In this document: piece after piece, positions 1 through 64,000 of the stretch
Layout: each line of letters starts with the position of its first letter
Position numbering within the stretch: position 1 is the stretch's first letter
Origin: Parafannyhessea umbonata
GTDB lineage: Bacteria; Actinomycetota; Coriobacteriia; Coriobacteriales; Atopobiaceae
Length of the DNA: 64,000 nt
Direction of reading: 5' to 3'
Assembly (NCBI RefSeq): GCF_012844235.1
Contig: NZ_JABAGR010000009.1
Coordinates: forward strand, 1-64,000
Made by a program: the position numbers and the translations under genes
Notes under the pieces: generated by a model
Told to the model about the DNA's origin: nothing
The model's input: the letters and a program-made list of their open reading frames with translations, nothing else
Database searches by the model: none

Positions 1-149
1 GCGCCGGCCTCCCGCGGGGGCCAGAATCTGCTCCTCCACGGCTCCCACACAACTCCGGCGCGAGACGCGAAAATGCCGCGTCGATGTGACACACACTGGC
101 GACTCCGGGCAACTGGCGAATCATACCTCAAGCTGCCAGCGCAAAGGCG

Positions 150-1559
150 CTATCCCGCCGCCTCGCCCGCCAAGCCGTCCCGGACGATCTTCTCGGCCGC
201 TGTAAGAAGGTTGTCCTTTCCCTCCAGCGTAGGGGCTTCGGCATAGGCTCTGACCAGCGGATGCGTACGAGACGGCCGCAGCAGTGCCCACGAGTCGTCC
301 TCGAACGACACCTTGAGCCCGTCGGCGTGGCTGACGGCGATGGGCGTCAGGCCTGCCATCGCATGCGGATTGAGTCCGGGGAGGATGTTTCGGAAGGACT
401 GGACCTTGGCGATGTCGAGGCCGATGTCCTCCCGGCCATACGACATCCGCCCGATTTGGGATGCGGTCCGCTCGACCAACTGCGCCACCGACATCCGCGA
501 CGTGGCCGCAAGCTCGAGTATATAGAGCGCCTCGAGGATTGCATCGCGCTCCGCAAGGTGCCAGGGAAACGCAAGTCCGCCGTACTCCTCCGCCGCGAGC
601 AGCACGTCGCCGTCGGACATTTCGTCGTACAGGCGAGAAAAGCCGACGGGCACCGACATGCAGTCGAGCCCGAGCCGCTGGGCCTGCCGACCAAGACGCG
701 CGGAGCACGCAAGCGTGCCCACAACGCGCCCAGCGCGCCCGCGGTCCTCCACCAGGTGGCCAAGCACCATGGGCGGCAGCACATGCGTGGACACCATGCG
801 ACCCGATGCGTCCACGAGCGCAAGGCGCCTGCACGTAGCGCCGAACGAGATGCCAAGATCCGCGCCGTTCTGCCGCACGGAGCGCTCACACGCGTCGACC
901 CAGGGGTCGACGGGCTCGGGGTGTATGCCGCCGAAATCGCTTCCGTCCTGCGCGCGGATCTCTATCACGTCGCACCCGAGCCTGCGCAGGAGCGCGGGAA
1001 CGACGAAGTGCGCCGTGCCGTACATCGAGTCGACCACTACGCGCGGCGCAAGGTCCGCGATGGCCCCCGCATCGACTTCGCCCAGCAGCGCCTCTACGTA
1101 GTCGTCTACAAGGTCGACCCACGCGAACGGCCCGAGCTCCTCGCTCGGGCACGTTGCTATGAGCTTGTCGACGTCCTGCACGAACGCCTTGTCGGGCGAG
1201 CCTCCGTCCGGGCCGCACGCCATGAGGCCGCCGTAGTCGCTCGAATAGTCTCCGCCGGACACGTAGACGCCGCCAGCGCACGAGTCGTCGCGCGCGACGC
1301 TCCATTCGAGCACGGGCGCCGGGCACGGCGATGTCGACACGCGCACCTCGAGCCCGCACGAGGCGAGCAGCCCCGCAACGAGGCGGGCGTTCTCCCGCGA
1401 GTCGAAGCGCGTGTCATACCCGACGACGATGGCCGCCCCCTCGCAGATGGTGCCCCACACCATGCCGAGGGCGGCTGCGACCGCGACGACGCCCTCCCTG
1501 TCGAAGCCGGCGTCCCTGCGGGCCTGCCAGCCATGTGCAAGAAAGTGAATGTTGTGCAT
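150..1559 (-). CDS. Phosphohexomutase-fold protein with degenerate active site
   Basis: The 469-residue protein follows the four-domain alpha-D-phosphohexomutase fold (phosphomannomutase/phosphoglucomutase): VVGYDTRFDSRENARLV near residue 45, a GPDGG turn at 116-120, EEYGGL near 324 and a phosphate-site-like RPSRTHP at 428-434. Every catalytic motif is altered. The TASHNP loop reads SGGDYSS (101-107), so the phosphoserine position is Gly103. The metal loop DGDGDR reads GATCRR (240-245) with all three Asp lost. GEESGG reads AEEYGG, and RPSGTEP has Gly to Arg and Glu to His changes. The reading frame is intact and full length, so it is probably expressed but not a mutase. It lies 11 nt downstream of galU, which suggests a link to nucleotide-sugar supply. 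The 149 bases beyond its stop hold no gene that I can see. Confidence 0.8.
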   Translation of the reverse strand: MHNIHFLAHGWQARRDAGFDREGVVAVAAALGMVWGTICEGAAIVVGYDTRFDSRENARLVAGLLASCGLEVRVSTSPCPAPVLEWSVARDDSCAGGVYVSGGDYSSDYGGLMACGPDGGSPDKAFVQDVDKLIATCPSEELGPFAWVDLVDDYVEALLGEVDAGAIADLAPRVVVDSMYGTAHFVVPALLRRLGCDVIEIRAQDGSDFGGIHPEPVDPWVDACERSVRQNGADLGISFGATCRRLALVDASGRMVSTHVLPPMVLGHLVEDRGRAGRVVGTLACSARLGRQAQRLGLDCMSVPVGFSRLYDEMSDGDVLLAAEEYGGLAFPWHLAERDAILEALYILELAATSRMSVAQLVERTASQIGRMSYGREDIGLDIAKVQSFRNILPGLNPHAMAGLTPIAVSHADGLKVSFEDDSWALLRPSRTHPLVRAYAEAPTLEGKDNLLTAAEKIVRDGLAGEAAG

Positions 1560-1570
1560 CGCCAGGGATT

Positions 1571-2476
1571 CTATTCAGCCTGTGACAAGCCGGACCTACC
1601 CAAGGCCTCGAGGAAGGCCTCGCGCGTCGAGGGATCCTTGAGCGCAAGGCGTGCGTTCACGCCGGCCCACGCCGCAGGCGTGCCCGTGTCGCACCCCTCG
1701 TCCACGTCGACGACGAGCGCGTACATGTCCTCCTCGGCAAGCAGGCGCTCCATCGCGTCCGTGAGCTGGATCTCTCCGCCGGCGCCGACGCCCTGGTTTG
1801 CCAAGAGGTCCATTATGCGGGGCGACAGCAGGTAGCGGCCCACGATGAACAGGTGAGACGGCGCGTCCTCGGGCGCGGGCTTCTCGACGAGCCCCGTCAC
1901 CTTCCAGACGGCACCCTCCTGCTCGTCCGCCGTGTCCGTCCCGTCAAGCGAGCCCACGCACTCGCCGGCGATGATGCCGTAGCGGCTCACCTGGTCGGCC
2001 GGCACGGGCGCGACCGCGATGACGGACGCGTTGCCGTGCTGCCTCGACACCTCGGCCATGCGCACGCACATTTGTCGGTCCGGCACGAAGTAGTCGCCGA
2101 GAAGAACGAAGAACGGCTCGTCGCCAACCGCCTCGGCGGCGCAGTGCACGGCGTGCCCCAGGCCCCGCGGGTTGTCCTGGTACACGAACGAGACCGGCAT
2201 GCTCGACGCCTCGTGCACGAGGTCCGCCTCGGCCTTCTTGCCTCGCTTGCGCAGCATGTCCTCGAACCCGCCGTCAACGCGGAAGTACGACTCGATCTGC
2301 GGCTTCTCGCGCGAGTTGACGATGATGACCTCGTCGACGCCCTCGGGCTCGAGCGCCTCCTCCACCACGTACTGGATGACCGGCTTGCTCAGCACCGGAA
2401 GGAGCTCCTTTGGGGTGCCCTTGGTTGCCGGCAGGAAGCGGGTCCCCAGACCCGCGGCCGGAATGACTGCCTTCAT
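1571..2476 (-). CDS. galU: UTP-glucose-1-phosphate uridylyltransferase
   Basis: The enzyme makes UDP-glucose from UTP and glucose 1-phosphate in the cytoplasm, for cell-wall polysaccharides and glycolipids. The 301-residue length is normal. The N-terminus MKAVIPAAGLGTRFLPATKG is the nucleotide-binding signature; the EKPAPEDAPS stretch near residue 180 and GGEIQLTDAM near 220 are typical of the family. I start at the ATG at 2476 because AAAGGGA precedes it at good spacing and homologues begin here, although the frame stays open upstream. The phosphohexomutase-like gene follows after 11 nt, so the two are probably cotranscribed. Confidence 0.93.
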   Translation of the reverse strand: MKAVIPAAGLGTRFLPATKGTPKELLPVLSKPVIQYVVEEALEPEGVDEVIIVNSREKPQIESYFRVDGGFEDMLRKRGKKAEADLVHEASSMPVSFVYQDNPRGLGHAVHCAAEAVGDEPFFVLLGDYFVPDRQMCVRMAEVSRQHGNASVIAVAPVPADQVSRYGIIAGECVGSLDGTDTADEQEGAVWKVTGLVEKPAPEDAPSHLFIVGRYLLSPRIMDLLANQGVGAGGEIQLTDAMERLLAEEDMYALVVDVDEGCDTGTPAAWAGVNARLALKDPSTREAFLEALGRSGLSQAE

Positions 2477-2673
2477 GCGTATCCCTTTCGATTGCAGGTC
2501 ACCGCGACGCCGTCCGGCGCGCGGTCGCGGCGCACCCGTCAGGTCCGGGTAAGCCACGCTCCCATTTCCCCATCAGAATAGCCGATGCGGCGCCGCGGCG
2601 CCCCTCCCCTTCGGGAGGCGGCTGCGTTTGCGGCTCGCACGTCGCGGTCCCACGCCCGCGAACCTCGCGAAGG

Positions 2674-3675
2674 CTACCGCGCCCCCAGCGCGTCCAGCTG
2701 CGCCACAACGGCCGCCGTGTCCGCAAGCGGCCGGTCGCCACCGCACCAGATGGCGCACGCGCCGTCGCCCGCAAGCGTCCGCACGGCGGAAGCCACCGCC
2801 TTGTCGCGCGTGGCGCCCCCCACGTCGCGCGCGATGCCGGCAGAAGGCCCCGTCAGCCCGGCCTCTTCGGCCACCGTCCCGCATGCGTCCGGCACGAGGC
2901 GCACGACCAGGGACCGCCCGCTCTTCTCCGCGGCGCGCGAAAGCTCTTGCGAGAAGGACGCGACGTCCCCCGTCCGGAGCTCCGCCCCAACCGCGTGGGC
3001 ACCCTCCGCCGCAAGCGCGCGAAAAGCCTCCGCCGGCACCTGGCCGTCCGGCGTCGCGGGCCCCGCGCCCCGTGCGCCCGTCGCCGGGGCAAACGGCACC
3101 GTCGCCACAAGCGGCCCGCCCCACACCTTCTTGACGGCTCGCGTCAGGGCGCAGGCGGACGCGAGGTCGTCCGCCCAAACCATCATGCCGTGCACGCCGG
3201 CCTCCTTCAGCGTGGCCGCCTGCAGCATGAGCGAGTCCAGTGCCTCGCCGTCGAGCGCGCACCCGCGCTGGGCCACCAGCCCCATCACGAAGCGCGGCCC
3301 GCACGAGCGCGCCTCGCGCACCGCCTGCTCGTTCACCTGGTCAGCCACGTCGCGCAGGCCTCCCTCGAGCTGCGCGGACGCACACCCGGCCGTGTGCGTC
3401 AGCGCGCACTCCGCGCCCGCCGCACGATACAGCCCGTGCAGCTGGCCCATGAGCGCGTCGTCGTCGATGTTCCACTCGGCCTCGGGCACGCCGTCCGAGA
3501 AGGGCTGCCTCCTCAGCAGGGGCCCCATGTCGCCCGAAAGCACAAGCGGCCTCGGCGCACGTCCCGTGAGCGCGCGCCCGAGCTCCGCGGACTTCAGGGC
3601 CTCGCCGTCCTCCGTATCCGCCGGGTCCTGCCACAACAGGCAGCTCGGCCACGCGCGTCCTGCCTCACCCGCCAT
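2674..3675 (-). CDS. Homocysteine S-methyltransferase-like protein, zinc site degenerate
   Basis: The 333 residues align along their length with the homocysteine-binding TIM barrel of MetH/BhmT-type methyltransferases: RPLVLSGDMGPLL (43-54) for the usual DGAMGT, then NIDDDALMGQLHGLYRAAGAE (from 69) and a barrel ending in CAIWCGGDRP (307-316). These enzymes hold zinc with three Cys, in NCS and GGCCGT motifs. Here the first becomes GAELRTGD (no Cys) and the second keeps one Cys, so zinc-thiolate chemistry is unlikely. The start overlaps the stop of the MntR-type regulator (TGATG), so it is translationally coupled to it. A different barrel family is possible, but the N-terminal and C-terminal landmarks fit. 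A CCTCCC/GGGAGG hairpin lies just beyond the stop. Confidence 0.55.
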   Translation of the reverse strand: MAGEAGRAWPSCLLWQDPADTEDGEALKSAELGRALTGRAPRPLVLSGDMGPLLRRQPFSDGVPEAEWNIDDDALMGQLHGLYRAAGAECALTHTAGCASAQLEGGLRDVADQVNEQAVREARSCGPRFVMGLVAQRGCALDGEALDSLMLQAATLKEAGVHGMMVWADDLASACALTRAVKKVWGGPLVATVPFAPATGARGAGPATPDGQVPAEAFRALAAEGAHAVGAELRTGDVASFSQELSRAAEKSGRSLVVRLVPDACGTVAEEAGLTGPSAGIARDVGGATRDKAVASAVRTLAGDGACAIWCGGDRPLADTAAVVAQLDALGAR

Positions 3676-4121
3676 CAGTCTTCCACCGCGATTCCCTGCT
3701 TCTCTAGGTATGCCAGCCAGCGGTCCTGCGTGTCGTCAGAAAGCGCGTGCTCCATCAGGCAGGCCTCCTCGTCGGCGACCTTCGGGTCCACCCCAAGGTC
3801 GCGCACCAAGAACAGCCGCAGCATGCGATGGCAGCGCCACACGCGCTTGGCATAAACCAGGCCCGTATCCGTAAGCTGTATCCTGCCGTAGCGGTTCTGC
3901 TCCACGTAACCCGCATCGCGCAGCGTCGAAACCGCCTTGTTTACGCTGGCCTTCGACACGCCAAGCTGCTCCGCAACATCCACGGAACGCACGCCGTCCA
4001 TAGCGTTATGTTCCTGCATTATTCGATAAATGGACTCTATATAGTCCTCGTTCGATTTCGTAAGGTGCGGCGCCCTCCTCGTGGCGCCGCCCACTTGGCT
4101 CGCGTACACGCCTTCCGCCAC
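3675..4121 (-). CDS. DtxR/MntR-family metal-dependent transcriptional regulator
   Basis: This is a winged-helix repressor of the MntR/DtxR group, which senses Mn(II) or Fe(II). HLTKSNEDYIESIYRI (residues 19-34) opens the DNA-binding domain, SVDVAEQLGVSKASVNKAVS is the helix-turn-helix, and the dimerisation/metal part carries Cys and His residues (CHRML, EEACLMEHALSDD). No SH3-like third domain is present, as in MntR. I place the start at GTG 4121 because GAGGAGGG sits directly before it; upstream in-frame ATGs (4190, 4211) lack a good ribosome site, and the longest frame would begin inside the murA terminator. The product is then 148 residues, close to MntR. The downstream methyltransferase-like gene is coupled. 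Confidence 0.8.
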   Translation of the reverse strand: MAEGVYASQVGGATRRAPHLTKSNEDYIESIYRIMQEHNAMDGVRSVDVAEQLGVSKASVNKAVSTLRDAGYVEQNRYGRIQLTDTGLVYAKRVWRCHRMLRLFLVRDLGVDPKVADEEACLMEHALSDDTQDRWLAYLEKQGIAVED

Positions 4122-4250
4122 GTCACCCTCCTCGATAAGATCCGCCGCTCTTCTCGTCTGCGGCGCATTCTGGTCCCAACTGTAGAGCATTATGTACCCG
4201 TTGGCCGCCATGCGATTCCAGGCCGCCGCCACTTGACGCATCCCGGCACC

Positions 4251-4286
4251 AAAAGGGCCTGGGCACGCACCAACGCACCCAGGCCC
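4251..4286 (-). terminator. Rho-independent terminator of murA
   Basis: A 9-bp perfect stem (GGGCCTGGG with CCCAGGCCC, 14-nt loop) is followed on the minus strand by TTTT. It lies 20 nt beyond the murA stop and closes the ATP synthase-murA transcript. It also shows that the regulator gene needs its own promoter in about 4122-4250. Confidence 0.85.
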
Positions 4287-4307
4287 GCAAGGCATATGCA
4301 AGTGACC

Positions 4308-5600
4308 CTACATCAGCGGGTCGTCTATGTCCTCTTCCGGAAGCTCCAGCCGCTCGACCTTCGCGCCCAGCCCCTGCAGCTTCGGCACGAACTTCTCGTA
4401 GCCGCGGTCGATGTGGTAGATGTCGCTCACCGTGGTCACGCCGTCGGCCACAAGCCCCGCCATCACCAGCGCGGCGCCGCCACGCAGGTCGGGCGACTTC
4501 ACCTCCGCGCCCGAGAAGCCCTTTACGCCGTGCACGATGGCGTGGTGCCCCTCGATGCGGATGTCCGCGCCCATGCGCTGCAGCTCGCTCGCGAGCATGA
4601 AGCGGTTCTCGAACACGTTCTCCGTGATGATGCAGCTTCCGTCGCACAGGGCAAGGAGCGTCATCGTCTGGGCCTGCATGTCCGTCGGGAAGCCCGGGAA
4701 CGGCAGCGTCTGGATGTCCGTAGCGTGGATTGCGCCCTTGCGACTGACGGTGCAGCCGTCCTCGAACGTCTTGATGTCCAGCCCCATGAGCTCGTACTTC
4801 TTGAGCACAAGCCCCAGGTGCCTGGGGCTGAAGCCCCTCACCGTCACGGGGTCACCGCAGAGCCCGCCCATCGCGATGAACGTTCCCGCCTCGATGCGGT
4901 CACCCACCACGCGATGGCTCTCCACCGCGTGCAGCGACTTCACGCCCTCGACCTCGATGACGGGAGACCCGGCCCCGTGGACCTTCGCCCCCATCTCGTT
5001 CAGCAGGTTCGCAAGGTCCACGATCTCGGGCTCGCGCGCCGCGTTGTCGATGACGGTCGTGCCCTCGGCGCACACGGACGCCATGATGAGGTTCTCCGTC
5101 GCACCCACGCTCGCGAAGTCGAGCGTGACCGTCGTTCCCGTGATGCCGTTCGGCGTGGACGCGTGGATGTTGCCGTGGTCGATCTCGAAGTGCACGCCCA
5201 GGGCCTCGAGCCCCAGTATGTGCATGTCGATCTTGCGCGCGCCGATGTTGCAGCCGCCAGGCATGGCCACGACGGCCTTGCCGAACCTCGTGAGCAGCGG
5301 GCCCATAACGGCCGTGGATGCGCGCATCTTCGCCACCAGGTGGTACGGCGTCTCCCACTTGTCCACGTCGGTCGTGTCGATCTCGAGCTCGTGCTCCCCC
5401 TTGACCACGATCTTTGCGCCAAGGTACTTCAGCACCTTGCCCATCACGTGGACGTCAGAGATGTTCGGCACGTTCGTGAGCGTCGTCACGCCCGGCGCCA
5501 TGATGGTCGCGGCCATCAGCTTGAGCGCGGAGTTCTTCGCGCCCTCGACCGTGACCTCGCCAGAAAACTTGTGGCCGCCCTCAACCTGTATGACTTCCAA
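4308..5600 (-). CDS. murA: UDP-N-acetylglucosamine 1-carboxyvinyltransferase
   Basis: First committed step of peptidoglycan synthesis: transfer of enolpyruvate from PEP to UDP-GlcNAc in the cytoplasm. The 430-residue protein has the Lys22-Asn23 pair (EGAKNSALK) and the loop PGGCNIGARKIDMHI with the catalytic Cys at 117, so it is of the fosfomycin-sensitive type. I start at TTG 5600 (LEVIQVEGG) because CGGAG lies 6 nt upstream and homologues start with this segment; the open frame reaches further but would overlap atpC. It follows atpC by 22 nt and shares its transcript, a common arrangement in Actinobacteria. Confidence 0.93.
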   Translation of the reverse strand: MEVIQVEGGHKFSGEVTVEGAKNSALKLMAATIMAPGVTTLTNVPNISDVHVMGKVLKYLGAKIVVKGEHELEIDTTDVDKWETPYHLVAKMRASTAVMGPLLTRFGKAVVAMPGGCNIGARKIDMHILGLEALGVHFEIDHGNIHASTPNGITGTTVTLDFASVGATENLIMASVCAEGTTVIDNAAREPEIVDLANLLNEMGAKVHGAGSPVIEVEGVKSLHAVESHRVVGDRIEAGTFIAMGGLCGDPVTVRGFSPRHLGLVLKKYELMGLDIKTFEDGCTVSRKGAIHATDIQTLPFPGFPTDMQAQTMTLLALCDGSCIITENVFENRFMLASELQRMGADIRIEGHHAIVHGVKGFSGAEVKSPDLRGGAALVMAGLVADGVTTVSDIYHIDRGYEKFVPKLQGLGAKVERLELPEEDIDDPLM

Positions 5601-5622
5601 GGTGACTCCGAACCTAAGGTGT

Positions 5623-6042
5623 TTACTTGTCGTCTCCCGCATGCTTCAGCAGGAGGTTGCACCAGTTGATTTTGTTGTCGTAGTACGCACGCCTGCTGTC
5701 GCCCTCGTCGTACTGATCGCGCGTGTCCATCGCCTTCTGGCGCGTCTGGCGCACGACGTCCGGCTCGATGTCGTCGGCCTTGCGCGCATGCGTCGCCAGG
5801 ACAATGACGGAGTCGCCGTTGATCTCGGCGTATCCGCCCGAGACGATGACCTTGTCAACCCCGCCGCCGTCTTCCTCACGGCGGTTCAGGCGCACGACGC
5901 CGTCGCCCAGGGCGACGATCTCCGCGGCATGGCCCGGCCACACGCCAAGCTCTCCCGATTGCGCAACAAGAACGCAGCTCGCGACAGGCCCCTCGAAGAG
6001 GAGCCTGTCCGGGCGTACGAACTGACAGTTAAGCTCTGCCAT
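5623..6042 (-). CDS. atpC: ATP synthase F1 subunit epsilon
   Basis: Subunit of the central stalk of F1Fo ATP synthase; couples rotation and inhibits ATP hydrolysis. The 139-residue protein has the N-terminal beta-sandwich (MAELNCQFVRPDRLLFEGPV, GELGVWPGHA) and a C-terminal helical part. Gene order (D upstream, murA downstream) supports the call. It lies 8 nt after atpD. Confidence 0.95.
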   Translation of the reverse strand: MAELNCQFVRPDRLLFEGPVASCVLVAQSGELGVWPGHAAEIVALGDGVVRLNRREEDGGGVDKVIVSGGYAEINGDSVIVLATHARKADDIEPDVVRQTRQKAMDTRDQYDEGDSRRAYYDNKINWCNLLLKHAGDDK

Positions 6043-6050
6043 AATCTTCC

Positions 6051-8449
<2,399 letters not shown>

Positions 8450-8452
8450 CTA

Positions 8453-10111
8453 CTACTCCTGGCCCGTCTCTTTCTCGGTGTCTGCCACCGCGGACTCGTT
8501 GTCCTCGGCAGTCTGTGCAACGTCGGCCTCGGCTACCTTGTTCGGGTGAGCCTTGAGGAACTCCTCCTTGAAGTGCTGGATGTGAGTCTTGAGGCGCTCG
8601 GACATGTCGTCATCGATCTTGTGGTCGCGAATCTCCTCGCGGAGCTTCGGGTGACGCTCCTGCATGTACTTCGCCAGCTGGTCGCGGAAGAGCGTGACGT
8701 TCTCGAGGTCGATGTCGTCGAGGAAGTCCTCCTTGGCGGCAAAGATCGCGATGACCTGGTCGGAAACGTCCAGGGCCGCATAGCGCTTCTGCTTCAGCAG
8801 CTCCATCATGTGCGCGCCGTGGTTCAGCTGGTACTGCGTCGTCGCGTCGAGGTCGGATCCGAACTGTGCGAACGCCTGCTTCTCGCGATAGCTCGCGAGG
8901 TCGAGGCGCAGCGTGCCGGCGACCTGCTTCATGGCCTTCAGCTGCGCGGCTCCGCCGACTCGCGAAACCGAGATGCCGACGTCGACTGCGGGGCGCTGTC
9001 CCTGGAAGAACAGGTTCGACTGCAGGTAGATCTGGCCATCGGTAATCGAGATGACGTTCGTCGGGATGTAGGCGGAAACGTCGCCCTCCTGCGTCTCGAT
9101 AATCGGCAGTGCCGTGAGCGATCCGCCACCGTTCTTGTCGGAAAGCTTGCAGGCACGCTCGAGCAGACGAGAGTGCAGGTAGAAGATGTCGCCAGGATAG
9201 GCCTCGCGTCCAGGCGGACGGTGCAGCGTAAGCGACATCTGACGATATGCGACAGCCTGCTTGGACAGGTCGTCGTACACCACGAGCACGTGTCCACCGG
9301 GGTGGTTCTCGTCCGCCGGGTTGCCGTTGGCGTCGTTGTACATGAAGTACTCGCCGATTGCGGCGCCTGCCATGGGGGCGATGTACTGCATAGGCGCGGA
9401 GTCGGCTGCGGTTGCCGCAACGATGATCGTCTTCTGCAGGACGCCGCGGCGCGCAAGCGTCTCCTTGATGCCCGCGACCGTGGATGCCTTCTGGCCGATG
9501 GCGACGTAGATGCAGATGACGTCCGTGTCCTTCTGGTTCACGATCGTGTCGATGGCGATGGCCGTCTTGCCGGTCTTGCGGTCGCCGATGATCAGCTCAC
9601 GCTGACCGCGGCCGATGGGGACCATGGCGTCGATTGCCATGAGGCCGGTCTGAACCGGCTCGCACACCGGCTGGCGTGCCATGATGCCAGGGGCCTTGAA
9701 CTCGATGGGGCGACGGTGGGTCGTGTCAATCGCACCGAGGCCGTCGATGGTCTGGCCGAGCGGGTTCACCACGCGGCCGAGCATGGCGTGCCCGACGGGA
9801 ATGTCCATGACGCGCCCGGTGGTGCGACACTCGTCGCCCTCCTTGATGGAGTCGACGTCACCGAAGAGGACGGCGCCGACCTCGTCCTGGTCAAGGTTCT
9901 GTGCGAGGCCGTACACGCTCCTGCCGTTGGCAGAGCTCGTGAACTCGAGCAGCTCGCCGGCCATTGCGGTCCTGAGCCCGGAGATGTGGGCGATGCCGTC
10001 GCCCACCTCCGTGACGACGGAGGCCTCCTGCTGGTCTATGGTTTCGGAAATCTTGGACAGCCTGCTTCGCAGCGCCCCCATGATCTCCGTAGAGCTTATC
10101 TTATCTGTCAT
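8453..10111 (-). CDS. atpA: ATP synthase F1 subunit alpha
   Basis: Non-catalytic nucleotide-binding subunit of F1. The protein carries the Walker A loop GDRKTGKT, the [15 protein letters not shown] segment and the alpha-typical [11 protein letters not shown] near the N-terminus. I start at ATG 10111 ([12 protein letters not shown]; 552 residues) because GGAAG stands at proper spacing; GTG 10120 and ATG 10117 are alternatives. The C-terminal tail of about 40 residues beyond the usual end is acidic and rich in Ala and Asp (from [15 protein letters not shown]). The gene overlaps the end of atpH. Confidence 0.97.
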
Positions 10112-10580
10112 GCTCATCACTTCCGACGAAGGTCGAGGCGAGCGTCTTCCTGATGTTCGTCAGCTGCGCCTTGACGGACGCGTCATAGCGGTGACCGCGC
10201 GCCTCCAGCACAATGCCGCCGAGGATGTTAGGGTCGACGCGCTCGACGAGATATACGGGAGCCTTGAGGTCCTTCTCGGCCTTTGCGCGAACCTTCTCGC
10301 GGAGGTCGTCGTCCATGGGCACGGACGTGGTGACGGTGACGGACACCGTCTTGTCCTCCGAGTCCAGGATGTGCTTGTACTGACGGGCGACCTTGGGAAT
10401 GAGGTCAAGGTCATCCGCGTCGCGCATCGCGCTCAGGGTCTCAAGAACCTCGGGTGAGAACTTGCGTGCATGCTCCCACTGCACGAGGTCGGCGTTCGCA
10501 CGCCCGGAGGCACGACCAGCCTCGATGAGGGCCCTGGAGTACGCCTCTACCTTCTCGTCTTCGCTGCGCCTAGCGCTCAT
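10101..10580 (-). CDS. atpH: ATP synthase F1 subunit delta
   Basis: Peripheral-stalk subunit that links F1 to the b dimer. About 159 residues, slightly short for the family (about 175-180). The C-terminal part [32 protein letters not shown] is the clear OSCP/delta signature. The start is uncertain: ATG 10580 gives [12 protein letters not shown], while GTG 10589 lies closer to the GGAAG sequence. The 3' end overlaps atpA and the 5' end overlaps atpF. Confidence 0.92.
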
Positions 10581-11178
10581 CTGGGACACTCACTTCCGCA
10601 AGGTACTTCTCAGCAAGCTTGCGCTGCTGCTCCTCGCTTAGCTCGTTGCCGATGACCTTGCTCGCGATCTCGACGGAAAGGTCGACGACGGAGCTCGAGA
10701 GCTCGATCATGGCCTTCTTGCGCTCGGACTCGACGGCGCCGTGCGACTTCGTGATGATGTCCGAAGCCTCGCGTTGCGCCTTCGCCAGAATCTGGGAGCG
10801 CTCCTCCTCGGCCTCGCGCTTGGCCTGAGCGACGATCTTGTCGGCCTCCTTGTGGGCGTCGCGGATCGCCTGCTCGTAGCTCTTGGCCTCCTCGGCCGCC
10901 TTCGCCTTGGACTCGGCCGCCGAATCCAGGTCGTCCTGAATCTTCTTCTGGCGCTTCTCCATCATTCCGAGGATGGAAGGCCAAGCTAGCTTGGCCAGCA
11001 CAAACCAGATGACGAGAAACGCGATGAGCGCCGGGATGAACTCCGCGGGCTTGGGGAGAAGAAGGTCGGGACCACTCGGCATTTCGGCAAGCGCGAGCGT
11101 AGGCGCGAACACAGAGGCGGCAACGGTGGCGGCCGATGCCCCCACGATGCGCGAAAGCCCCTTGATGTTGATGTTCAT
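10570..11178 (-). CDS. atpF: ATP synthase Fo subunit b, with signal-peptide-like N-terminus
   Basis: Peripheral-stalk subunit: one membrane anchor and a long amphipathic helix that reaches F1. The 202-residue protein has the b-type anchor FIPALIAFLVIWFVLAKLAW and a highly charged coiled coil after it. A second hydrophobic stretch lies before it (residues about 10-32, ending TLALAEMPSG), which resembles a cleavable signal peptide; subunit b normally has only one anchor. I start at ATG 11178 because GGAGG stands at ideal distance. Confidence 0.95.
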   Translation of the reverse strand: MNINIKGLSRIVGASAATVAASVFAPTLALAEMPSGPDLLLPKPAEFIPALIAFLVIWFVLAKLAWPSILGMMEKRQKKIQDDLDSAAESKAKAAEEAKSYEQAIRDAHKEADKIVAQAKREAEEERSQILAKAQREASDIITKSHGAVESERKKAMIELSSSVVDLSVEIASKVIGNELSEEQQRKLAEKYLAEVSVPDER

Positions 11179-11217
11179 ACGTGCCTCCAACTCAGCTCTG
11201 CTCGTCCTTCTCGGTAG

Positions 11218-11409
11218 TTACGAAATGAGGGTGACGACGAAGCCGATGAGGGCGAGTGCCTCGACGAAAGCGGACGCAAGAATAAAGACCGTGAACAGAC
11301 GGCCCTGGACCTCGGGCTGGCGCGCCATGGCCGTAGTTGCTCCGAATGCCGCGAGACCGATGCCAAAGCCAGCACCAATAACGCCGAGACCATAACCGAT
11401 GACTCCCAC
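11218..11409 (-). CDS. atpE: ATP synthase Fo subunit c
   Basis: Proteolipid of the rotor ring. The two-helix hairpin has the polar loop ARQPE and the ion-carrying Glu in SAFVEALALIG. The first helix has none of the Gln and the second none of the Ser/Thr ligands that mark sodium rings, so a proton ring is likely. It starts with GTG after a strong AAAGGAGG and is only 63 residues, shorter at the N-terminus than the usual 70-90. Confidence 0.95.
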   Translation of the reverse strand: MGVIGYGLGVIGAGFGIGLAAFGATTAMARQPEVQGRLFTVFILASAFVEALALIGFVVTLIS

Positions 11410-11499
11410 GATTCCTCCTTTGTCATTCGCCCAACTTCCGGGCGATTTCTTGACCTACGTATACCAGCGGGCGTGGGGCCCGCGAGTAACCAGTTGACG

Positions 11500-12297
11500 C
11501 TACTCGTTCTCGACGAGCTGGATGTAGACGGCCGACAGCAGGGCGAAGACGTACGCCTGGATGATGGCGACCAGGATCTCGACCAGGTAGATGATGATCA
11601 GGAGCAGGATCCAGAACACGGAGACGGTCGCCTGGCCGAGCGCGACCGCAGAGAAGCCCTGAAGCAGCGGCTCGACGAACAGGGACGCCAGGATGGCGAA
11701 CGTGCCCATGACGACGTGTCCGGCGAACATGTTGCAGAACAGACGAATGGCGAGCGTGATCGGGCGGAGCAGGTTGGAGAAGAGCTCGATGACCCAGACC
11801 ATCGCGGCCATGGGGCCAGGCAGGCCCGCGGGCGCCATGCTCTTGAGGTAGCCGAGCACGCCCATGCGCTTGATGCCCACCGCGACGTAGTACACGAAGG
11901 AGCAGAGCGCGAGCGCCGCCGTGACGCCCATCGTGCCGGTGCCGGGGTGGCAGCCGGGGATGATGCCGACGATGTTGTTGAACAGGATGAAGAAGAACAC
12001 CGCGGCGATGAAGGGGAAGTGCTTCTTCCACTTGTCGCCCAGAAGGCTCACGCAGAGGTCGTCACGGGCGAACTCCACGAGGTACTCCATGCCGTTCACG
12101 AAGAATCCCTGCGGCACCAGGCTCGCGGACTGCTTCTTCTTGAACGAGAAGATGACGATCAGCAGGATGGCGATCGCGATGAGCATGAAGAAGATGTACT
12201 GCGTGAGCCCGACGGTCGTGTTGCCAACGATGGCCTCGGACATGAAGCTACTGACGAGCTCTTCCATCTCTTTGGACAAACTTGCTAGCGGGTTCAC
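11500..12297 (-). CDS. atpB: ATP synthase Fo subunit a
   Basis: Stator channel subunit. The 265-residue membrane protein has the essential Arg in LAIRLFCNMFAGH and the C-terminal helices ending in IIQAYVFALLSAVYIQL. The start is GTG, next to the TAG stop of the upstream small membrane gene (TAGTG), with GGAAGGAC in front. Confidence 0.96.
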   Translation of the reverse strand: MNPLASLSKEMEELVSSFMSEAIVGNTTVGLTQYIFFMLIAIAILLIVIFSFKKKQSASLVPQGFFVNGMEYLVEFARDDLCVSLLGDKWKKHFPFIAAVFFFILFNNIVGIIPGCHPGTGTMGVTAALALCSFVYYVAVGIKRMGVLGYLKSMAPAGLPGPMAAMVWVIELFSNLLRPITLAIRLFCNMFAGHVVMGTFAILASLFVEPLLQGFSAVALGQATVSVFWILLLIIIYLVEILVAIIQAYVFALLSAVYIQLVENE

Positions 12298-12614
12298 TAT
12301 TCGTCCTTCCCTCCAGGCGAGGCAGGTCCCTGCGCGGCCTTCCAGCCCTTAACTGACTCGATTCCCCAGAAACCGAGGAACACCACCACCGCGGAGCACC
12401 CAAACGAGAACGTGTAGTCCCTCATCAGTAGATGCGCCACGTAAATCGCTGCTGACAGAAACAGAAACGAGGCCATGGTACTGGCAAGCCCCGCCTCCAC
12501 GCTAACGCTATCCTTTGTACCCCGTTTGAGGGCCCGCTCAAACAGGACGCCGGATGGAATAGCACCAACCATTCCGCAGACGGCGCCCAATGCGATTGCG
12601 AGCGTCTGGTTCAT
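12297..12614 (-). CDS. Small membrane protein in the atpI position
   Basis: A 105-residue protein with about three predicted membrane segments (residues 4-25, 45-68, 72-92) and a polar Gly/Pro/Lys tail. It is the first gene of the ATP synthase operon, where AtpI usually lies; AtpI aids assembly of the c ring. The sequence itself is too diverged for me to call it AtpI by motif. The start at ATG 12614 follows GAGGTGCAC. Coupling to atpB (TAGTG) supports a role with Fo. Confidence 0.7.
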   Translation of the reverse strand: MNQTLAIALGAVCGMVGAIPSGVLFERALKRGTKDSVSVEAGLASTMASFLFLSAAIYVAHLLMRDYTFSFGCSAVVVFLGFWGIESVKGWKAAQGPASPGGKDE

Positions 12615-13012
12615 GTGCACCTCGATACGCCAGATAGGGTCAGCGACCAGTAGTTTAGGTTCGTTTTGGGGCAAAGTCCACAATCCCCGTTTTCAGACGC
12701 ATGATGCGCCCGACGCGCAAAATGGGACCAAGCGAGCGTTTTTGCAGCTCCGATGGCATTTTTGTCACAGCTCCCATTTTTGAACCAAGGTCAAAAAATG
12801 CTACGAAACCTACACTTTACTCTGCCCCCACGTTAGGTGTATGCGTGGCGCATGCGCCTGCCGCACGCGGGGGGGGCAAAGCGCGTCTGGCGAGAAGAGC
12901 GCCGGGCGAGAAGGGCGCGCGCACCTTTGGCGCATGGCCCTTCTCGCCCGCGTTGCGTGCCGTGCCAAGGCGGCCGGACGCCCGGTTCTGCCGGACGCCC
13001 GGAGCCGCCTGG
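12615..13012. promoter_or_regulatory. 398-bp intergenic region with atp operon leader
   Basis: No gene is visible. The part near the atp operon (12660-12810) is richer in A+T than its surroundings and should hold the operon promoter, but I see no convincing -10/-35 pair. It contains a direct repeat of CAGCTCC and CATTTTTG blocks (TTTTTG at 12740-12744, 12760-12764, 12778-12782, and CAAAAAATG at 12792-12800 in reverse). The part near upp (12840-13012) is GC-rich, with two copies of a CGGGCGTCCGG-like block and a large palindrome (listed separately). Confidence 0.5.
12904..12949. repeat. 13-bp inverted repeat downstream of upp
   Basis: GGGCGAGAAGGGC (12904-12916) and its exact reverse complement (12937-12949) flank a 20-nt loop. 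There is no T-run on the minus side, so it is not a classical terminator, though it lies downstream of upp. Both arms contain the motif GGCGAGAAG that recurs through the window. Confidence 0.7.
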
Positions 13013-13654
13013 CTACTTCGTGCCGTAGATGCGGTCGCCGGCGTCGCCGAGGCCCGGCAGGATGTAGGCGTTCTCGTTCAGCTGACGGTCGAGCGCGCAG
13101 GTGTACAGGCGGACGTCGGGGTCGAAGTCCAGGACGGCCTTCACGCCCTCCGGCGCGGAGACGAGCGTGAGGCAGCGGATGTCCTTAACGCCGGCGTCGC
13201 GCAGGAACTTGATGGCCGCGGTGAGCGACCCGCCGGTCGCGAGCATCGGGTCGACGACGAGGCAGGTGCGGTCCTCGATCGCGGGCGGGAACTTGCAGTA
13301 GTACTGGTGCGGCTCGTGCGTCTGCGGGTCGCGGTACATGCCCACGTGGCCTACGCGCGCGGACGGCACGAGGGTCAGGATGCCGTCGACCATGCCAAGG
13401 CCGGCGCGCAGGATGGGGATGATCGCGATCTTCTTCCCGGCGATCCGCTTGCACGTGGTCTTCTCGAGCGGGGTCTCGACCTCGACGTCCTCGAGCGGGA
13501 GGTCGCGCATGGCCTCGTAGCCCTCGAAGACGGCCAGCTCGGTCACGAGCTCGCGGAAGTCCTTCGTGGAGGTGTTCTTGTCCCTCAGGATGTGCAGCTT
13601 GTGCTGCACGAGGGGGTGGTCGATTATCTGGAAGCGCTTCTCGTCAAACTCCAT
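13013..13654 (-). CDS. upp: Uracil phosphoribosyltransferase
   Basis: Pyrimidine salvage: uracil plus PRPP to UMP. The 213-residue protein has the PRPP loop [13 protein letters not shown] and the C-terminal uracil-binding [27 protein letters not shown] lies 8 nt before the ATG. It is 109 nt downstream of glyA on the same strand, with a GC-rich palindrome in the gap. Confidence 0.96.
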
Positions 13655-13763
13655 GCGTGAGTCCTCCCGACTGGGGCGCCGCGGCGCCCTGGCCCGTGCC
13701 CGCAGGCCGGCCCGATTGCCATATGCCAAGAGCATAGTAGCGCATCTGCCGCGCGCGCTGGCG

Positions 13764-15026
13764 CTACGCGAGCTCCGGATAGAGCGGATGACGCGCGAGC
13801 ATCTGGGAGACCTCGGCCTTGACGTCGTCGATCTTGAAGCCCTCGTCGTTCTGGAGCGCAAACACGGTCTTGCCGATGAGCTGGCCGACCCTCTCGCACT
13901 CCTCCTCAGAAAAGCCGCGCGTCGTGATGGCGGCGGACCCCACGCGGATGCCGCTCGTGACGAACGGCGAGCGCTTCTCGCCGGGGATGGTGTTCTTGTT
14001 GACGGTGATGCCGACGCGCTCGAGCGCCTGCTCCGCGTCGCGGCCGGTGATGTCCTTCGCGGGCGTGAGGTCCACGAGCAGCAGGTGGTTGTCCGTGCCG
14101 CCCGTCACGAGGCGCAGGCCCTTGGACTGCATGCCGCGGCCGAGTGCCTTCGCGTTCTTGCAGACGTTGTCGATGTAGGTGGCGAACTCCGGCTTGAGCG
14201 CCTCGCCAAACGCGACGGCCTTGCCGGCGATGACGTGCTCGAGGGGTCCGCCCTGCGAGCCGGGGAACACGGCGGAGTTCAGGCGCTTGGTGTAGTCCGG
14301 GTTGTTCCACAGGATGATGCCGCCGCGCGTGCCGCGCAGGGTCTTGTGCGTGGTGGACGTGACGACGTCCGCGTACGGCACCGGGCTGGGGTGCGCGCCC
14401 GTCGCGACGAGGCCGGCGATGTGCGCCATGTCGACCATGAGCGCCGCGCCGTTGTCGTGCGCGATCTGGGCGAAGCGCTCGAAGTCGATCACGCGGGGGT
14501 AGGCGCTGGCACCCGCTATGATCAGCGTGGGGTGGCACTTCTCGGCCTTCGCGGCGACGTCGTCGTAGTCGATGCGCTCCGTCTTGGGATCGAGCCCGTA
14601 CGAGACGACCTCGTGCAGCTTGCCGGAGTAGTTTGCCTTGGAGCCGTGCGTGAGGTGGCCGCCGTTGGAGAGGTCCATGCCCATGATGGTGTCGCCGGGC
14701 TTGGCGAACACGGACTCGGCCGCGTAGTTGGCCTGCGCGCCGGAGTGCGGCTGCACGTTGGCGAACTCGCTGCCGAACAGGCGCTTGACGCGCTCGATGG
14801 CCAGGTTCTCGACCTTGTCGACCGCCCAGCAGCCGCCGTAGTAGCGCTTGCCGGGAAGGCCCTCGGCGTACTTGTTGGTGAGCGGCGAGCCGACGGCCTC
14901 CATCACGGCGGTCGAGACGAAGTTCTCGGACGCGATGAGCTCGATTGAGTCGCGCTGGCGCTGGAGCTCGTCGTCCACGCAGGCCGCGACCTCGGGGTCC
15001 TCTTGCCTCAGGTGCTCAAGGTACAT
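13764..15026 (-). CDS. glyA: Serine hydroxymethyltransferase
   Basis: PLP enzyme that interconverts serine and glycine and loads one-carbon units on tetrahydrofolate. The 420-residue length is normal; the PLP lysine lies in [14 protein letters not shown], and [11 protein letters not shown] and [13 protein letters not shown] are family hallmarks. GGAGG precedes the ATG. The 145-nt gap upstream, after rpiB, holds a stem-loop (15069-15092) in the probable leader. Confidence 0.97.
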
Positions 15027-15171
15027 GCTTGGTTACCTCCACGTCTGGTTGCCGTACGGTTGCCGGTGCGGGCGCCGCGCCTTCGGGCGCCCAAGAACTG
15101 TATACGCCCTTAAGAGTTGGGCGACCGGCCGCAGTCGATCGCCCTCCACGCAGATTTAACCTTGCCGGCGC

Positions 15172-15633
15172 CTAGCACTCCACCCCGCCGAAGTCGGGGT
15201 CGTCCTCGCGCATGATCTTCTGGACGCGCCCGGCGTGCCGGCCGCCACCAAACTCGGTCGTGAGGAACTCGTCCACGATGGCCTTGTTGACGTCGAACGG
15301 CGTGAAGCGGCCGGACATGCACACGACGTTGCCGTCGTTGTGCTCGCGGAAGAGGTGCGCGAACAGCGGCGACTGGATGACGGCCGCGCGCACGCCGGCC
15401 ACCTTGTCCGCCGTGAGCGCCATGCCGATGCCGGTGCCGCAGATGAGCACGCCACGGTCGGCCTTGCCGGCGGCGACGCAGCGGGCCACCTTGTCCGCAA
15501 AGTCGGGGTAGTCCACGCGGTCCGCGCTCTGCGGGCCAAAGTCGATCACCTCGTGGCCAAGGCCCTTGAGATACTCGACCATCGCGGGCTTCTGGCAGAA
15601 ACCGGCGTGGTCGGATGCGATTGCGATCTTCAT
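15172..15633 (-). CDS. rpiB: Ribose 5-phosphate isomerase B
   Basis: Interconverts ribose 5-phosphate and ribulose 5-phosphate in the pentose phosphate pathway. The 153-residue protein has ASDHAGF at the N-terminus, the CGTGIGMA anion hole and CMSGRFTPF-type residues of the RpiB/LacAB family. GAAGGAG precedes the ATG. Together with the transketolase at the right end of the window it serves the non-oxidative pathway. Confidence 0.94.
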   Translation of the reverse strand: MKIAIASDHAGFCQKPAMVEYLKGLGHEVIDFGPQSADRVDYPDFADKVARCVAAGKADRGVLICGTGIGMALTADKVAGVRAAVIQSPLFAHLFREHNDGNVVCMSGRFTPFDVNKAIVDEFLTTEFGGGRHAGRVQKIMREDDPDFGGVEC

Positions 15634-15765
15634 GCATGCTCCTTCTGGTATGGGCGTCCTCTGTCACCACCACGATAGCGCATGGCGACGCGGGCGTGGC
15701 GCGGGCTCGGCAGATCGCCATGGTTCCCACGGGCCGCGCGCGACCGACGAGCGCGGCCAGCCCGC

Positions 15766-17343
15766 CTAGCCGCGGGCGCACTCCATGACGTCCGCAGCGG
15801 GAATGGCCCCCTCGCGATACACCACGGGCTCCTCCCCCGTGCAGCCCACGATGGTGGACGCGACGGCGATGGGCGCGGGGCCCGCGTCGAACGTGAGGTC
15901 CGCCTCGCGCACGATGCGCTCCTCCAGGCCGGAGCCGCTCGTGGCCGCGGCCTCGCCGTGCGTGTTCGCGCTCGTGATGGCAAGCGGGCAGCCCACGTGC
16001 CGCGCGAGCGCGCGCACGAGGTTTGAATTCGGCAGGCGCAGCGCGATCGTGCCGTCCGCCGTGCGCACGTACTCCGCGGGGACGGCGGCGCTCGCCCTCA
16101 CCACTAGCGTGAGGGCGCCCGGCCACCAGCGCTGGGCCAGGCGGTACGCCCACGCCGGCACGTCGCGCCCAAAGCGGTCGAGGTCCTCCGCGTCCGCCAC
16201 GAGCCACGGCAGCGTCTGGGCAAGGTCGCGGTGCTTGATGGCAAACGTGCGCGCGTGACCGGGGTTGTGGGGCGTCGCCGCGCAGCCGATGCCGTACACG
16301 GAGTCCGTGGGGACCACGACCACGCCCCCGGCGAGAAGAACGTTGCCCCCGCGCCTGACGGCCGCGGCGTCCGGCGCGGCCTGGTCCACCTCGACCACCT
16401 TCTCGCGCAGCTCGAGCGCGCGCTCCACCTGGGCGTCCACCGTGGCCGCGAGGTCTCCCTCGCGCACGGCCACCAGCACGCGCGGCCGGCGCGTGAGGTC
16501 CTGACGCACCTCGACCGATGCCCAGCCGCCCTGCCGCCGGCAGAGCTCCGCCGCGTCGCCCACGTTCGTCTCGAACAGCTCCACGCACATCATGCCGCCG
16601 GGGCGCAGCGCCGTGGGCGCAAGCCCAAGCAGCCGCCGGAACACGTCCAGCCCGTCCGGGCCGCCGTCCAGCGCCAGGTGCGGCTCGTGCGCCTCCACCT
16701 CCGCGGGCAGCGTGGGCACCACGTCGGAGGGGATGTACGGCGGGTTCGAGACCAGCACGTCAAGGGCGCCCATGTACGAGGGGTCCACCCCATCGGCCAA
16801 ATCGCAGCGGACGACGTCGATTGCACCGTCCAGCCCCAGCGCGTCGCGGTTGCGCTCCGCGAGCGACACCGCCTTCGGCGATATGTCCGTCGCCACCACG
16901 TGCGTGCCGCGCCGCTCGCTCGCGATGGAGCACGCGATGCAGCCCGTGCCGGTTCCCACCTCGAGCACGCGCGCTTCTCGCCCGCAGGCGCGCGCCGCGT
17001 CCACGCCCTCGAGCGCGGCGTCCACCAGGACCTCCGTCTCGGGCCGCGGTATGAGCACGCCCTCCTCGCACTGCAACACGATGTGGCGAAACGGCATCTC
17101 GCCGGTTATGTACTGCAGCGGGGCGCCCGAGGCGCGGCGCACGACGGCGTCGTGCATGCGGCGCAGCTCATCCGGCGTGAGCGGCCGGTCGAAGCTCGTG
17201 TATATCTGCACGCGCGAGAGCCCCGTGACAGAGCCCAGCATCCACTCCGCGGACAGGCGCGGGCGCTCGTCGCCCTTGCGGCCCAGGTAGCCAATGGTCC
17301 AGTCCAGCATGCGTTGTATGGTCCAGGTCTCCTGCTCCGCCAT
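15766..17343 (-). CDS. Fusion: release-factor glutamine methyltransferase (PrmC) and threonylcarbamoyl-AMP synthase (TsaC)
   Basis: The 525-residue protein has two enzymes in one frame. Residues about 1-290 are PrmC/HemK: SAM loop EVGTGTG (128-134) and the catalytic NPPY (200-203), which methylates the GGQ glutamine of release factors. Residues about 325-525 are TsaC/YwlC: PTDSVYG (345-351), KHRD, WPGALTLVV and SANTHGEA, the enzyme that makes threonylcarbamoyl-AMP for t6A37 of tRNA. A short Ala-rich linker joins them. The gene lies downstream of prfA, the PrmC substrate. Start at ATG 17343 after GAGGGTGCCG. Confidence 0.93.
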   Translation of the reverse strand: MAEQETWTIQRMLDWTIGYLGRKGDERPRLSAEWMLGSVTGLSRVQIYTSFDRPLTPDELRRMHDAVVRRASGAPLQYITGEMPFRHIVLQCEEGVLIPRPETEVLVDAALEGVDAARACGREARVLEVGTGTGCIACSIASERRGTHVVATDISPKAVSLAERNRDALGLDGAIDVVRCDLADGVDPSYMGALDVLVSNPPYIPSDVVPTLPAEVEAHEPHLALDGGPDGLDVFRRLLGLAPTALRPGGMMCVELFETNVGDAAELCRRQGGWASVEVRQDLTRRPRVLVAVREGDLAATVDAQVERALELREKVVEVDQAAPDAAAVRRGGNVLLAGGVVVVPTDSVYGIGCAATPHNPGHARTFAIKHRDLAQTLPWLVADAEDLDRFGRDVPAWAYRLAQRWWPGALTLVVRASAAVPAEYVRTADGTIALRLPNSNLVRALARHVGCPLAITSANTHGEAAATSGSGLEERIVREADLTFDAGPAPIAVASTIVGCTGEEPVVYREGAIPAADVMECARG

Positions 17344-17413
17344 CGGCACCCTCGCAATCGCGCCGCCGGGAAGGCCCCGCGGCAATCCGTCTTGTACCGC
17401 GCCATTCTACGGC

Positions 17414-17446
17414 AAAGCGCGGGCCCGCCCGCTGCGGACCCGCGCT
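17414..17446 (-). terminator. Probable terminator between prfA and the prmC-tsaC fusion
   Basis: An 11-bp GC stem with a G-T pair (AGCGCGGGTCC with GGGCCCGCGCT on the minus strand, 9-nt loop) is followed by only two or three T. It lies 108 nt past the prfA stop and 70 nt before the fusion gene. It may give partial termination. Confidence 0.5.
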
Positions 17447-17553
17447 CGCATGCGCATTGTGTGAACGGCGTAAAGGCAGGTGCAAGGCACGCAAATGCGC
17501 CCGTGCGCCCTAGGTGCGGCCCAAAGGCAGCCGCAAGGGTGGCGAGAAGGTCG

Positions 17554-18618
17554 TCACACCGACTGCGCGAGCTTCTCGGCACGCTCGGCCGCCGCGAGCG
17601 CCTCGATCACCTCGGACAGCTTGTCGCCCTGCAGCACGCCGGTGTACGTGCTGTTGAAGCCGATGCGGTGGTCCGTCACGCGGTCCTGCGGCTGGTTGTA
17701 CGTGCGGATCTTCTCGGAGCGGTTGCCGTGGCCGATCTGGCTCATGCGCTCCGCGCCCTGCTCGGCCTGCTGCTTCTCGAGCTCCATCTGGTACAGGCGC
17801 GCGCGGAGCATCTCCATGCACACGGCGCGGTTCTGGATCTGGGAGCGCTGGTCCTGCGACTGCACCACGGTGTTCGTGGGCAGGTGGGTGATGCGCACGG
17901 CGGAGTACGTGGTGTTCACGCCCTGGCCGCCGGGGCCGGACGCGCAGTAGGTGTCGATGCGCAGGTCCTCGTCCTTGATCTCGATGTCGATGTCCTCGGC
18001 CTCGGGCAGCACCGCCACGGTCGCGGTCGAGGTCTGGATGCGGCCCTGGCTCTCGGTCTTCGGGATGCGCTGCACGCGGTGCACGCCGCTCTCGAACTTC
18101 ATGACGGAGTAGACCTTCTCGCCCGTGACCTTGAACTCGATGGTCTTGAAGCCGCCGGCCTCACCGGGGCTCGAGCTCAGCACCTCGATCTTCCAGCCGC
18201 GGCTCTGGGCGAAGCGCTCGTACATGCTGTACAGGTCGCCCGCGAAGATCGCGGCCTCGTCGCCGCCCACGCCGGCGCGGATCTCGACGATGGTGTTCTT
18301 GTCGTCGTTGGGGTCCGCCGGAATCAGCAGGTACTTGATCTCCTCCTCCAGGCCGGGGATCTTCTCCTCGTTGGCGGCGATGTCCTCCTGCAGCATCTCC
18401 TTCTCGTCGGCGTCGGCCTCGCGCAGCATCTCCTTCGCGGCCTCGATGTCGTCGAGCGCCTGCAGGTACTCCTTCGCCTTCGCCACGAGCTCGGCCTGGC
18501 TCGCGTGCTCCTTCGCGACGCGCGCGTACTCCTTGGGGTCGCTCACGACGGAGGGGTCCATCATCTTCTTCTCGAGCTCCGCGTACGCCGCGATGAGCCT
18601 CTCTAGCTTGTCTCTCAT
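17554..18618 (-). CDS. prfA: Peptide chain release factor 1
   Basis: Recognises UAA and UAG stop codons and triggers peptide release. The 354-residue protein carries the GGQ motif ([12 protein letters not shown]) and the RF1-type tripeptide PKT in [18 protein letters not shown] precedes the ATG. The next gene downstream holds its methyltransferase. Confidence 0.97.
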
Positions 18619-18904
18619 TTCCCTCTCCTTCAGGATGCCACGGCGCTTGCGCGGTGACGCGGCGGAAGTGTTCAGCCAATTGAGGATACCACCTCAGCGC
18701 GTTTCGTATTCACGCAGGCCGGCGCCGCACAGCCCGTCCACGATGCGCGCGGCCGCCCTGCCCCGCCACGCGCGGCCGGGTCGCGCGGGCAGATGTGGCC
18801 ACCCCGTGCGCGACGGCGCGGCGGCGCCGCGGCCATAGGACCGTCGCATGAAACTGTGAGAAACTGTTCGCGCACGGCCGCGCAAGGGAGGGAGCCCCAA
18901 GCCC

Positions 18905-20293
18905 ATGCAAGACGACAGCAAGAAGGCGTCGCCCACGCCAGGCGACGCGCGCCACACGCAGGGCCGCCCCTCCCCCGCGGAGGTCGACGGCCGGGACCGG
19001 ACCGCCACGCAGCCAGTGCCCGCGCCAAGCGCCGCGCCCGCGAAGGCCGTGCCGGACGGCACCGCGCCTGACGCCGCCGCACCGGACGGCGCCGCGACGC
19101 CGCTCGCGCGCAGGGCGCGCGCCTGGGCGAGAAGTGCGGGCCGTGCGGTGCGGAACCACCGTGCGGCTACGGCGGCGGTCCTTCTCGCCGTGGCGCTGTG
19201 CGTCGCCGCGGCCGTGGCCGCGGGACTTGGCCTGGTAGGCGGCCCGGACGACGCGCGCGTGGAGCGCGACGCCGTGGCGCACGCCCCCGCGCCGGACTGG
19301 AGCGCCGGCGCGTTCGACGTGGCGGAGGACCTGGTTGCCACCGGCGCGAAGGTGCGCGGGCGGAGCTCCGTCGCCGGCAAGCTCGTCGTGGCGGCGGACG
19401 TGACGTTCCAGAGCGGGCGCGTGCGCGCGACGGCGCCCGCGAGCCTCACGTACGAGCGCGGCGCAAGCGGCTCGTGGCGGCTGGACGTGTGCCGGCTGGA
19501 CGGCGCGGCCTCGTTTGCGGCGACGGGCGGCGTGTCCCGCGCGCGCATCCGCGCGGGCGTGGGCGCGATCCTGGCAAAGGCGGACTCGTCTGCGGGCGGC
19601 GGCAAGAAAAGCCTTGTCACGCTGTACCAAAACGCGGACGTCACCATAAAAAAGTCGACCTTCGACCGCAGGGGCCAGCGGCAGGACGTGCGCATTCGCC
19701 TGGTGAGCCGGCACGGCTACCAGGCGCTGGAGTGCGACGTGGACGCGAGCTTCTCGTTCGCGGCCGCAAGCGGCTCGTGGGAACTGCACAAGGCAAGCGC
19801 AAGCAAGGGCGCCCGGCGCGCGAGCCTTTCGCCCGTGGTGGGCACGTGGACGGGCACGTTCCAGAGCCAGGACGCCTCTGGCTCAAAATGCTTTGGCGCG
19901 CAGGGACGCACGCTCTCCATCACGATCGACACGCTGTCAGACGACTCGCGCCGCATGACCGGCACGCTTGACTGCGTCGCGCACTACCACGCCGCGCCGG
20001 AGCGGGACGTGGACGCAAGCGACGGCGACGAGTCCGTGCGCGGCGTCACGTTCGAGGGCGAGCGGCTTGACCCGGCGGACGACCCCACGGACAGCACGTA
20101 CGCGTTCGAGCTCACGACGCCGCAGGACGCGCGCGGCGCGATCACCGTGATCGTGGGCTTTGGCTCGGCCGACGATCAGGACCGCGCCGTCGCGCGCGTC
20201 ACGTGCAGCCACACGTCGAAGGAGTCGTTCCTGCTCATACCGTATGACGCGACGGCCACGTACACGGACGCGTTCACGCTCCAGCGCTCCTAG
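18905..20293 (+). CDS. Membrane-anchored extracytoplasmic protein of unknown function
   Basis: A 462-residue protein. Residues 1-85 are a disordered Pro/Ala/Asp-rich cytoplasmic tail ending in a cluster of Arg, 88-112 are a single membrane helix, and the remainder is a Ser/Gly/Asp-rich, mostly beta extracytoplasmic part. That part has two similar stretches (about 140-215 and 225-290) and a third section starting VVGTWTGTFQS, like lipocalin-type beta barrels. No catalytic motif is visible. GGGAGGG lies about 12 nt before the ATG. It converges on the FAD oxidoreductase gene, with a 4-nt overlap of the two stops. I do not recognise the family. Confidence 0.75.
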   Translation: MQDDSKKASPTPGDARHTQGRPSPAEVDGRDRTATQPVPAPSAAPAKAVPDGTAPDAAAPDGAATPLARRARAWARSAGRAVRNHRAATAAVLLAVALCVAAAVAAGLGLVGGPDDARVERDAVAHAPAPDWSAGAFDVAEDLVATGAKVRGRSSVAGKLVVAADVTFQSGRVRATAPASLTYERGASGSWRLDVCRLDGAASFAATGGVSRARIRAGVGAILAKADSSAGGGKKSLVTLYQNADVTIKKSTFDRRGQRQDVRIRLVSRHGYQALECDVDASFSFAAASGSWELHKASASKGARRASLSPVVGTWTGTFQSQDASGSKCFGAQGRTLSITIDTLSDDSRRMTGTLDCVAHYHAAPERDVDASDGDESVRGVTFEGERLDPADDPTDSTYAFELTTPQDARGAITVIVGFGSADDQDRAVARVTCSHTSKESFLLIPYDATATYTDAFTLQRS

Positions 20294-21711
20294 CGGGACG
20301 AGAGCTCTTCTCCCATGAGCAGCCCCATCACGCTGGACATCATGAGGCCGCGCGTCCAGCCGGACGAGTCTCCCAGGCAGTGCAGGCCGGCGACGTTGGT
20401 GTCCAGGTGCTCGTCCATCACCACGCGGTTGCTGTAGAACTTGAGCTCCGGCGCGTACAGCAGCGTCTCGTCCGCGGCAAATCCCGGGACCACCAGGTCG
20501 ACGGCCTGCATGAACGCCACTATCTCCGTCATGGCGCGGTACGGCATCGCGGCCGTGATGTCCCCGGCCTCGGCGTCCGCGAGCGTGGGCACCACGTTGG
20601 AGCGGCCGAGCTCCTGCGGCCACGTGCGCTTGCCGTCCAGAACGTCGCCAAAGCGCTGCACGAGGATGTGGCCGGCGCCGAGCATGTTCATGAGGCGCCC
20701 GACGTGCTGGGCGTACGCGATGGGCTCGTGGAACGGCTGGCGGAAGTTGAACGATACGAGCACGGCCAGGTTGGTGTTGGGGCTCTTGCGCTCCTTGTAC
20801 GAGTGACCGTTCACCACGGCGAGGCCGCCGTCGTAGTTCTCCTGGCTCACGAAGCCGCCGGGGTTCTGGCAGAACGTGCGCACCTTGTTGCGAAACGGCG
20901 CCGGGTAGCCCACGAGCTTGGACTCGTACAGGACGTTGTTGACGTCCTCCATCACCTCGTTGCGAACCTCGACGCGAACGCCCAGGTCAACGGGGCCGGG
21001 TGCGTGCGTGATGCCGTGCTCCGCGCACATCTCGTCAAACCAGAGCGCGCCGCGCCGGCCGGTGGCGACCACGGTCTCCGCGGCAAGGATCCTCGTCTGG
21101 GCCTGGGGCCGGCCGGTGGGCGCGACGACGGCGCCCAGGCACTTCTCGCCCTGCACCAGCACCTCGAGGCACTCGTGCTCGAACAGGATGTTCACGCCCG
21201 CGTCCAGAAGCTCGCGCTCCACGCGCGCGTAGATCTGCTGCGCCTTTTCCGTCCCCAGGTGACGAATGGGGCAATCCACCAGCTTGAGGCCGGCCTTGAT
21301 AGCGCGCCGGCGGATGTCCGCGACGCTCTTGGGATGGCCGACGCCCTCCACGTGCGGGTCCGCGCCCAGCTCAAGATAGATGTCATCCACGCGCGATATG
21401 CCGTCTGCGACGACGTCCGTGCCCACGAGCTGCGGAAGGTCGCCGCCGACCTCGGGCGAGAGCGAGAGCTTTCCGTCGCTGAACGCGCCGGCTCCCGAGA
21501 AGCCCGTGGTGATCCGGCAGGGAGAGCATCCCGCGCAGTGGCCGGTCGCCTCTCGCGGGCAGCGGCGGCGCTCGATGGGCAGGCCCTTCTCCACCATGGT
21601 GATGGACCGGCGGTCGCCCCGGCGCAGCAGGCCGAGCGCCGTGAAGATTCCGGCGGGACCCGCGCCCACGATGAGGACGTCCGTGCGTATGGTTGAGGCT
21701 TCTTCGGCCAT
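20290..21711 (-). CDS. FAD-dependent dehydrogenase, COG2509 type
   Basis: The 473-residue flavoprotein has the FAD-binding VLIVGAGPAGIFTALGL at the N-terminus and the family's Cys-rich segment ERRRCPREATGHCAGCSPCR, followed by GFSGAGAFSDGKLSL. The C-terminal CLGDSSGWTRGLMMSS closes the FAD site. The physiological substrate of this family is unknown; the four Cys could bind a metal or an Fe-S cluster. I start at ATG 21711 (MAEEASTIRTD) after GAGAGGTGCACCC. Hairpin array 1 begins 230 nt upstream. Confidence 0.88.
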   Translation of the reverse strand: MAEEASTIRTDVLIVGAGPAGIFTALGLLRRGDRRSITMVEKGLPIERRRCPREATGHCAGCSPCRITTGFSGAGAFSDGKLSLSPEVGGDLPQLVGTDVVADGISRVDDIYLELGADPHVEGVGHPKSVADIRRRAIKAGLKLVDCPIRHLGTEKAQQIYARVERELLDAGVNILFEHECLEVLVQGEKCLGAVVAPTGRPQAQTRILAAETVVATGRRGALWFDEMCAEHGITHAPGPVDLGVRVEVRNEVMEDVNNVLYESKLVGYPAPFRNKVRTFCQNPGGFVSQENYDGGLAVVNGHSYKERKSPNTNLAVLVSFNFRQPFHEPIAYAQHVGRLMNMLGAGHILVQRFGDVLDGKRTWPQELGRSNVVPTLADAEAGDITAAMPYRAMTEIVAFMQAVDLVVPGFAADETLLYAPELKFYSNRVVMDEHLDTNVAGLHCLGDSSGWTRGLMMSSVMGLLMGEELSSR

Positions 21712-21940
21712 GGGTGCACCTCTCTTGCGTGACGTTTGCCCGCGGTGACGACGATCGCACGCCGGCGGCGGCCGCGCAGCCGGCGGCGGGTGTCGGCGGC
21801 GGGCGTCGGCGGACGGCGGGCGTGCACCGGCATTGTACCCACGGCGCGGCCGCTCGACGGGCGCACGGGCACGCGCTTCCGCGAGCGTGGAGGGCGCGGT
21901 CGGCGAGTGCCGCCGGGGCTGATGCGGATGGGCGGCCGTC

Positions 21941-22682
21941 GGTACACGTGAGCCTCGAGTTGACGTGCCCATACACGTCGCGGCCGAGTTTCACGGGTCG
22001 GTGCAAGCTCGCGGCAGACGTGTACCGGGCCGGATACACTTCGCGGCCGAGTTTCACGGGTCGGTGCAAGCTCGCGGCAGACGTGTACCGGACCGGTACA
22101 CATGGGCGCGCTTTTGGCAAGAACCTGCGAACTCGGGCCAGACGAGTACCATCGAAAGTCGAACCATGTCAGGAACTTCGAGATGTGTACCGAGTAGTTC
22201 GTTAAGACTTTGATCGCGCAGGTCATCTACCTCATATTATGTGGAATTAGACTAATTCCTCATGGTACACGTCAGGGCCGAGTTTGCATTTTCCGGTACA
22301 CATGGGCGAGTTCCTGCCATGGTTAGAACATTTATGGTACACGTCGGCCGCGAGTTTGCGGGATCCCGCGCGTTTCTGCCACACGTGTACCGGCGGGAGG
22401 CATGCCCGGTACACTTCTGCCCCCAGTTTACGGGATCCCTGCAAACTGGGGGCAGGTGTGTACCGCCAAGGCGCCCCCCGGTACTCGTCTGCCCCGAGTT
22501 TCGTGCAACCGTGCAAACTCGGCGCAGGTGTGTACCGGCGTCTATCGCCAGCGTACTCGTCTGGCCTGAGTTTACGCCAGCCCTGCAAACTCGGCGTCGA
22601 CGTGTACCGGCGCGCCGCTTGCCCGTACTCGTGGGGCCCGAGTTCACGCCGGCCCTGCAAGCTCGCGGCCGATGTGTACCGG
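21941..22682. repeat. Hairpin-repeat array 1 (about ten GGTACAC...GTGTACC units)
   Basis: The 1.1-kb gap between the oxidoreductase and rpmE holds no gene. It contains 56-59-nt units, each bounded by GGTAC(A/T)C and GTGTACCGG, with arms that contain CCGAGTTT and GCAAACTCGG. Complete units: 21971-22028, 22034-22091 (57 of 58 bases identical to each other), 22095-22150, 22336-22393, 22408-22465, 22480-22538, 22552-22610, 22624-22682. Partial units lie at 21941, 22155-22195, 22264 and 22295. The unit at 22408 has a perfect 12-bp stem. Each unit folds into a long imperfect hairpin. An AT-rich spacer (22199-22260) splits the array. The remaining 21712-21940 is plain GC-rich sequence. Confidence 0.85.
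22243..22259. promoter_or_regulatory. Palindrome and possible promoter inside array 1
   Basis: GGAATTAG-A-CTAATTCC is a perfect inverted repeat in the AT-rich spacer of array 1. Just upstream on the plus strand stands TATTAT (22234-22239), a 5 of 6 match to a -10 box, with TTGATC 19 nt before it. If active, it would transcribe the right half of the array (22264-22682). Confidence 0.35.
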
Positions 22683-22729
22683 CGCGCCGCGGATGCCTGC
22701 AGTAGCCCGCGCACCCGCGCACCGCACGC

Positions 22730-22759
22730 AAAAGGGAGGCCGACCAAAGTCGACCTCCC
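22730..22759 (-). terminator. Rho-independent terminator of rpmE
   Basis: An 11-bp stem with a 4-nt loop (GGGAGGTCGAC, TTTG, GTCGGCCTCCC on the minus strand) is followed by TTTT. It lies 67 nt past the rpmE stop and separates it from array 1. Confidence 0.88.
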
Positions 22760-22825
22760 CAAACACGCTTGCGCGCATGCGTCGCGGCATGCCGGCAACC
22801 CGACGCGCCGCTATCGTGCTGAAAC

Positions 22826-23275
22826 CTACTCCGCGGCAGGAGCCTCGGCGTCGGCAGCCGCGGCCTCGACGGTCTCGGCAGCGGTCTCGGCCTCGGCGGC
22901 AGCCTTGGCAGCCTGCTTGGCAGCCTCGGCCTCGGCCTTCTTCGCGTACTCGGCGGCACGCTTGGCCTTCTCGGCGGCCTTGGCCTCCTTGGCGGCCTTC
23001 TTGGCGGCGGCGAGCTCGGCGGCCTTCGCAGCCTTGGCGGCCTTGGCAGCCTCGGCGGCCTTGAGCTGGGCGGCAGCGGCGCCACCAAACTTGTTGGCAA
23101 AGCGCTGGACACGTCCGCCGGTGTCGACGAGCTTCTGCTGGCCGGTGTAGAACGGGTGGCACTTATCGCAGAGGTCGATGGTCATCTCGCTCTTGGTCGA
23201 GCGGGTGACCCAAGTGTTGCCGCAGGTGCAGCGAACGGTGCACTCCACGTAGTTAGGATGGATGCCTTGCTTCAT
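22826..23275 (-). CDS. rpmE: Ribosomal protein bL31 with long Ala/Lys tail
   Basis: The first 65 residues are bL31: [19 protein letters not shown] and [15 protein letters not shown], which hold the four Cys of the zinc-binding (C+) form. About 80 residues follow that are almost only Ala, Lys and Glu, first basic and then acidic (ending [10 protein letters not shown]); ordinary bL31 ends near residue 70. The tail would be helical and surface exposed. AAAGGAG precedes the ATG, and a two-hairpin leader lies upstream. Confidence 0.95.
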
Positions 23276-23350
23276 ACTGGGACTCCTTTGGTAGGCCTGG
23301 TTTCCGACCAGGCGAGGATGGTAGCCCTGGTTCCAATCAGGGCGTCAAGC
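23276..23350 (-). promoter_or_regulatory. rpmE leader with two tandem stem-loops (L31 leader candidate)
   Basis: Two similar stem-loops stand head to tail before rpmE. The first in transcription order is at 23324-23343 (6-bp stem GCCCTG/CAGGGC), the second at 23295-23313 (stem GCCTGG/CCAGGC). Each has GGAA in the loop and is followed by the same CTACCA. The second ends just before the ribosome site. L31-type ribosomal-protein leaders have been proposed computationally for several groups, as I recall including Coriobacteria, and this fits autoregulation by bL31. TATAGC on the minus strand (23350-23355) could be the -10 box. Confidence 0.65.
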
Positions 23351-23476
23351 TATAGGAGTGTATCAGATTCGCCATGGGCGTGTTGTGGAGAAGAAATGGC
23401 GCTTTCGCCGCCACGGCGCCTTCGCACCCTGTAGACTAGGCGCTGGAAACCCGTTTGACAAACCCGGAGGCACCCC

Positions 23477-24289
23477 ATGCTCCTTACCGTGGACGTAGGC
23501 AACACCCAGACGACGCTTGGCCTGTTCGACGCCGACGGCACCCTGCGGCGCCAGTGGCGCATGGCGACGGACCACACCGACACCGCCGACGAGCTGCACG
23601 AGCGCCTGTACGGCTACTTCCTCATGTTCGGCCTCACGCTTCGGAGCGTGACGGACGTCGCCATCGCGAGCGTCGTGCCCATCCTCACGCAGGAGTGGCA
23701 GTACATGATGTCCAACCTCCTCATGGCCGAGGACGTGCTGCTGGTGGACGCCACGCGCGATTGCGGCATCCGCATCGACATGCCAGACCCGCACCAGGTG
23801 GGCTCGGACCGCATCGCAAACGCCGTCGCCGCGCGCGAGCGCTACGGCTCGTCCGTGATCGTGGTGGACTTCGGCACCGCCACCAACATCGACGTGGTGG
23901 ACGCCGCGGGCGCGTTTCGCGGCGGGGCCATCATGCCGGGCCTGCTGTCCTCCGCGCAGTCGCTCTTTGCCCACGCGGCGCGTCTGTCCAGCGTCCCCCT
24001 GGTGGTGCCGCCCCACGCGCTGGGCACCACCACGGAGACCGCGGTGCAGTCCGGCATCGTGATTGGAGCGGCGGCGCAGGTGGAGGGCCTCGTCTCGCGC
24101 ATCAAGGCCGAGCTCGACGAGCCAGACGCGACCGTCGTTGGCACGGGCGGCCTCGCAGGCATCGTCTCCGGCGCGACGGACGCGTTCGACACCGTCGACC
24201 CCAACCTCACCGTCCGCGGCATCTACCTGATCTGGCGCCACAGAAACGAGAAGCGCGCCGCCCGCAGGCAGCGCGACATCAACGGCTAG
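23477..24289 (+). CDS. coaX: Type III pantothenate kinase
   Basis: First step of coenzyme A synthesis. The 270-residue ASKHA-fold protein has LLTVDVGNTQTTLGLFD (phosphate loop), DPHQVGSDRIANAVAA, VVDFGTATNIDVVD and GGAIMPGL, all CoaX hallmarks. CCGGAGG precedes the ATG. It converges with the BirA-like gene. Confidence 0.96.
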   Translation: MLLTVDVGNTQTTLGLFDADGTLRRQWRMATDHTDTADELHERLYGYFLMFGLTLRSVTDVAIASVVPILTQEWQYMMSNLLMAEDVLLVDATRDCGIRIDMPDPHQVGSDRIANAVAARERYGSSVIVVDFGTATNIDVVDAAGAFRGGAIMPGLLSSAQSLFAHAARLSSVPLVVPPHALGTTTETAVQSGIVIGAAAQVEGLVSRIKAELDEPDATVVGTGGLAGIVSGATDAFDTVDPNLTVRGIYLIWRHRNEKRAARRQRDING

Positions 24290-24314
24290 GACGCTCGCGG
24301 CCCATTTTCGCAGC

Positions 24315-24956
24315 CTACGCCCGCGGACGCTCGCGGCGGATGGACGCCTGCTCCGGCGATATGCTCAGCTCGCGGCCGGAGTCCGTGCGAACGCTGGCGC
24401 GGCCCCACACGTCCAGGCCGGCCAGAACGCCGCGCGCGGTGACGCGGCCGTTGGGGTACACCACCTCCACGCGCTCGTTCGCGGCATCCATCGTCTCGAA
24501 GTAGTCGTCCAGCAGCGGCGCCAGCGGGCCCGCGACCACGCAGGCGCGGCGCAGGCGGTCCTCCCACTGGGCGGACGCCCGCTCGAGGGCGTGGGCAAGC
24601 TCTTCTCCCCCGGGCGCGACGCGGGGGTCGTCCGCAAGCAGCACCACATCGCAGCTGCCGAACATGCCCTCGTCGTAGCCGGCGCGCACGTCCACGCGCA
24701 GCAGCGCCTCGCCGTCCAGGGCCACGGCGTTTGGCCACGCCACGCGCGCTCCGTCCTGGCCCGCGGCGGCAAGCGCCCGCGCAAGGCCCAGGGCCAGCAC
24801 CTGCGGCAGGCAGGTGTACATCTGCATCGGCACGTCCGGGCGCACCGTCACGCTCGCGAGCACGCGCTCCGCGGCGCGGCTGGGGCCATCGGCGCGGCCG
24901 TCGCCAGCGGCGCGGCTGGCGCCATCGGCGCGGCCACCGGGGGTCGCTATTGCCAA
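24315..24956 (-). CDS. BirA-like protein lacking the biotin-binding N-terminal part
   Basis: The 213 residues match the central and C-terminal parts of biotin protein ligase: RVAWPNAVALDGEALLRVDV (from 71) for the usual KWPNDV region, and an SH3-like C-terminal domain (GRVTARGVLAGLDVWGRASVRT). The N-terminal catalytic half with GRGRRG is absent and replaced by a short repeat-derived leader (two copies of GGCGCGGCTGG, 24876-24933). The catalytic Lys and the Asp of KWPND are both Ala. The frame starts at TTG inside the end of folP-folK, so the truncation is real. It is a probable non-ligase relic or a regulator; start and function are uncertain. Confidence 0.5.
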   Translation of the reverse strand: MAIATPGGRADGASRAAGDGRADGPSRAAERVLASVTVRPDVPMQMYTCLPQVLALGLARALAAAGQDGARVAWPNAVALDGEALLRVDVRAGYDEGMFGSCDVVLLADDPRVAPGGEELAHALERASAQWEDRLRRACVVAGPLAPLLDDYFETMDAANERVEVVYPNGRVTARGVLAGLDVWGRASVRTDSGRELSISPEQASIRRERPRA

Positions 24957-26380
24957 TCCAGCTCACCAACCTCAGCCACCACGTGGCCCACGCGGTCCTC
25001 CGGCGCGTACACGGGCACGCCGGCGTGCATGAGGTAGCGCACGGGGTCGTGCATGAGGTCCTCCATGGGCACCAGCACGTAGTCGCGCTCGCCCAGGTGC
25101 GGGTGGGGCAGCGTCAGCTTGGGGCCGGCGTGCTCCTCGTCCTCCACAAAGCACAGGTCGCAGTCTATGGTGCGCGGGCCGTGGCCGGCAAGGCGCGGGT
25201 CACGCACGCGCTTGAGCTGCGTCTCTATGTCAAGCAGGCGGTCTATCAGCACGATGGGCGCAAGCTCCGTCCTGATCTCTACCACCGCGTTCACCACGTT
25301 CGTCTCGATGCCGTACGCGGGCTGCGTCTCGTACGCGTGGCTCGCCTGGACCACGCACGTCATGGGGATGTCGTTCATCAGGCGGACGGCGCGGGACAGG
25401 TTCTCGAGCCTGTCGCCCACGTTCGAGCCGATGGAGACGAAGCCTTGCCGCGGGTCCGCCTTCGTGACGGCCCAGTACGTGTCGAGAGCCTGGCAGACGC
25501 CGGCCACGTCATGTACGCGCAGCACGCGCGCGCCGCTCTCGACGGCCGCGAGCGCGATGCCCGTCGTGGCGAAGTCGCGCTCCGGCGCGTCCGCGACGCC
25601 AGAGACCGCACCCACGAAGCGCTTGCGCGAAACGGCGTTCAGCACGGGGTAGCCCATCGAGACGAGCTTGCGCGTGGCGCGCTGGATGACCACGTCCTGG
25701 TCGTACGTCTTGTCGAAGCCGGGGCCCGGGTCTATGCAGATGCGGTCGTGGCTGACGCCGGCGCGCATGAGCACGCGCGCCTGGTCGCCCAGAAATCCCA
25801 TGATTTCCCTCATGACGGGCGCGGCCTCCGGCAGCGTGAAGCGCCTGGTGCTGGTGGGCACGGGGCGGCGCACGCGCGCGGGGCGCTCGGAGTCAAGCTG
25901 CACCATGCGCCGCGTGACCGGCCCGCCCAGCTTGTTCCAGTGCATCACGACGCAGCCGCAGTCGCTCTCCGCCGCCACCTGCACCATGGCCGGGTCCGTG
26001 AACCCGGTCACGTCGTTCAGGATGGAGACGCCCAGCCGCACGCAGATCTTTGCCACGGCGGCGTGGCGCGTGTCCACGGATATGATGGCCGTGGGGGCCT
26101 TGGCCAGGATCCCGCGGATCACGGGCACGATCCTGTGGGCCTCCTCCTCCGGCGTCACCGGCTTGGAGCCCGGGCGCGTGGACTCGCCGCCCACGTCGAT
26201 GATGTCCGCGCCCTCATCCAGCATCTGCAGCGCGCGTTCCACGGCCGCCGCGGGGTCGAGGTTCTCTCCCCCGTCACTGAACGAGTCCGGCGTGACGTTG
26301 AGGATGCCCATGACGCGCGGGCGTGCCAGCGACAGCACGTGCTGGCCGCAGCGCCAGGTGGAGTAGTCCTCACGAAGCAT
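24947..26380 (-). CDS. folP-folK: Fusion: dihydropteroate synthase (FolP) and HPPK (FolK)
   Basis: The 477-residue protein joins two consecutive folate enzymes in reverse order of the pathway. Residues about 20-300 are DHPS: VMGILNVTPDSFSDGG, IDVGGESTRPG, DPGPGFDK and the Lys in NAVSRKRFVG. Residues about 320-470 are HPPK: FVSIGSNVGDRLENL, HAYETQPAYG and GPRTIDCDLCFVED. DHPS is the sulfonamide target. I start at ATG 26380 after GGAAGGTG. The BirA-like gene overlaps its end. Confidence 0.94.
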   Translation of the reverse strand: MLREDYSTWRCGQHVLSLARPRVMGILNVTPDSFSDGGENLDPAAAVERALQMLDEGADIIDVGGESTRPGSKPVTPEEEAHRIVPVIRGILAKAPTAIISVDTRHAAVAKICVRLGVSILNDVTGFTDPAMVQVAAESDCGCVVMHWNKLGGPVTRRMVQLDSERPARVRRPVPTSTRRFTLPEAAPVMREIMGFLGDQARVLMRAGVSHDRICIDPGPGFDKTYDQDVVIQRATRKLVSMGYPVLNAVSRKRFVGAVSGVADAPERDFATTGIALAAVESGARVLRVHDVAGVCQALDTYWAVTKADPRQGFVSIGSNVGDRLENLSRAVRLMNDIPMTCVVQASHAYETQPAYGIETNVVNAVVEIRTELAPIVLIDRLLDIETQLKRVRDPRLAGHGPRTIDCDLCFVEDEEHAGPKLTLPHPHLGERDYVLVPMEDLMHDPVRYLMHAGVPVYAPEDRVGHVVAEVGELDWQ

Positions 26381-26464
26381 GGGTACACCTTCCAAACGGG
26401 TCAAGGGGCGCCGCGCACGCGCGCACGCCCCGGAGTGTTCCCAAAGATTGTAACCGCTTGCGCC

Positions 26465-27208
26465 CTACCAATCGAACGCCTTTGCTATGTCGCAGGCACA
26501 AACCACGTCTGCCGCGCAATCCTGCGCGATGGGCTCCAGGTTCACGATGGCGAGCTTCGAGCCCCTGAAGTACTGCACCAGCCCGGCCGCCGGGTACACC
26601 ACGAGCGACGTGCCGCCGATGATGAGGAGGTCGGCGTGGCTTATGGCCACGACCGCGGCCTCTATGTCCTTCTCGTCCAGGGACTCCTCGTACAGCACCA
26701 CGTCCGGCTTCACGATGCCGCCGCAGCGCGTGCAGCGCGGCACGCCGGTGGTGGAAAGCATCCACTCCTGGTCGTACGCGGCGCCGCAGTCCACGCAGTG
26801 GTTGCGGTGGGTCGACCCGTGGAGCTCGATCACGTTCTTGGAGCCGGCGGCCTGGTGCAGGCCGTCGATGTTCTGGGTCACGATGGCGTCGAGCCTGCCC
26901 TCGCGCTCCAGCTGCGCGAGCTTCACGTGCGCCTGGTTGGGCCTGGCGTCCGGCGCGCACATCATCTTGCGATAGAAGTCGTAGAACGCCTCGGGGTCCT
27001 GCCTCCACAGGTGGTGGCTCAGGAGCTCCTCCGGGGAGTACTTGGACGAGAAGTGCTGGTTGTACAGGCCGTTCTCGCTTCGGAAGTCTGGGATCCCGCT
27101 TGCGGTCGAGACGCCCGCCCCGCCGAAGAACACCGTGTGCGCGGACGCGTCCGTGAGCCTCTTCAGCTCTTGCGCGGCGAGCCTGGGGTCCGTGATCGTC
27201 TTGCCCAT
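26465..27208 (-). CDS. cobB: NAD-dependent protein deacylase of the sirtuin family
   Basis: The 247-residue protein has the NAD site GAGVSTASGIPDFRS, the QNIDGLHQAAG segment, the catalytic His in ELHGS and two zinc CxxC pairs (CVDCG, CTRCGG). It removes acyl groups from lysines, with acetyl-CoA synthetase the usual target. GAGGAGG stands before ATG 27208; the frame is open far upstream, but that part is the shadow of the patatin gene. Confidence 0.93.
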   Translation of the reverse strand: MGKTITDPRLAAQELKRLTDASAHTVFFGGAGVSTASGIPDFRSENGLYNQHFSSKYSPEELLSHHLWRQDPEAFYDFYRKMMCAPDARPNQAHVKLAQLEREGRLDAIVTQNIDGLHQAAGSKNVIELHGSTHRNHCVDCGAAYDQEWMLSTTGVPRCTRCGGIVKPDVVLYEESLDEKDIEAAVVAISHADLLIIGGTSLVVYPAAGLVQYFRGSKLAIVNLEPIAQDCAADVVCACDIAKAFDW

Positions 27209-27256
27209 GTCTGCCTCCTCGTGACTGTGCCTACCGTAGCACTTTGGTGCGCCGCG

Positions 27257-27311
27257 GGCGCTTCTGGTGCGGGCACGGGCGGCAAACGGGTAAGGTTGAG
27301 TCATTGTTATT
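27257..27311 (+). promoter_or_regulatory. Conserved upstream element, copy A (patatin gene)
   Basis: CGCTTCTGGTG, then GCACGGGCGGCAAA, then TAAGGTTGAGT lie in the 120-nt gap before the patatin gene. The same three blocks stand at 59630-59674 upstream of a helical-repeat gene. TAAGGT fits a TAnnnT -10 box, so this may be a shared promoter. Confidence 0.45.
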
Positions 27312-27328
27312 CGACGTAAGGCGGCGAC

Positions 27329-28255
27329 ATGGCACCACTCACAAACAACGTGCACAAGACGGCTTTGGTGTTCGAAGGCGGCGGCTATCGCGCGGCATAC
27401 ACGGCGGCCTTTGCAAACGCCCTGCTGGCCGAGGGCATATACTTCGACTTTGTATGCGGGATCTCTGCGGGCTCCAGCCACGCGGTCGATTACCTCAGCC
27501 GCGACGCGCGCCGCGTGAAAGACGCGTTCATGGGGTTTGAGGGGTCGGGCACGCCGGCGGTGGGCGTTGGCTCCATCCTGCACGGCACGCGCTACTTCAA
27601 CGCGGACTACCTGTACGAGGGCTGCGTGGAGGATGGCAGCCTGCCGTTTGACTGGGACACGTTCCAGGCGAACCCGGCGCGCGTGGCGGTCTCGGCCTTC
27701 GAGCGCGACACGGGCAGGACGCGCGTGTTCACGCGCGAGGACATGCCCACGCTGCGGGACCTCATGGCGTGCGTGCGCGCGAGCTCGACGCTTCCCGTGC
27801 TGATGAGGCCGCAGCCCATAGACGGCGTCACGTACCTGGACGGAGGCCTGGGCGAGGGCGCGGGCATCCCGCTGTTCATGGCGGAGCGCGCCGGCTACAC
27901 GCGCTTCCTGCTGGTGGCGACGCGCCCGGCGGGATACCGCAAGGAGCCGCCCTCGAGGGGCGAGAAGGACGCGACCCTGCGGTTTGGGGGCGAGCACCCG
28001 CACGTGAGGGAGGCCCTTCTCACCCGCTCCGAGCGCTACAACGCGGAGCTCGACCGCATTGCGCAGATGGAGCGCGAGGGCCGCTGCCTGGTGATCCGCC
28101 CGGACATGATGCCCGTGAAGAGCACGACGCTCGACCCGGTGGCGCTTAGGACCGCCTACGCGCTGGGCGCGGCGCAGGCGCGGCGCGACATGCCCGCGTA
28201 CAAGGAGTTCCTGTTTGGCGACCCCAACTGGAGGGCGCCGCAGGACGAGCGCTAG
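27329..28255 (+). CDS. Patatin-like phospholipase
   Basis: A cytoplasmic serine hydrolase of 308 residues. The oxyanion loop is FEGGGYRAAY (15-24), the nucleophile is Ser46 in GISAGS and the dyad Asp is Asp171 in YLDGGLGEG. Members of this bacterial group (RssA/YjjU-like) act on acyl esters of lipids, but the substrate is unknown. AAGGCGGCG precedes the ATG. It is divergent from the sirtuin gene. Confidence 0.9.
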   Translation: MAPLTNNVHKTALVFEGGGYRAAYTAAFANALLAEGIYFDFVCGISAGSSHAVDYLSRDARRVKDAFMGFEGSGTPAVGVGSILHGTRYFNADYLYEGCVEDGSLPFDWDTFQANPARVAVSAFERDTGRTRVFTREDMPTLRDLMACVRASSTLPVLMRPQPIDGVTYLDGGLGEGAGIPLFMAERAGYTRFLLVATRPAGYRKEPPSRGEKDATLRFGGEHPHVREALLTRSERYNAELDRIAQMEREGRCLVIRPDMMPVKSTTLDPVALRTAYALGAAQARRDMPAYKEFLFGDPNWRAPQDER

Positions 28256-28352
28256 CGCGGCCGCGCGCCGTCGCGCAAGGCGGCGCCGGACCCGCCGCGA
28301 CAGGCGCAGGACGAGAAACCCCGACGGGCCGACGGCCCCACGAAGGAGAGAC

Positions 28353-29168
28353 ATGGCTGACACCAACAAGACGGACGGCACGCCAGAGGCGGCCGGCGAG
28401 CGCGAGCTGAGGCTCGTCTCGTGGAACGTGAACGGGCTGCGCGCCGTCATGAAGAAGGAGCCCGGCTTCATGCAGGTGTTCGACGCGCTGGACGCGGACG
28501 TGTTTGCCCTGCAGGAGACGAAGATGCAGGAGGGGCAGCTCGAGCTCGACCTGCCCGGCTACACGCAGGTGTGGAGCTCGGCGGAGCGCAAGGGGTACTC
28601 CGGCACCGCCGTGTTCAGCCGCACGGAGCCGCTGCAGGTGATCCGGCAGATCGGCAGCCCGGTGGCCGACGACGAGGGCCGCGTGTGCGCACTGGAGTTT
28701 GGGGACTTCTGGTTTGTGGACGTGTACACGCCAAACTCGAAGCAGGGCCTCGCGCGCCTGGACGAGCGCATGGTGTGGGACGAGCGCTTCCGCGAGTTCC
28801 TGCAGGGGCTCGACAGGCAGAAGCCCGTCGTGACGTGCGGGGACTTCAACGTGGCGCACGAGGAGATCGACCTCAAGAACCCGGCCACCAACCACGAGAA
28901 CGCGGGCTTCTCGGACGAGGAGCGCGCAAGCTTCGGGAAGCTTCTGGACGCGGGCTTCACGGACACGTTCCGCACGCTGAACCCCACGCTCGAGGGGGCG
29001 TACAGCTGGTGGAGCTACCGCATGCGCGCACGCGAGCGCAACGCCGGCTGGCGCATAGACTACTTCCTGGTGAGCGACCGCGCGTTCTCGCGGGTGACGA
29101 GCGCGCGCATCCTGGACGACGTGTACGGGTCCGACCACTGCCCCGTCGAGCTGACGATCAGGGCGTAG
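28353..29168 (+). CDS. xth: Exodeoxyribonuclease III family AP endonuclease
   Basis: Base-excision repair nuclease of 271 residues. The EEP-fold motifs are in order: VSWNVNGLRAV, LQETKMQ (metal Glu), GDFNVAHEEIDL, and GSDHCPVEL at the end. Trp-rich SWWSYRMRARERNAGWRIDY is typical of the Xth group. I start at ATG 28353 because AAGGAGAG precedes it. It follows the patatin gene by 97 nt. Confidence 0.95.
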   Translation: MADTNKTDGTPEAAGERELRLVSWNVNGLRAVMKKEPGFMQVFDALDADVFALQETKMQEGQLELDLPGYTQVWSSAERKGYSGTAVFSRTEPLQVIRQIGSPVADDEGRVCALEFGDFWFVDVYTPNSKQGLARLDERMVWDERFREFLQGLDRQKPVVTCGDFNVAHEEIDLKNPATNHENAGFSDEERASFGKLLDAGFTDTFRTLNPTLEGAYSWWSYRMRARERNAGWRIDYFLVSDRAFSRVTSARILDDVYGSDHCPVELTIRA

Positions 29169-29208
29169 GCCCAGCGCGGCCGGGCAGCCGGCCGGGGGGG
29201 GCGGGTCG

Positions 29209-30024
29209 CTACAGCCCGTCCGGCCGGCCGATGGCGCGCTCGAGCACGCCCAGAAACGTCTGGGCGTCGCGCGTGGCCACGAGCTTCTGCGGGAAGCGGA
29301 TCTCTTCCAGCATGGAGCGCACGTGGTCGAAGCGGCCGATCCCGTACGATATGTGCGCGTCCGTGCCGGTGGATATCATGACGCCCATCTCCGCGCAGCG
29401 TTCCGCGATCCGCCGGCAGCTCTGCCGCGCGGAGGGGTGGTCGCCAAACGTGACCTCGTTTATCTCTATCAGCTTGCCGCGCTCCTTCGCGACGGTCAGG
29501 ACCTCGCCCAGGTCGTACGGCATGCCGGAGCGCCCCGTGTGCCCCAGGATCAGCACCTTGGGGTCCTCGAGCGCGCGCACGTAGCACTCCGTGGTCTGGG
29601 CGAGGCTCGCGCCCTCCGCCCACGACTTGTCATGCACGCTCGCGATAACGTAGTCGCACTCGTCGAACACGCGCTCCCTCAGGTTGATGGGGCGGCGCAG
29701 CGCGCGGCCCGTGATGTCGCGCCCGCACACGATGTCGTGCCCAAACAGGTGACCGTCCAAATCGACGATGTCCGCCTCGACCCCGTGCAGCAGCCGCACG
29801 CCGTTCCAGATGCGCGGCCAGCTGTGCATGTTCAGGAAGTGCTGGAAGTCGCGCAGGTCGTACTCCCCGTCGATCGCGGGATGGACCATCGCGCTGAAGT
29901 GGTCCGTCGAGCCCAGGAGCTCCACGCGCATCTCCGCCGCGGCGCGCACGTTCTCCTCTATCGTGGAGTACGCGTGGCGCGAGAAGATCGTGTGCGTGTG
30001 GACGTCACAAGCTATGTGCAGCAT
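29209..30024 (-). CDS. PHP-domain phosphoesterase, YcdX type
   Basis: The 271-residue protein begins ACDVHTHTIFSRHAYST, a polymerase-and-histidinol-phosphatase metal motif, and continues with STDHF, HGVEADI, ASVHDK, ILGHTGR and GTDAHISYGIG, the ligands of the trinuclear zinc site. YcdX-like proteins hydrolyse phosphomonoesters; the natural substrate is not established. It converges with xth and follows the small Cys-containing gene. Confidence 0.88.
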   Translation of the reverse strand: MLHIACDVHTHTIFSRHAYSTIEENVRAAAEMRVELLGSTDHFSAMVHPAIDGEYDLRDFQHFLNMHSWPRIWNGVRLLHGVEADIVDLDGHLFGHDIVCGRDITGRALRRPINLRERVFDECDYVIASVHDKSWAEGASLAQTTECYVRALEDPKVLILGHTGRSGMPYDLGEVLTVAKERGKLIEINEVTFGDHPSARQSCRRIAERCAEMGVMISTGTDAHISYGIGRFDHVRSMLEEIRFPQKLVATRDAQTFLGVLERAIGRPDGL

Positions 30025-30054
30025 GTCTTCCTCTCTTGCGGCCTGGCGGCTGCG

Positions 30055-30558
30055 CTAGCGGCGGTCGCCCTCCGGCCCCTTGCGGCTGGCGCGGGCACGG
30101 GCCTCTGCGAGCGCGGCCTGTGCCTCGAGCGCCTGGGCACGGGCCTCCGCGGCACGGGCGCGGGCCTCGAGCGCGGCGAGGTCCAGGTCGCCCGCGGCTT
30201 CGGGCGCAGTGGGCACGTCAGGTGCAGCGGGCGCGTCAGGTGCGGCGGGCGCGGCAGCCACGGCGGCGTCGGCAGCCGGCTCGCGGCGCTCCGGGCGCGC
30301 GGGCTTCTCGGCCGTAAGCTCGTCCACGGCGCGGCGGGCGTCCGCACCCAAAAGCTGTGCCAGGCTGGGGCCGGGCTTCACCATGTGGCCCGCAAACAGC
30401 GGGCAGGCCGCGTCCTTCTCGCCCACGCGCCGGCCCGCCTGGCTGGGCTCCAGGCACTCGCAGTGCGTGCGCAAAACGCCCATGCGCTCCGTCATGAAGC
30501 GGCAGTCGCCGCAGGTGCGGGCCGCGGCACGGGCGTTCGCGCGGTTGTTGCGCAACAT
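30055..30558 (-). CDS. Hypothetical protein with N-terminal Cys cluster and Ala-rich coiled coil
   Basis: A 167-residue protein. Residues about 10-60 hold CGDC, CEC and a further Cys (AACPLF), a layout that could bind zinc or an Fe-S cluster. Residues 75-110 are low complexity (Ala/Pro) and the C-terminal 45 residues are an Ala/Arg/Glu coiled coil (LEARARAAEARAQALEAQ). I do not recognise the family. It follows the aminotransferase by 11 nt, so it is probably the last gene of the tilS-hpt-ftsH operon. Start at ATG 30558. Confidence 0.65.
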   Translation of the reverse strand: MLRNNRANARAAARTCGDCRFMTERMGVLRTHCECLEPSQAGRRVGEKDAACPLFAGHMVKPGPSLAQLLGADARRAVDELTAEKPARPERREPAADAAVAAAPAAPDAPAAPDVPTAPEAAGDLDLAALEARARAAEARAQALEAQAALAEARARASRKGPEGDRR

Positions 30559-30569
30559 GGATGCCGCCC

Positions 30570-31750
30570 CTAGCGGTAGGACTCGGCGAGCTTCTGCCAC
30601 GCGGGCATGGAGTTCACGATGGTCTCGTACGAGACGCAGTAGCCCAGGCGCACCCAGCCCTCGCAGCCAAAGCTGTTGGACGGCACGGGCAAGAGCTCGA
30701 GGTCACGGGCGCGGCGGAAGAACGCCTCCGCGTCGGGCTCCAGCGACTTGACCCACAGGTAGAACGCGCCCTCCGGCTCGATGCAGGTGTAGCCCAGCTT
30801 GCGCAGGCCACCGGCAAGCGCCTCGCGGTTGCGCGCGTACGCCTCCACGTTGGTGGGCTCGTCCACGCAGTCTATCAGCACACGCTGGAACAGCGCCGGC
30901 GCGCACACGAAGCCGAGCTTGCGGCCCGCGCCCGCGACGGCAAGCACAAGCTCGTCGTGGTCGGGGTTCGTGTCCGGCACCAGCGCCCAGCCAATGCGCT
31001 CGCCCGGCAGGCTGAGCGACTTGGAATACGAGTAGCACACGATGGTGCGATTGTAGAGCGCCGGCACCCACGGCACCTCCGCGCCGTAGGTAATCTCGCG
31101 GTACGGCTCGTCGGACACCAGGTAGATGGGATGGCCAAGCTCCTCGCTGCGGCCGGAAAGCACGGACGCGAGCGAGAGGAGCGTGCTCTTGGTGTAGACG
31201 GCGCCCACGGGGTTGTTGGGCGAGTCGATGATGACGGCCTTGGTGTTGGGCGTGATCGCCGCGTCCACCGCGGCGGCGTCCACCTGGAACGTCTTGGCGT
31301 CTGCCATGACCTCCACGCACGTGGCGCCTGCGGTCTCGATCCAGACGCGGTACTCCGGGAAGTACGGCGCGATCACGATGACCTCGTCCCCGGGGTTCAC
31401 GATCGCGTGCAGCGTGATGCTGATGGCCGCGGCCGCGCCGCAGGTGAGGTACAGGTCGCCTGGCTCGTACGACGTCTTGAAGCGGCGGTTGAGCGAGTCC
31501 GCGACCGCCTGGCGCGCCGCGGGCAGGCCGGCGGCAGGCGTGTAGCCATGCAGCTGCGCCGCGGGCAGCGCCGCGTTCCTCACGATGGACTCCCTCACCG
31601 CGTCCGGCGCGGGGACGGACGGGTTGCCCAGGCTGAAGTCGAACACGTTCTGCGCGCCGATCTGGGCCTTGCGCGCCGCACCGTACGCCGCGATCTCGCG
31701 GATGGAGGACTTCGCCGCGCCGTAGTCGTAGCTCTTCTGGTTGATGGCCA

Positions 31751-31751
<1 letters not shown>
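30570..31751 (-). CDS. PLP-dependent class I/II aminotransferase
   Basis: The 393-residue fold-type I aminotransferase has the PLP lysine in YSYSKSLSLPGERIGW, the DSPNNPVGAVY loop and VSDEPYREI. The substrate cannot be told from sequence; the family includes aspartate, alanine and aromatic aminotransferases. It overlaps the end of ftsH (TAATG), which couples the two. Confidence 0.92.
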
Positions 31752-33733
<1,982 letters not shown>

Positions 33734-33764
33734 TAAGTGACTCCTTGCGTTGCTTGCTTCAGAC

Positions 33765-34316
33765 CTACTTGCTGTAGACCTCGGGCTTCAGGATGCCCAC
33801 GTAGGGAAGGTTGCGATAGCGCTCGGCGTAGTCGAGGCCATAGCCCACGATGAACTCGTTGGGGACGTGCGCGCCCACGTAGTCCGGCGTGACGGCCGCG
33901 GTGTGGCCGGGAATGTCCTTCACGGCGAACGCGCAGATCCTGATGGACTTGGCGCCGCGGCCCTTGAGGAGGTCGACCAGGTAGCTGAGCGTGAGGCCCG
34001 AGTCGAGGATGTCCTCCGCGATCAGGATGTCGCGACCCTGGATCTCTGTGTCGAGGTCCTTCAGGATCTTCACGACGCCGGAGCTCTTCACGCCCGCGCC
34101 GTAGCTGGACACGGCCATGAAGTCGACGGCGCACGGCACGGTGATCTTGCGCAGCAGGTCCGCCGTGAAGACGAACGCGCCGCGGAGCACGGCGACCACC
34201 AGCGGGTTCTTGCCCTCGTAGTCGCGGCTGACCTCCTGGCCCAGGCGACCCACGATCTGCTTGATGTCGTCCTCGCTCAGGATGACGCTCTCGATGTCCG
34301 GATGCAGCTCTGCCAT
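33765..34316 (-). CDS. hpt: Hypoxanthine phosphoribosyltransferase
   Basis: Purine salvage enzyme of 183 residues: hypoxanthine or guanine plus PRPP. The PRPP loop is [14 protein letters not shown], and [11 protein letters not shown] near residue 40 and [18 protein letters not shown] near the C-terminus are family features. AAGGGAACGC precedes the ATG. Confidence 0.95.
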
Positions 34317-34403
34317 TGCGTTCCCTTTCGCTTGTATGCGGGGCGCGCGACGGCTGCCCCTGCATGCGCCGGCCTTGCGGGCCGACCATGCCCTCTCTTG
34401 CGG

Positions 34404-35924
34404 TCAGTCCCTACCAATGCCCAATTCTAGCAGCAGCCTTGTGCGCGGAAGCGTTCGAACTCGCTCGTCCGGCCGTATCCCCGCGACCCACACCACCTGC
34501 CCTGTGGGAGAGGTGCGCACCACGGGAACCTGCGGGCGGTCCGCCGCCGGGACCTTGGCCTCGTTCAGGAGGTCCGAGAGCTTCTTGCTCTGGCCGTGCA
34601 TGCCGAGCGGGCACATGACGTCGCCGGGCGCGGCCGCGTCCACCCACAGGCGCCCGCCCTGCGCGAGGTCGAGCCCGCAGGCCACCGCGTCGAGAAGGAC
34701 CGACTGGCCGGCCCACTCCACGGCGTGGGCGCGGGCGACGGCCTCCGGCGAGGACCCCGCCGGCACCTGCACGAGGCGGGCGGAGAGCCGCCGGCCGTCG
34801 GGCAGCGCGACGCTTCCGGGCACGTCGAGCCACAGGGCGAGGGGGCCGCCCTTCTCGCCCTGCGCGCGCACGAACAGCAGGCCGTACTCCATGCGGGCGT
34901 CGCAGCCCATGGGCGTGGACGCCGAGCCCGCGCCCGCCGCGACGAGCGACAGCACGCGGTTGACGTGGCGCGCCTCGAGCCGGGCGTCCGGGCAGACGGC
35001 GAGCATGGCCTTGCGCACGACGCGCCGCGCGATGGCGACCTCGCACGCGGCGAGGCGCGCGCCGTCGAGCGCGACCATGGTGGGCGAGCTGCGGCGCACG
35101 AGCTCGCGGTACGTGCGCGACGCGACCTGGTTCATGTACGCGTCCTCGTCAGAGAGGATGTCGCACGAGGCGGACACGCTGGACGAAAGGCGCGGGTTGC
35201 GCTCGCGAAGAAGCGGCATGACCTCGTGGCGCACGAAGGCGCGCAGGTAGCGGGTGTCGGCGTTCGTGAGGTCCTCGCGCCACACGATGCCGCGCATGCG
35301 AAGCAGGTCGCACAGCTCCTCGTGCGTGCGGTCGAGCAGGGGGCGCACGATGCGGTTGCGCCGCCGCGGTATGGACGAGAGGCCCGCGGGCCCGCTGCCG
35401 CGGATCGCGTTCATGAGGAAGGTCTCGGCGCGGTCGTCGGCCGTGTGGGCCGTGAGGATCCGCGCTGCGGAGCGCGGCACGTCGACCTCGCGGCACAGGC
35501 GGTTCGCGAGCTCCGTCGCCTCGCGGTAGCGCACCTCGCGGCCGACGTTCTCCACGTTGGACCCCGCCTGCTGGCCCAGGGCCCCCTCGCTCGCGAGCCC
35601 GGCCACGTCCACGCGCCGCACGGTGCACGGGATGCCGAAGCGGGCGGAGAGCTCGCGCACGAACTCCTCGTCCTCCTGCGCGTCGAGCCCGCGCAGCCCG
35701 TGGTTGACGTGCAGCACGTGCAGGCGCTCGCGCGCGATGCGCGCCGTGCCGCGGCCGTCGTCGATGTCGAGCTCCGACGTGGCCGCCAGGAGCAGCAGCG
35801 CCGTGGAGTCCGCGCCGCCCGACACCATGAGGACGACCGGCGCGCGCAGGCTGTCGTCGCGCTTGGACGACGGCCTCTGGAACCGCTGGTCGGTACGTGC
35901 GAACCTTCTGCTGACGCTTGGCAA
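34404..35924 (-). CDS. tilS: tRNA(Ile)-lysidine synthase
   Basis: Converts C34 of tRNA-Ile(CAU) to lysidine. The 506-residue protein has the PP-loop VSGGADSTALLLLA near the N-terminus, HVNHGLRG, the TAHTADDRAETFLMNAIRGSG segment and two C-terminal domains (the last ends VVWVAGIRPDERV). I choose TTG 35924 as start since CGGAGG lies 6 nt upstream and it gives a normal length; the open frame reaches much further but only as antisense of the next gene. First gene of tilS-hpt-ftsH. Confidence 0.92.
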   Translation of the reverse strand: MPSVSRRFARTDQRFQRPSSKRDDSLRAPVVLMVSGGADSTALLLLAATSELDIDDGRGTARIARERLHVLHVNHGLRGLDAQEDEEFVRELSARFGIPCTVRRVDVAGLASEGALGQQAGSNVENVGREVRYREATELANRLCREVDVPRSAARILTAHTADDRAETFLMNAIRGSGPAGLSSIPRRRNRIVRPLLDRTHEELCDLLRMRGIVWREDLTNADTRYLRAFVRHEVMPLLRERNPRLSSSVSASCDILSDEDAYMNQVASRTYRELVRRSSPTMVALDGARLAACEVAIARRVVRKAMLAVCPDARLEARHVNRVLSLVAAGAGSASTPMGCDARMEYGLLFVRAQGEKGGPLALWLDVPGSVALPDGRRLSARLVQVPAGSSPEAVARAHAVEWAGQSVLLDAVACGLDLAQGGRLWVDAAAPGDVMCPLGMHGQSKKLSDLLNEAKVPAADRPQVPVVRTSPTGQVVWVAGIRPDERVRTLPRTRLLLELGIGRD

Positions 35925-36143
35925 CGCTGCCTCCGTCCGGACGAGCGCCCCGCGACGCCGGGCCGCGGGCCCACCGAGGTTGTCGGTGGCAAGAATGTTA
36001 GTAGCAAGTAAGTGTAGGATACGCCGACGCGGGCGAGCGCGGCACCGCGGAAACCCACGCGACACGCAGGAGGCGGAGCACGCAAGGCGCAGCTCGGGGC
36101 GGCTTGCCCGGCCCTCCGCCACGCGCCGCACACCCCCATGCAC

Positions 36144-36149
36144 TACAAT
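36144..36149 (+). promoter_or_regulatory. Candidate -10 box for the WalJ-like gene
   Basis: TACAAT is a 5 of 6 match to the -10 consensus, 60 nt before the ATG. No clear -35 box is visible. The 285-bp gap also has to hold the divergent tilS promoter; TACACT on the minus strand near 36008-36013 is a weak candidate. Confidence 0.35.
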
Positions 36150-36209
36150 GCCAAGCTCGAAACCATCCCCGGCCGCGCGTTCCGCGGCCGCCACCCCACC
36201 GGGAGCAAC

Positions 36210-37040
36210 ATGACGCCTAAGATGCACCTGTACGTACTGGCCAGCGGATCCAAGGGAAACGCCGCCGTGGTCGACGGCCCGCAAGGCAGCGTCCTCATCG
36301 ACTGCGGCATCTCGCGCCGCGAGCTCATGCGCCGCGCGGACGCGTGCGGCTGCGACCTCGACCGCGTCACGCACGTCCTCGTCACGCACGAGCACTCCGA
36401 CCACACGCGCGGCCTCCCGGTGCTCAGCAACCACTTCGACGGCGAGCTCCTCGCGACGGCCGGCACCGCCGGAGGCGCAAAGCCCCTGGCCAGCCTCCCG
36501 TTCACGCTCGTCACCCACAGCGAGACGCTCGAGCTCGACGGCATGGTCGTCACCACGTTCCCCACCTCGCACGACGTGGCCGACCCGTTTGGCCTGCGCT
36601 TCTCCGTGCTCGACGCCGACGGCCAGATAGAGGATTCCATCGGCTGGTGCACGGACACCGGCTACCTCACCGCGGAGGCCCTCGGCCAGCTGCGCGGCGT
36701 CCGCATCCTCGGGCTCGAAAGCAACCACGACGTTCAGATGCTCGCCCACGGCCCGTACCCCGCGTGGCTGCGGGCGCGCGTCGGCGGCGACGCCGGCCAC
36801 CTCTCAAACGACCAGGCCGCGGACGCCCTCCCGCTGCTCGTGACCCAGGACACGGAGACCGTCGTGGCCCTCCACCTCTCGCAGAAGAACAACCGGCCCG
36901 CCACCTGCATCCGCACGCTCGCGCAGGCCATGGGCGCCATGGTCCAGCCCGACGCGGACGGTGCGCCAGAGGCCCGCACGCCCGACGGCCTGCTCACCAT
37001 CTGCGTCGCCAGCCAGGACGAGCCCCTCGCTATCTGGTAG
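36210..37040 (+). CDS. MBL-fold metallohydrolase, WalJ/YycJ type
   Basis: The 276-residue protein has YVLASGSKGNAAVV at the N-terminus, IDCGISRREL and the metal motif THEHSDH, then TDTGYLT and LESNHDVQML. This is the YycJ/WalJ family, metal-dependent nucleases linked with cell-wall and replication control in Firmicutes. There is no WalKR two-component system nearby. Start at ATG 36210 after GGGAGC. Its end overlaps the convergent MATE gene by 11 nt. Confidence 0.88.
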   Translation: MTPKMHLYVLASGSKGNAAVVDGPQGSVLIDCGISRRELMRRADACGCDLDRVTHVLVTHEHSDHTRGLPVLSNHFDGELLATAGTAGGAKPLASLPFTLVTHSETLELDGMVVTTFPTSHDVADPFGLRFSVLDADGQIEDSIGWCTDTGYLTAEALGQLRGVRILGLESNHDVQMLAHGPYPAWLRARVGGDAGHLSNDQAADALPLLVTQDTETVVALHLSQKNNRPATCIRTLAQAMGAMVQPDADGAPEARTPDGLLTICVASQDEPLAIW

Positions 37041-38442
37041 CGGCCTCCCGCTCGCGCAGCTCGCGCCCAAGCCCAATCGTCATCGGGATGGCGACGCTCA
37101 CGGTGACTACGTCCGCCACGGACTGCGCGGCCTCCACGCCCGCCAGCCCAAACAGGCGCGACATGATCGCGACGGCCGGCGCCAGCGCAAGCCCCAGCCT
37201 GCACAGCCCCAGAAACGTTGCCCGCCACATGCGGCCCGTCGTCTGCAGCGCAAAGTTCGTGATCATCGCAACGCCGGTCAGCGCAAGCGTCACGCTCTGA
37301 AACCGCAGCGTCACGGTTGCGATCCTTATGACCTCGGGATCGTTTCTGAACACGCCCACGATCTGCGGGGCAAACGCAAACGTCACCGTGCACACCACCG
37401 CGACGATCCCAAACGCGGCCCGGTGCGCAAAGCGCATCCCCTCGCGCACGCGCCCGTAGCGGCCCGCGCCGTAGTTGTAGCCGCACACGGGCTGGAACCC
37501 CTGCCCAATGCCAATCTGGATGTAGTTGCCAAAGCTCACTATGCGCTGCACTATGGCGATGGCCGCGATGGCGGCGTCTCCAAATGGGCGGGCGGCGTTG
37601 TTCAGCACCGTGATCGCAAACCCGCCCACCAGCTGCCTGGCCAGGGACGGAAGCCCGCCGTTGTTCACCTCGCGCGCAATGTCGCGCCCGCCGGCAAGCG
37701 CCCCAATCGAAAGGTGTGCCACGTGGCTTCTCTGCATGCCCGCCACAAGCAGGCAGAAGCTCACAAACTGGCAGATGATCGTCGCCAGCCCCGCGCCGGC
37801 GATACCCAGCCCCGCAACAAATATCAAGAGCGGGGCCAACCCAAAGTTAAGCACCGCACCGGACACAAACGCCACCATGGCGTACGCAGACTCGCCCTCA
37901 AAGCGCAGCTGCTGGTTCAGCGTCAGCGCGGCGCACATCCACGGCGCACCAACTAGGATCAGCCCAATGTAGGTCCGCGCGTACGGCAGAATCGTGGGCG
38001 TCGAGCCGGCCAGCACGCACAGCGGAACCAAGAACGCGTGCCCCAGCACGGCAATCGCCACGCCGCACCCAAACGATGCGGTAACGCCCACGGACGCCAT
38101 CGTGTCCGCCATGCGCTGGTTCTGCATCCCCAGATACCTCGACATCGCGTTGCCCGTCCCCTGCCCAAAGTAGAACCCGACGGCCTGGATCAGCGTCATC
38201 ACCACAAACGCCACGCCGATCGCGCCCTCGGCAGAGGTGGAGATCCGCCCAATAAAGAACGTGTCCGCCAGGTTGTAGATCGTGGTCACCAGATTCGACA
38301 CGATCGACGGCCAGGCAAGCGAAAGAACCAGCCGCGGAATGGGGCTCTCCGTCATCTGGCGATACTTTCGCGCGGCCGTGCCGCTCAGCCCGCCTGTCGC
38401 ACCGGCTCGCCCTGGCTCCCCGGCCTCACGCGTCTTCTCCAC
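37030..38442 (-). CDS. MATE-family multidrug efflux transporter
   Basis: A 470-residue membrane protein with twelve predicted helices. MTESPIPRLVLSLAWPSIVS and NLADTFFIGRIS are typical of the DinF/NorM-like MATE group, which exports cationic drugs against Na+ or H+. The start is uncertain: GTG 38442 follows GAGGGGAAG and gives a basic leader before RQMTESP, as in many homologues; ATG 38355 is the alternative. The ion cannot be inferred safely. Confidence 0.88.
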   Translation of the reverse strand: MEKTREAGEPGRAGATGGLSGTAARKYRQMTESPIPRLVLSLAWPSIVSNLVTTIYNLADTFFIGRISTSAEGAIGVAFVVMTLIQAVGFYFGQGTGNAMSRYLGMQNQRMADTMASVGVTASFGCGVAIAVLGHAFLVPLCVLAGSTPTILPYARTYIGLILVGAPWMCAALTLNQQLRFEGESAYAMVAFVSGAVLNFGLAPLLIFVAGLGIAGAGLATIICQFVSFCLLVAGMQRSHVAHLSIGALAGGRDIAREVNNGGLPSLARQLVGGFAITVLNNAARPFGDAAIAAIAIVQRIVSFGNYIQIGIGQGFQPVCGYNYGAGRYGRVREGMRFAHRAAFGIVAVVCTVTFAFAPQIVGVFRNDPEVIRIATVTLRFQSVTLALTGVAMITNFALQTTGRMWRATFLGLCRLGLALAPAVAIMSRLFGLAGVEAAQSVADVVTVSVAIPMTIGLGRELREREAATR

Positions 38443-38706
38443 CCAGCAGGACTTCCCCTCGACTCCACGCGGCGGCAGCCACAGCGCCAGCCACCCGCAA
38501 AACTTCTTTCCACCACGATACCGCACGGCCCCGCCGCGCATCCCCGCCATGTCCCCACAACAAGGCGCGCGGGCGAGAAGAACGCGCTGTCTCGCCCCAA
38601 TTGTTATAGAAATTGCAGCTATTCTCTCGCGGCAACACTAATGTGCGTGTCGAGGTGTCATATCCTAGTGCGGTCAAGCAGAGCCCTCGCACAGAAGGAG
38701 AGTCCC

Positions 38707-39120
38707 ATGTCCGATCCCAAGAAGCAGCTCGCCGGCGCCGTCGTCGCCCTCGGCGCCACCATCACCGAGGCCATGGACGCCGTCCCCGGCTTCGTCCCCT
38801 GCGGCACGCCCGCCCAGGTCATCGTCGATGCCATCCGCACCTACGCGGACGGCGACGACGCCTCGGCAACCGGCACCGCCCAGGACGTCCTCGGCTTCGT
38901 CCAGCACGTCAGCGAGCACCGCGGCGTCACCGCCCACCAGGTGGCAGACGTGGACGCGCTCTCCGCCGAGCAGTCCCAGCTCGCCCAGAAGGTCGTCGCC
39001 CTCGCCACCTCCGCAGAGGCCGCGTCGCTCGACCCCGCCCGCACGGAGTGGATGTACCGCGCGCTCGGCGCGCTCGAGCCCGGCAGCGCCAAGGCGGCGG
39101 ACCTCCTCGCCCAGGCGTAA
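38707..39120 (+). CDS. Small acidic protein of unknown function
   Basis: A 137-residue Ala-rich, mostly helical protein without membrane segments or recognised motifs. GAAGGAGAG precedes the ATG and a strong terminator follows, so it is a monocistronic gene with its own promoter in the AT-richer 38600-38690 stretch. I do not recognise the family. Confidence 0.7.
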   Translation: MSDPKKQLAGAVVALGATITEAMDAVPGFVPCGTPAQVIVDAIRTYADGDDASATGTAQDVLGFVQHVSEHRGVTAHQVADVDALSAEQSQLAQKVVALATSAEAASLDPARTEWMYRALGALEPGSAKAADLLAQA

Positions 39121-39151
39121 CGTCCCACGCGCCCCGCGCCCGCACGCACAA

Positions 39152-39189
39152 GGGGGGCCCGTCGGCATTTCGCCGGCGGGCTCCCCTTT
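39152..39189 (+). terminator. Rho-independent terminator after the small acidic protein gene
   Basis: A long GC stem (GGGGGGCCCGTCGG with CCGGCGGGCTCCCC, 7-nt loop) ends in TTT. It lies 31 nt past the stop, and the alcohol dehydrogenase gene converges on it from the right. Confidence 0.75.
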
Positions 39190-39235
39190 CGCTCAAACTC
39201 GGCCTATGCGGCCACTCGCGTCTCCGCGCGCTTCG

Positions 39236-40462
39236 TTAGAAGTTCACGGGCTCGTCGTAGTAGCAGCAGGTCAGAATCTTCTCGAAGTCCTCGGGCTTCG
39301 TCTCGCGCGGGTTCTCGGGCGTGCAGGCGTCCAGCGCGGCGTTCGCGGCGATCTGGGGCAGCTTCTCCTTGAACTCGGCCTCGGAGACCATCACGGGCTC
39401 GCCCGTGGCGTCGGCCTTCACGCCGCCGTTCGCGTAGTTCTTGATGCCCTGCGGAATGTTCAGCTTGTCGTTCATGTTGCGGATCTCCTGGACCAGGGAG
39501 TCGACGAGCTGGTCGTCGGTCTCGCCCGGCAGGTGCAGAATCTCCTTGGCAACGTACGCGTAGCGCTCCTTGGCGCGGGAGTCCTTGGAGTTCCACTGGA
39601 TGGCCTTGCCCAGGTACATGGCGTTCGCGCAGCCGTGGATGATGTGGCCGTTCTCAAAGGCCGCGCCGGTCTTGTGCGCCATGGAGTGCACGATGCCCAG
39701 CAGGCCAGAAGAGAACGCGATGCCGGCAAGGCACTGCGCCTCGTGCATGTGCTGACGGGCCTCCTTGTCGCCGGTGTAGGAAATCGGCAGCCAGTGGTGA
39801 ATCTCGCGGATGCCGTGCAGGGCGTCGGCATCGGTGAACATGGAGGCCGCCGTCGAGACGTACGCCTCCAGGCAGTGGGTCAGCGCGTCCATGCCGGTGT
39901 GCGCGCACAGCTTCGCGGGCATGCTGTAGGTCAGCTCGGGGTCGACGATAGCCACGTCAGGCGTGATCTCGAAGTCGGCAATCGGGTACTTGATGCCCTT
40001 GTGGTAGTCGGTGATGATGCTGAACGCGGTCACCTCGGTCGCGGTGCCAGACGTAGAGCTGATCGCGCAGAAGTGGGCCTTGTGGCGCAGCTCGGGAATG
40101 CCAAAGACCTTGCACATGTCCTCGAAGGTGCACTCGGGGTACTCGTACTTGATCCACATGGCCTTCGCGGCGTCAATGGGCGAGCCGCCGCCAATTGCAA
40201 TGATCCAGTCGGGGCCAAACTCCTGCATGAAGGCAGCGCCCTTCATGACGGTCTCGACGGACGGGTCAGACTCGACGCCCTCAAACAGCTTCACCTCGAA
40301 GCCGGCGTCCTCCAGGTCCTTCTGGACGTCCTGAAGGAATCCGCCGCGGCGCATGCTGTGTCCGCCAGAGACGATGACGGCCTTCTTGCCCTTCAGGTTC
40401 TTGACCTCGTGGCGAGACCCCTCGCCAAAGTACAGATCACGCGGGTTGGTAAAACGGCCCAT
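39236..40462 (-). CDS. Iron-containing alcohol dehydrogenase
   Basis: The 408-residue group III dehydrogenase has the NAD(P) motif GGGSPIDAAKA and the iron ligands in the DALTHCLEA, HSMAHKTGA and NGHIIHGCANA segments. It probably reduces acetaldehyde or butyraldehyde in fermentation. GGGAGC precedes ATG 40462. Two inverted repeats in the upstream gap (40559-40590, 40643-40666) may control it. Confidence 0.92.
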   Translation of the reverse strand: MGRFTNPRDLYFGEGSRHEVKNLKGKKAVIVSGGHSMRRGGFLQDVQKDLEDAGFEVKLFEGVESDPSVETVMKGAAFMQEFGPDWIIAIGGGSPIDAAKAMWIKYEYPECTFEDMCKVFGIPELRHKAHFCAISSTSGTATEVTAFSIITDYHKGIKYPIADFEITPDVAIVDPELTYSMPAKLCAHTGMDALTHCLEAYVSTAASMFTDADALHGIREIHHWLPISYTGDKEARQHMHEAQCLAGIAFSSGLLGIVHSMAHKTGAAFENGHIIHGCANAMYLGKAIQWNSKDSRAKERYAYVAKEILHLPGETDDQLVDSLVQEIRNMNDKLNIPQGIKNYANGGVKADATGEPVMVSEAEFKEKLPQIAANAALDACTPENPRETKPEDFEKILTCCYYDEPVNF

Positions 40463-40558
40463 AGTAAGCTCCCTACGCTTGTGCCCGCCGCCTCGTGCGA
40501 CAGGCTGGTTTCCGTACACACGTAGGCATATCACATTCCGTCGCCCCCGTCGGTAACT

Positions 40559-40590
40559 ATTCGGTAATAATGTCCTAAAAATTGCCGAAT
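40559..40590. promoter_or_regulatory. Inverted repeat ATTCGGTAA-N14-TTGCCGAAT
   Basis: Nine-base arms with one mismatch stand 97 nt upstream of the alcohol dehydrogenase start, in an AT-rich stretch. This is a possible operator for the dehydrogenase gene. It does not look like the Rex consensus. Confidence 0.4.
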
Positions 40591-40606
40591 GAAGCATTAA
40601 AATGAA

Positions 40607-40666
40607 TTGAACCTAAGCAAAGGGCAAAATTTATTGAAAATAGTTGTCCATCAATCAGTGGACAAC
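40607..40666 (+). promoter_or_regulatory. Candidate promoter and operator of the radical SAM gene
   Basis: TTGAAC (40607-40612) and TTTATT (40630-40635) are 17 nt apart. A perfect inverted repeat GTTGTCCA-N8-TGGACAAC (40643-40666) lies where transcription would start. It could be an operator for this gene, for the divergent alcohol dehydrogenase, or for both. Confidence 0.45.
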
Positions 40667-40707
40667 CCACCACGCGGAACTCCGCGCACAGGGAGGGCGA
40701 GAAGAGC

Positions 40708-41484
40708 ATGGCCACGTTCCTCAATGACAGTCCCGTCTTTGGGCCGGTCCGCAGCAGGCGCCTCGGGGTCTCCCTCGGCGTGAACCTCATGCCCTCGACG
40801 GGCAAGATCTGCACGTTCGACTGCATCTACTGCGAAAACGGCTTCAACTCCCAAAGGCGCACGCGCGACGGCTACGCCACCCTCGAGGACGTCACCTCGG
40901 GGCTCCGTGCCTCGCTCGAGCTCATGGCCTCGGACGACGACCTGCCAGACGTCATCACCTTCGCCGGCAACGGCGAACCCACGGCAAGCCCCATCTTCCC
41001 CAAGGCGGTCGAGGCCGCAATCGCGCTTCGCGACGAGCTCGCGCCGGCCGCAAAGATCGCCGTGCTCTCAAACGGCACGTTCGCGGACAGGCCCGCCGTC
41101 CGCGACGCCCTGCTCAAGGTGGACGACAACATCCTCAAGCTCGACGCCCACGCAGACGCCCTCGCCCGCGCGCTCGATAGGCCCAACATCCCCTACTCCG
41201 TGGAGCACCAGGTACAGGCGTACGCCGCGTTCGACGGCCACGTCATCGTCCAGACCATCTTCCTCGAAGGCACGTTCGAGGGCCGCGACGTCTCCAACAC
41301 CTCGTACGACCAGGTCAGCGAGTGGCTCGAGGACGTCAAGCGCATCGCCCCGCAGTACGCCACCATCTACACCATCGCCCGCGACACCCCCGCGCCGGAC
41401 CTCTGCAAGGCCAGCCGCAAGACCATGGACGCCATCGCAGACCGCGTCCGCGCCGCCGGCATCCGCTGCCAAGTCTCCTACTAG
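40708..41484 (+). CDS. Radical SAM protein, COG0731-like
   Basis: The 258-residue protein binds a 4Fe-4S cluster through CTFDCIYCE (CxxxCxxC) and has the SAM-binding TFAGNGEPT. N-terminal FGPVRSRRLGVSLGVNLMP is typical of a radical SAM group often found alone in anaerobes; a relation to wyosine (Tyw1-like) enzymes is known, but the reaction is not. GGGAGG precedes the ATG at a long distance (11 nt), with the sequence GGCGAGAAG in the spacer. Confidence 0.85.
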   Translation: MATFLNDSPVFGPVRSRRLGVSLGVNLMPSTGKICTFDCIYCENGFNSQRRTRDGYATLEDVTSGLRASLELMASDDDLPDVITFAGNGEPTASPIFPKAVEAAIALRDELAPAAKIAVLSNGTFADRPAVRDALLKVDDNILKLDAHADALARALDRPNIPYSVEHQVQAYAAFDGHVIVQTIFLEGTFEGRDVSNTSYDQVSEWLEDVKRIAPQYATIYTIARDTPAPDLCKASRKTMDAIADRVRAAGIRCQVSY

Positions 41485-41531
41485 CCCCGGCACCCAGCGC
41501 CCACGCCGCAAGTGTCATTTTTCGCCATCTA

Positions 41532-41607
41532 CCTGCACTTCTCAACATACTGAGTAAATTTACTCAGTATGTTGAGTATACTTACTCAATACGTTGAGAA
41601 GTGCAGG
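41532..41607. promoter_or_regulatory. Nested palindrome upstream of the DUF4143 ATPase gene
   Basis: A perfect 36-bp palindrome (41541-41576, centre TAAATTTA) lies within a larger inverted repeat with 26-bp arms (41532-41557 and 41582-41607, two mismatches). The right end touches the ribosome site of the ATPase gene. The three CTCAACATACTGAGTAA-like half sites suggest operator DNA, or an alternative RNA or cruciform structure. Confidence 0.75.
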
Positions 41608-41616
41608 GAGGCCAGC

Positions 41617-42810
41617 ATGTTCCAGAGGCACCAGGTGCAGATAATCGTCTCACGCATGCGCGAGGTCGAAAACCCGCTCATCCAGGTGGTCGTGGGCCCA
41701 AGGCAAACGGGAAAGAGCACCATGCTCACGCAGGCGCTCGATCAAATCGACCTGGAGCATAGCTACGTCAGCTCGGATGACGCCATCGTGCCCAGCGCGG
41801 AGTGGCTGCAGACAGAGTGGCAGCAGGCACGCAACATGACGGGCGGCGGCAAGCGCCCCGTGGTCCTGGTCGTGGACGAGGTCCAGAAGATCCCGCACTG
41901 GCCAACGGTCGTGAAGGGTCTCTACGATGCCGACCGCCGCAACGGCACGCCCGTACGCGCAGTGCTCAGCGGCTCGTCCTCCCCGCTGCCGCACGGGGGT
42001 CTGGAGGATTCCCTCATGGGTCGCTTCGAGCTCATCAGGTCGCCCCACTGGAGCCTCGAGGAGTGCTCGCAAGCGTTTGGGTACAGCCTGGAAGACTACC
42101 TCTACCTCGGCGGCTACCCGGGGGCGGCCATCTTCGCAAAGGACGAGAAGCGCTGGGCCTCGTACGTGCGCGACACGATAATCGAGCCCACCATCTCGCA
42201 GGACGTCCTCGCGCTCGGCCAGGTGCGCAAGCCCGCGCTCATGCGCGCCCTCTTCCGGCTGGGCGCCACGTACTCCGGCCAGGAGCTCTCGTACAACAAG
42301 ATGCTCGGCCAGCTGCAGGACGCGGGCAACACCACCACGCTCGCCCACTACCTCGATCTCCTTGGCAAGGCAGGCGTGCTCTGCGCGCTTCCCAAGTACG
42401 ACGAGAAGCCCGTCACACGCCGCAAGAGCTCCCCGCGTCTCATGGTGTACGACACGTCGCTCATGACGGCAACGGATGGGCTTGGCAGGGCAACGTACGC
42501 CGCGGATAGCGCGCGGCGCGGTCACCTCGTCGAATCGGCCGTCGGCGCCCGTCTTCTTGCGCGCGCGCCTGAGGAGGGCTTCAGCCTCTTCTGGTGGCGC
42601 GAGGGTACGAACGAGGTCGGCTTCGTGGCCGTCAGAAACGCTTCGATCTCCGCAATCGAGGTCAAGGGCGGCAGCGAGTCTCGTCAGGGCGGCATGGCGC
42701 AGTTCCTCTCCCGGCACCCCCAGGCAAAGCGCATCGTCGTGGGCGGCAGTTCCTCTGGAGCCTGCACCTTGGACGATTTCCTCCGTGATCGCGTGCCCCT
42801 TTTCTACTAG
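41617..42810 (+). CDS. AAA-family ATPase with C-terminal DUF4143 domain
   Basis: The 397-residue protein has Walker A GPRQTGKST (27-35), Walker B VVLVVDEVQKIPHW and SGSSSPL in the ATPase half, and a C-terminal DUF4143 part with nuclease-like residues near the end (AIEVKGG). Such genes are common, mobile and often patchily distributed; their role is unknown. I start at ATG 41617 after GGGAGG. Its regulatory palindrome and its lower GC than the neighbours point to transfer. Confidence 0.88.
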   Translation: MFQRHQVQIIVSRMREVENPLIQVVVGPRQTGKSTMLTQALDQIDLEHSYVSSDDAIVPSAEWLQTEWQQARNMTGGGKRPVVLVVDEVQKIPHWPTVVKGLYDADRRNGTPVRAVLSGSSSPLPHGGLEDSLMGRFELIRSPHWSLEECSQAFGYSLEDYLYLGGYPGAAIFAKDEKRWASYVRDTIIEPTISQDVLALGQVRKPALMRALFRLGATYSGQELSYNKMLGQLQDAGNTTTLAHYLDLLGKAGVLCALPKYDEKPVTRRKSSPRLMVYDTSLMTATDGLGRATYAADSARRGHLVESAVGARLLARAPEEGFSLFWWREGTNEVGFVAVRNASISAIEVKGGSESRQGGMAQFLSRHPQAKRIVVGGSSSGACTLDDFLRDRVPLFY

Positions 42811-43355
42811 GACTTCTGCCAGGAGCGCTTTCGCTGCCGTAGCATCGCACGTGCCCTCCTCGCTCGTGTCAAGTCGTAAGCGCAAGAACTCGGGACCGAC
42901 TGGCGCATCTTCCTCAGGCGCATCTGACCATGGCGGAACGCTTCCCAGCCTTAGCCTTAGCGTCTCATGCATGCTCTCGTAAGATGTGCCGGACTTCCTG
43001 GCACAATTGCGATGCCGAAAATACGTAATGCAGCCGCAGGAGCGCGCCCACCGTTGAAGCATCGCGCGACAGAATCGCGCGCATGGGATTCCACCAGATT
43101 TCGGAGATTGCCGATAAGATCATGGGCGACGTCCGCCCTCGTGTTGACGACCTGTCGGGCCTCTAGCTCCCAATGCAACAATCCCAATCTTCTATAGACC
43201 TGGCTTACGAGAAGAGAATCGGGGCTCAGGTGGGCAATCCCCCTCAGTCCCGACTCATGCATGCCACGTTCCAGTCCGTTCAGTCTCTAGAAGTAACCAC
43301 CGACCGGACGCTTTTTTAACCAATGAACACGCGCGGGCCTTTCGCACGCAAGAGC
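42811..43355. pseudogene. Stretch with possible decayed gene, not identified
   Basis: No intact gene is visible in these 545 bases. On the minus strand a 100-codon frame (43262-42957; VYRRLGLLHWELEARQVV) reads like protein until about 43060, and a second frame (RSCGCITYFRHRNC) continues from there, as in a gene broken by one frameshift. I do not recognise either part. Base composition is lower in GC than the core genes. Confidence 0.25.
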
Positions 43356-44342
43356 TTATGCGCGCACCTCAAACGGGGTCTCCTCCCCGCGGCTGAACGC
43401 CAAAAGCGCGCCGGCGGAGTTAAAGATCATGGCGCGCACGTCCTCTGCGGTGTAGAACGCCATGTGCGGCGACACGATTACGTTGGGGAACGCCATCAGC
43501 ACGCTGCGGTCGCGGTTGGGCAGCGCGTCGCGGCTGAGGTCGCGGTAGTACAGGTCCGCCTCGTTCTCTATGGTGTCGAGCGCCGCGGCCCCCACCTTGC
43601 CAGACTCGACGGCCGCTACCAGGGCCTCCGTGTCCACCAGCATGCCGCGCGCGGCGTTCACCAGCACCACGCCGTCCTTCATCTTGGCAAACGCCGCCGA
43701 GTCGAGCATGTGGTAATTCTCGGCCAGGCCGGGCGCGTGCAGCGTGATGGCGTCGGACTGCGCAAGCAGCGTGTCAAGGTCGACGTACGTGGCGTGCGCG
43801 CGCACGTCGTCGTTGGGATACGGGTCGTACGCCAGGATCTTGCAGCCAAAGCCGCTTAGGTGGCGCACCACCGTGGAGCCTATGCGCCCCGTGCCGATGA
43901 CGCCCACCGTGGAGGTGGAGATGTCCTTTCCCAGCTTGCCGCGCAGGCCAAAGTCCTGCGCCGCGGAGTGGCGGGCCAGCAGCTTGACCTTGCGCTGCGC
44001 CATGAGCATCAGCATGATGGCGTAGTTGGCGACGCCCTCGGGCGGGTACGGCGCGTTGGAGACGCGCATGCCCAGCTCGCGGGCGTGGGCAACGTCGATG
44101 TGCTCGTAGCCGATGGTGCGCGTGGAGAGGTAGCGCACGCCCTGCGCCCAGAACGCGTCCAGCAGCTCCGCCGGCATGGGGTTGGTGATTATGCACAGCG
44201 CGTCGTGCCCCGCGGCAAGGTGGGCGTTCTCTAGCGTGGGATACTCGCTCGTCCAGTCGAACTCGAAGCCCATCTGGCTCGCAGCTTCCTGCATGTACCC
44301 AAGCTCGTCGTATTCGCGCAGCGCGTAGGCAAAAAGCCTCAT
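43356..44342 (-). CDS. D-2-hydroxyacid dehydrogenase, D-lactate dehydrogenase-like
   Basis: The 328-residue protein has the NAD loop VGVIGTGRIGSTVV, and the catalytic residues lie in NAARG (Arg), DTIENEADL (Glu) and VSPHMAF (His). The VanH/LdhA-type N-terminus (MRLFAYALREYDE) suggests pyruvate reduction to D-lactate in fermentation; other 2-ketoacids are possible. GGGGGAGG precedes the ATG. Confidence 0.9.
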   Translation of the reverse strand: MRLFAYALREYDELGYMQEAASQMGFEFDWTSEYPTLENAHLAAGHDALCIITNPMPAELLDAFWAQGVRYLSTRTIGYEHIDVAHARELGMRVSNAPYPPEGVANYAIMLMLMAQRKVKLLARHSAAQDFGLRGKLGKDISTSTVGVIGTGRIGSTVVRHLSGFGCKILAYDPYPNDDVRAHATYVDLDTLLAQSDAITLHAPGLAENYHMLDSAAFAKMKDGVVLVNAARGMLVDTEALVAAVESGKVGAAALDTIENEADLYYRDLSRDALPNRDRSVLMAFPNVIVSPHMAFYTAEDVRAMIFNSAGALLAFSRGEETPFEVRA

Positions 44343-44632
44343 GAGAAGAACCTCCCCCGGTAGTTGGCGGTTCGCCTTGGCCGTGCGCCCCTTGCGCGCC
44401 GCGGCCGCGCATCCGCCGCCGCAGACGGCTCCGCGGCACGTGGCTCCATATTAGTTGACGCGCCGCGTCGCGCGCGAAGCGTGCCTATACGTTAACGTTG
44501 GCAGGCTATGCACAACCGTTCGTCGCGAACGCACCCCGTTCGTCGCGCCCCGCCAGACGGCGCGGGCGCGACTCACTCACCATAACGGGCGTTGCCACAG
44601 GGAAGGCCACACGCCCTTCTCGCCTGTGTGTA

Positions 44633-44660
44633 TTGATTTATGTCGATACGTTGTTAGAAT
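44633..44660 (+). promoter_or_regulatory. Candidate promoter of arsC-arsR
   Basis: TTGATT and TAGAAT stand 16 nt apart, 44 nt before the arsC start. The imperfect palindrome TATTGATTTATGTCGATA (44631-44648) overlaps the -35 box and is a plausible ArsR operator. The rest of the 361-bp gap from the dehydrogenase is GC-rich, with a direct repeat of CGTTCGTCGCG (44518-44528, 44539-44549) and no gene. Confidence 0.55.
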
Positions 44661-44703
44661 AATCGAATCCACCTGCGATAACGCCGTGGAAAGGGACGAG
44701 GCC

Positions 44704-45135
44704 ATGGACAGTTCGAACGCATTCGCAAACGCCGCGCCACGCCACGCACCCACCATCGCCTTCGTGTGCACGCACAACGCGTGCCGCAGCCAGATGGCAG
44801 AGGCGCTCGCGAGGCAGCTGCTGCCCCGTGGCACACAGATCTTCTCGGCGGGAACGGACCCCACCGACCACGTGGACGAGGGCGCGCTGCAAGAGCTCGC
44901 GCGCCGCGGCGTCAGTGCGGCCGGCCTGCACCCCAAGCCGCTTTCCCGGCTGCCGCGCGTGGACTGGCTTGTTACCATGGGGTGCGGGGTTTCCTGCCCC
45001 AGCCTGCCGTGCGCGCACCGCGAGGACTGGGGCCTGGACGACCCAATGGGCGGCTCGCCCCGCTCCTACCGGGAGTGCGCGGATGCCATCGCGCAGCACC
45101 TGCGCCAGCTGGGCGAGAAGATCGCACGCGCCTAG
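44704..45135 (+). CDS. arsC: Arsenate reductase, low-molecular-weight phosphatase type
   Basis: The 143-residue protein has the P-loop CTHNACRSQMAEA and a later pair of Cys in MGCGVSCPSLPC, then REDWGLDDP. This is the thioredoxin-coupled (Staphylococcus-type) arsenate reductase layout, with three redox Cys. A plain tyrosine phosphatase role is less likely because those Cys are kept. GGGACGAGG precedes the ATG. The ArsR regulator follows after 36 nt; no arsB, acr3 or arsP lies in the window. Confidence 0.85.
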   Translation: MDSSNAFANAAPRHAPTIAFVCTHNACRSQMAEALARQLLPRGTQIFSAGTDPTDHVDEGALQELARRGVSAAGLHPKPLSRLPRVDWLVTMGCGVSCPSLPCAHREDWGLDDPMGGSPRSYRECADAIAQHLRQLGEKIARA

Positions 45136-45171
45136 GCCGCGGAGCCGCGCGGGGCGCAACGGAGGTACCAG

Positions 45172-45537
45172 ATGGAAAGCCAAATGACAGACGACCAGCT
45201 GAGGGCTGTGTTCAAGGCGCTTGCGGATGCGCGGCGCCTTGCGATCGTGCACATGCTCGAGCGCGGCGGCGAGGTGTGCGCCTGCAACCTGCTGGACGGC
45301 CTGGACATAACCCAGCCCACGCTGTCGCACCACATGAAGGTGCTGTGCGACAGCGGCCTCGTGCAGTGCCGCAAGGACAGCCGCTGGTGCTACTACTCCG
45401 TTGACGCCGGCGCCGCGCGCAAGATGTCTGCAGCCTTTGCGCTGCTTGCGGACACCGCGTCCGACGTCGGCGACGGCGACGAGCCCGCCGGCGCCTGCTC
45501 GTGCGCGCGCCAGGGCTCGTGCAGCTGCAGCAACTAG
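45172..45537 (+). CDS. arsR: ArsR-family metal(loid)-responsive repressor
   Basis: The 121-residue winged-helix protein has the arsenic-site motif EVCACNLL in the recognition region and TQPTLSHHMKVLCDSGLV as helix-turn-helix. The C-terminus is Cys-rich (CSCARQGSCSCSN), which could add a second metal site. CGGAGG precedes the ATG. It very likely controls its own operon with arsC. Confidence 0.88.
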   Translation: MESQMTDDQLRAVFKALADARRLAIVHMLERGGEVCACNLLDGLDITQPTLSHHMKVLCDSGLVQCRKDSRWCYYSVDAGAARKMSAAFALLADTASDVGDGDEPAGACSCARQGSCSCSN

Positions 45538-45608
45538 CCTGCTGCCACTTGCATCTGTCTTTTGCTAGCAAGCTAGGCCAACTTGCATCTGTCTTGCGAC
45601 AACAATTT

Positions 45609-45665
45609 CGTGTACTTGGAGTACATGATTTTGCGAAATTTCGCGTATCTCAAGTACACGTTTTT
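45609..45665 (+). terminator. Long hairpin with T-run after arsR
   Basis: CGTGTACTTG (45609-45618) and CAAGTACACG (45651-45660) form perfect 10-bp arms around an inner palindrome GCGAAATTTCGC (45633-45644), followed by TTTTT. It lies 72 nt past arsR and would stop its transcript. Between arsR and this hairpin, ACTTGCATCTGTCTT is repeated at 45547 and 45581. Confidence 0.6.
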
Positions 45666-45718
45666 CTACTTGCGTCCAAAGCTGCGGGCCGTGCGACGCA
45701 ACTAAGCTCGCAATCTTC

Positions 45719-45877
45719 ATGAAGAAGAGCGGCATCCCGTACACCCAACTCCTCGCACAGGAAGACTTCGACAATGCGGTAGCATCAAACAACCGAGAAG
45801 CGAAACACAACACGCCTCGCGCCGCGTTCTACATTGGCTCCGAGCCTGACAGGTGCCTTGTCCAGGCCGACCCGTAA
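45719..45877 (+). CDS. Short ORF or gene remnant, 52 codons
   Basis: The frame MKKSGIPYTQLLAQEDFDNA to RCLVQADP has protein-like composition but no ribosome site and no recognised family. It may be the end of a decayed gene in the AT-rich accessory segment. The rest of 45538-46303 holds no gene; 46070-46140 is very AT-rich. Confidence 0.25.
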   Translation: MKKSGIPYTQLLAQEDFDNAVASNNREAKHNTPRAAFYIGSEPDRCLVQADP

Positions 45878-46147
45878 TCGCATGCCGTCGAAAAATCAAA
45901 CCTCACGCTTCTTGCTACCTAGAGCGTAATTCCGCCCGGAGTCAATCACTCGCCTCGACTTGGCGTGGCTGCAGTAAATGAGAACGAACGCATGTGTTGT
46001 GCAGTCGCCGTGCACATTTATAGCCCATGCTCTCCCCTAGCCCATATTCAGGAGAAAATGCATTTCGCTGATATTTCTGTATAATATTATTATTCTTCGC
46101 TATTATAATAAATATTTAGAAATTTTACATTCGTTTTAGAAAATTAA

Positions 46148-46300
46148 GGAAAGTTAGGCTCAGAAATCTATGGCCATTTCTGAGCATGAGGCCGCTCGTA
46201 GCAAAGAAAGTTACGAGAAGAACCGGACGTGTAAAGATAGCCCCTTCTACCTGCGGATATATAAAACGACAAACCCCCTAGGAAAGTTACGGGAAAGTTA
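46148..46300. repeat. Four GAAAGTTA repeats and a hairpin downstream of the Schlafen-type gene
   Basis: GAAAGTTAG or GAAAGTTAC occurs at about 46149, 46206, 46282 and 46292. A perfect 9-bp hairpin (GCTCAGAAA 46158-46166 with TTTCTGAGC 46177-46185) follows the first copy. The stretch lies just past the stop of the ATP-binding protein gene. Confidence 0.5.
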
Positions 46301-46303
46301 GCC

Positions 46304-47770
46304 TTACGCCCAAGCGGGAACATAACGCATATATCGCGGAGCGGTTTCAGGGTCGACAGGTTTTATTAAGCCATCTCCGACCGCCGTCGCCAGCAGCTTC
46401 GAGACGGTCGAGGAACTGGGTCCCCCCTCTCCGAAACGGCAGCGAAGCGATTTGTTGGTCATGGCCTCGCCATTCGTGAAGCAAATGCAAGCGTGCCAGT
46501 AGCAAGCCATAACGCGATCCTGTAAGCTCATCGAGCGATAGGGCACATAAGCGAGCAGGGAAATTCTCACACTGCCACCCGCCCCCTCATATTCAACAGC
46601 CTTGGGCGCCGGGAGATACAGCGCTTCGCATGAAGAGATGATTCTGTCCCAGCCGGTTCCAAGCTCTTCGCAAAAACGAAACCGCCTCATCAGGCTCGCA
46701 AGCTTCTGATTTCGTGATTTCGGAGGGTTGTCAACCAACCGCATAAGATCCACAAGCGACGTCCCTGGGTTGGTGAAGTCTACGCGATCGGAAAACACCT
46801 CTACGACGGGACCACTACCAGTTACCGCAAGGTCCTGATGAATGAGCGCATTAGCAAGAATCTCACGAATTGCCCTTTCAGGATAGGCGGTTGTTTGGAC
46901 CCTCACTGCACCAACAATGTCCTCTTTTGCGGGTGTAAGCGCCATTATCATTTCGACTGCCGACTCGAACTCAACAGCATAACCGCCCTCGTAGTCCTTG
47001 CTTCTGAGTATCTCGCTCCGACCTCGCCCCTTATACTGAACGAGCCTTAATGCCTTCCTCGCAACCGTAGGAAAGTTTTTGAGGCTCTTGGCCAACAGAA
47101 TTGCGCCGAGGTTCGTCACGGCATAACGGCCATCATCCTGACGCAGAATTATTTCATCATCGCAGAGGTAGTGCGCGACTTCGTCCCGCGACTGCGGCAT
47201 CGGCGTTCCAAGCAAATCGAAGTACTTCGGAAAGTCGAGCAGAGACAGTGCGTCAGGAAGAGTTAGGCCTCCCTTGGCCGCAATGCTCTCGAAGTCCGAT
47301 TTTGTAATTCGACTCCAAACCTCTGATTCTAAGACGGGGTATTCCCGCAGCTTCTTGGTATAGCTTCCCACTCGAATGTAAGGAACCCGTTCGAAGTCAA
47401 CGGTATGGTAAAAGGCTGCTTGTACCATAAGAACCGTCACGCGCTTGCCGCACACAACGTCTTCGGCGAACTCGAATGATGCGTTATCTGTCAGCTGATG
47501 ATGGAGCCAGTTCTCAAGCTCCTCATTGCCCCTCTTTTCAAGCCGATATCGAAAGGAGCTGCCAATGACATCATGCGTTTTATCATCGACGCCCCAAACC
47601 ATGTATGCTGTAGGGATGCCCAGCCTGCAAGCAGAATTAGCTAACGCGCTTATCCTTTGGCCAATCATCTCAGCATCCGAGTTGTTCGTCTTGAACTCAA
47701 TCCACTCTGTCTCGGCGTCGTGATGGCATAGTTCCTTCACAAGCAGCGCAATATCAACATCGGTACCCAT
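46304..47770 (-). CDS. ATP-binding protein with Schlafen AlbA_2 domain
   Basis: The 488-residue protein has an N-terminal AlbA_2 domain (TEWIEFKTNNSD near residue 20, then RVPYIRVGSYT near 130) and a GHKL-like ATP site further on: REILANALIHQDL near residue 300 and DRVDFTNPGTSLVD near 325. It ends in a winged-helix-like part. This is the COG2865 group, often found in accessory and defence contexts; the function is not settled. GC and codon use are clearly lower than in the neighbours. It lies 150 nt from the 3' end of tRNA-Pro, which suggests acquisition at that tRNA. Confidence 0.85.
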   Translation of the reverse strand: MGTDVDIALLVKELCHHDAETEWIEFKTNNSDAEMIGQRISALANSACRLGIPTAYMVWGVDDKTHDVIGSSFRYRLEKRGNEELENWLHHQLTDNASFEFAEDVVCGKRVTVLMVQAAFYHTVDFERVPYIRVGSYTKKLREYPVLESEVWSRITKSDFESIAAKGGLTLPDALSLLDFPKYFDLLGTPMPQSRDEVAHYLCDDEIILRQDDGRYAVTNLGAILLAKSLKNFPTVARKALRLVQYKGRGRSEILRSKDYEGGYAVEFESAVEMIMALTPAKEDIVGAVRVQTTAYPERAIREILANALIHQDLAVTGSGPVVEVFSDRVDFTNPGTSLVDLMRLVDNPPKSRNQKLASLMRRFRFCEELGTGWDRIISSCEALYLPAPKAVEYEGAGGSVRISLLAYVPYRSMSLQDRVMACYWHACICFTNGEAMTNKSLRCRFGEGGPSSSTVSKLLATAVGDGLIKPVDPETAPRYMRYVPAWA

Positions 47771-47875
47771 GAGACCCCGTCGTCCGAAAATATAGTTCCG
47801 GATATTCTACAGCACTAATTAGCCCTCAATATGAGCCGCGTCGCCACCTTTAAGTGGAACAATAAGGCATGCGAT

Positions 47876-47910
47876 AGAAAAACGGCCAGAGACCGAAGCC
47901 TCTGGCCGTT
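47876..47910 (-). terminator. Terminator of tRNA-Pro
   Basis: A perfect 11-bp stem (AACGGCCAGAG with CTCTGGCCGTT, 8-nt loop) is followed on the minus strand by a T-run. It lies 10 nt past the tRNA 3' end. Confidence 0.88.
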
Positions 47911-47919
47911 TGACATTCG

Positions 47920-47995
<76 letters not shown>

Positions 47996-48010
47996 GTTAG
48001 CGTAGTTACT

Positions 48011-48949
48011 CTAGCAGAACTGCGCGCGTTTTCCAACCGTAAATGTTGCGCAAGACCACCAATCTTCCTCATCTTGCGCACACGCGGCGATCGCGCGGGC
48101 GGCCGCATGCGTCTCGCAGATGGCAAACACGCAGCTACCAGACCCCGTTACCTGTGCGGCCACCACGCCGGGCCGCCTTTGCAGCCACGACTTCACGCGC
48201 AAGATTTCTGGAACAAGGCGCGTTGCCGCGCCCTCAAGGTTGTTGTACAGCGCGGCCGCCACACCCATGGCGTCGCCGTCGCGCAGCGCCGCAAGCATGG
48301 GCGCGGGCGACGCGGGCACGACGGGCGCCGCATCGAACTCGCGGTACGCCGCGACGGTCGAGACGCCCCGCGCCGGCCTCACCAGCGCCACCGGCAGCCC
48401 CTCGAGCACGGGAAACGTCTGCGCGAGCACGTCGCCGGCGCCCGTCAGGTACGACGGCGCCAGATTCAGGAAGAACGGCACGTCCGCGCCCACGGAGCGT
48501 GCGGCGGCCACGACGCGCGGGTCCTTCTCGTCCAGGGAAAACAGCCGGCACAGCGCCAGGATCACGGAGGCGGCGTCGCTGGACGAGCCCCCAAGGCCAC
48601 TCTGCGGCGGCACGGCCTTGCGCACCTCGACGCGCACGGGCACGGAGATGCCAAACGCCTGGCGCAGGCGCGCGGCGGCCTGCCAGGCGGTGTTCTTCTG
48701 GGGAGGGACGCCCACGTCCTCGCTCATGGCGAGAAGGACGCCGGACGCATCGGCCGCGGGCGGCTCGGGAAGCGCGGGCGGCTTGGCGTGCGGCCCGGGG
48801 GCGGGCAGCGTGCCCACCGTCACGGTGTCGCCCACGCCGAGCGCGACCATGACGGAATCCGCGCGATGGTAGCCGCGCGCGTCCCGCCCGGGATGGATGC
48901 CCAGGTGCAGGTTGACCTTGACGGGAGCGTCGATCGTTACGTGCGACAT
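48011..48949 (-). CDS. ispE: 4-diphosphocytidyl-2-C-methyl-D-erythritol kinase
   Basis: GHMP kinase of the MEP pathway to isoprenoids. The 312-residue protein has APVKVNLHLGI at the N-terminus, the ATP loop PPQSGLGGSSSDAA and the C-terminal VTGSGSCVFAI. An unusual Pro/Ala-rich insertion follows residue 50. It lies 60 nt downstream of veg on the same strand, the same pair as in Bacillus. Confidence 0.94.
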   Translation of the reverse strand: MSHVTIDAPVKVNLHLGIHPGRDARGYHRADSVMVALGVGDTVTVGTLPAPGPHAKPPALPEPPAADASGVLLAMSEDVGVPPQKNTAWQAAARLRQAFGISVPVRVEVRKAVPPQSGLGGSSSDAASVILALCRLFSLDEKDPRVVAAARSVGADVPFFLNLAPSYLTGAGDVLAQTFPVLEGLPVALVRPARGVSTVAAYREFDAAPVVPASPAPMLAALRDGDAMGVAAALYNNLEGAATRLVPEILRVKSWLQRRPGVVAAQVTGSGSCVFAICETHAAARAIAACAQDEEDWWSCATFTVGKRAQFC

Positions 48950-49009
48950 GCGACCACCAATCCTCTTGCGGCGGGCGCGCGGCCCGCCGCACCCGGGCGA
49001 GCAGCGGCG

Positions 49010-49309
49010 CTAGAGCTGCTGGTCCTCGAAGCCAAAGTCGAACAGGCGCTCGCCGGTGTCGGGATCGTAGATCTCGACGGCACCGGTGAGCACGTCCACG
49101 TACTGGTAGGACTGGCGCGCCTTGCGGCCGCGGCGCTCCTCGACCTCGACCACGAACAGCGTGGGGTAGGCGCCCACGAGGGTGCCGGTGCGCTCGACAA
49201 CGCGGGAGCGACCCATGTTGGCCCGGACTCGCAGATGTCTTCCCCTAAGAGAGACGAGCTCTTCTCGGATTTGGTCTACCCTATTGGCGGGTGGAACCTC
49301 GACTTCCAT
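49010..49309 (-). CDS. veg: Veg family protein
   Basis: The 99-residue protein matches Veg (DUF1021): REELVSLRGRHLRVRANMGR, then GTLVGAYPTLFVVEVEE and QSYQYVDVLTGAVEI. In Bacillus subtilis veg is highly transcribed and affects biofilm formation and spore germination, but its biochemical role is unclear. Here it precedes ispE, as in Firmicutes. Confidence 0.92.
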   Translation of the reverse strand: MEVEVPPANRVDQIREELVSLRGRHLRVRANMGRSRVVERTGTLVGAYPTLFVVEVEERRGRKARQSYQYVDVLTGAVEIYDPDTGERLFDFGFEDQQL

Positions 49310-49378
49310 CTATCTGTACCTCCAAAACGCGGCCGGCGGCCCATGACGGCCCTCCGGCCCAGTGTTAAGCAACTCTCT

Positions 49379-49398
49379 AGTATATGGCGCTGACGCCA
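49379..49398 (-). promoter_or_regulatory. Candidate veg promoter with operator-like repeat
   Basis: On the minus strand TATACT (49379-49384) is a good -10 box, 70 nt before veg. The inverted repeat TGGCG-N4-CGCCA (49385-49398) lies just upstream of it in the spacer. Confidence 0.45.
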
Positions 49399-49430
49399 CA
49401 TCCACGGAAAACGCGGCTTAAGGAGCGAAA

Positions 49431-50522
49431 ATGAACGAAAGCAGGACCGAAAGGGTGCTTCAGAACCTCGAAAGCCAGGGGCTGAGCCAGATGTTGGTGT
49501 GCGACCCCATGTCCATCTGGTATCTGACGGGCTACTACACAGAGCCGTACGAGCGGTTCCTGGGGCTTCTGGTTGCGTGTGACGCCGAGCGGCGCCCGCG
49601 CACGGTGATGTTTTGCAACAGGCTGTTTCCGGATGCGACGGGTGCCGCGCAGAGGCTGGTGACGTTTGACGACACGGAGGACCCCGTGCCGCTGGTTGCG
49701 GCGGAGCTGGACGCCGCGGCGCCCCTGGGCGTGGACAAGAAGCTCGTGGCCAACTGGCTGCTGCCGCTGATGGACGCCCGCGCGGCGAGCGGCTTCAGGC
49801 TGGGCTCGTGGGCCGTGGACGCCACGCGCTCCGTGAAGGACGCGCGCGAGCAGGAGCTGATGCGCCAGGCGAGCCTGACGAACGACCGCGCCATGGCCTG
49901 GCTTGCGGCGCAGGTGCGCGAGGGCGTGACGGAGCACCAGATCGCAAGCGGCCTTCTGGGCGAGTACCGCCGGCTTGGGGCCCAGGGGCACAGCTTTTCT
50001 CCCATCGTGAGCTTTGGCGCGAACGCGGCGGACCCGCACCACGAGCCGGACGACACCGTGTTCCACAAGGGCGACATGGTGCTGTTTGACGTGGGCTGCA
50101 AGCAGGACGCGTACTGCTCGGACATGACGCGCACGTTCTTTACGGCGACGCCCACGGCGCGCCAGCTTGAGGTGTACGAGACCGTGCGCCGCGCGAACGA
50201 GGCCGCGGAGGCCATCGTGCGCCCGGGCGTCACGTTTGCGCAGATAGACCTGACCGCGCGCCGCATTATCGAGGACGCCGGCTTTGGCCCGTACTTCACG
50301 CACCGCCTGGGCCACCAGATTGGCCTTGAGGACCACGAGCCGGGCGACGTGAGCGCGACGCACGACGAGCCGGTGCGCGCCGGGCAGTGCTTTAGCATCG
50401 AGCCCGGCGTGTACCTTCCCGGCGAGGTGGGCGTGCGCATCGAGGACCTGGTGATCGTGACCGAGGACGGCTGCGAGGTGCTGAACCACTACAGCCACGA
50501 GGCCACGGTGCTCGAGGTGTAG
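49431..50522 (+). CDS. M24 family metallopeptidase (Xaa-Pro peptidase type)
   Basis: The 363-residue protein has an N-terminal creatinase-like domain (SIWYLTGYYTEPYERFLG) and a C-terminal pita-bread domain with the five metal ligands: FDVGCKQDAYCSDMTR (two Asp), HRLGHQIGLEDHE (His), SIEPGVY (Glu) and RIEDLVIV (Glu). It cleaves N-terminal residues before proline or dipeptides with C-terminal proline. AAGGAG precedes the ATG. Confidence 0.93.
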   Translation: MNESRTERVLQNLESQGLSQMLVCDPMSIWYLTGYYTEPYERFLGLLVACDAERRPRTVMFCNRLFPDATGAAQRLVTFDDTEDPVPLVAAELDAAAPLGVDKKLVANWLLPLMDARAASGFRLGSWAVDATRSVKDAREQELMRQASLTNDRAMAWLAAQVREGVTEHQIASGLLGEYRRLGAQGHSFSPIVSFGANAADPHHEPDDTVFHKGDMVLFDVGCKQDAYCSDMTRTFFTATPTARQLEVYETVRRANEAAEAIVRPGVTFAQIDLTARRIIEDAGFGPYFTHRLGHQIGLEDHEPGDVSATHDEPVRAGQCFSIEPGVYLPGEVGVRIEDLVIVTEDGCEVLNHYSHEATVLEV

Positions 50523-50558
50523 CGCGAGCGCGCGGCGCGGGGGCGCGCGGGGGCGCGG

Positions 50559-51191
50559 CTACAGCTGCCGCGCGAGGTTCTGCAGGGCGTGGAAGCGATG
50601 GCTGATCGCGTTCTTCTCGCCCGCGGAGAGCTCTGCCATGGTCTTGCCCGGGGTGTCGTTGGGCAGGAACAGCGGGTCGTAGCCAAAGCCGCCGTCGCCG
50701 CGCGGCTCCGTCGCCACAAAGCCCTCGCAGTCGCCCTCGCCGTGCGTGACGCCCTCGCCGTCCTCGTCGCGCTCCACCAGCACGACGCTGGAGTGGAAGC
50801 GCGCGGTGCGGCGCTCGCGCGGGACGCCCTCCATCAGGCGCATGAGCTTCTGGTTGTTGGCGGCGTCGTTTCCGTGCTCGCCGGCCCAGCGTGCCGAGAA
50901 GATCCCGGGGGCGCCGTCGAGGGCGTCCACGCAGAGGCCGGAATCGTCCGCGACCGCCATGGCAAGGCCCGTGTTGTCGAGCGCGGCTGCCGCCTTGATG
51001 TAGGCGTTTTCCGCGAAGGTGTCGCCGTCCTCCACCGGATCGGGGAAATTGCCGAGCTCGCCGAGGGCGACGAAGCGCACGCCCGGCAGGCTCTGGCCGA
51101 GGATCGCCTCGATCTCCGTGACCTTGTGGGGGTTGCCCGTCGCGACGACGACGGTCTTTGCGGGGTCGAGCGTGCTGATGTCGAGTGCCAT
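50559..51191 (-). CDS. rdgB: XTP/dITP diphosphatase
   Basis: House-cleaning NTPase of 210 residues. The signature VVATGNPHKVTEIEAIL, FAENAYIKAAAALDNTGL, ADDSGLCVDALDGAPGIFSARW and GGFGYDPLFLP are all present. AAGGAGAG precedes the ATG. It follows rph, the usual pairing; the two stops of this gene and the M24 peptidase gene face each other. Confidence 0.96.
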   Translation of the reverse strand: MALDISTLDPAKTVVVATGNPHKVTEIEAILGQSLPGVRFVALGELGNFPDPVEDGDTFAENAYIKAAAALDNTGLAMAVADDSGLCVDALDGAPGIFSARWAGEHGNDAANNQKLMRLMEGVPRERRTARFHSSVVLVERDEDGEGVTHGEGDCEGFVATEPRGDGGFGYDPLFLPNDTPGKTMAELSAGEKNAISHRFHALQNLARQL

Positions 51192-51251
51192 GGGTTTCTC
51201 TCCTTTGGCTGGATGCGTCGATGGTAGCGCGCGGGGCGGCGCGCGGGGCGG

Positions 51252-52004
51252 CTAGTCCGAGAAGCCCGTGACCCGGTTCTGCAGGCGGATGAGCTCTTGG
51301 ATTCCCGCCTGGCCCATGTCGAGCAAGGCGTCGAGCTCTTCTCGGCTGATGGTGGAGCGCTCGCCGGTGCCCTGCACCTCCACGATGCCGCCGTCGCCCG
51401 TGCACACGAGGTTGAGGTCGACCTGCGCGTGGCTGTCCTCGGGGTAGTCGAGGTCGAGCAGGAGGTGATCGGCGACCTTGCCCATGCTGATGGCCGCGAC
51501 CTGGCCGGTGAGCGGCAGGCGCTTGATCTTGCCGGCGTCGACCCACTTTTGGAGCGCGTCGTGCAGCGCCACCCACGCGCCGGTGATCGACGCGGTGCGC
51601 GTGCCGCCGTCCGCCTGGATTACGTCGCAGTCGCACGTGACGGTGAGCTCGCCCAGGCGATGCATGTCGCACACGGCGCGCAGGCTTCTGCCAACGAGGC
51701 GCTCGATCTCCATCGAGCGGCCCTTGCGGCCCTTGTACTCGCGGCGCGTGCGCGTGGACGTGGACGCCGGGAGCATGGCGTACTCCGCGGTGACCCAGCC
51801 GGCGCGCGAGCCCTTGCGCCACGCGGGCACGCCCTCCTCCACCGTGGCGGTGCACATGACGCGCGTGTTGCCGAACTCCGCCAGGCACGAGCCGTCCGCG
51901 TTCATCATCACGTCTCGCGTGAGCTTCACGGGGCGCATCTGGTTGGCGGCGCGGCCGTAGCTGCGCGCGGGGGTGCCTGCGGCGGGGGTGTTGTGCTGGT
52001 CCAT
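51252..52004 (-). CDS. rph: Ribonuclease PH
   Basis: Phosphorolytic 3' exonuclease that trims tRNA ends. The 250-residue protein has RSYGRAANQMRPV, GNTRVMCTATVEEGVP, the LVGRSLRAVCD segment and VTCDCDVIQADGGTRTASITG. AGGAGG precedes the ATG. Hairpin array 2 begins 84 nt upstream. Confidence 0.97.
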   Translation of the reverse strand: MDQHNTPAAGTPARSYGRAANQMRPVKLTRDVMMNADGSCLAEFGNTRVMCTATVEEGVPAWRKGSRAGWVTAEYAMLPASTSTRTRREYKGRKGRSMEIERLVGRSLRAVCDMHRLGELTVTCDCDVIQADGGTRTASITGAWVALHDALQKWVDAGKIKRLPLTGQVAAISMGKVADHLLLDLDYPEDSHAQVDLNLVCTGDGGIVEVQGTGERSTISREELDALLDMGQAGIQELIRLQNRVTGFSD

Positions 52005-52087
52005 CGTTTCCTCCTGTTGCTGGGGTTCTTCAGCAGAAGCCTACCACGCGAGTGAGGGACGGGCGGACGCGGGCGGGGCCGGGGGCG

Positions 52088-52491
52088 CTCACTATCTGAC
52101 AGGTGCGGGTTCTGTCAGGTAGTGAGGTGTGGAGCGAGCTCACTTTCTGACAGAAGCGAGATCTGTCGGAAAGTGAGTGCCTCGGGGGCGGAAATCGAGC
52201 GAAAGGCCAGATGGGAGCCACCACTTTCTGACAGGTGCGGAAAGTGTCAGGTAGTGAGGGGCCGGGGGGGCACCACTATCTGACAGGTTCGGGTTCTGTC
52301 AGGTAGTGAGGTGTGGGGCGAGCTCACTTTCTGACAGAAGCGAGATCTGTCGGAAAGTGAGCGTCTCGGGGGTGGAAATCGAGCGAAAAGCCAGATGGGA
52401 GCCACCACTTTCTGACAGGTGCGGGTTCTGTCAGGTAGTGAGGGACCGGGGGCATCACTATCTGACAGGTTCGGGATCTGTCAGGTAGTGG
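52088..52491. repeat. Hairpin-repeat array 2 (CTGACAG...CTGTCAG units, 184-bp tandem duplication)
   Basis: Seven hairpin units of 37-39 nt: 52088-52126, 52139-52177, 52221-52258, 52274-52310, 52323-52361, 52405-52443 and 52455-52491. Type A is CACTATCTGACAG with CTGTCAGGTAGTG, type B is CTCACTTTCTGACAG with CTGTCGGAAAGTGAG; the third and sixth units have a B left arm and an A right arm. Units 1-3 and 4-6 are tandem copies with a period of exactly 184 bp, and unit 7 begins a third copy. The single non-Watson-Crick position in A and B units is U-G if the plus strand is RNA, but C-A on the minus strand. No gene lies in 52005-52590. Confidence 0.88.
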
Positions 52492-52550
52492 GACTTGCGA
52501 GGGTCACGCCAGCCGGGCGCCAGCCGCGGGGCTCGCGGGCCCCGCGCAGC

Positions 52551-52582
52551 AAAAGGCCGGACCCGCGCGTGCGGGCCCGGCC
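52551..52582 (-). terminator. Terminator of tRNA-Val
   Basis: A 12-bp GC stem (GGCCGGGCCCGC with GCGGGTCCGGCC on the minus strand, 4-nt loop) ends in TTTT, 10 nt past the tRNA. Confidence 0.88.
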
Positions 52583-52592
52583 GAGGGTGCGA

Positions 52593-52668
52593 TGGTGGAC
52601 GGCGAGGGATTCGAACCCCCGATCTTGTGCTTGTAAGGCACCTGCGCTAGCCGCTGCGCCAGCCGTCC
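52593..52668 (-). tRNA. tRNA-Val (anticodon TAC)
   Basis: The 76-nt gene has acceptor GGACGGC/GCCGTCC, the anticodon loop CTTACAA, T loop TTCGAAT and an encoded CCA. The outermost anticodon-stem pair (G27-A43) is not Watson-Crick; the other pairs are good. Confidence 0.92.
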
Positions 52669-52727
52669 GGATGCGTGGTGAGTTTATCACACGCGCGGGC
52701 GCGCGGGCGCGCGGCCGCAAGCTGCCG

Positions 52728-52733
52728 TATACT
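52728..52733 (+). promoter_or_regulatory. -10 box of a probably leaderless murE transcript
   Basis: TATACT is 5 of 6 to consensus and ends 7 nt before the murE ATG, so transcription should start at or next to the start codon. No ribosome site lies between (TTCCCAC). A -35 box is not obvious in the GC-rich sequence before it. Confidence 0.6.
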
Positions 52734-52740
52734 TTCCCAC

Positions 52741-54396
52741 ATGGATACCATGACTCTTGCGCGCATAGCTCAGCTTCTGAGCACCCAGGGCCTGCTTGAC
52801 CGCGTCTCCAACATGGACGACGCGACGGCCCAGACCCGCGTCACCGGCGCGGACTGCGACTCGCGCTTCGCAGCACCCTACCATCTCTTCGTGTGCAAGG
52901 GGGCCGCGTTCAAGCCGGCGTACCTTGCGTCCGCCCTCGAGTCGGGCTGCGTCGCCTACCTGTGCGACGGCGCCCGTGCGGACGAGCTTGCCGCCGTGGC
53001 GCCTGGCGTGCCGCAGCTTGTGGCAAGCGACCTGCGCCGCGCCATGGCCGTGGCCTCCGCCGCGGCGTGGGGCCACCCGGACCGCGGCATCGACGTGGTC
53101 GGCATCACCGGCACCAAGGGCAAGTCGACCGTAAGCTACATGCTGAAGCAGATCCTGGACGCCGGCAGCGCCGAGCCCCGTGCGGCGATCCTGGGCTCGA
53201 TCGAGACGTTCGACGGCGTGGAGCACTTCGAGAGCGTGAACACGACCCCGGAGTCGCCCGACCTGTGGCGCCACGTGCGCAACGCCGCGGACTCTGGCCT
53301 GCCGTACCTGGTGATGGAGGTCTCGAGCCAGGCGCTCAAGTACGACCGCGTGGTGGACCTGGGTCTGGACGTCGCGTGCTTCCTGAACATAGGCCGCGAT
53401 CACATTAGCCCCGTGGAGCACCCCAACTTTGCAGATTACTTTGGCAGCAAGCTGCGCATTTTTGACCAGGCGCGCGTGGCCGTGGTGAACCTTGACACCG
53501 ACGAGCTCGACACGGTGCTCGAGCACGCCCGCCACTGCGAGCGCGTGGTGACGTTTGGCTGCTCGAACGCCGCGCGCGAGGCCGGCGCTGACGTGTGGGC
53601 CACGGACGTGCGCCCGTTCCAGGGCGGCATCACGTTTGCGTGCCACACCCCCGGCTGGGTGGGCGACGTGACCGTGAGCATGCCGGGCCTGTTCAACGTG
53701 GACAACGCGTGCGCGGCCATCGCCATGTGCGAGGTGCTGGGCGTGGGCCGCGATCAGGTTGTGGCCGGGCTTTCCCACGTGCGCGTTCCCGGGCGCATGG
53801 AGCTGCTGCTGACGGACGACCCCAAGGTGACGGCCATTGTGGACTATGCCCACAACAAGCTAAGCTACCAGCGGTTCTTTAGCTCCATCGTGAAGGAGTT
53901 CGCCGGGCGCGACGTGATCGCGGTGTTTGGCGCGCCGGGCGGCAAGGCCTACGAGCGCCGGCAGGAGCTGCCGCAGGAGGCCTCCAAGTGGGCGGACTAC
54001 CTCATCTACACCGAGGAGGACCCCGCGCACGACTCCGTTGCAGACATCTGCCAGCAGATGAGCGACGCCACCCCCGCCGGGCAGCCGCACGAGGTGATCC
54101 TGGAGCGGCCGGCCGCCATCGAGCGCGCCGTCGAGCTGGCGTTTGCGTCTGACCGCGGTGCCGTGGTGTGCCTTCTGGCCAAGGGCGACGAGACCCGCCA
54201 GCACGAGGGTGACCGCTTTGTCCCGTGCGAGCCCGACGGCGAGATCTTCCACCGCGCGGTGAAGAACGCGCTGGCGAGAAGAGCCAGCGCTGCCGATGGC
54301 GAGGCGGCGGCCAACGGCGGGGCTGTGGCCAACGGCGGGGCCGACGGAGCAGCCGCGAACGGCGGGGTCGTGGCCGGGGATTCGGTCGACAAGTAG
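52741..54396 (+). CDS. murE: MurE-type UDP-MurNAc-tripeptide ligase (diamino acid specificity unclear)
   Basis: ATP-dependent ligase that adds the third residue to UDP-MurNAc-dipeptide. The 551 residues include the ATP loop GTKGKST (124-130), NTTPESPDL, the carbamylated Lys in YFGSKLR (237) and the domain-3 start VPGRMELL. Canonical C-terminal motifs differ: HTPDSL is HNKLSY, and the specificity motif DNPR (mDAP) or DNPA (Lys) is EEDPAHD (425-431). A low-complexity tail of about 35 residues (AANGG repeats) ends the protein. It starts without a ribosome site just after a -10 box. A MurE paralogue with another substrate is possible. Confidence 0.85.
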   Translation: MDTMTLARIAQLLSTQGLLDRVSNMDDATAQTRVTGADCDSRFAAPYHLFVCKGAAFKPAYLASALESGCVAYLCDGARADELAAVAPGVPQLVASDLRRAMAVASAAAWGHPDRGIDVVGITGTKGKSTVSYMLKQILDAGSAEPRAAILGSIETFDGVEHFESVNTTPESPDLWRHVRNAADSGLPYLVMEVSSQALKYDRVVDLGLDVACFLNIGRDHISPVEHPNFADYFGSKLRIFDQARVAVVNLDTDELDTVLEHARHCERVVTFGCSNAAREAGADVWATDVRPFQGGITFACHTPGWVGDVTVSMPGLFNVDNACAAIAMCEVLGVGRDQVVAGLSHVRVPGRMELLLTDDPKVTAIVDYAHNKLSYQRFFSSIVKEFAGRDVIAVFGAPGGKAYERRQELPQEASKWADYLIYTEEDPAHDSVADICQQMSDATPAGQPHEVILERPAAIERAVELAFASDRGAVVCLLAKGDETRQHEGDRFVPCEPDGEIFHRAVKNALARRASAADGEAAANGGAVANGGADGAAANGGVVAGDSVDK

Positions 54397-54406
54397 CAAC
54401 GTGTGC

Positions 54407-54446
54407 GCGGCGCCTTGCCCACGATGGCGAGGCGCCGCTCTTTTTT
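54407..54446 (+). terminator. Rho-independent terminator of murE
   Basis: Perfect 9-bp stem GCGGCGCCT with AGGCGCCGC (14-nt loop), then TCTTTTTT. It lies 10 nt past the stop and 45 nt before the HAD gene, so that gene has its own promoter or relies on read-through. Confidence 0.9.
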
Positions 54447-54491
54447 GGAAGACCCGTGCACCGGCGCGCTTCGCCGGACGAGAGGAGCATC

Positions 54492-55430
54492 ATGCCCGGA
54501 TTGTCGCTACCCACGTTTCCCACGGACCCGGCACGCGTTCCCGAGGACATAGCCCAGCGTTTCTCGCGCATAAAATACGTAATCACCGACACGGACAACA
54601 CCATGGTGAGCCACGGGCAGGCGCTGGCCGCAACGGACGGGACCCCCTCCGTGGAGCTGGCCGAGACCCTTGTTGACCTGCGGCGCGCCGGCGTGAGCGT
54701 CATTCCGTGCACCGGGCGCAACCGCGCGATGGTTCGCGAGGACGCGCACATGCTGGGGCTGCGCGGATGGATCGGCGAGATGGGCGGCATCCTGTGCCTG
54801 AGCGAGGGGGCCACGAGCGACTGGCGCTACTTCACGGCGGACATGCCGTACGACCCCGGCTGCGGCGATACCCCGCACGACCTGATCGTGAAGACGGGCG
54901 TGGTTGGGCGGATGCTCGACCGCTGGTACGACTGCCTGGAGACGTATCATGACAACAACATCGGCTTCGAGTACCGCGAGGTGACGGTGGGGCTGCGCGG
55001 CGCCGTGCTGGAGGACGAGGCGCAGGCCATGCTGGACGAGACGGGGCTTCCGATGTACCTGGCTGACAACGGCTTTGTGAGCCGGATCACCGGCGACACC
55101 GTCCTGCCGCGGCGGCCGGACGGGACGCTGGAGGACGTGCACACGTACCACATCACGCCGCGCGGGCTGGACAAGGGCAGCGCGACCGCACGCTACATCG
55201 AGCTGATGGGGTGGGACCCGGCCGAGGTCATTTGCTGCGGCGACTCTCCCGCGGACTGCGCGATGGCCCCGTACGCGGGGACGTTCTTGCTGATGCGCAA
55301 CGGCATGGGAAACCCAAAGAGCCAGGCCGCGCTCGCCGGCCGCGGCAACGCGTTCGTTTCTGCCCTGGACTCGACGGACGGGTTCTGCCAGGCCATGCGC
55401 ACCATCCTGGCGATCAAGCGGCAGTCGTAG
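54492..55430 (+). CDS. HAD-superfamily phosphatase, subclass IIB-like
   Basis: The 312-residue protein has ITDTDNTMVSH (nucleophile Asp and acid/base Asp, about 32-42), CTGRNRAMVRED, a cap domain in the middle, LDKGSATARYIELMG (Lys) and CCGDSPADCAMAPYAG. Cof-type and sugar phosphatases belong here; the substrate is open. GAGAGGAG stands before ATG 54492. Confidence 0.88.
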   Translation: MPGLSLPTFPTDPARVPEDIAQRFSRIKYVITDTDNTMVSHGQALAATDGTPSVELAETLVDLRRAGVSVIPCTGRNRAMVREDAHMLGLRGWIGEMGGILCLSEGATSDWRYFTADMPYDPGCGDTPHDLIVKTGVVGRMLDRWYDCLETYHDNNIGFEYREVTVGLRGAVLEDEAQAMLDETGLPMYLADNGFVSRITGDTVLPRRPDGTLEDVHTYHITPRGLDKGSATARYIELMGWDPAEVICCGDSPADCAMAPYAGTFLLMRNGMGNPKSQAALAGRGNAFVSALDSTDGFCQAMRTILAIKRQS

Positions 55431-55492
55431 GAGCGCGCGCCGGGCGCGGGCGCGCGGGGCTCGGGCGGGTGCTGCGCGAGCACCATGGTGCC

Positions 55493-55999
55493 GGTACGCA
55501 CCGGGGGTGACCTTGCAAGATTCCGCAAACTGGAGCCGGGTGTGTACCCGCAGGCCCACGCATCGCTACACACCCCATGCGAGTTTGCACGTTTTTCCAA
55601 TCTCGCGCGGGGTGTGTTGCGTCTCGACGGTCCCCATGGCAGAAAGTGGCGGGTGTGTACAGCTACAATAGCTTGAATCCTTATGTGTTGAGCCGCTGAC
55701 CTGCAATCATATGAATTCTAATCTGTCTTACGGGGGGTACACACCCTCGGCTTTATTGCATTTTACGCAACACACCCCGCGATTCTTGCCTCAGGACCCA
55801 GATTTTCGTCACACACCAAGGGTGAGTTAGCGGAATCTTGTAAACTCTCCCCCAGTGTGTACAACGGTGGGTACACACTCGGGGTGACCTTACAAGATTC
55901 CGCAAACTGGGATTCGGTGTGTGACGCAACCCCGACACCCCGGGGTACACACCAGCGCCGACCTTACAGATCCGTGCAGACTGAGGCCGGGTGCGTGCG
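55493..55999. repeat. Hairpin-repeat array 3 (same family as array 1)
   Basis: The 804-bp gap between the HAD gene and glycogen phosphorylase holds no gene. Units of about 57 nt bounded by GGTACACAC and GTGTGTACC lie at 55493-55549, 55566-55621, 55807-55863, 55870-55925 and 55943-55999, with partial units near 55635-55660 and 55736-55800. The first and fourth share GGTGACCTT(A/G)CAAGATTCCG and GCAAACTGG. The termini and the GCAAACT block match array 1, so both belong to one family. 55665-55735 between units is AT-rich. Confidence 0.8.
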
Positions 56000-56056
56000 G
56001 CTCAGCTGATCCGCGCACGCCCGCACGTCCATCAGCCGCCGGCACCGCCACCCCCC

Positions 56057-56100
56057 AAAACGCCGAGAGCCGCGCCCGGGATGGAGGCGCGGCCCTCGGC
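56057..56100 (-). terminator. Terminator of glgP
   Basis: A 15-bp stem with one mismatch (56062-56076 with 56086-56100, 9-nt loop) is followed on the minus strand by GTTTTG. It lies 135 nt past the glgP stop, between the gene and array 3. Confidence 0.75.
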
Positions 56101-56234
56101 CATGCATATGGGGGACCGGCGCCACCGAAAGGGGGAGGCGACGCCGGCAATAGGGAGGTCAAACATCGCGCGAGCCGCCGTGCACATCCCGGCCTGCCGC
56201 ACGCAAGCCGCTGTCCGTGGCCCGCGCGGCGCAC

Positions 56235-58502
56235 CTAGCGCAGGTGCCAGATGTCCTTCTCGTACTGCGCGATGGTGCGGTCGGACGAGAAGTACCCGGC
56301 CTTCGAGATGTTCACCAGGGCCTTACGCTGCCAGGCCTCGCGGTCCTCGTAGTCCTTCAGGACCTGGGCCTTCGTGGCGCAGTAGTCGGCGAAGTCCGGG
56401 AACGTCATGAACCAGTCCTTGTTCAGGAGCTCGTCGTGCAGGCGGTTCAGGTTGGTGGCGTCGCCCTGGGCGAGCATGGCGTCGGACGTGAGGAAGTCCA
56501 CGGCGGCCGCGAGCTCCTTGTCCTTCTCGTAGTAGCTCCTGGGGTTGTAGTCGCCGCGCTTGTAGCGGGCGATCACCTCGTCGGAGGACTCGCCAAAGGT
56601 GTAGATGTTGTCTGCGCCCACGAGCTCCGCGATCTCGACGTTCGCGCCGTCCATGGTGCCAAGCGTGACGGCGCCGTTGAGCATGAACTTCATGTTGCTG
56701 GTGCCGGAGGCCTCCTTGGAGGCAAGGCTGATCTGCTCGGAGATGTCGGCCGCCGGGATCAGGTGCTGCGCCGCGGTGACGTTGTAGTTCTCGATCATGA
56801 CAACCTGCAGGTACTTGCTGGCCACCGGGTCCGCCTCGATGACCCTGCCCAGGCAGATGATTGCATGAATGATGTCCTTGGCGATGGTGTACGCCGGGGC
56901 GGCCTTTGCGCCAAAGATGACCGTGACCTTGTGCTTGGGCAGCTCGTCGGCCTCGAGCATCTGCAGGCGCTGGTACTTGCGGATGGCCCACAGCAGGTTG
57001 AGCTGCTGGCGCTTGTACTCGTGCAGGCGCTTGGATTGCACGTCGAACACGGAGTCGGGGTCGACCACGGTGCCCTGGTGCGCGGCGAGCCACGTGGCGA
57101 ACGTCTGCTTGTTGGCGCGCTTCACCTGGTCGAGCTGCGCCAGGAACGCGGGGTCGTCCACCAGCGGCTGCAGCTGCTCAAGCTGCTCCGCGTCGGTCTT
57201 CCAGCCCTCGCCGATCTTGCCAGAGACCAGCTTGTTCAGGCCGGGGTTGCACTCCACCATCCAGCGGCGGAACGTGATGCCGTTGGTCTTGTTGTTGAAC
57301 TTCTCGGGGTAGATCTTGTAGAACGGCGCGAGCTCGGAGTCCTCCAGGATCTTGGTGTGCAGCGCGGCGACGCCGTTGACGGAGTGGCTGAAGTGGATGT
57401 CGATGTTCGCCATGTGCACGTTCTGCCACTTGTCGATCACCTGGACAAAGTCGTCCTCGTACTGGCCGCGCACAAACGCGTCCAGCTGCTGGATGATGGG
57501 CACCAGCTGCGGCGCCACGCGCTCGATGAAGCCAAGCGGCCAGCACTCCAGCGCCTCCGCCAGGATGGTGTGGTTGGTGTAGGCGCAGGTGTCGCGCACA
57601 ATCCGGACGGCCTCGTCAAAGCCGATGCCGCGCTCGCCCAGAAGGCGGATCAGCTCCGGGATCACCATGGTGGGGTGCGTGTCGTTGATCTGCACGGCGG
57701 CGTACTGCGCAAGGTCGTGCAGGTTGCTGCCGCGCTCGACGCACTCGTCCAGCATGAGCTGCGCCGCGTTGCTCACCATGAAGTACTCCTGGTACACGCG
57801 CAGGATGCGGCCGGCCTCGTCGGAGTCGTCCGGGTACAGGAAGAGCGTGAGGTTCTTCGCGACCTGCGACTTGTCGAAGTTGATGCGGTTACGGATGATG
57901 CGCTCGTCCACGGTGTCCACGTCAAACAGGTTCAGCGTGTCGCACTGGCTGTGGTAGCCCGTCACGTCGATCTGGTACATGGTGGAGGTGACGGAAAGGT
58001 CGCCAAAGTTCACGGTGTAGTGCTTGGGCGTGCGGCGCATCCAGCTCTCCTGGCCCCACCTGAGCCAGTAGTCCGGCGACTCGTACTGCTTGTTGTTGTC
58101 GAAGCTCTGCCTGAAGAGGCCGCAGTGGTACGCAAGGCCCACGCCGGACGCGGGCAGCCCCAGCGTCGCGCACGAGTCCAAAAAGCACGCGGCCAGACGG
58201 CCCAGGCCGCCGTTGCCCAGCGACGGCTCGTTCTCGAACTCCTCGAGCTCGGCCAGGTCGCGGCCGGCCTCGGCGAGCTCCGCGCGCACCTGGTCGTACA
58301 GGCCCAGGTTGATGAGGTTGTTGCTCAGGAGCTTGCCGATCAGGAACTCCGCGGAGATGTAGTACAGGCGCTTCTTGCCCTGGTTGTAGCCCTTCTCGGC
58401 CGCCGCGTCCTTCGTGAGGCTCAGCAGCGCGTTGAAAAGCTCGAGCTCGGTGCACTCCGCGAGCGGCTTCTTTGCGTAGGAGGCGAGGCTATACTCGGTC
58501 AT
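56235..58502 (-). CDS. glgP: Glycogen/alpha-glucan phosphorylase
   Basis: Releases glucose 1-phosphate from alpha-1,4-glucans. The 755-residue protein has LGNGGLGRLAACFLDS, VQINDTHPT, the SKRLHEYKRQQLN segment and the PLP lysine in EASGTSNMKFMLNGA. It is shorter at the N-terminus than animal enzymes, so control by phosphorylation is not expected. AAAGGACC precedes the ATG. The divergent AraC regulator may control it. Confidence 0.97.
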   Translation of the reverse strand: MTEYSLASYAKKPLAECTELELFNALLSLTKDAAAEKGYNQGKKRLYYISAEFLIGKLLSNNLINLGLYDQVRAELAEAGRDLAELEEFENEPSLGNGGLGRLAACFLDSCATLGLPASGVGLAYHCGLFRQSFDNNKQYESPDYWLRWGQESWMRRTPKHYTVNFGDLSVTSTMYQIDVTGYHSQCDTLNLFDVDTVDERIIRNRINFDKSQVAKNLTLFLYPDDSDEAGRILRVYQEYFMVSNAAQLMLDECVERGSNLHDLAQYAAVQINDTHPTMVIPELIRLLGERGIGFDEAVRIVRDTCAYTNHTILAEALECWPLGFIERVAPQLVPIIQQLDAFVRGQYEDDFVQVIDKWQNVHMANIDIHFSHSVNGVAALHTKILEDSELAPFYKIYPEKFNNKTNGITFRRWMVECNPGLNKLVSGKIGEGWKTDAEQLEQLQPLVDDPAFLAQLDQVKRANKQTFATWLAAHQGTVVDPDSVFDVQSKRLHEYKRQQLNLLWAIRKYQRLQMLEADELPKHKVTVIFGAKAAPAYTIAKDIIHAIICLGRVIEADPVASKYLQVVMIENYNVTAAQHLIPAADISEQISLASKEASGTSNMKFMLNGAVTLGTMDGANVEIAELVGADNIYTFGESSDEVIARYKRGDYNPRSYYEKDKELAAAVDFLTSDAMLAQGDATNLNRLHDELLNKDWFMTFPDFADYCATKAQVLKDYEDREAWQRKALVNISKAGYFSSDRTIAQYEKDIWHLR

Positions 58503-58727
58503 GATGGGGTCCTTTCAGGCCATTGATGACGTTAACAAGCACTATAGTTGCAGCGGATGGGCCATTTCTTGCATCATGGTGCCTTCTATTAGTACTAAAC
58601 TAGCATCGTGGTAAGCAACGATTGACATGTTTCCAGCACACAACCGTTTCCGGCAGGCGGCGGCAGCGGCAGGCGGCGGCCGCGGCAGGCGGCGGCGCGG
58701 CGCGAGAAGGACGGGGGCATCCGGCAG
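58503..58727. promoter_or_regulatory. Divergent glgP/araC control region
   Basis: On the minus strand TATAGT (58545-58550) is a possible glgP -10 box. TTAGTACTAA (58589-58598) is a perfect palindrome in the middle of the gap. On the plus strand TTGACA (58622-58627) is a perfect -35 box, though no AT-rich -10 follows. Three copies of a CGGCAGGCGGCGGC block (58652-58700) fill the space before araC. Confidence 0.4.
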
Positions 58728-59603
58728 ATGGACTTTGCCAGATACGAGCAATACCGCGAGACCGGCGTGCACGAGGTGCCGGGCTTTGCGTACAACACGT
58801 ACCTCTGCACCATCCCGCAGGACTTCGCGCGCGTGAGGCCGCACTGGCACGACCAGATGGAAATCGTGTACGTGAAGCGCGGCAGCGGCACCATCAGCAC
58901 CAACTTCGTGCGGCACCCGGTGCACGCCGGCTCGATCGTGCCCATACTGCCGGGAGAGATCCACGCCATCGACGGGGACGACGGCACGCGCATGGAGTAC
59001 GAGAACATCATCTTCTCGCTGGACATCCTGGACAGCCACGAGCCGGACGACTGGTGCCGCGCCAACGTGCTGCAGCCGCTGCGCGAGGGCACGCTGCGCT
59101 TTACGCGCCCCGTGCCGGAGGGGACGGAGTTCTACGAGCGCGTGCGCTGGGCGCTGGACGGGGCGGACGCCGCGTGCGCCGTGAGGCAGCCCGGCTACTC
59201 CCTGATGGTGAAGAGCAGGCTGTTTATGCTGATGGACGCGCTGTATGCCTTTCGCAGCGCGGACGCGCCGGAGCGCGCGGAGCCCGCGGCGGAGCGCCTG
59301 CGCACGGTGCTGCGCGAGGTAAACGCAAACTACGCCGCGCCGCCGAGCGTGGAGGGCGCCGCGCGGCTGGCCGGCTACAGCAAGGCGCACTTCATGCGGG
59401 TGTTCAAGAAGGACATGGGGATGACGTACAGCCAGTACGTGACGGAGTGCCGCCTGACGGCCGCGTCGTACTACCTCGAGAAGACGGACGACCCGGTGGG
59501 CGCCATCGCGCAGTCGTGCGGGTTCGACAACTTCTCGTACTTCAACCGCAGGTTCCGGCGGCGCTACGGCATGACGCCCACGGAGTTCCGCGCGAGGGCA
59601 TAG
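58728..59603 (+). CDS. AraC-family transcriptional regulator with cupin domain
   Basis: The 291-residue protein has an N-terminal cupin-like sensor (RPHWHDQMEIVYVKRGSG, then GSIVPILPGEIHAI) and a C-terminal pair of helix-turn-helices (EGAARLAGYSKAHFMRVFKK; AIAQSCGFDNFSYFNRRFRR). Such proteins usually sense a sugar. Its place divergent to glgP suggests control of glucan use. No clear ribosome site precedes the ATG. Confidence 0.9.
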   Translation: MDFARYEQYRETGVHEVPGFAYNTYLCTIPQDFARVRPHWHDQMEIVYVKRGSGTISTNFVRHPVHAGSIVPILPGEIHAIDGDDGTRMEYENIIFSLDILDSHEPDDWCRANVLQPLREGTLRFTRPVPEGTEFYERVRWALDGADAACAVRQPGYSLMVKSRLFMLMDALYAFRSADAPERAEPAAERLRTVLREVNANYAAPPSVEGAARLAGYSKAHFMRVFKKDMGMTYSQYVTECRLTAASYYLEKTDDPVGAIAQSCGFDNFSYFNRRFRRRYGMTPTEFRARA

Positions 59604-59629
59604 CACCCGCGGCGGGCCGGGCGCGCCGT

Positions 59630-59674
59630 CGCTTCTGGTGAGCACGCGCGGCAAAACTTCGCTAGGATTGACTA
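59630..59674 (+). promoter_or_regulatory. Conserved upstream element, copy B (helical-repeat gene)
   Basis: CGCTTCTGGTG, GCACGCGCGGCAAA and TAGGATTGACT match copy A at 27257-27311 block by block. TAGGAT fits a TAnnnT -10 box. The element lies 90 nt before the next gene. Confidence 0.45.
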
Positions 59675-59760
59675 ACGCAACCACAGGTGGGGGCCCGCAC
59701 AGGGCCCACGGCAACGGCGGCCGCGACCATGGCCGGCCGCGCGCAGGAGGGAGGCGCACC

Positions 59761-60909
59761 GTGTCGTTTGATCCAAACCGCGAGGACTACCAGCGCCTGG
59801 GCCTGCGCTTCGCGCGCTCGCTCGACGGCGGCGGTGCCGCGGGCGCCGCACGGGCGTTCGCGTCGTTCGGGCGGCGCTTCTCGCAGGACCGCGACTCGCT
59901 GCCCCAGACGGACGCGGACCGCGCGTTTCACCTGGTGGCCCGCGCCACCACGGTGATCGACTACCAGCTGCCGTTCGCGGAGTCCGACGCCCGCGCGGCC
60001 GAGCTCATCCGGCGCGGCCACGCGCTGCTGGAAGAGGCCCTGGCGCTCGACCCCAACTGCCACGACGCCGCGCGCATGCAGCACGCGGCCACGATCGCCG
60101 GCTTTGACGCGTTCTTCCACTACCTCGAGCAGGGCGAGAAGGACGTGCGCCGCTCCTGCACCGCCGCGCGCGACGCGGCGCTTGCCAAGGACGACGGCGA
60201 CCGCTCGCTCTTGGAGGCGGACCTCGCGATGCGCCCGTACCTGCGCTGGCTCGCGACCATGGCAGACAAGGCCCTCATCTGCGGCCGCAACCGACAGTGC
60301 CTGGACATCTGCCGCCGCGCGCTGGAGGCAGACCCCAACGATGCCGCGGACGTGCGCTTCTCGGCCGCGCTGGCCTACGCCAAGCTCGAGGACGCGGCCG
60401 GGCTGGACGCCCTTGCGCAGCGCTCCGCCACCCTGGGCGTGCCGCGCCGGCACGAGGGCGCGGACGCGTGGCAGCTCATCGCGCGCGTGTCGCTGGCGCA
60501 CAGCCGCCACGACGAGGACGACGCCCTGCGCCAGTTGCGCGCGCTCCTGGCCACGTACCCGCACGCAGCCGCGACGCTGGCCAGCCAGCGCGAGCTGCCG
60601 GACGGCGTGTTCTGCCGCCTGGCCGTGCCGCCGTACAGCGAGGACGAGCTCATCGTCGCGACGTCCGAGGCCACGGTCCTGCTGCAGGAGGGGCGCGACA
60701 GCCACGGGCGCGGCGCGCTGGGCTCGTGGGTCGCGGCGCAGGCGCAGCGGCTTGACCCCCGCGACGTGGCCGAGCTTCGCGCATACGAGAAGAGCATGGA
60801 CGCGGCCGCGGGCGGCACGGGCGGCGCGGGCGCGGGCGGACAGCGGCCCGGCGGGCCCACGGCCGGCGGACGGCCGGACGGGCCACGCGCGGACGGGGGC
60901 GACAGGTGA
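59761..60909 (+). CDS. Helical-repeat (TPR-like) protein, first of a tandem pair
   Basis: The 382-residue protein is nearly all helical and Ala-rich, with TPR-like pairs (for example LLEEALALDPNCHDAAR and CRRALEADPNDAADVRFSAALAYAKL), and ends in a Gly-rich disordered tail. No enzyme motif is visible; it is probably a scaffold or protein-binding protein. GTG start after GGAGGGAGG. It overlaps the next gene (TGATG). Confidence 0.7.
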   Translation: MSFDPNREDYQRLGLRFARSLDGGGAAGAARAFASFGRRFSQDRDSLPQTDADRAFHLVARATTVIDYQLPFAESDARAAELIRRGHALLEEALALDPNCHDAARMQHAATIAGFDAFFHYLEQGEKDVRRSCTAARDAALAKDDGDRSLLEADLAMRPYLRWLATMADKALICGRNRQCLDICRRALEADPNDAADVRFSAALAYAKLEDAAGLDALAQRSATLGVPRRHEGADAWQLIARVSLAHSRHDEDDALRQLRALLATYPHAAATLASQRELPDGVFCRLAVPPYSEDELIVATSEATVLLQEGRDSHGRGALGSWVAAQAQRLDPRDVAELRAYEKSMDAAAGGTGGAGAGGQRPGGPTAGGRPDGPRADGGDR

Positions 60910-61880
60910 TGGACGGACGCGAGGAGCTGGTGCTGAGGCTCGCGGCAAAGCGCCGCGCCAAGCTGGGGCTTTCTGACAGCGGCTACGCCGAGCTGCTGCT
61001 TGCCGTGCGCGAGGACCCGGAGCGCTTCGTGGAGGACCGCTCGGACGAGGCGTTCGCCGTGGTGGCGCGCGCCGTCGCGGCGCTGGACGAGGCGCGCGAG
61101 GGTGACGACCTCCTGGACGACGGCGAGTTCTTCTCGCAGCGCGCGAAGCGGATGGAGCGGCTGCGCACGCAGTGCCGCCGCGCGTTGGCGCTCGACGCGG
61201 GCTGCACGGAGGCGCAGCTGCTGCTGGCGCTGGCGCAGGACCTCGATCCGGACCCGCTGCTGGACGAGCTGCTGCAGATCGACCGCGACGCCACCGGGCG
61301 GCTGGGCCCCGTGTCGCAGGCGGCCGGGGCGGACGCGTGGTCAGACGTGTTCGCGCGCGGGCGGCTGCGCGTGAAGGCGGCCATCGCGCGCACGTGCCTG
61401 GACTCCGCGCGCTACCGCATGGCGGATTCCGTGGCGCGCCAGGTGACGGGCGCCACGCACGCGGACCCGCTTGGCGCGCGCCACACCAGCGCGCTCGCGC
61501 TCGCGCGGCTGGAGGACGAGTCGGCGCTCGATGCGCTCGAGGCGTCGTTCGGGCGGCGCGGCGACAGCTGGACGCAGCTCGCGCGGCTGATCCTGTTCTA
61601 CAAGCTCGGCCGCATGGGCGCCGCGCGGCGCGCGCTCAAGGGGCTGGACACCCTGTGCGAGGGCGGCGTGTACGCACTGCTGCGCCCCGTGATGGTGGAC
61701 ACGTACCTGCCAGACCGCCCCGCCGCCACGCCATACAGCTTCGAGGAGGTCACGCTCGCCGTGCACGAGGCGGACCCGATCGTGGTGGACGTGCCGGACC
61801 TGGTGACGTGGGTGCAGGACCAGCCCGGCATGGTGCAGTCCGCGCGGACGTTCGCGGATAATTCTGGCCTGGGGTGGTAG
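60909..61880 (+). CDS. Helical-repeat (TPR-like) protein, second of a tandem pair
   Basis: The 323-residue protein resembles the upstream one in layout: an RALALDAGCTEAQLLLALA repeat near residue 95, the shared LEDESALDALEASFGRRGDSW versus LEDAAGLDALAQRSATLG segments, and a C-terminal part with PYSFEEV versus PYSEDEL. They are probably ancient duplicates that work together. Start at ATG 60909, coupled to the upstream stop. Confidence 0.7.
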   Translation: MDGREELVLRLAAKRRAKLGLSDSGYAELLLAVREDPERFVEDRSDEAFAVVARAVAALDEAREGDDLLDDGEFFSQRAKRMERLRTQCRRALALDAGCTEAQLLLALAQDLDPDPLLDELLQIDRDATGRLGPVSQAAGADAWSDVFARGRLRVKAAIARTCLDSARYRMADSVARQVTGATHADPLGARHTSALALARLEDESALDALEASFGRRGDSWTQLARLILFYKLGRMGAARRALKGLDTLCEGGVYALLRPVMVDTYLPDRPAATPYSFEEVTLAVHEADPIVVDVPDLVTWVQDQPGMVQSARTFADNSGLGW

Positions 61881-61906
61881 CCGCCCCGCACGCGACGCCA
61901 GTCTGG

Positions 61907-61912
61907 TATACT
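61907..61912 (+). promoter_or_regulatory. Extended -10 promoter of tRNA-Glu
   Basis: TGGTATACT (TGnTATACT form) ends 10 nt before the tRNA gene. No -35 box is needed with this type, and none is clear. Confidence 0.6.
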
Positions 61913-61922
61913 GCTTGCTTGC

Positions 61923-61998
61923 GTCCCCATCGTCTAGTGGCCTAGGACACCGCCCTTTCAAGGCGGTAACACGAGTTCGAGTCTCGTTGGGGGCACCA
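61923..61998 (+). tRNA. tRNA-Glu (anticodon TTC)
   Basis: The 76-nt gene has acceptor GTCCCCA/TGGGGGC, anticodon loop CTTTCAA in the stem CCGCC/GGCGG, T loop TTCGAGT and an encoded CCA. Confidence 0.96.
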
Positions 61999-62009
61999 TC
62001 GCACGCATC

Positions 62010-62041
62010 GGGCCCGTCGGCACACGCCGGCGGGCCCTTTT
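62010..62041 (+). terminator. Terminator of tRNA-Glu
   Basis: An 11-bp stem (GGGCCCGTCGG with CCGGCGGGCCC, 6-nt loop) is followed by TTTT, 11 nt past the tRNA. Confidence 0.88.
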
Positions 62042-62130
62042 GCGTCGCGGCCATCTGCGCGCGCCACGTGCTGCGCGCACCGTGCCGCGCGGCCTTCACC
62101 ACGCGGACGCCCGCCGGCACCGCCACCGCC

Positions 62131-63186
62131 CTACCCGCGAGCCAGCCGCTCCCGCACGCGCGCCGCGATTCCCTCGGACGTAAGCCCCGCGCGCTCCAGC
62201 AGGGCCGCCTGGGAGTCCGCGTTCTGGTACGCGTCCGGCATGCCCAGCCTCAGCAGCGCCGGCGCGCCGCCTCGGGCGGACATGCGCTCCGCCACGGCCG
62301 CGCCCAGGCCGCCCACCACGCTGTGCTCCTCCACCGTCACCACCAGCTTGCGGCCGCCGGCGGCCAGCGCGTCCACGGCCGCCACGTCCAGCGGCTTCAC
62401 GGTCAGCATCTCCAGCACCTCCGCGGACACGCCGTCCGCGGCAAGCAGCCGGGCCGCCTCCACGGCGCGGCTGCAGATGGTGCCCGTGGCCACCAGGCTC
62501 ACCTCCGGCGCCCCCTCGGACAAGAAGAGCCGCTGCGCCCGCCCGGCCACAGCCGTGGTCCCGTCCGGGTGCAGGCTGACGCCATCCAGCGTGTTCGTGC
62601 GCACGTACGCCGGGCGCGGCGCGGCGGCAAGCAGCCGCAGCACGCTCGCGAGCTCTGCGTTGTCCGCCGGGCAGAACACCTCCACGTTAGGCACGCCGCG
62701 CATGAGCGACACATCCTCCAGCGCCATGTGGCTCGCGCCCAGCATGCCGGACTCGCACCCGGCGGACACGCCCACCAGCGCCACCGGCGAGCGCATCATG
62801 CCCAGGTTCACGCGGATCTGGTCGTACACGCGCCCCGTGATGAACGTGGCGTAGCTCGGCGCAAACGTGGTCAGCCCCTCGTTCGCGAGCGCGGCCGCCA
62901 CCTCCACCTGGTTCTGCTCCGCGATGCCGCACTGCACAAAGCCCTCGGGCAGCACCTTGCGCATGTGGTCCAGGTTCAGGCGCCGCCCGTAGTCAGAGAC
63001 CACGACGGAAAGCCCGCCGTCGCGCTCGGCAAGCTCGCCCATGACCTCGCCAAACACCTGCTTCGGGTTCATGGCCGAGAAGTGCGCGGACTCCTCGGCG
63101 GAAACCCGCGCGGCAGCCGCGGCCACGCCCGTGCCCCCGGCCACGGCGGCCGCGTTCTTCTCGCCCCGTGCGTCCGTGCTACTCAC
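62131..63186 (-). CDS. Transketolase, C-terminal subunit
   Basis: The 351-residue protein is the pyrimidine-binding and C-terminal half of transketolase: VQCGIAEQNQVEVAAALANEG (the catalytic Glu), TFAPSYATFITGRVYDQIRVN, and a C-terminal domain with VTVEEHSVVGGLG. Its N-terminal 35 residues are Ala-rich. It overlaps the end of the N-terminal subunit gene by 8 nt, so the two form one enzyme. GTG start after GAGGAGG. Confidence 0.92.
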   Translation of the reverse strand: MSSTDARGEKNAAAVAGGTGVAAAAARVSAEESAHFSAMNPKQVFGEVMGELAERDGGLSVVVSDYGRRLNLDHMRKVLPEGFVQCGIAEQNQVEVAAALANEGLTTFAPSYATFITGRVYDQIRVNLGMMRSPVALVGVSAGCESGMLGASHMALEDVSLMRGVPNVEVFCPADNAELASVLRLLAAAPRPAYVRTNTLDGVSLHPDGTTAVAGRAQRLFLSEGAPEVSLVATGTICSRAVEAARLLAADGVSAEVLEMLTVKPLDVAAVDALAAGGRKLVVTVEEHSVVGGLGAAVAERMSARGGAPALLRLGMPDAYQNADSQAALLERAGLTSEGIAARVRERLARG

Positions 63187-64000
63187 CGCGTATCGCCTCC
63201 TCGCGCGCGTCCAGCTCGCGCATGGCCTGCTGGTACAGCTCCTCCGTCAGGGCCTTGTCATGCCACTCCGCGTGGCCCTCCGCGAACGAGAGCCCGTGGC
63301 CCTTGAGCGTGCGCGCCACCACGGCGCGCGGGCGGTCGCCGGGGTTGCGCAGGGCGTCCGCCAGCTGGATCACGTCGTGCCCGTCCACCTCTGCCACGTC
63401 AAAGCCAAACGCGGCGAACTTCCTGTTGATGGGCCCGTTGTCAAGTATCTGCGCCGTGGGGCCGTCCAGCTGCATGCCGTTGGCGTCCACCACCACGGTC
63501 AGGTTGGCCAGGCGCTTGTAGCCAATGAGCGCGGCGGACTCCCACACGGACCCCTCGTCGCACTCGCCATCGCCCACCACGCAGAACACGCGCCCGGGCA
63601 GGCGCTTGCGGCGCAGCGACAGCGCGAGGCCCGCGGCGTAGCCCAGGCCCATGCCCAGGCTGCCGCCGGATATCTCGAACCCGCGCTGGGGGTCGCGCTC
63701 CGGGTGCTTGAACAGGCGCGCATCCGGCCCAAACAGCCCGCGGTCCACGTCGTCCTGGCTTATGAGGCCGCACTTCAGCATCATGGGGTACAGCGCGACG
63801 GACGCGTGCGCCTTGCTCACGATCAGGCGGTCGCGCTCGTCCCAAGGCGTGCCGTCCCGTCCGGTGTGCATGACCTCCCCCAGCAGCACGGCCACGATCT
63901 CTGCCATGGAGAGCGCGCCGCCAAAGTGCAGCGGGCTCCCCATGTAGCGGCGGCCCCACTCCACCACGCCGCGTCGCACCTCAAGAGCGTCCAGGTCTAG
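63179..64000 (-). CDS. Transketolase, N-terminal subunit (5' end outside the window)
   Basis: The ThDP-binding half of transketolase: LHFGGALSMAEIVAVLL, GGSLGMGLGYAAGLALS, VVGDGECDEGSVWE and VDANGMQLDG. The frame stays open to the right edge (LDLDALEVRRGVVEWGRR), so the true start lies beyond 64000, probably within a few codons. Together with the C-terminal subunit it moves two-carbon units in the non-oxidative pentose phosphate pathway. Confidence 0.92.
   Translation of the reverse strand, partial: LDLDALEVRRGVVEWGRRYMGSPLHFGGALSMAEIVAVLLGEVMHTGRDGTPWDERDRLIVSKAHASVALYPMMLKCGLISQDDVDRGLFGPDARLFKHPERDPQRGFEISGGSLGMGLGYAAGLALSLRRKRLPGRVFCVVGDGECDEGSVWESAALIGYKRLANLTVVVDANGMQLDGPTAQILDNGPINRKFAAFGFDVAEVDGHDVIQLADALRNPGDRPRAVVARTLKGHGLSFAEGHAEWHDKALTEELYQQAMRELDAREEAIRGE

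What the first reader, a model, noticed from the sequence alone, without database searches (positions are those of the whole stretch)
21941..22682. Array of about ten GGTACAC/GTGTACC hairpin units between rpmE and an FAD oxidoreductase
Eight complete 56-59-nt units and several partial ones stand in one orientation. Two neighbours are 57/58 identical, others differ mainly in the loop, and both arms vary together so that long stems are kept (for example TGCCCCCAGTTT paired with AAACTGGGGGCA at 22408-22465). Co-varying arms point to selected structure, not to simple duplication. No gene lies inside. I know of no named repeat family that fits.
Basis: partly seen in the sequence, partly recalled or inferred. 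Interest (0 to 1): 0.72.

Follow-up and report, generated by a model that had tools for sequence, protein, structure and literature searches.

The report
Mobile arrays of phased inverted repeats
The hairpin array is one of about two dozen copies, in this actinobacterium, of a gene-less mobile DNA element built from one short word repeated in both directions at nearly whole-helix-turn spacing; the word differs between related elements and species, which points to an unknown DNA-binding partner rather than to a folded RNA.

Summary
The array is real: eight complete 56-57-nt units plus half-units at 21941-22681. It is not a local oddity. It is one of 12 loci in this genome carrying a dispersed non-coding element (family A). 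A homologous older family B has about 12 more loci, one in this window (55495-56010). All but one or two damaged copies share a constant-length core of about 225 nt flanked by hairpin units. Related elements occur in both congeneric genomes held. Short TIR-bounded relatives of about 105 bp may occur in one further genus. No plasmid, phage or Rfam match was found.

The proposed co-variation fails. In 44 units the two arms pair no better than shuffled arms (73.5% against 74.3%). What is kept is sequence: a word of about 10 bp (A GGTACACGTC, B GGTACACACC, C GGTACAGAACC) repeated 10-20 times per element and replaced throughout an element between subfamilies, at fixed spacings near multiples of 10.5 bp.

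All 9 family-A loci tested lack the element at the orthologous site of a congener. One site is clean and compatible with a 3-bp duplication.

Best reading: a MITE/BIME/BOX-like non-autonomous mobile element carrying phased binding sites for an unidentified trans-acting protein. Mobility is well supported; the protein and mechanism are inferred.

The parts
21941..22681 (+). Family A element, whole copy (no gene inside)
   Evidence: 87-92% identical copies of its left part at other loci of the genome; absent from the orthologous site of congener G001
21941..21967 (+). Left terminal half-site GGTACACGTGAGCCTCGAGTTGACGTG (imperfect terminal inverted repeat with the right end)
   Evidence: Same left end in 11 of 12 copies
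21971..22027 (+). 57-nt hairpin unit 1
22034..22090 (+). 57-nt hairpin unit 2 (near-identical to unit 1)
22095..22150 (+). 56-nt hairpin unit 3
22166..22391 (+). Core of constant length (225-226 nt) shared by families A and B: outward-facing words around CTACCT...TATGTGGAATTAGACTAATTCC; includes the 56-nt core-right unit 22336-22391
22243..22259 (.). Perfect dyad GGAATTAG-A-CTAATTCC at the centre of the core
   Evidence: Sequence; less perfect in B and C copies
22408..22464 (+).
22480..22536 (+). 57-nt unit, 72-nt register
22552..22608 (+). 57-nt unit, 72-nt register
22624..22680 (+). 57-nt unit, last of the array; its right end GATGTGTACC differs from the AGAAGTGTACC found at most other right ends
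55495..56010 (+). Family B element (word GGTACACACC / GGTGTGTACC), second copy of the superfamily in this window
55637..55862 (+). Core of the family B copy

Best explanation
A non-autonomous mobile DNA element (MITE-like in its ends, mosaic like a BIME or BOX element) that carries an array of binding sites for a sequence-specific DNA-binding protein. Each half-site is a word of about 10 bp (GGTACACGTC in family A) followed by about 6 variable bases and a GAGTTTGC/TTCTTGC box. Half-sites stand in inverted pairs (the hairpins) and also face outward from a fixed core. Same-orientation words sit mainly about 41, 63, 73, 102 and 200 bp apart, most of these close to whole turns of B-DNA, so a protein could bind them on one face. 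Shown: dispersed copies, fixed architecture, word constancy within an element, word replacement between subfamilies (a third word throughout the known copies of one congener), spacing, lineage-specific occupancy, no gene inside. Inferred: the element is mobilised in trans, the protein that reads the word is the transposase/recombinase or its partner, and the array grows and shrinks by recombination between units.
For: Twelve family-A and about 12 family-B loci, all intergenic by codon scoring. Core length is constant across families. All 9 A-only loci tested are empty in congener G001, whose flanks are 85-97% identical. L036 against L241 is a clean empty site, compatible with a 3-bp (GCC) duplication. 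The C word occurs 43 times in G002 and once each in G000 and G001. At the suf site flanks are 95.5% identical but cores only 61-64%, while copies inside the genome are up to 93% identical. Word spacings peak at a period of 10.5 (R 0.79). Arms do not co-vary. Possible short relatives with inverted ends of about 20 nt in another genus.
Against: No transposase found: no Y1/RAYT in the genome, no gene inside the copies, and other transposase families were not searched genome-wide. Only one empty site gives an exact junction, and its 3-bp duplication is in GC-rich sequence. The 291 word distances fall into few classes and are not independent; taking five classes as independent I estimate p of about 0.05 by hand. 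Loss from G001 is not formally excluded for each single site. Composite A+B copies could reflect recombination rather than insertion. The link to the short elements in G113 rests on weak model scores (E 7e-5 to 9e-4).
Confidence: 0.62

Rival explanations
1. Host-useful DNA-binding arrays (nucleoid organisation, chromosome segregation or a regulon), spread and kept because the host uses them.
For: Phased words, an element at the same suf-operon site in three species, concerted word difference between species.
Against: Copy number is 2 loci in G001 and about 24 in the window's species; 9/9 A sites empty in the sister species; flanking genes are unrelated.
Confidence: 0.15
2. Structured RNA: transcribed hairpins under selection for pairing.
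For: Strong folding, z -11.9 to -14.2; one unit is almost fully paired.
Against: No covariation above shuffles; both strands fold alike; no promoter-like or terminator-like site in the array by simple consensus; no Rfam match; words are conserved between units, which pairing alone does not require.
Confidence: 0.07
3. A passive tandem repeat, grown by slippage and homogenised by gene conversion, with no trans-acting protein.
For: 72-73-nt periods, unit number varies 1-5 to the right of the core, shared spacer types between copies and chimeric units; divergent cores at the same site in two species.
Against: Does not explain dispersed copies at intergenic sites that are empty in the sister species, defined left and right ends, or word constancy outside the tandem units.
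Confidence: 0.12
4. Ends or remnants of a known system: integron attC array, CRISPR, or the ends of an insertion sequence.
For: Inverted repeats in a regular array.
Against: No cassettes or unique spacers between units; no gene between ends except one nested insertion with an rve domain; the short end words do not identify a known IS.
Confidence: 0.04

Closest known systems
BOX elements of Streptococcus pneumoniae (PMC3049150)
   Same: Dispersed repeats with strong secondary structure, common in one species, sparser in its close relative and nearly absent elsewhere, judged parasitic. From my own knowledge: BOX has fixed ends and a variable number of internal units.
   Different: Here the units are inverted pairs of one word at regular spacing, with a fixed core and word subtypes; no sequence comparison with BOX was made.
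REP / BIME / REPIN with RAYT transposases (PMC2817692, PMC3116915, PMC3733652)
   Same: Palindromic units in mosaic arrays with short spacers, extragenic, sometimes inverted pairs thought to be mobilised in trans.
   Different: Unit 57 nt instead of 20-40 nt; about 24 loci instead of hundreds of units; no RAYT; family A's word happens to contain CGTC but B and C do not, and no GTAG tag was seen; a 225-nt core is present.
Bacterial MITEs (e.g. PMC2229807, PMC5896051)
   Same: Gene-less, imperfect terminal inverted repeats, intergenic, lineage-specific occupancy; possible short relatives of about 105 bp with TIRs in another genus.
   Different: No autonomous parent found; internal arrays of 1-5 further inverted units; words replaced in concert.
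Transposon ends with multiple transposase sites (e.g. Tn7 ends; own knowledge)
   Same: Several copies of a binding motif of about 22-25 bp.
   Different: Here they are spread through the whole gene-less element and mostly in inverted pairs.

Membership tests
REP/BIME (RAYT-associated) | RAYT (Y1_Tnp) gene in the genome | tested here: not met
   PF01797 not found in the genome; the same search finds it in 5 of 14 control genomes
REP/BIME (RAYT-associated) | 20-40-nt palindrome with a GTAG or CGTC tag | tested here: not met
   Units are 56-57 nt; CGTC only in family A's word, absent from the B and C words
MITE | Gene-less, dispersed, lineage-specific insertion | tested here: met
MITE | Terminal inverted repeats | tested here: met
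   Imperfect TIR of about 27 nt, GGTACACGTGAGCCCCGAGTTGACACG against GGTACACTTCTGCCGCGAGTTTGCACG; about 20 nt in the short G113 elements
MITE | Target-site duplication | tested here: inconclusive
   Compatible with a 3-bp GCC duplication at one site; other junctions not exact
MITE | Autonomous parent with the same ends | tested here: inconclusive
   None seen in the loci read; transposase families other than Y1 not searched genome-wide
BOX | boxA/boxB/boxC sequence | not tested
   No sequence comparison with BOX was made
CRISPR | Unique spacers between repeats | tested here: not met
   Spacers of about 15 nt recur between loci
CRISPR | cas genes | not tested
   No search for cas genes was run; none recognised among the window neighbours identified
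Integron attC | Gene cassettes between sites | tested here: not met
   No gene predicted between units; IntI itself not searched
Structured RNA family | Covariation above control | tested here: not met
Structured RNA family | Match to a known Rfam family | tested here: not met

The most novel reading that the evidence does not exclude
A mobile element whose whole set of binding words, 10-20 copies per element and all known elements of a genome, switches together between sister species, driven by coevolution with an unknown word-reading recombinase; the elements home to or overwrite older copies at the same sites.
Probability: 0.3. Interest if true: 0.78.

Novelty: new variant of a known kind. 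Interest (0 to 1): 0.55.

Why it matters
If right, one superfamily offers three natural subtypes of a DNA-recognition word in one conserved architecture, with two of the species close enough (about 95% in flanking genes) to read single insertions. It would let one ask how a mobile element and its DNA-binding partner change specificity together, and whether elements are overwritten in place by conversion or by repeated insertion. It also warns that strongly folding, strand-symmetric arrays can be mistaken for RNA: the covariation test decides.

Tried and rejected
Scan of 84,980-species contigs for the paired-arm pattern: 17 hits, one per contig, in unrelated organisms, judged chance from scatter and number and not inspected further. 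IMG/VR scans: none for two element patterns; three single hits for a G113 end word, without an inverted partner on reading, taken as chance. Plasmids and phages, distant blastn: none. Weak blast hits outside the genus showed no repeated word. Literature searches for the words and for Coriobacteriia/Olsenella/Atopobiaceae repeats gave nothing relevant. RNA reading: rejected. In the arm-shuffle script the two window units at 21971 and 22034 were one base out of register, which lowers their pair count; the alignment-based test has them in register and shows no excess either.

Full report
Searches show eight complete 56-57-nt inverted units and several half-units at 21941-22681, with an exact 72-nt period in the last four. 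The window has 14 GTACAC/GTGTAC in these 740 bp and 39 in the other 63 kb. The neighbours are rpmE and an FAD-dependent oxidoreductase. No gene inside is supported.

It is a copy of a dispersed element. Searching the own genome with one unit or with the left part gave 12 loci of family A; the left part is 87-92% identical where it aligns at length. Aligned copies share a left half-site, one or two hairpins, a core, and 1-5 units of 72-73 nt on the right. Eleven of 12 copies start with the same left half-site. One copy is split by an insertion whose ORF carries an rve domain. One lacks the core (L036).

Three A copies continue directly into a second, homologous repeat, family B. B has about 12 loci, including window 55495-56010. 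A and B align over a core of 225-226 nt. In B the word is GGTACACACC, in A GGTACACGTC. In the composites the junction unit has an A left arm and a B right arm, so recombination within units, or movement of the composite as one piece, has occurred.

Relatives. A pattern search of 298 Coriobacteriia genomes found the family A pattern nowhere else. A sequence-only model of the core found B in congener G001 (three cores at two loci) and a weak match in G002. The G002 element has the same architecture with a third word, GGTACAGAACC. That word occurs 43 times in G002 and once each in G000 and G001. The B word occurs 28, 6 and 4 times in G000, G001 and G002, with reversed-pattern controls of 3, 2 and 0. 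In C and B cores the word positions relative to the ACCTGC box are nearly the same. A second model found three weak matches in G113, another genus, which are elements of about 105 bp with inverted ends around GGGTGTGTAC and an internal ACCTGC-like box. I regard this link as probable, not proven. A fourth genome, G318, has a different array with the word GGTACAG.

Covariation test. Forty-four A units were aligned. With a 22-pair stem, 73.5% of cells pair against 74.3% in shuffles; pairs with changes on both sides are 7 against 7.7. By region, pairing of arms exceeds re-dealt arms only in the outer seven positions, where the two units left out of register in that script contribute; the middle nine pair at 55%, as shuffled. 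The arms are therefore conserved as sequence. Both strands fold about equally strongly, as palindromes must.

Helical phase. Adjacent same-orientation words are mainly 41, 62-63, 72-74, 102 and 200 bp apart; 72-74 and about 200 recur in A, B and C. The mean resultant over the periods tried peaks at 10.5 (0.79). The 291 distances are not independent; taking five classes as independent I estimate p of about 0.05 by hand. I treat this as supportive only.

Mobility. Flank sequences from nine A-only loci were located in G001 and G002. In G001 all nine orthologous intergenic sites lack the element and show no array of its words, with most flanks 85-97% identical. At L036 the site is clean: G001 reads GGCCGCCGTGAG where G000 has GGCCGCC-element-GCCGTGAG, compatible with a 3-bp duplication. 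None of the G002 stretches fetched for these loci shows an array of words. At the suf operon site all three species carry an element: B, two tandem B, and C. There the flanks of G000 and G001 are 95.5% identical on the suf side but the cores only 61-64%, while the G000 core is 93% identical to a copy at another locus. The same holds at the L040/L135 site (near flank 95.2%, cores 69%). So copies are replaced or converted, or the site is re-used.

Inference. Word constancy within an element, its replacement in concert, fixed spacing, lack of covariation and recent lineage-specific occupancy fit an array of binding sites for a protein that acts on DNA. That this protein moves the element is my inference. 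The family resembles MITEs in its ends and BIME and BOX in its mosaic units. It is not a member of REP/BIME as tested (no RAYT; no tag) nor of any Rfam family.

Noticed in passing
window 55495-56010: Second, older copy (family B) of the same superfamily, between a HAD hydrolase and a carbohydrate phosphorylase.
   Followed up: yes
L040, about 2290-3900 (C25, about 39.8-41.4 kb): Insertion with an rve-domain ORF (IS3-like by recall) nested inside a family A copy.
   Followed up: partly
window 23283-23314 (-): L31-Coriobacteria ribosomal leader (RF03128) upstream of rpmE, 44.9 bits.
   Followed up: no
L256 1500-1800: Different array in another genus (G318): word CTGTACC with CGAGAAA boxes about 42 bp apart, near a contig end, then two inverted copies.
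   Followed up: partly
L036 2215-2232 and other A loci: The left flank of most A copies reads GGC.GCC or CGGCGTC, possibly a target preference; at L036 it is present in the empty site too.
   Followed up: partly
L034, L037, L038 upstream of the left half-site: A shared G-rich leader around GTGCGGGTGCGGCGTCGGTG lies left of the element in L037 and L038, and a similar one in L034; it may be part of the inserted unit.
   Followed up: no
L236 783-1614: At the orthologue of the L038 site, G001 carries a different insert of about 830 bp with reading frames that look like a toxin-antitoxin pair (inference from reading, not tested).
   Followed up: no
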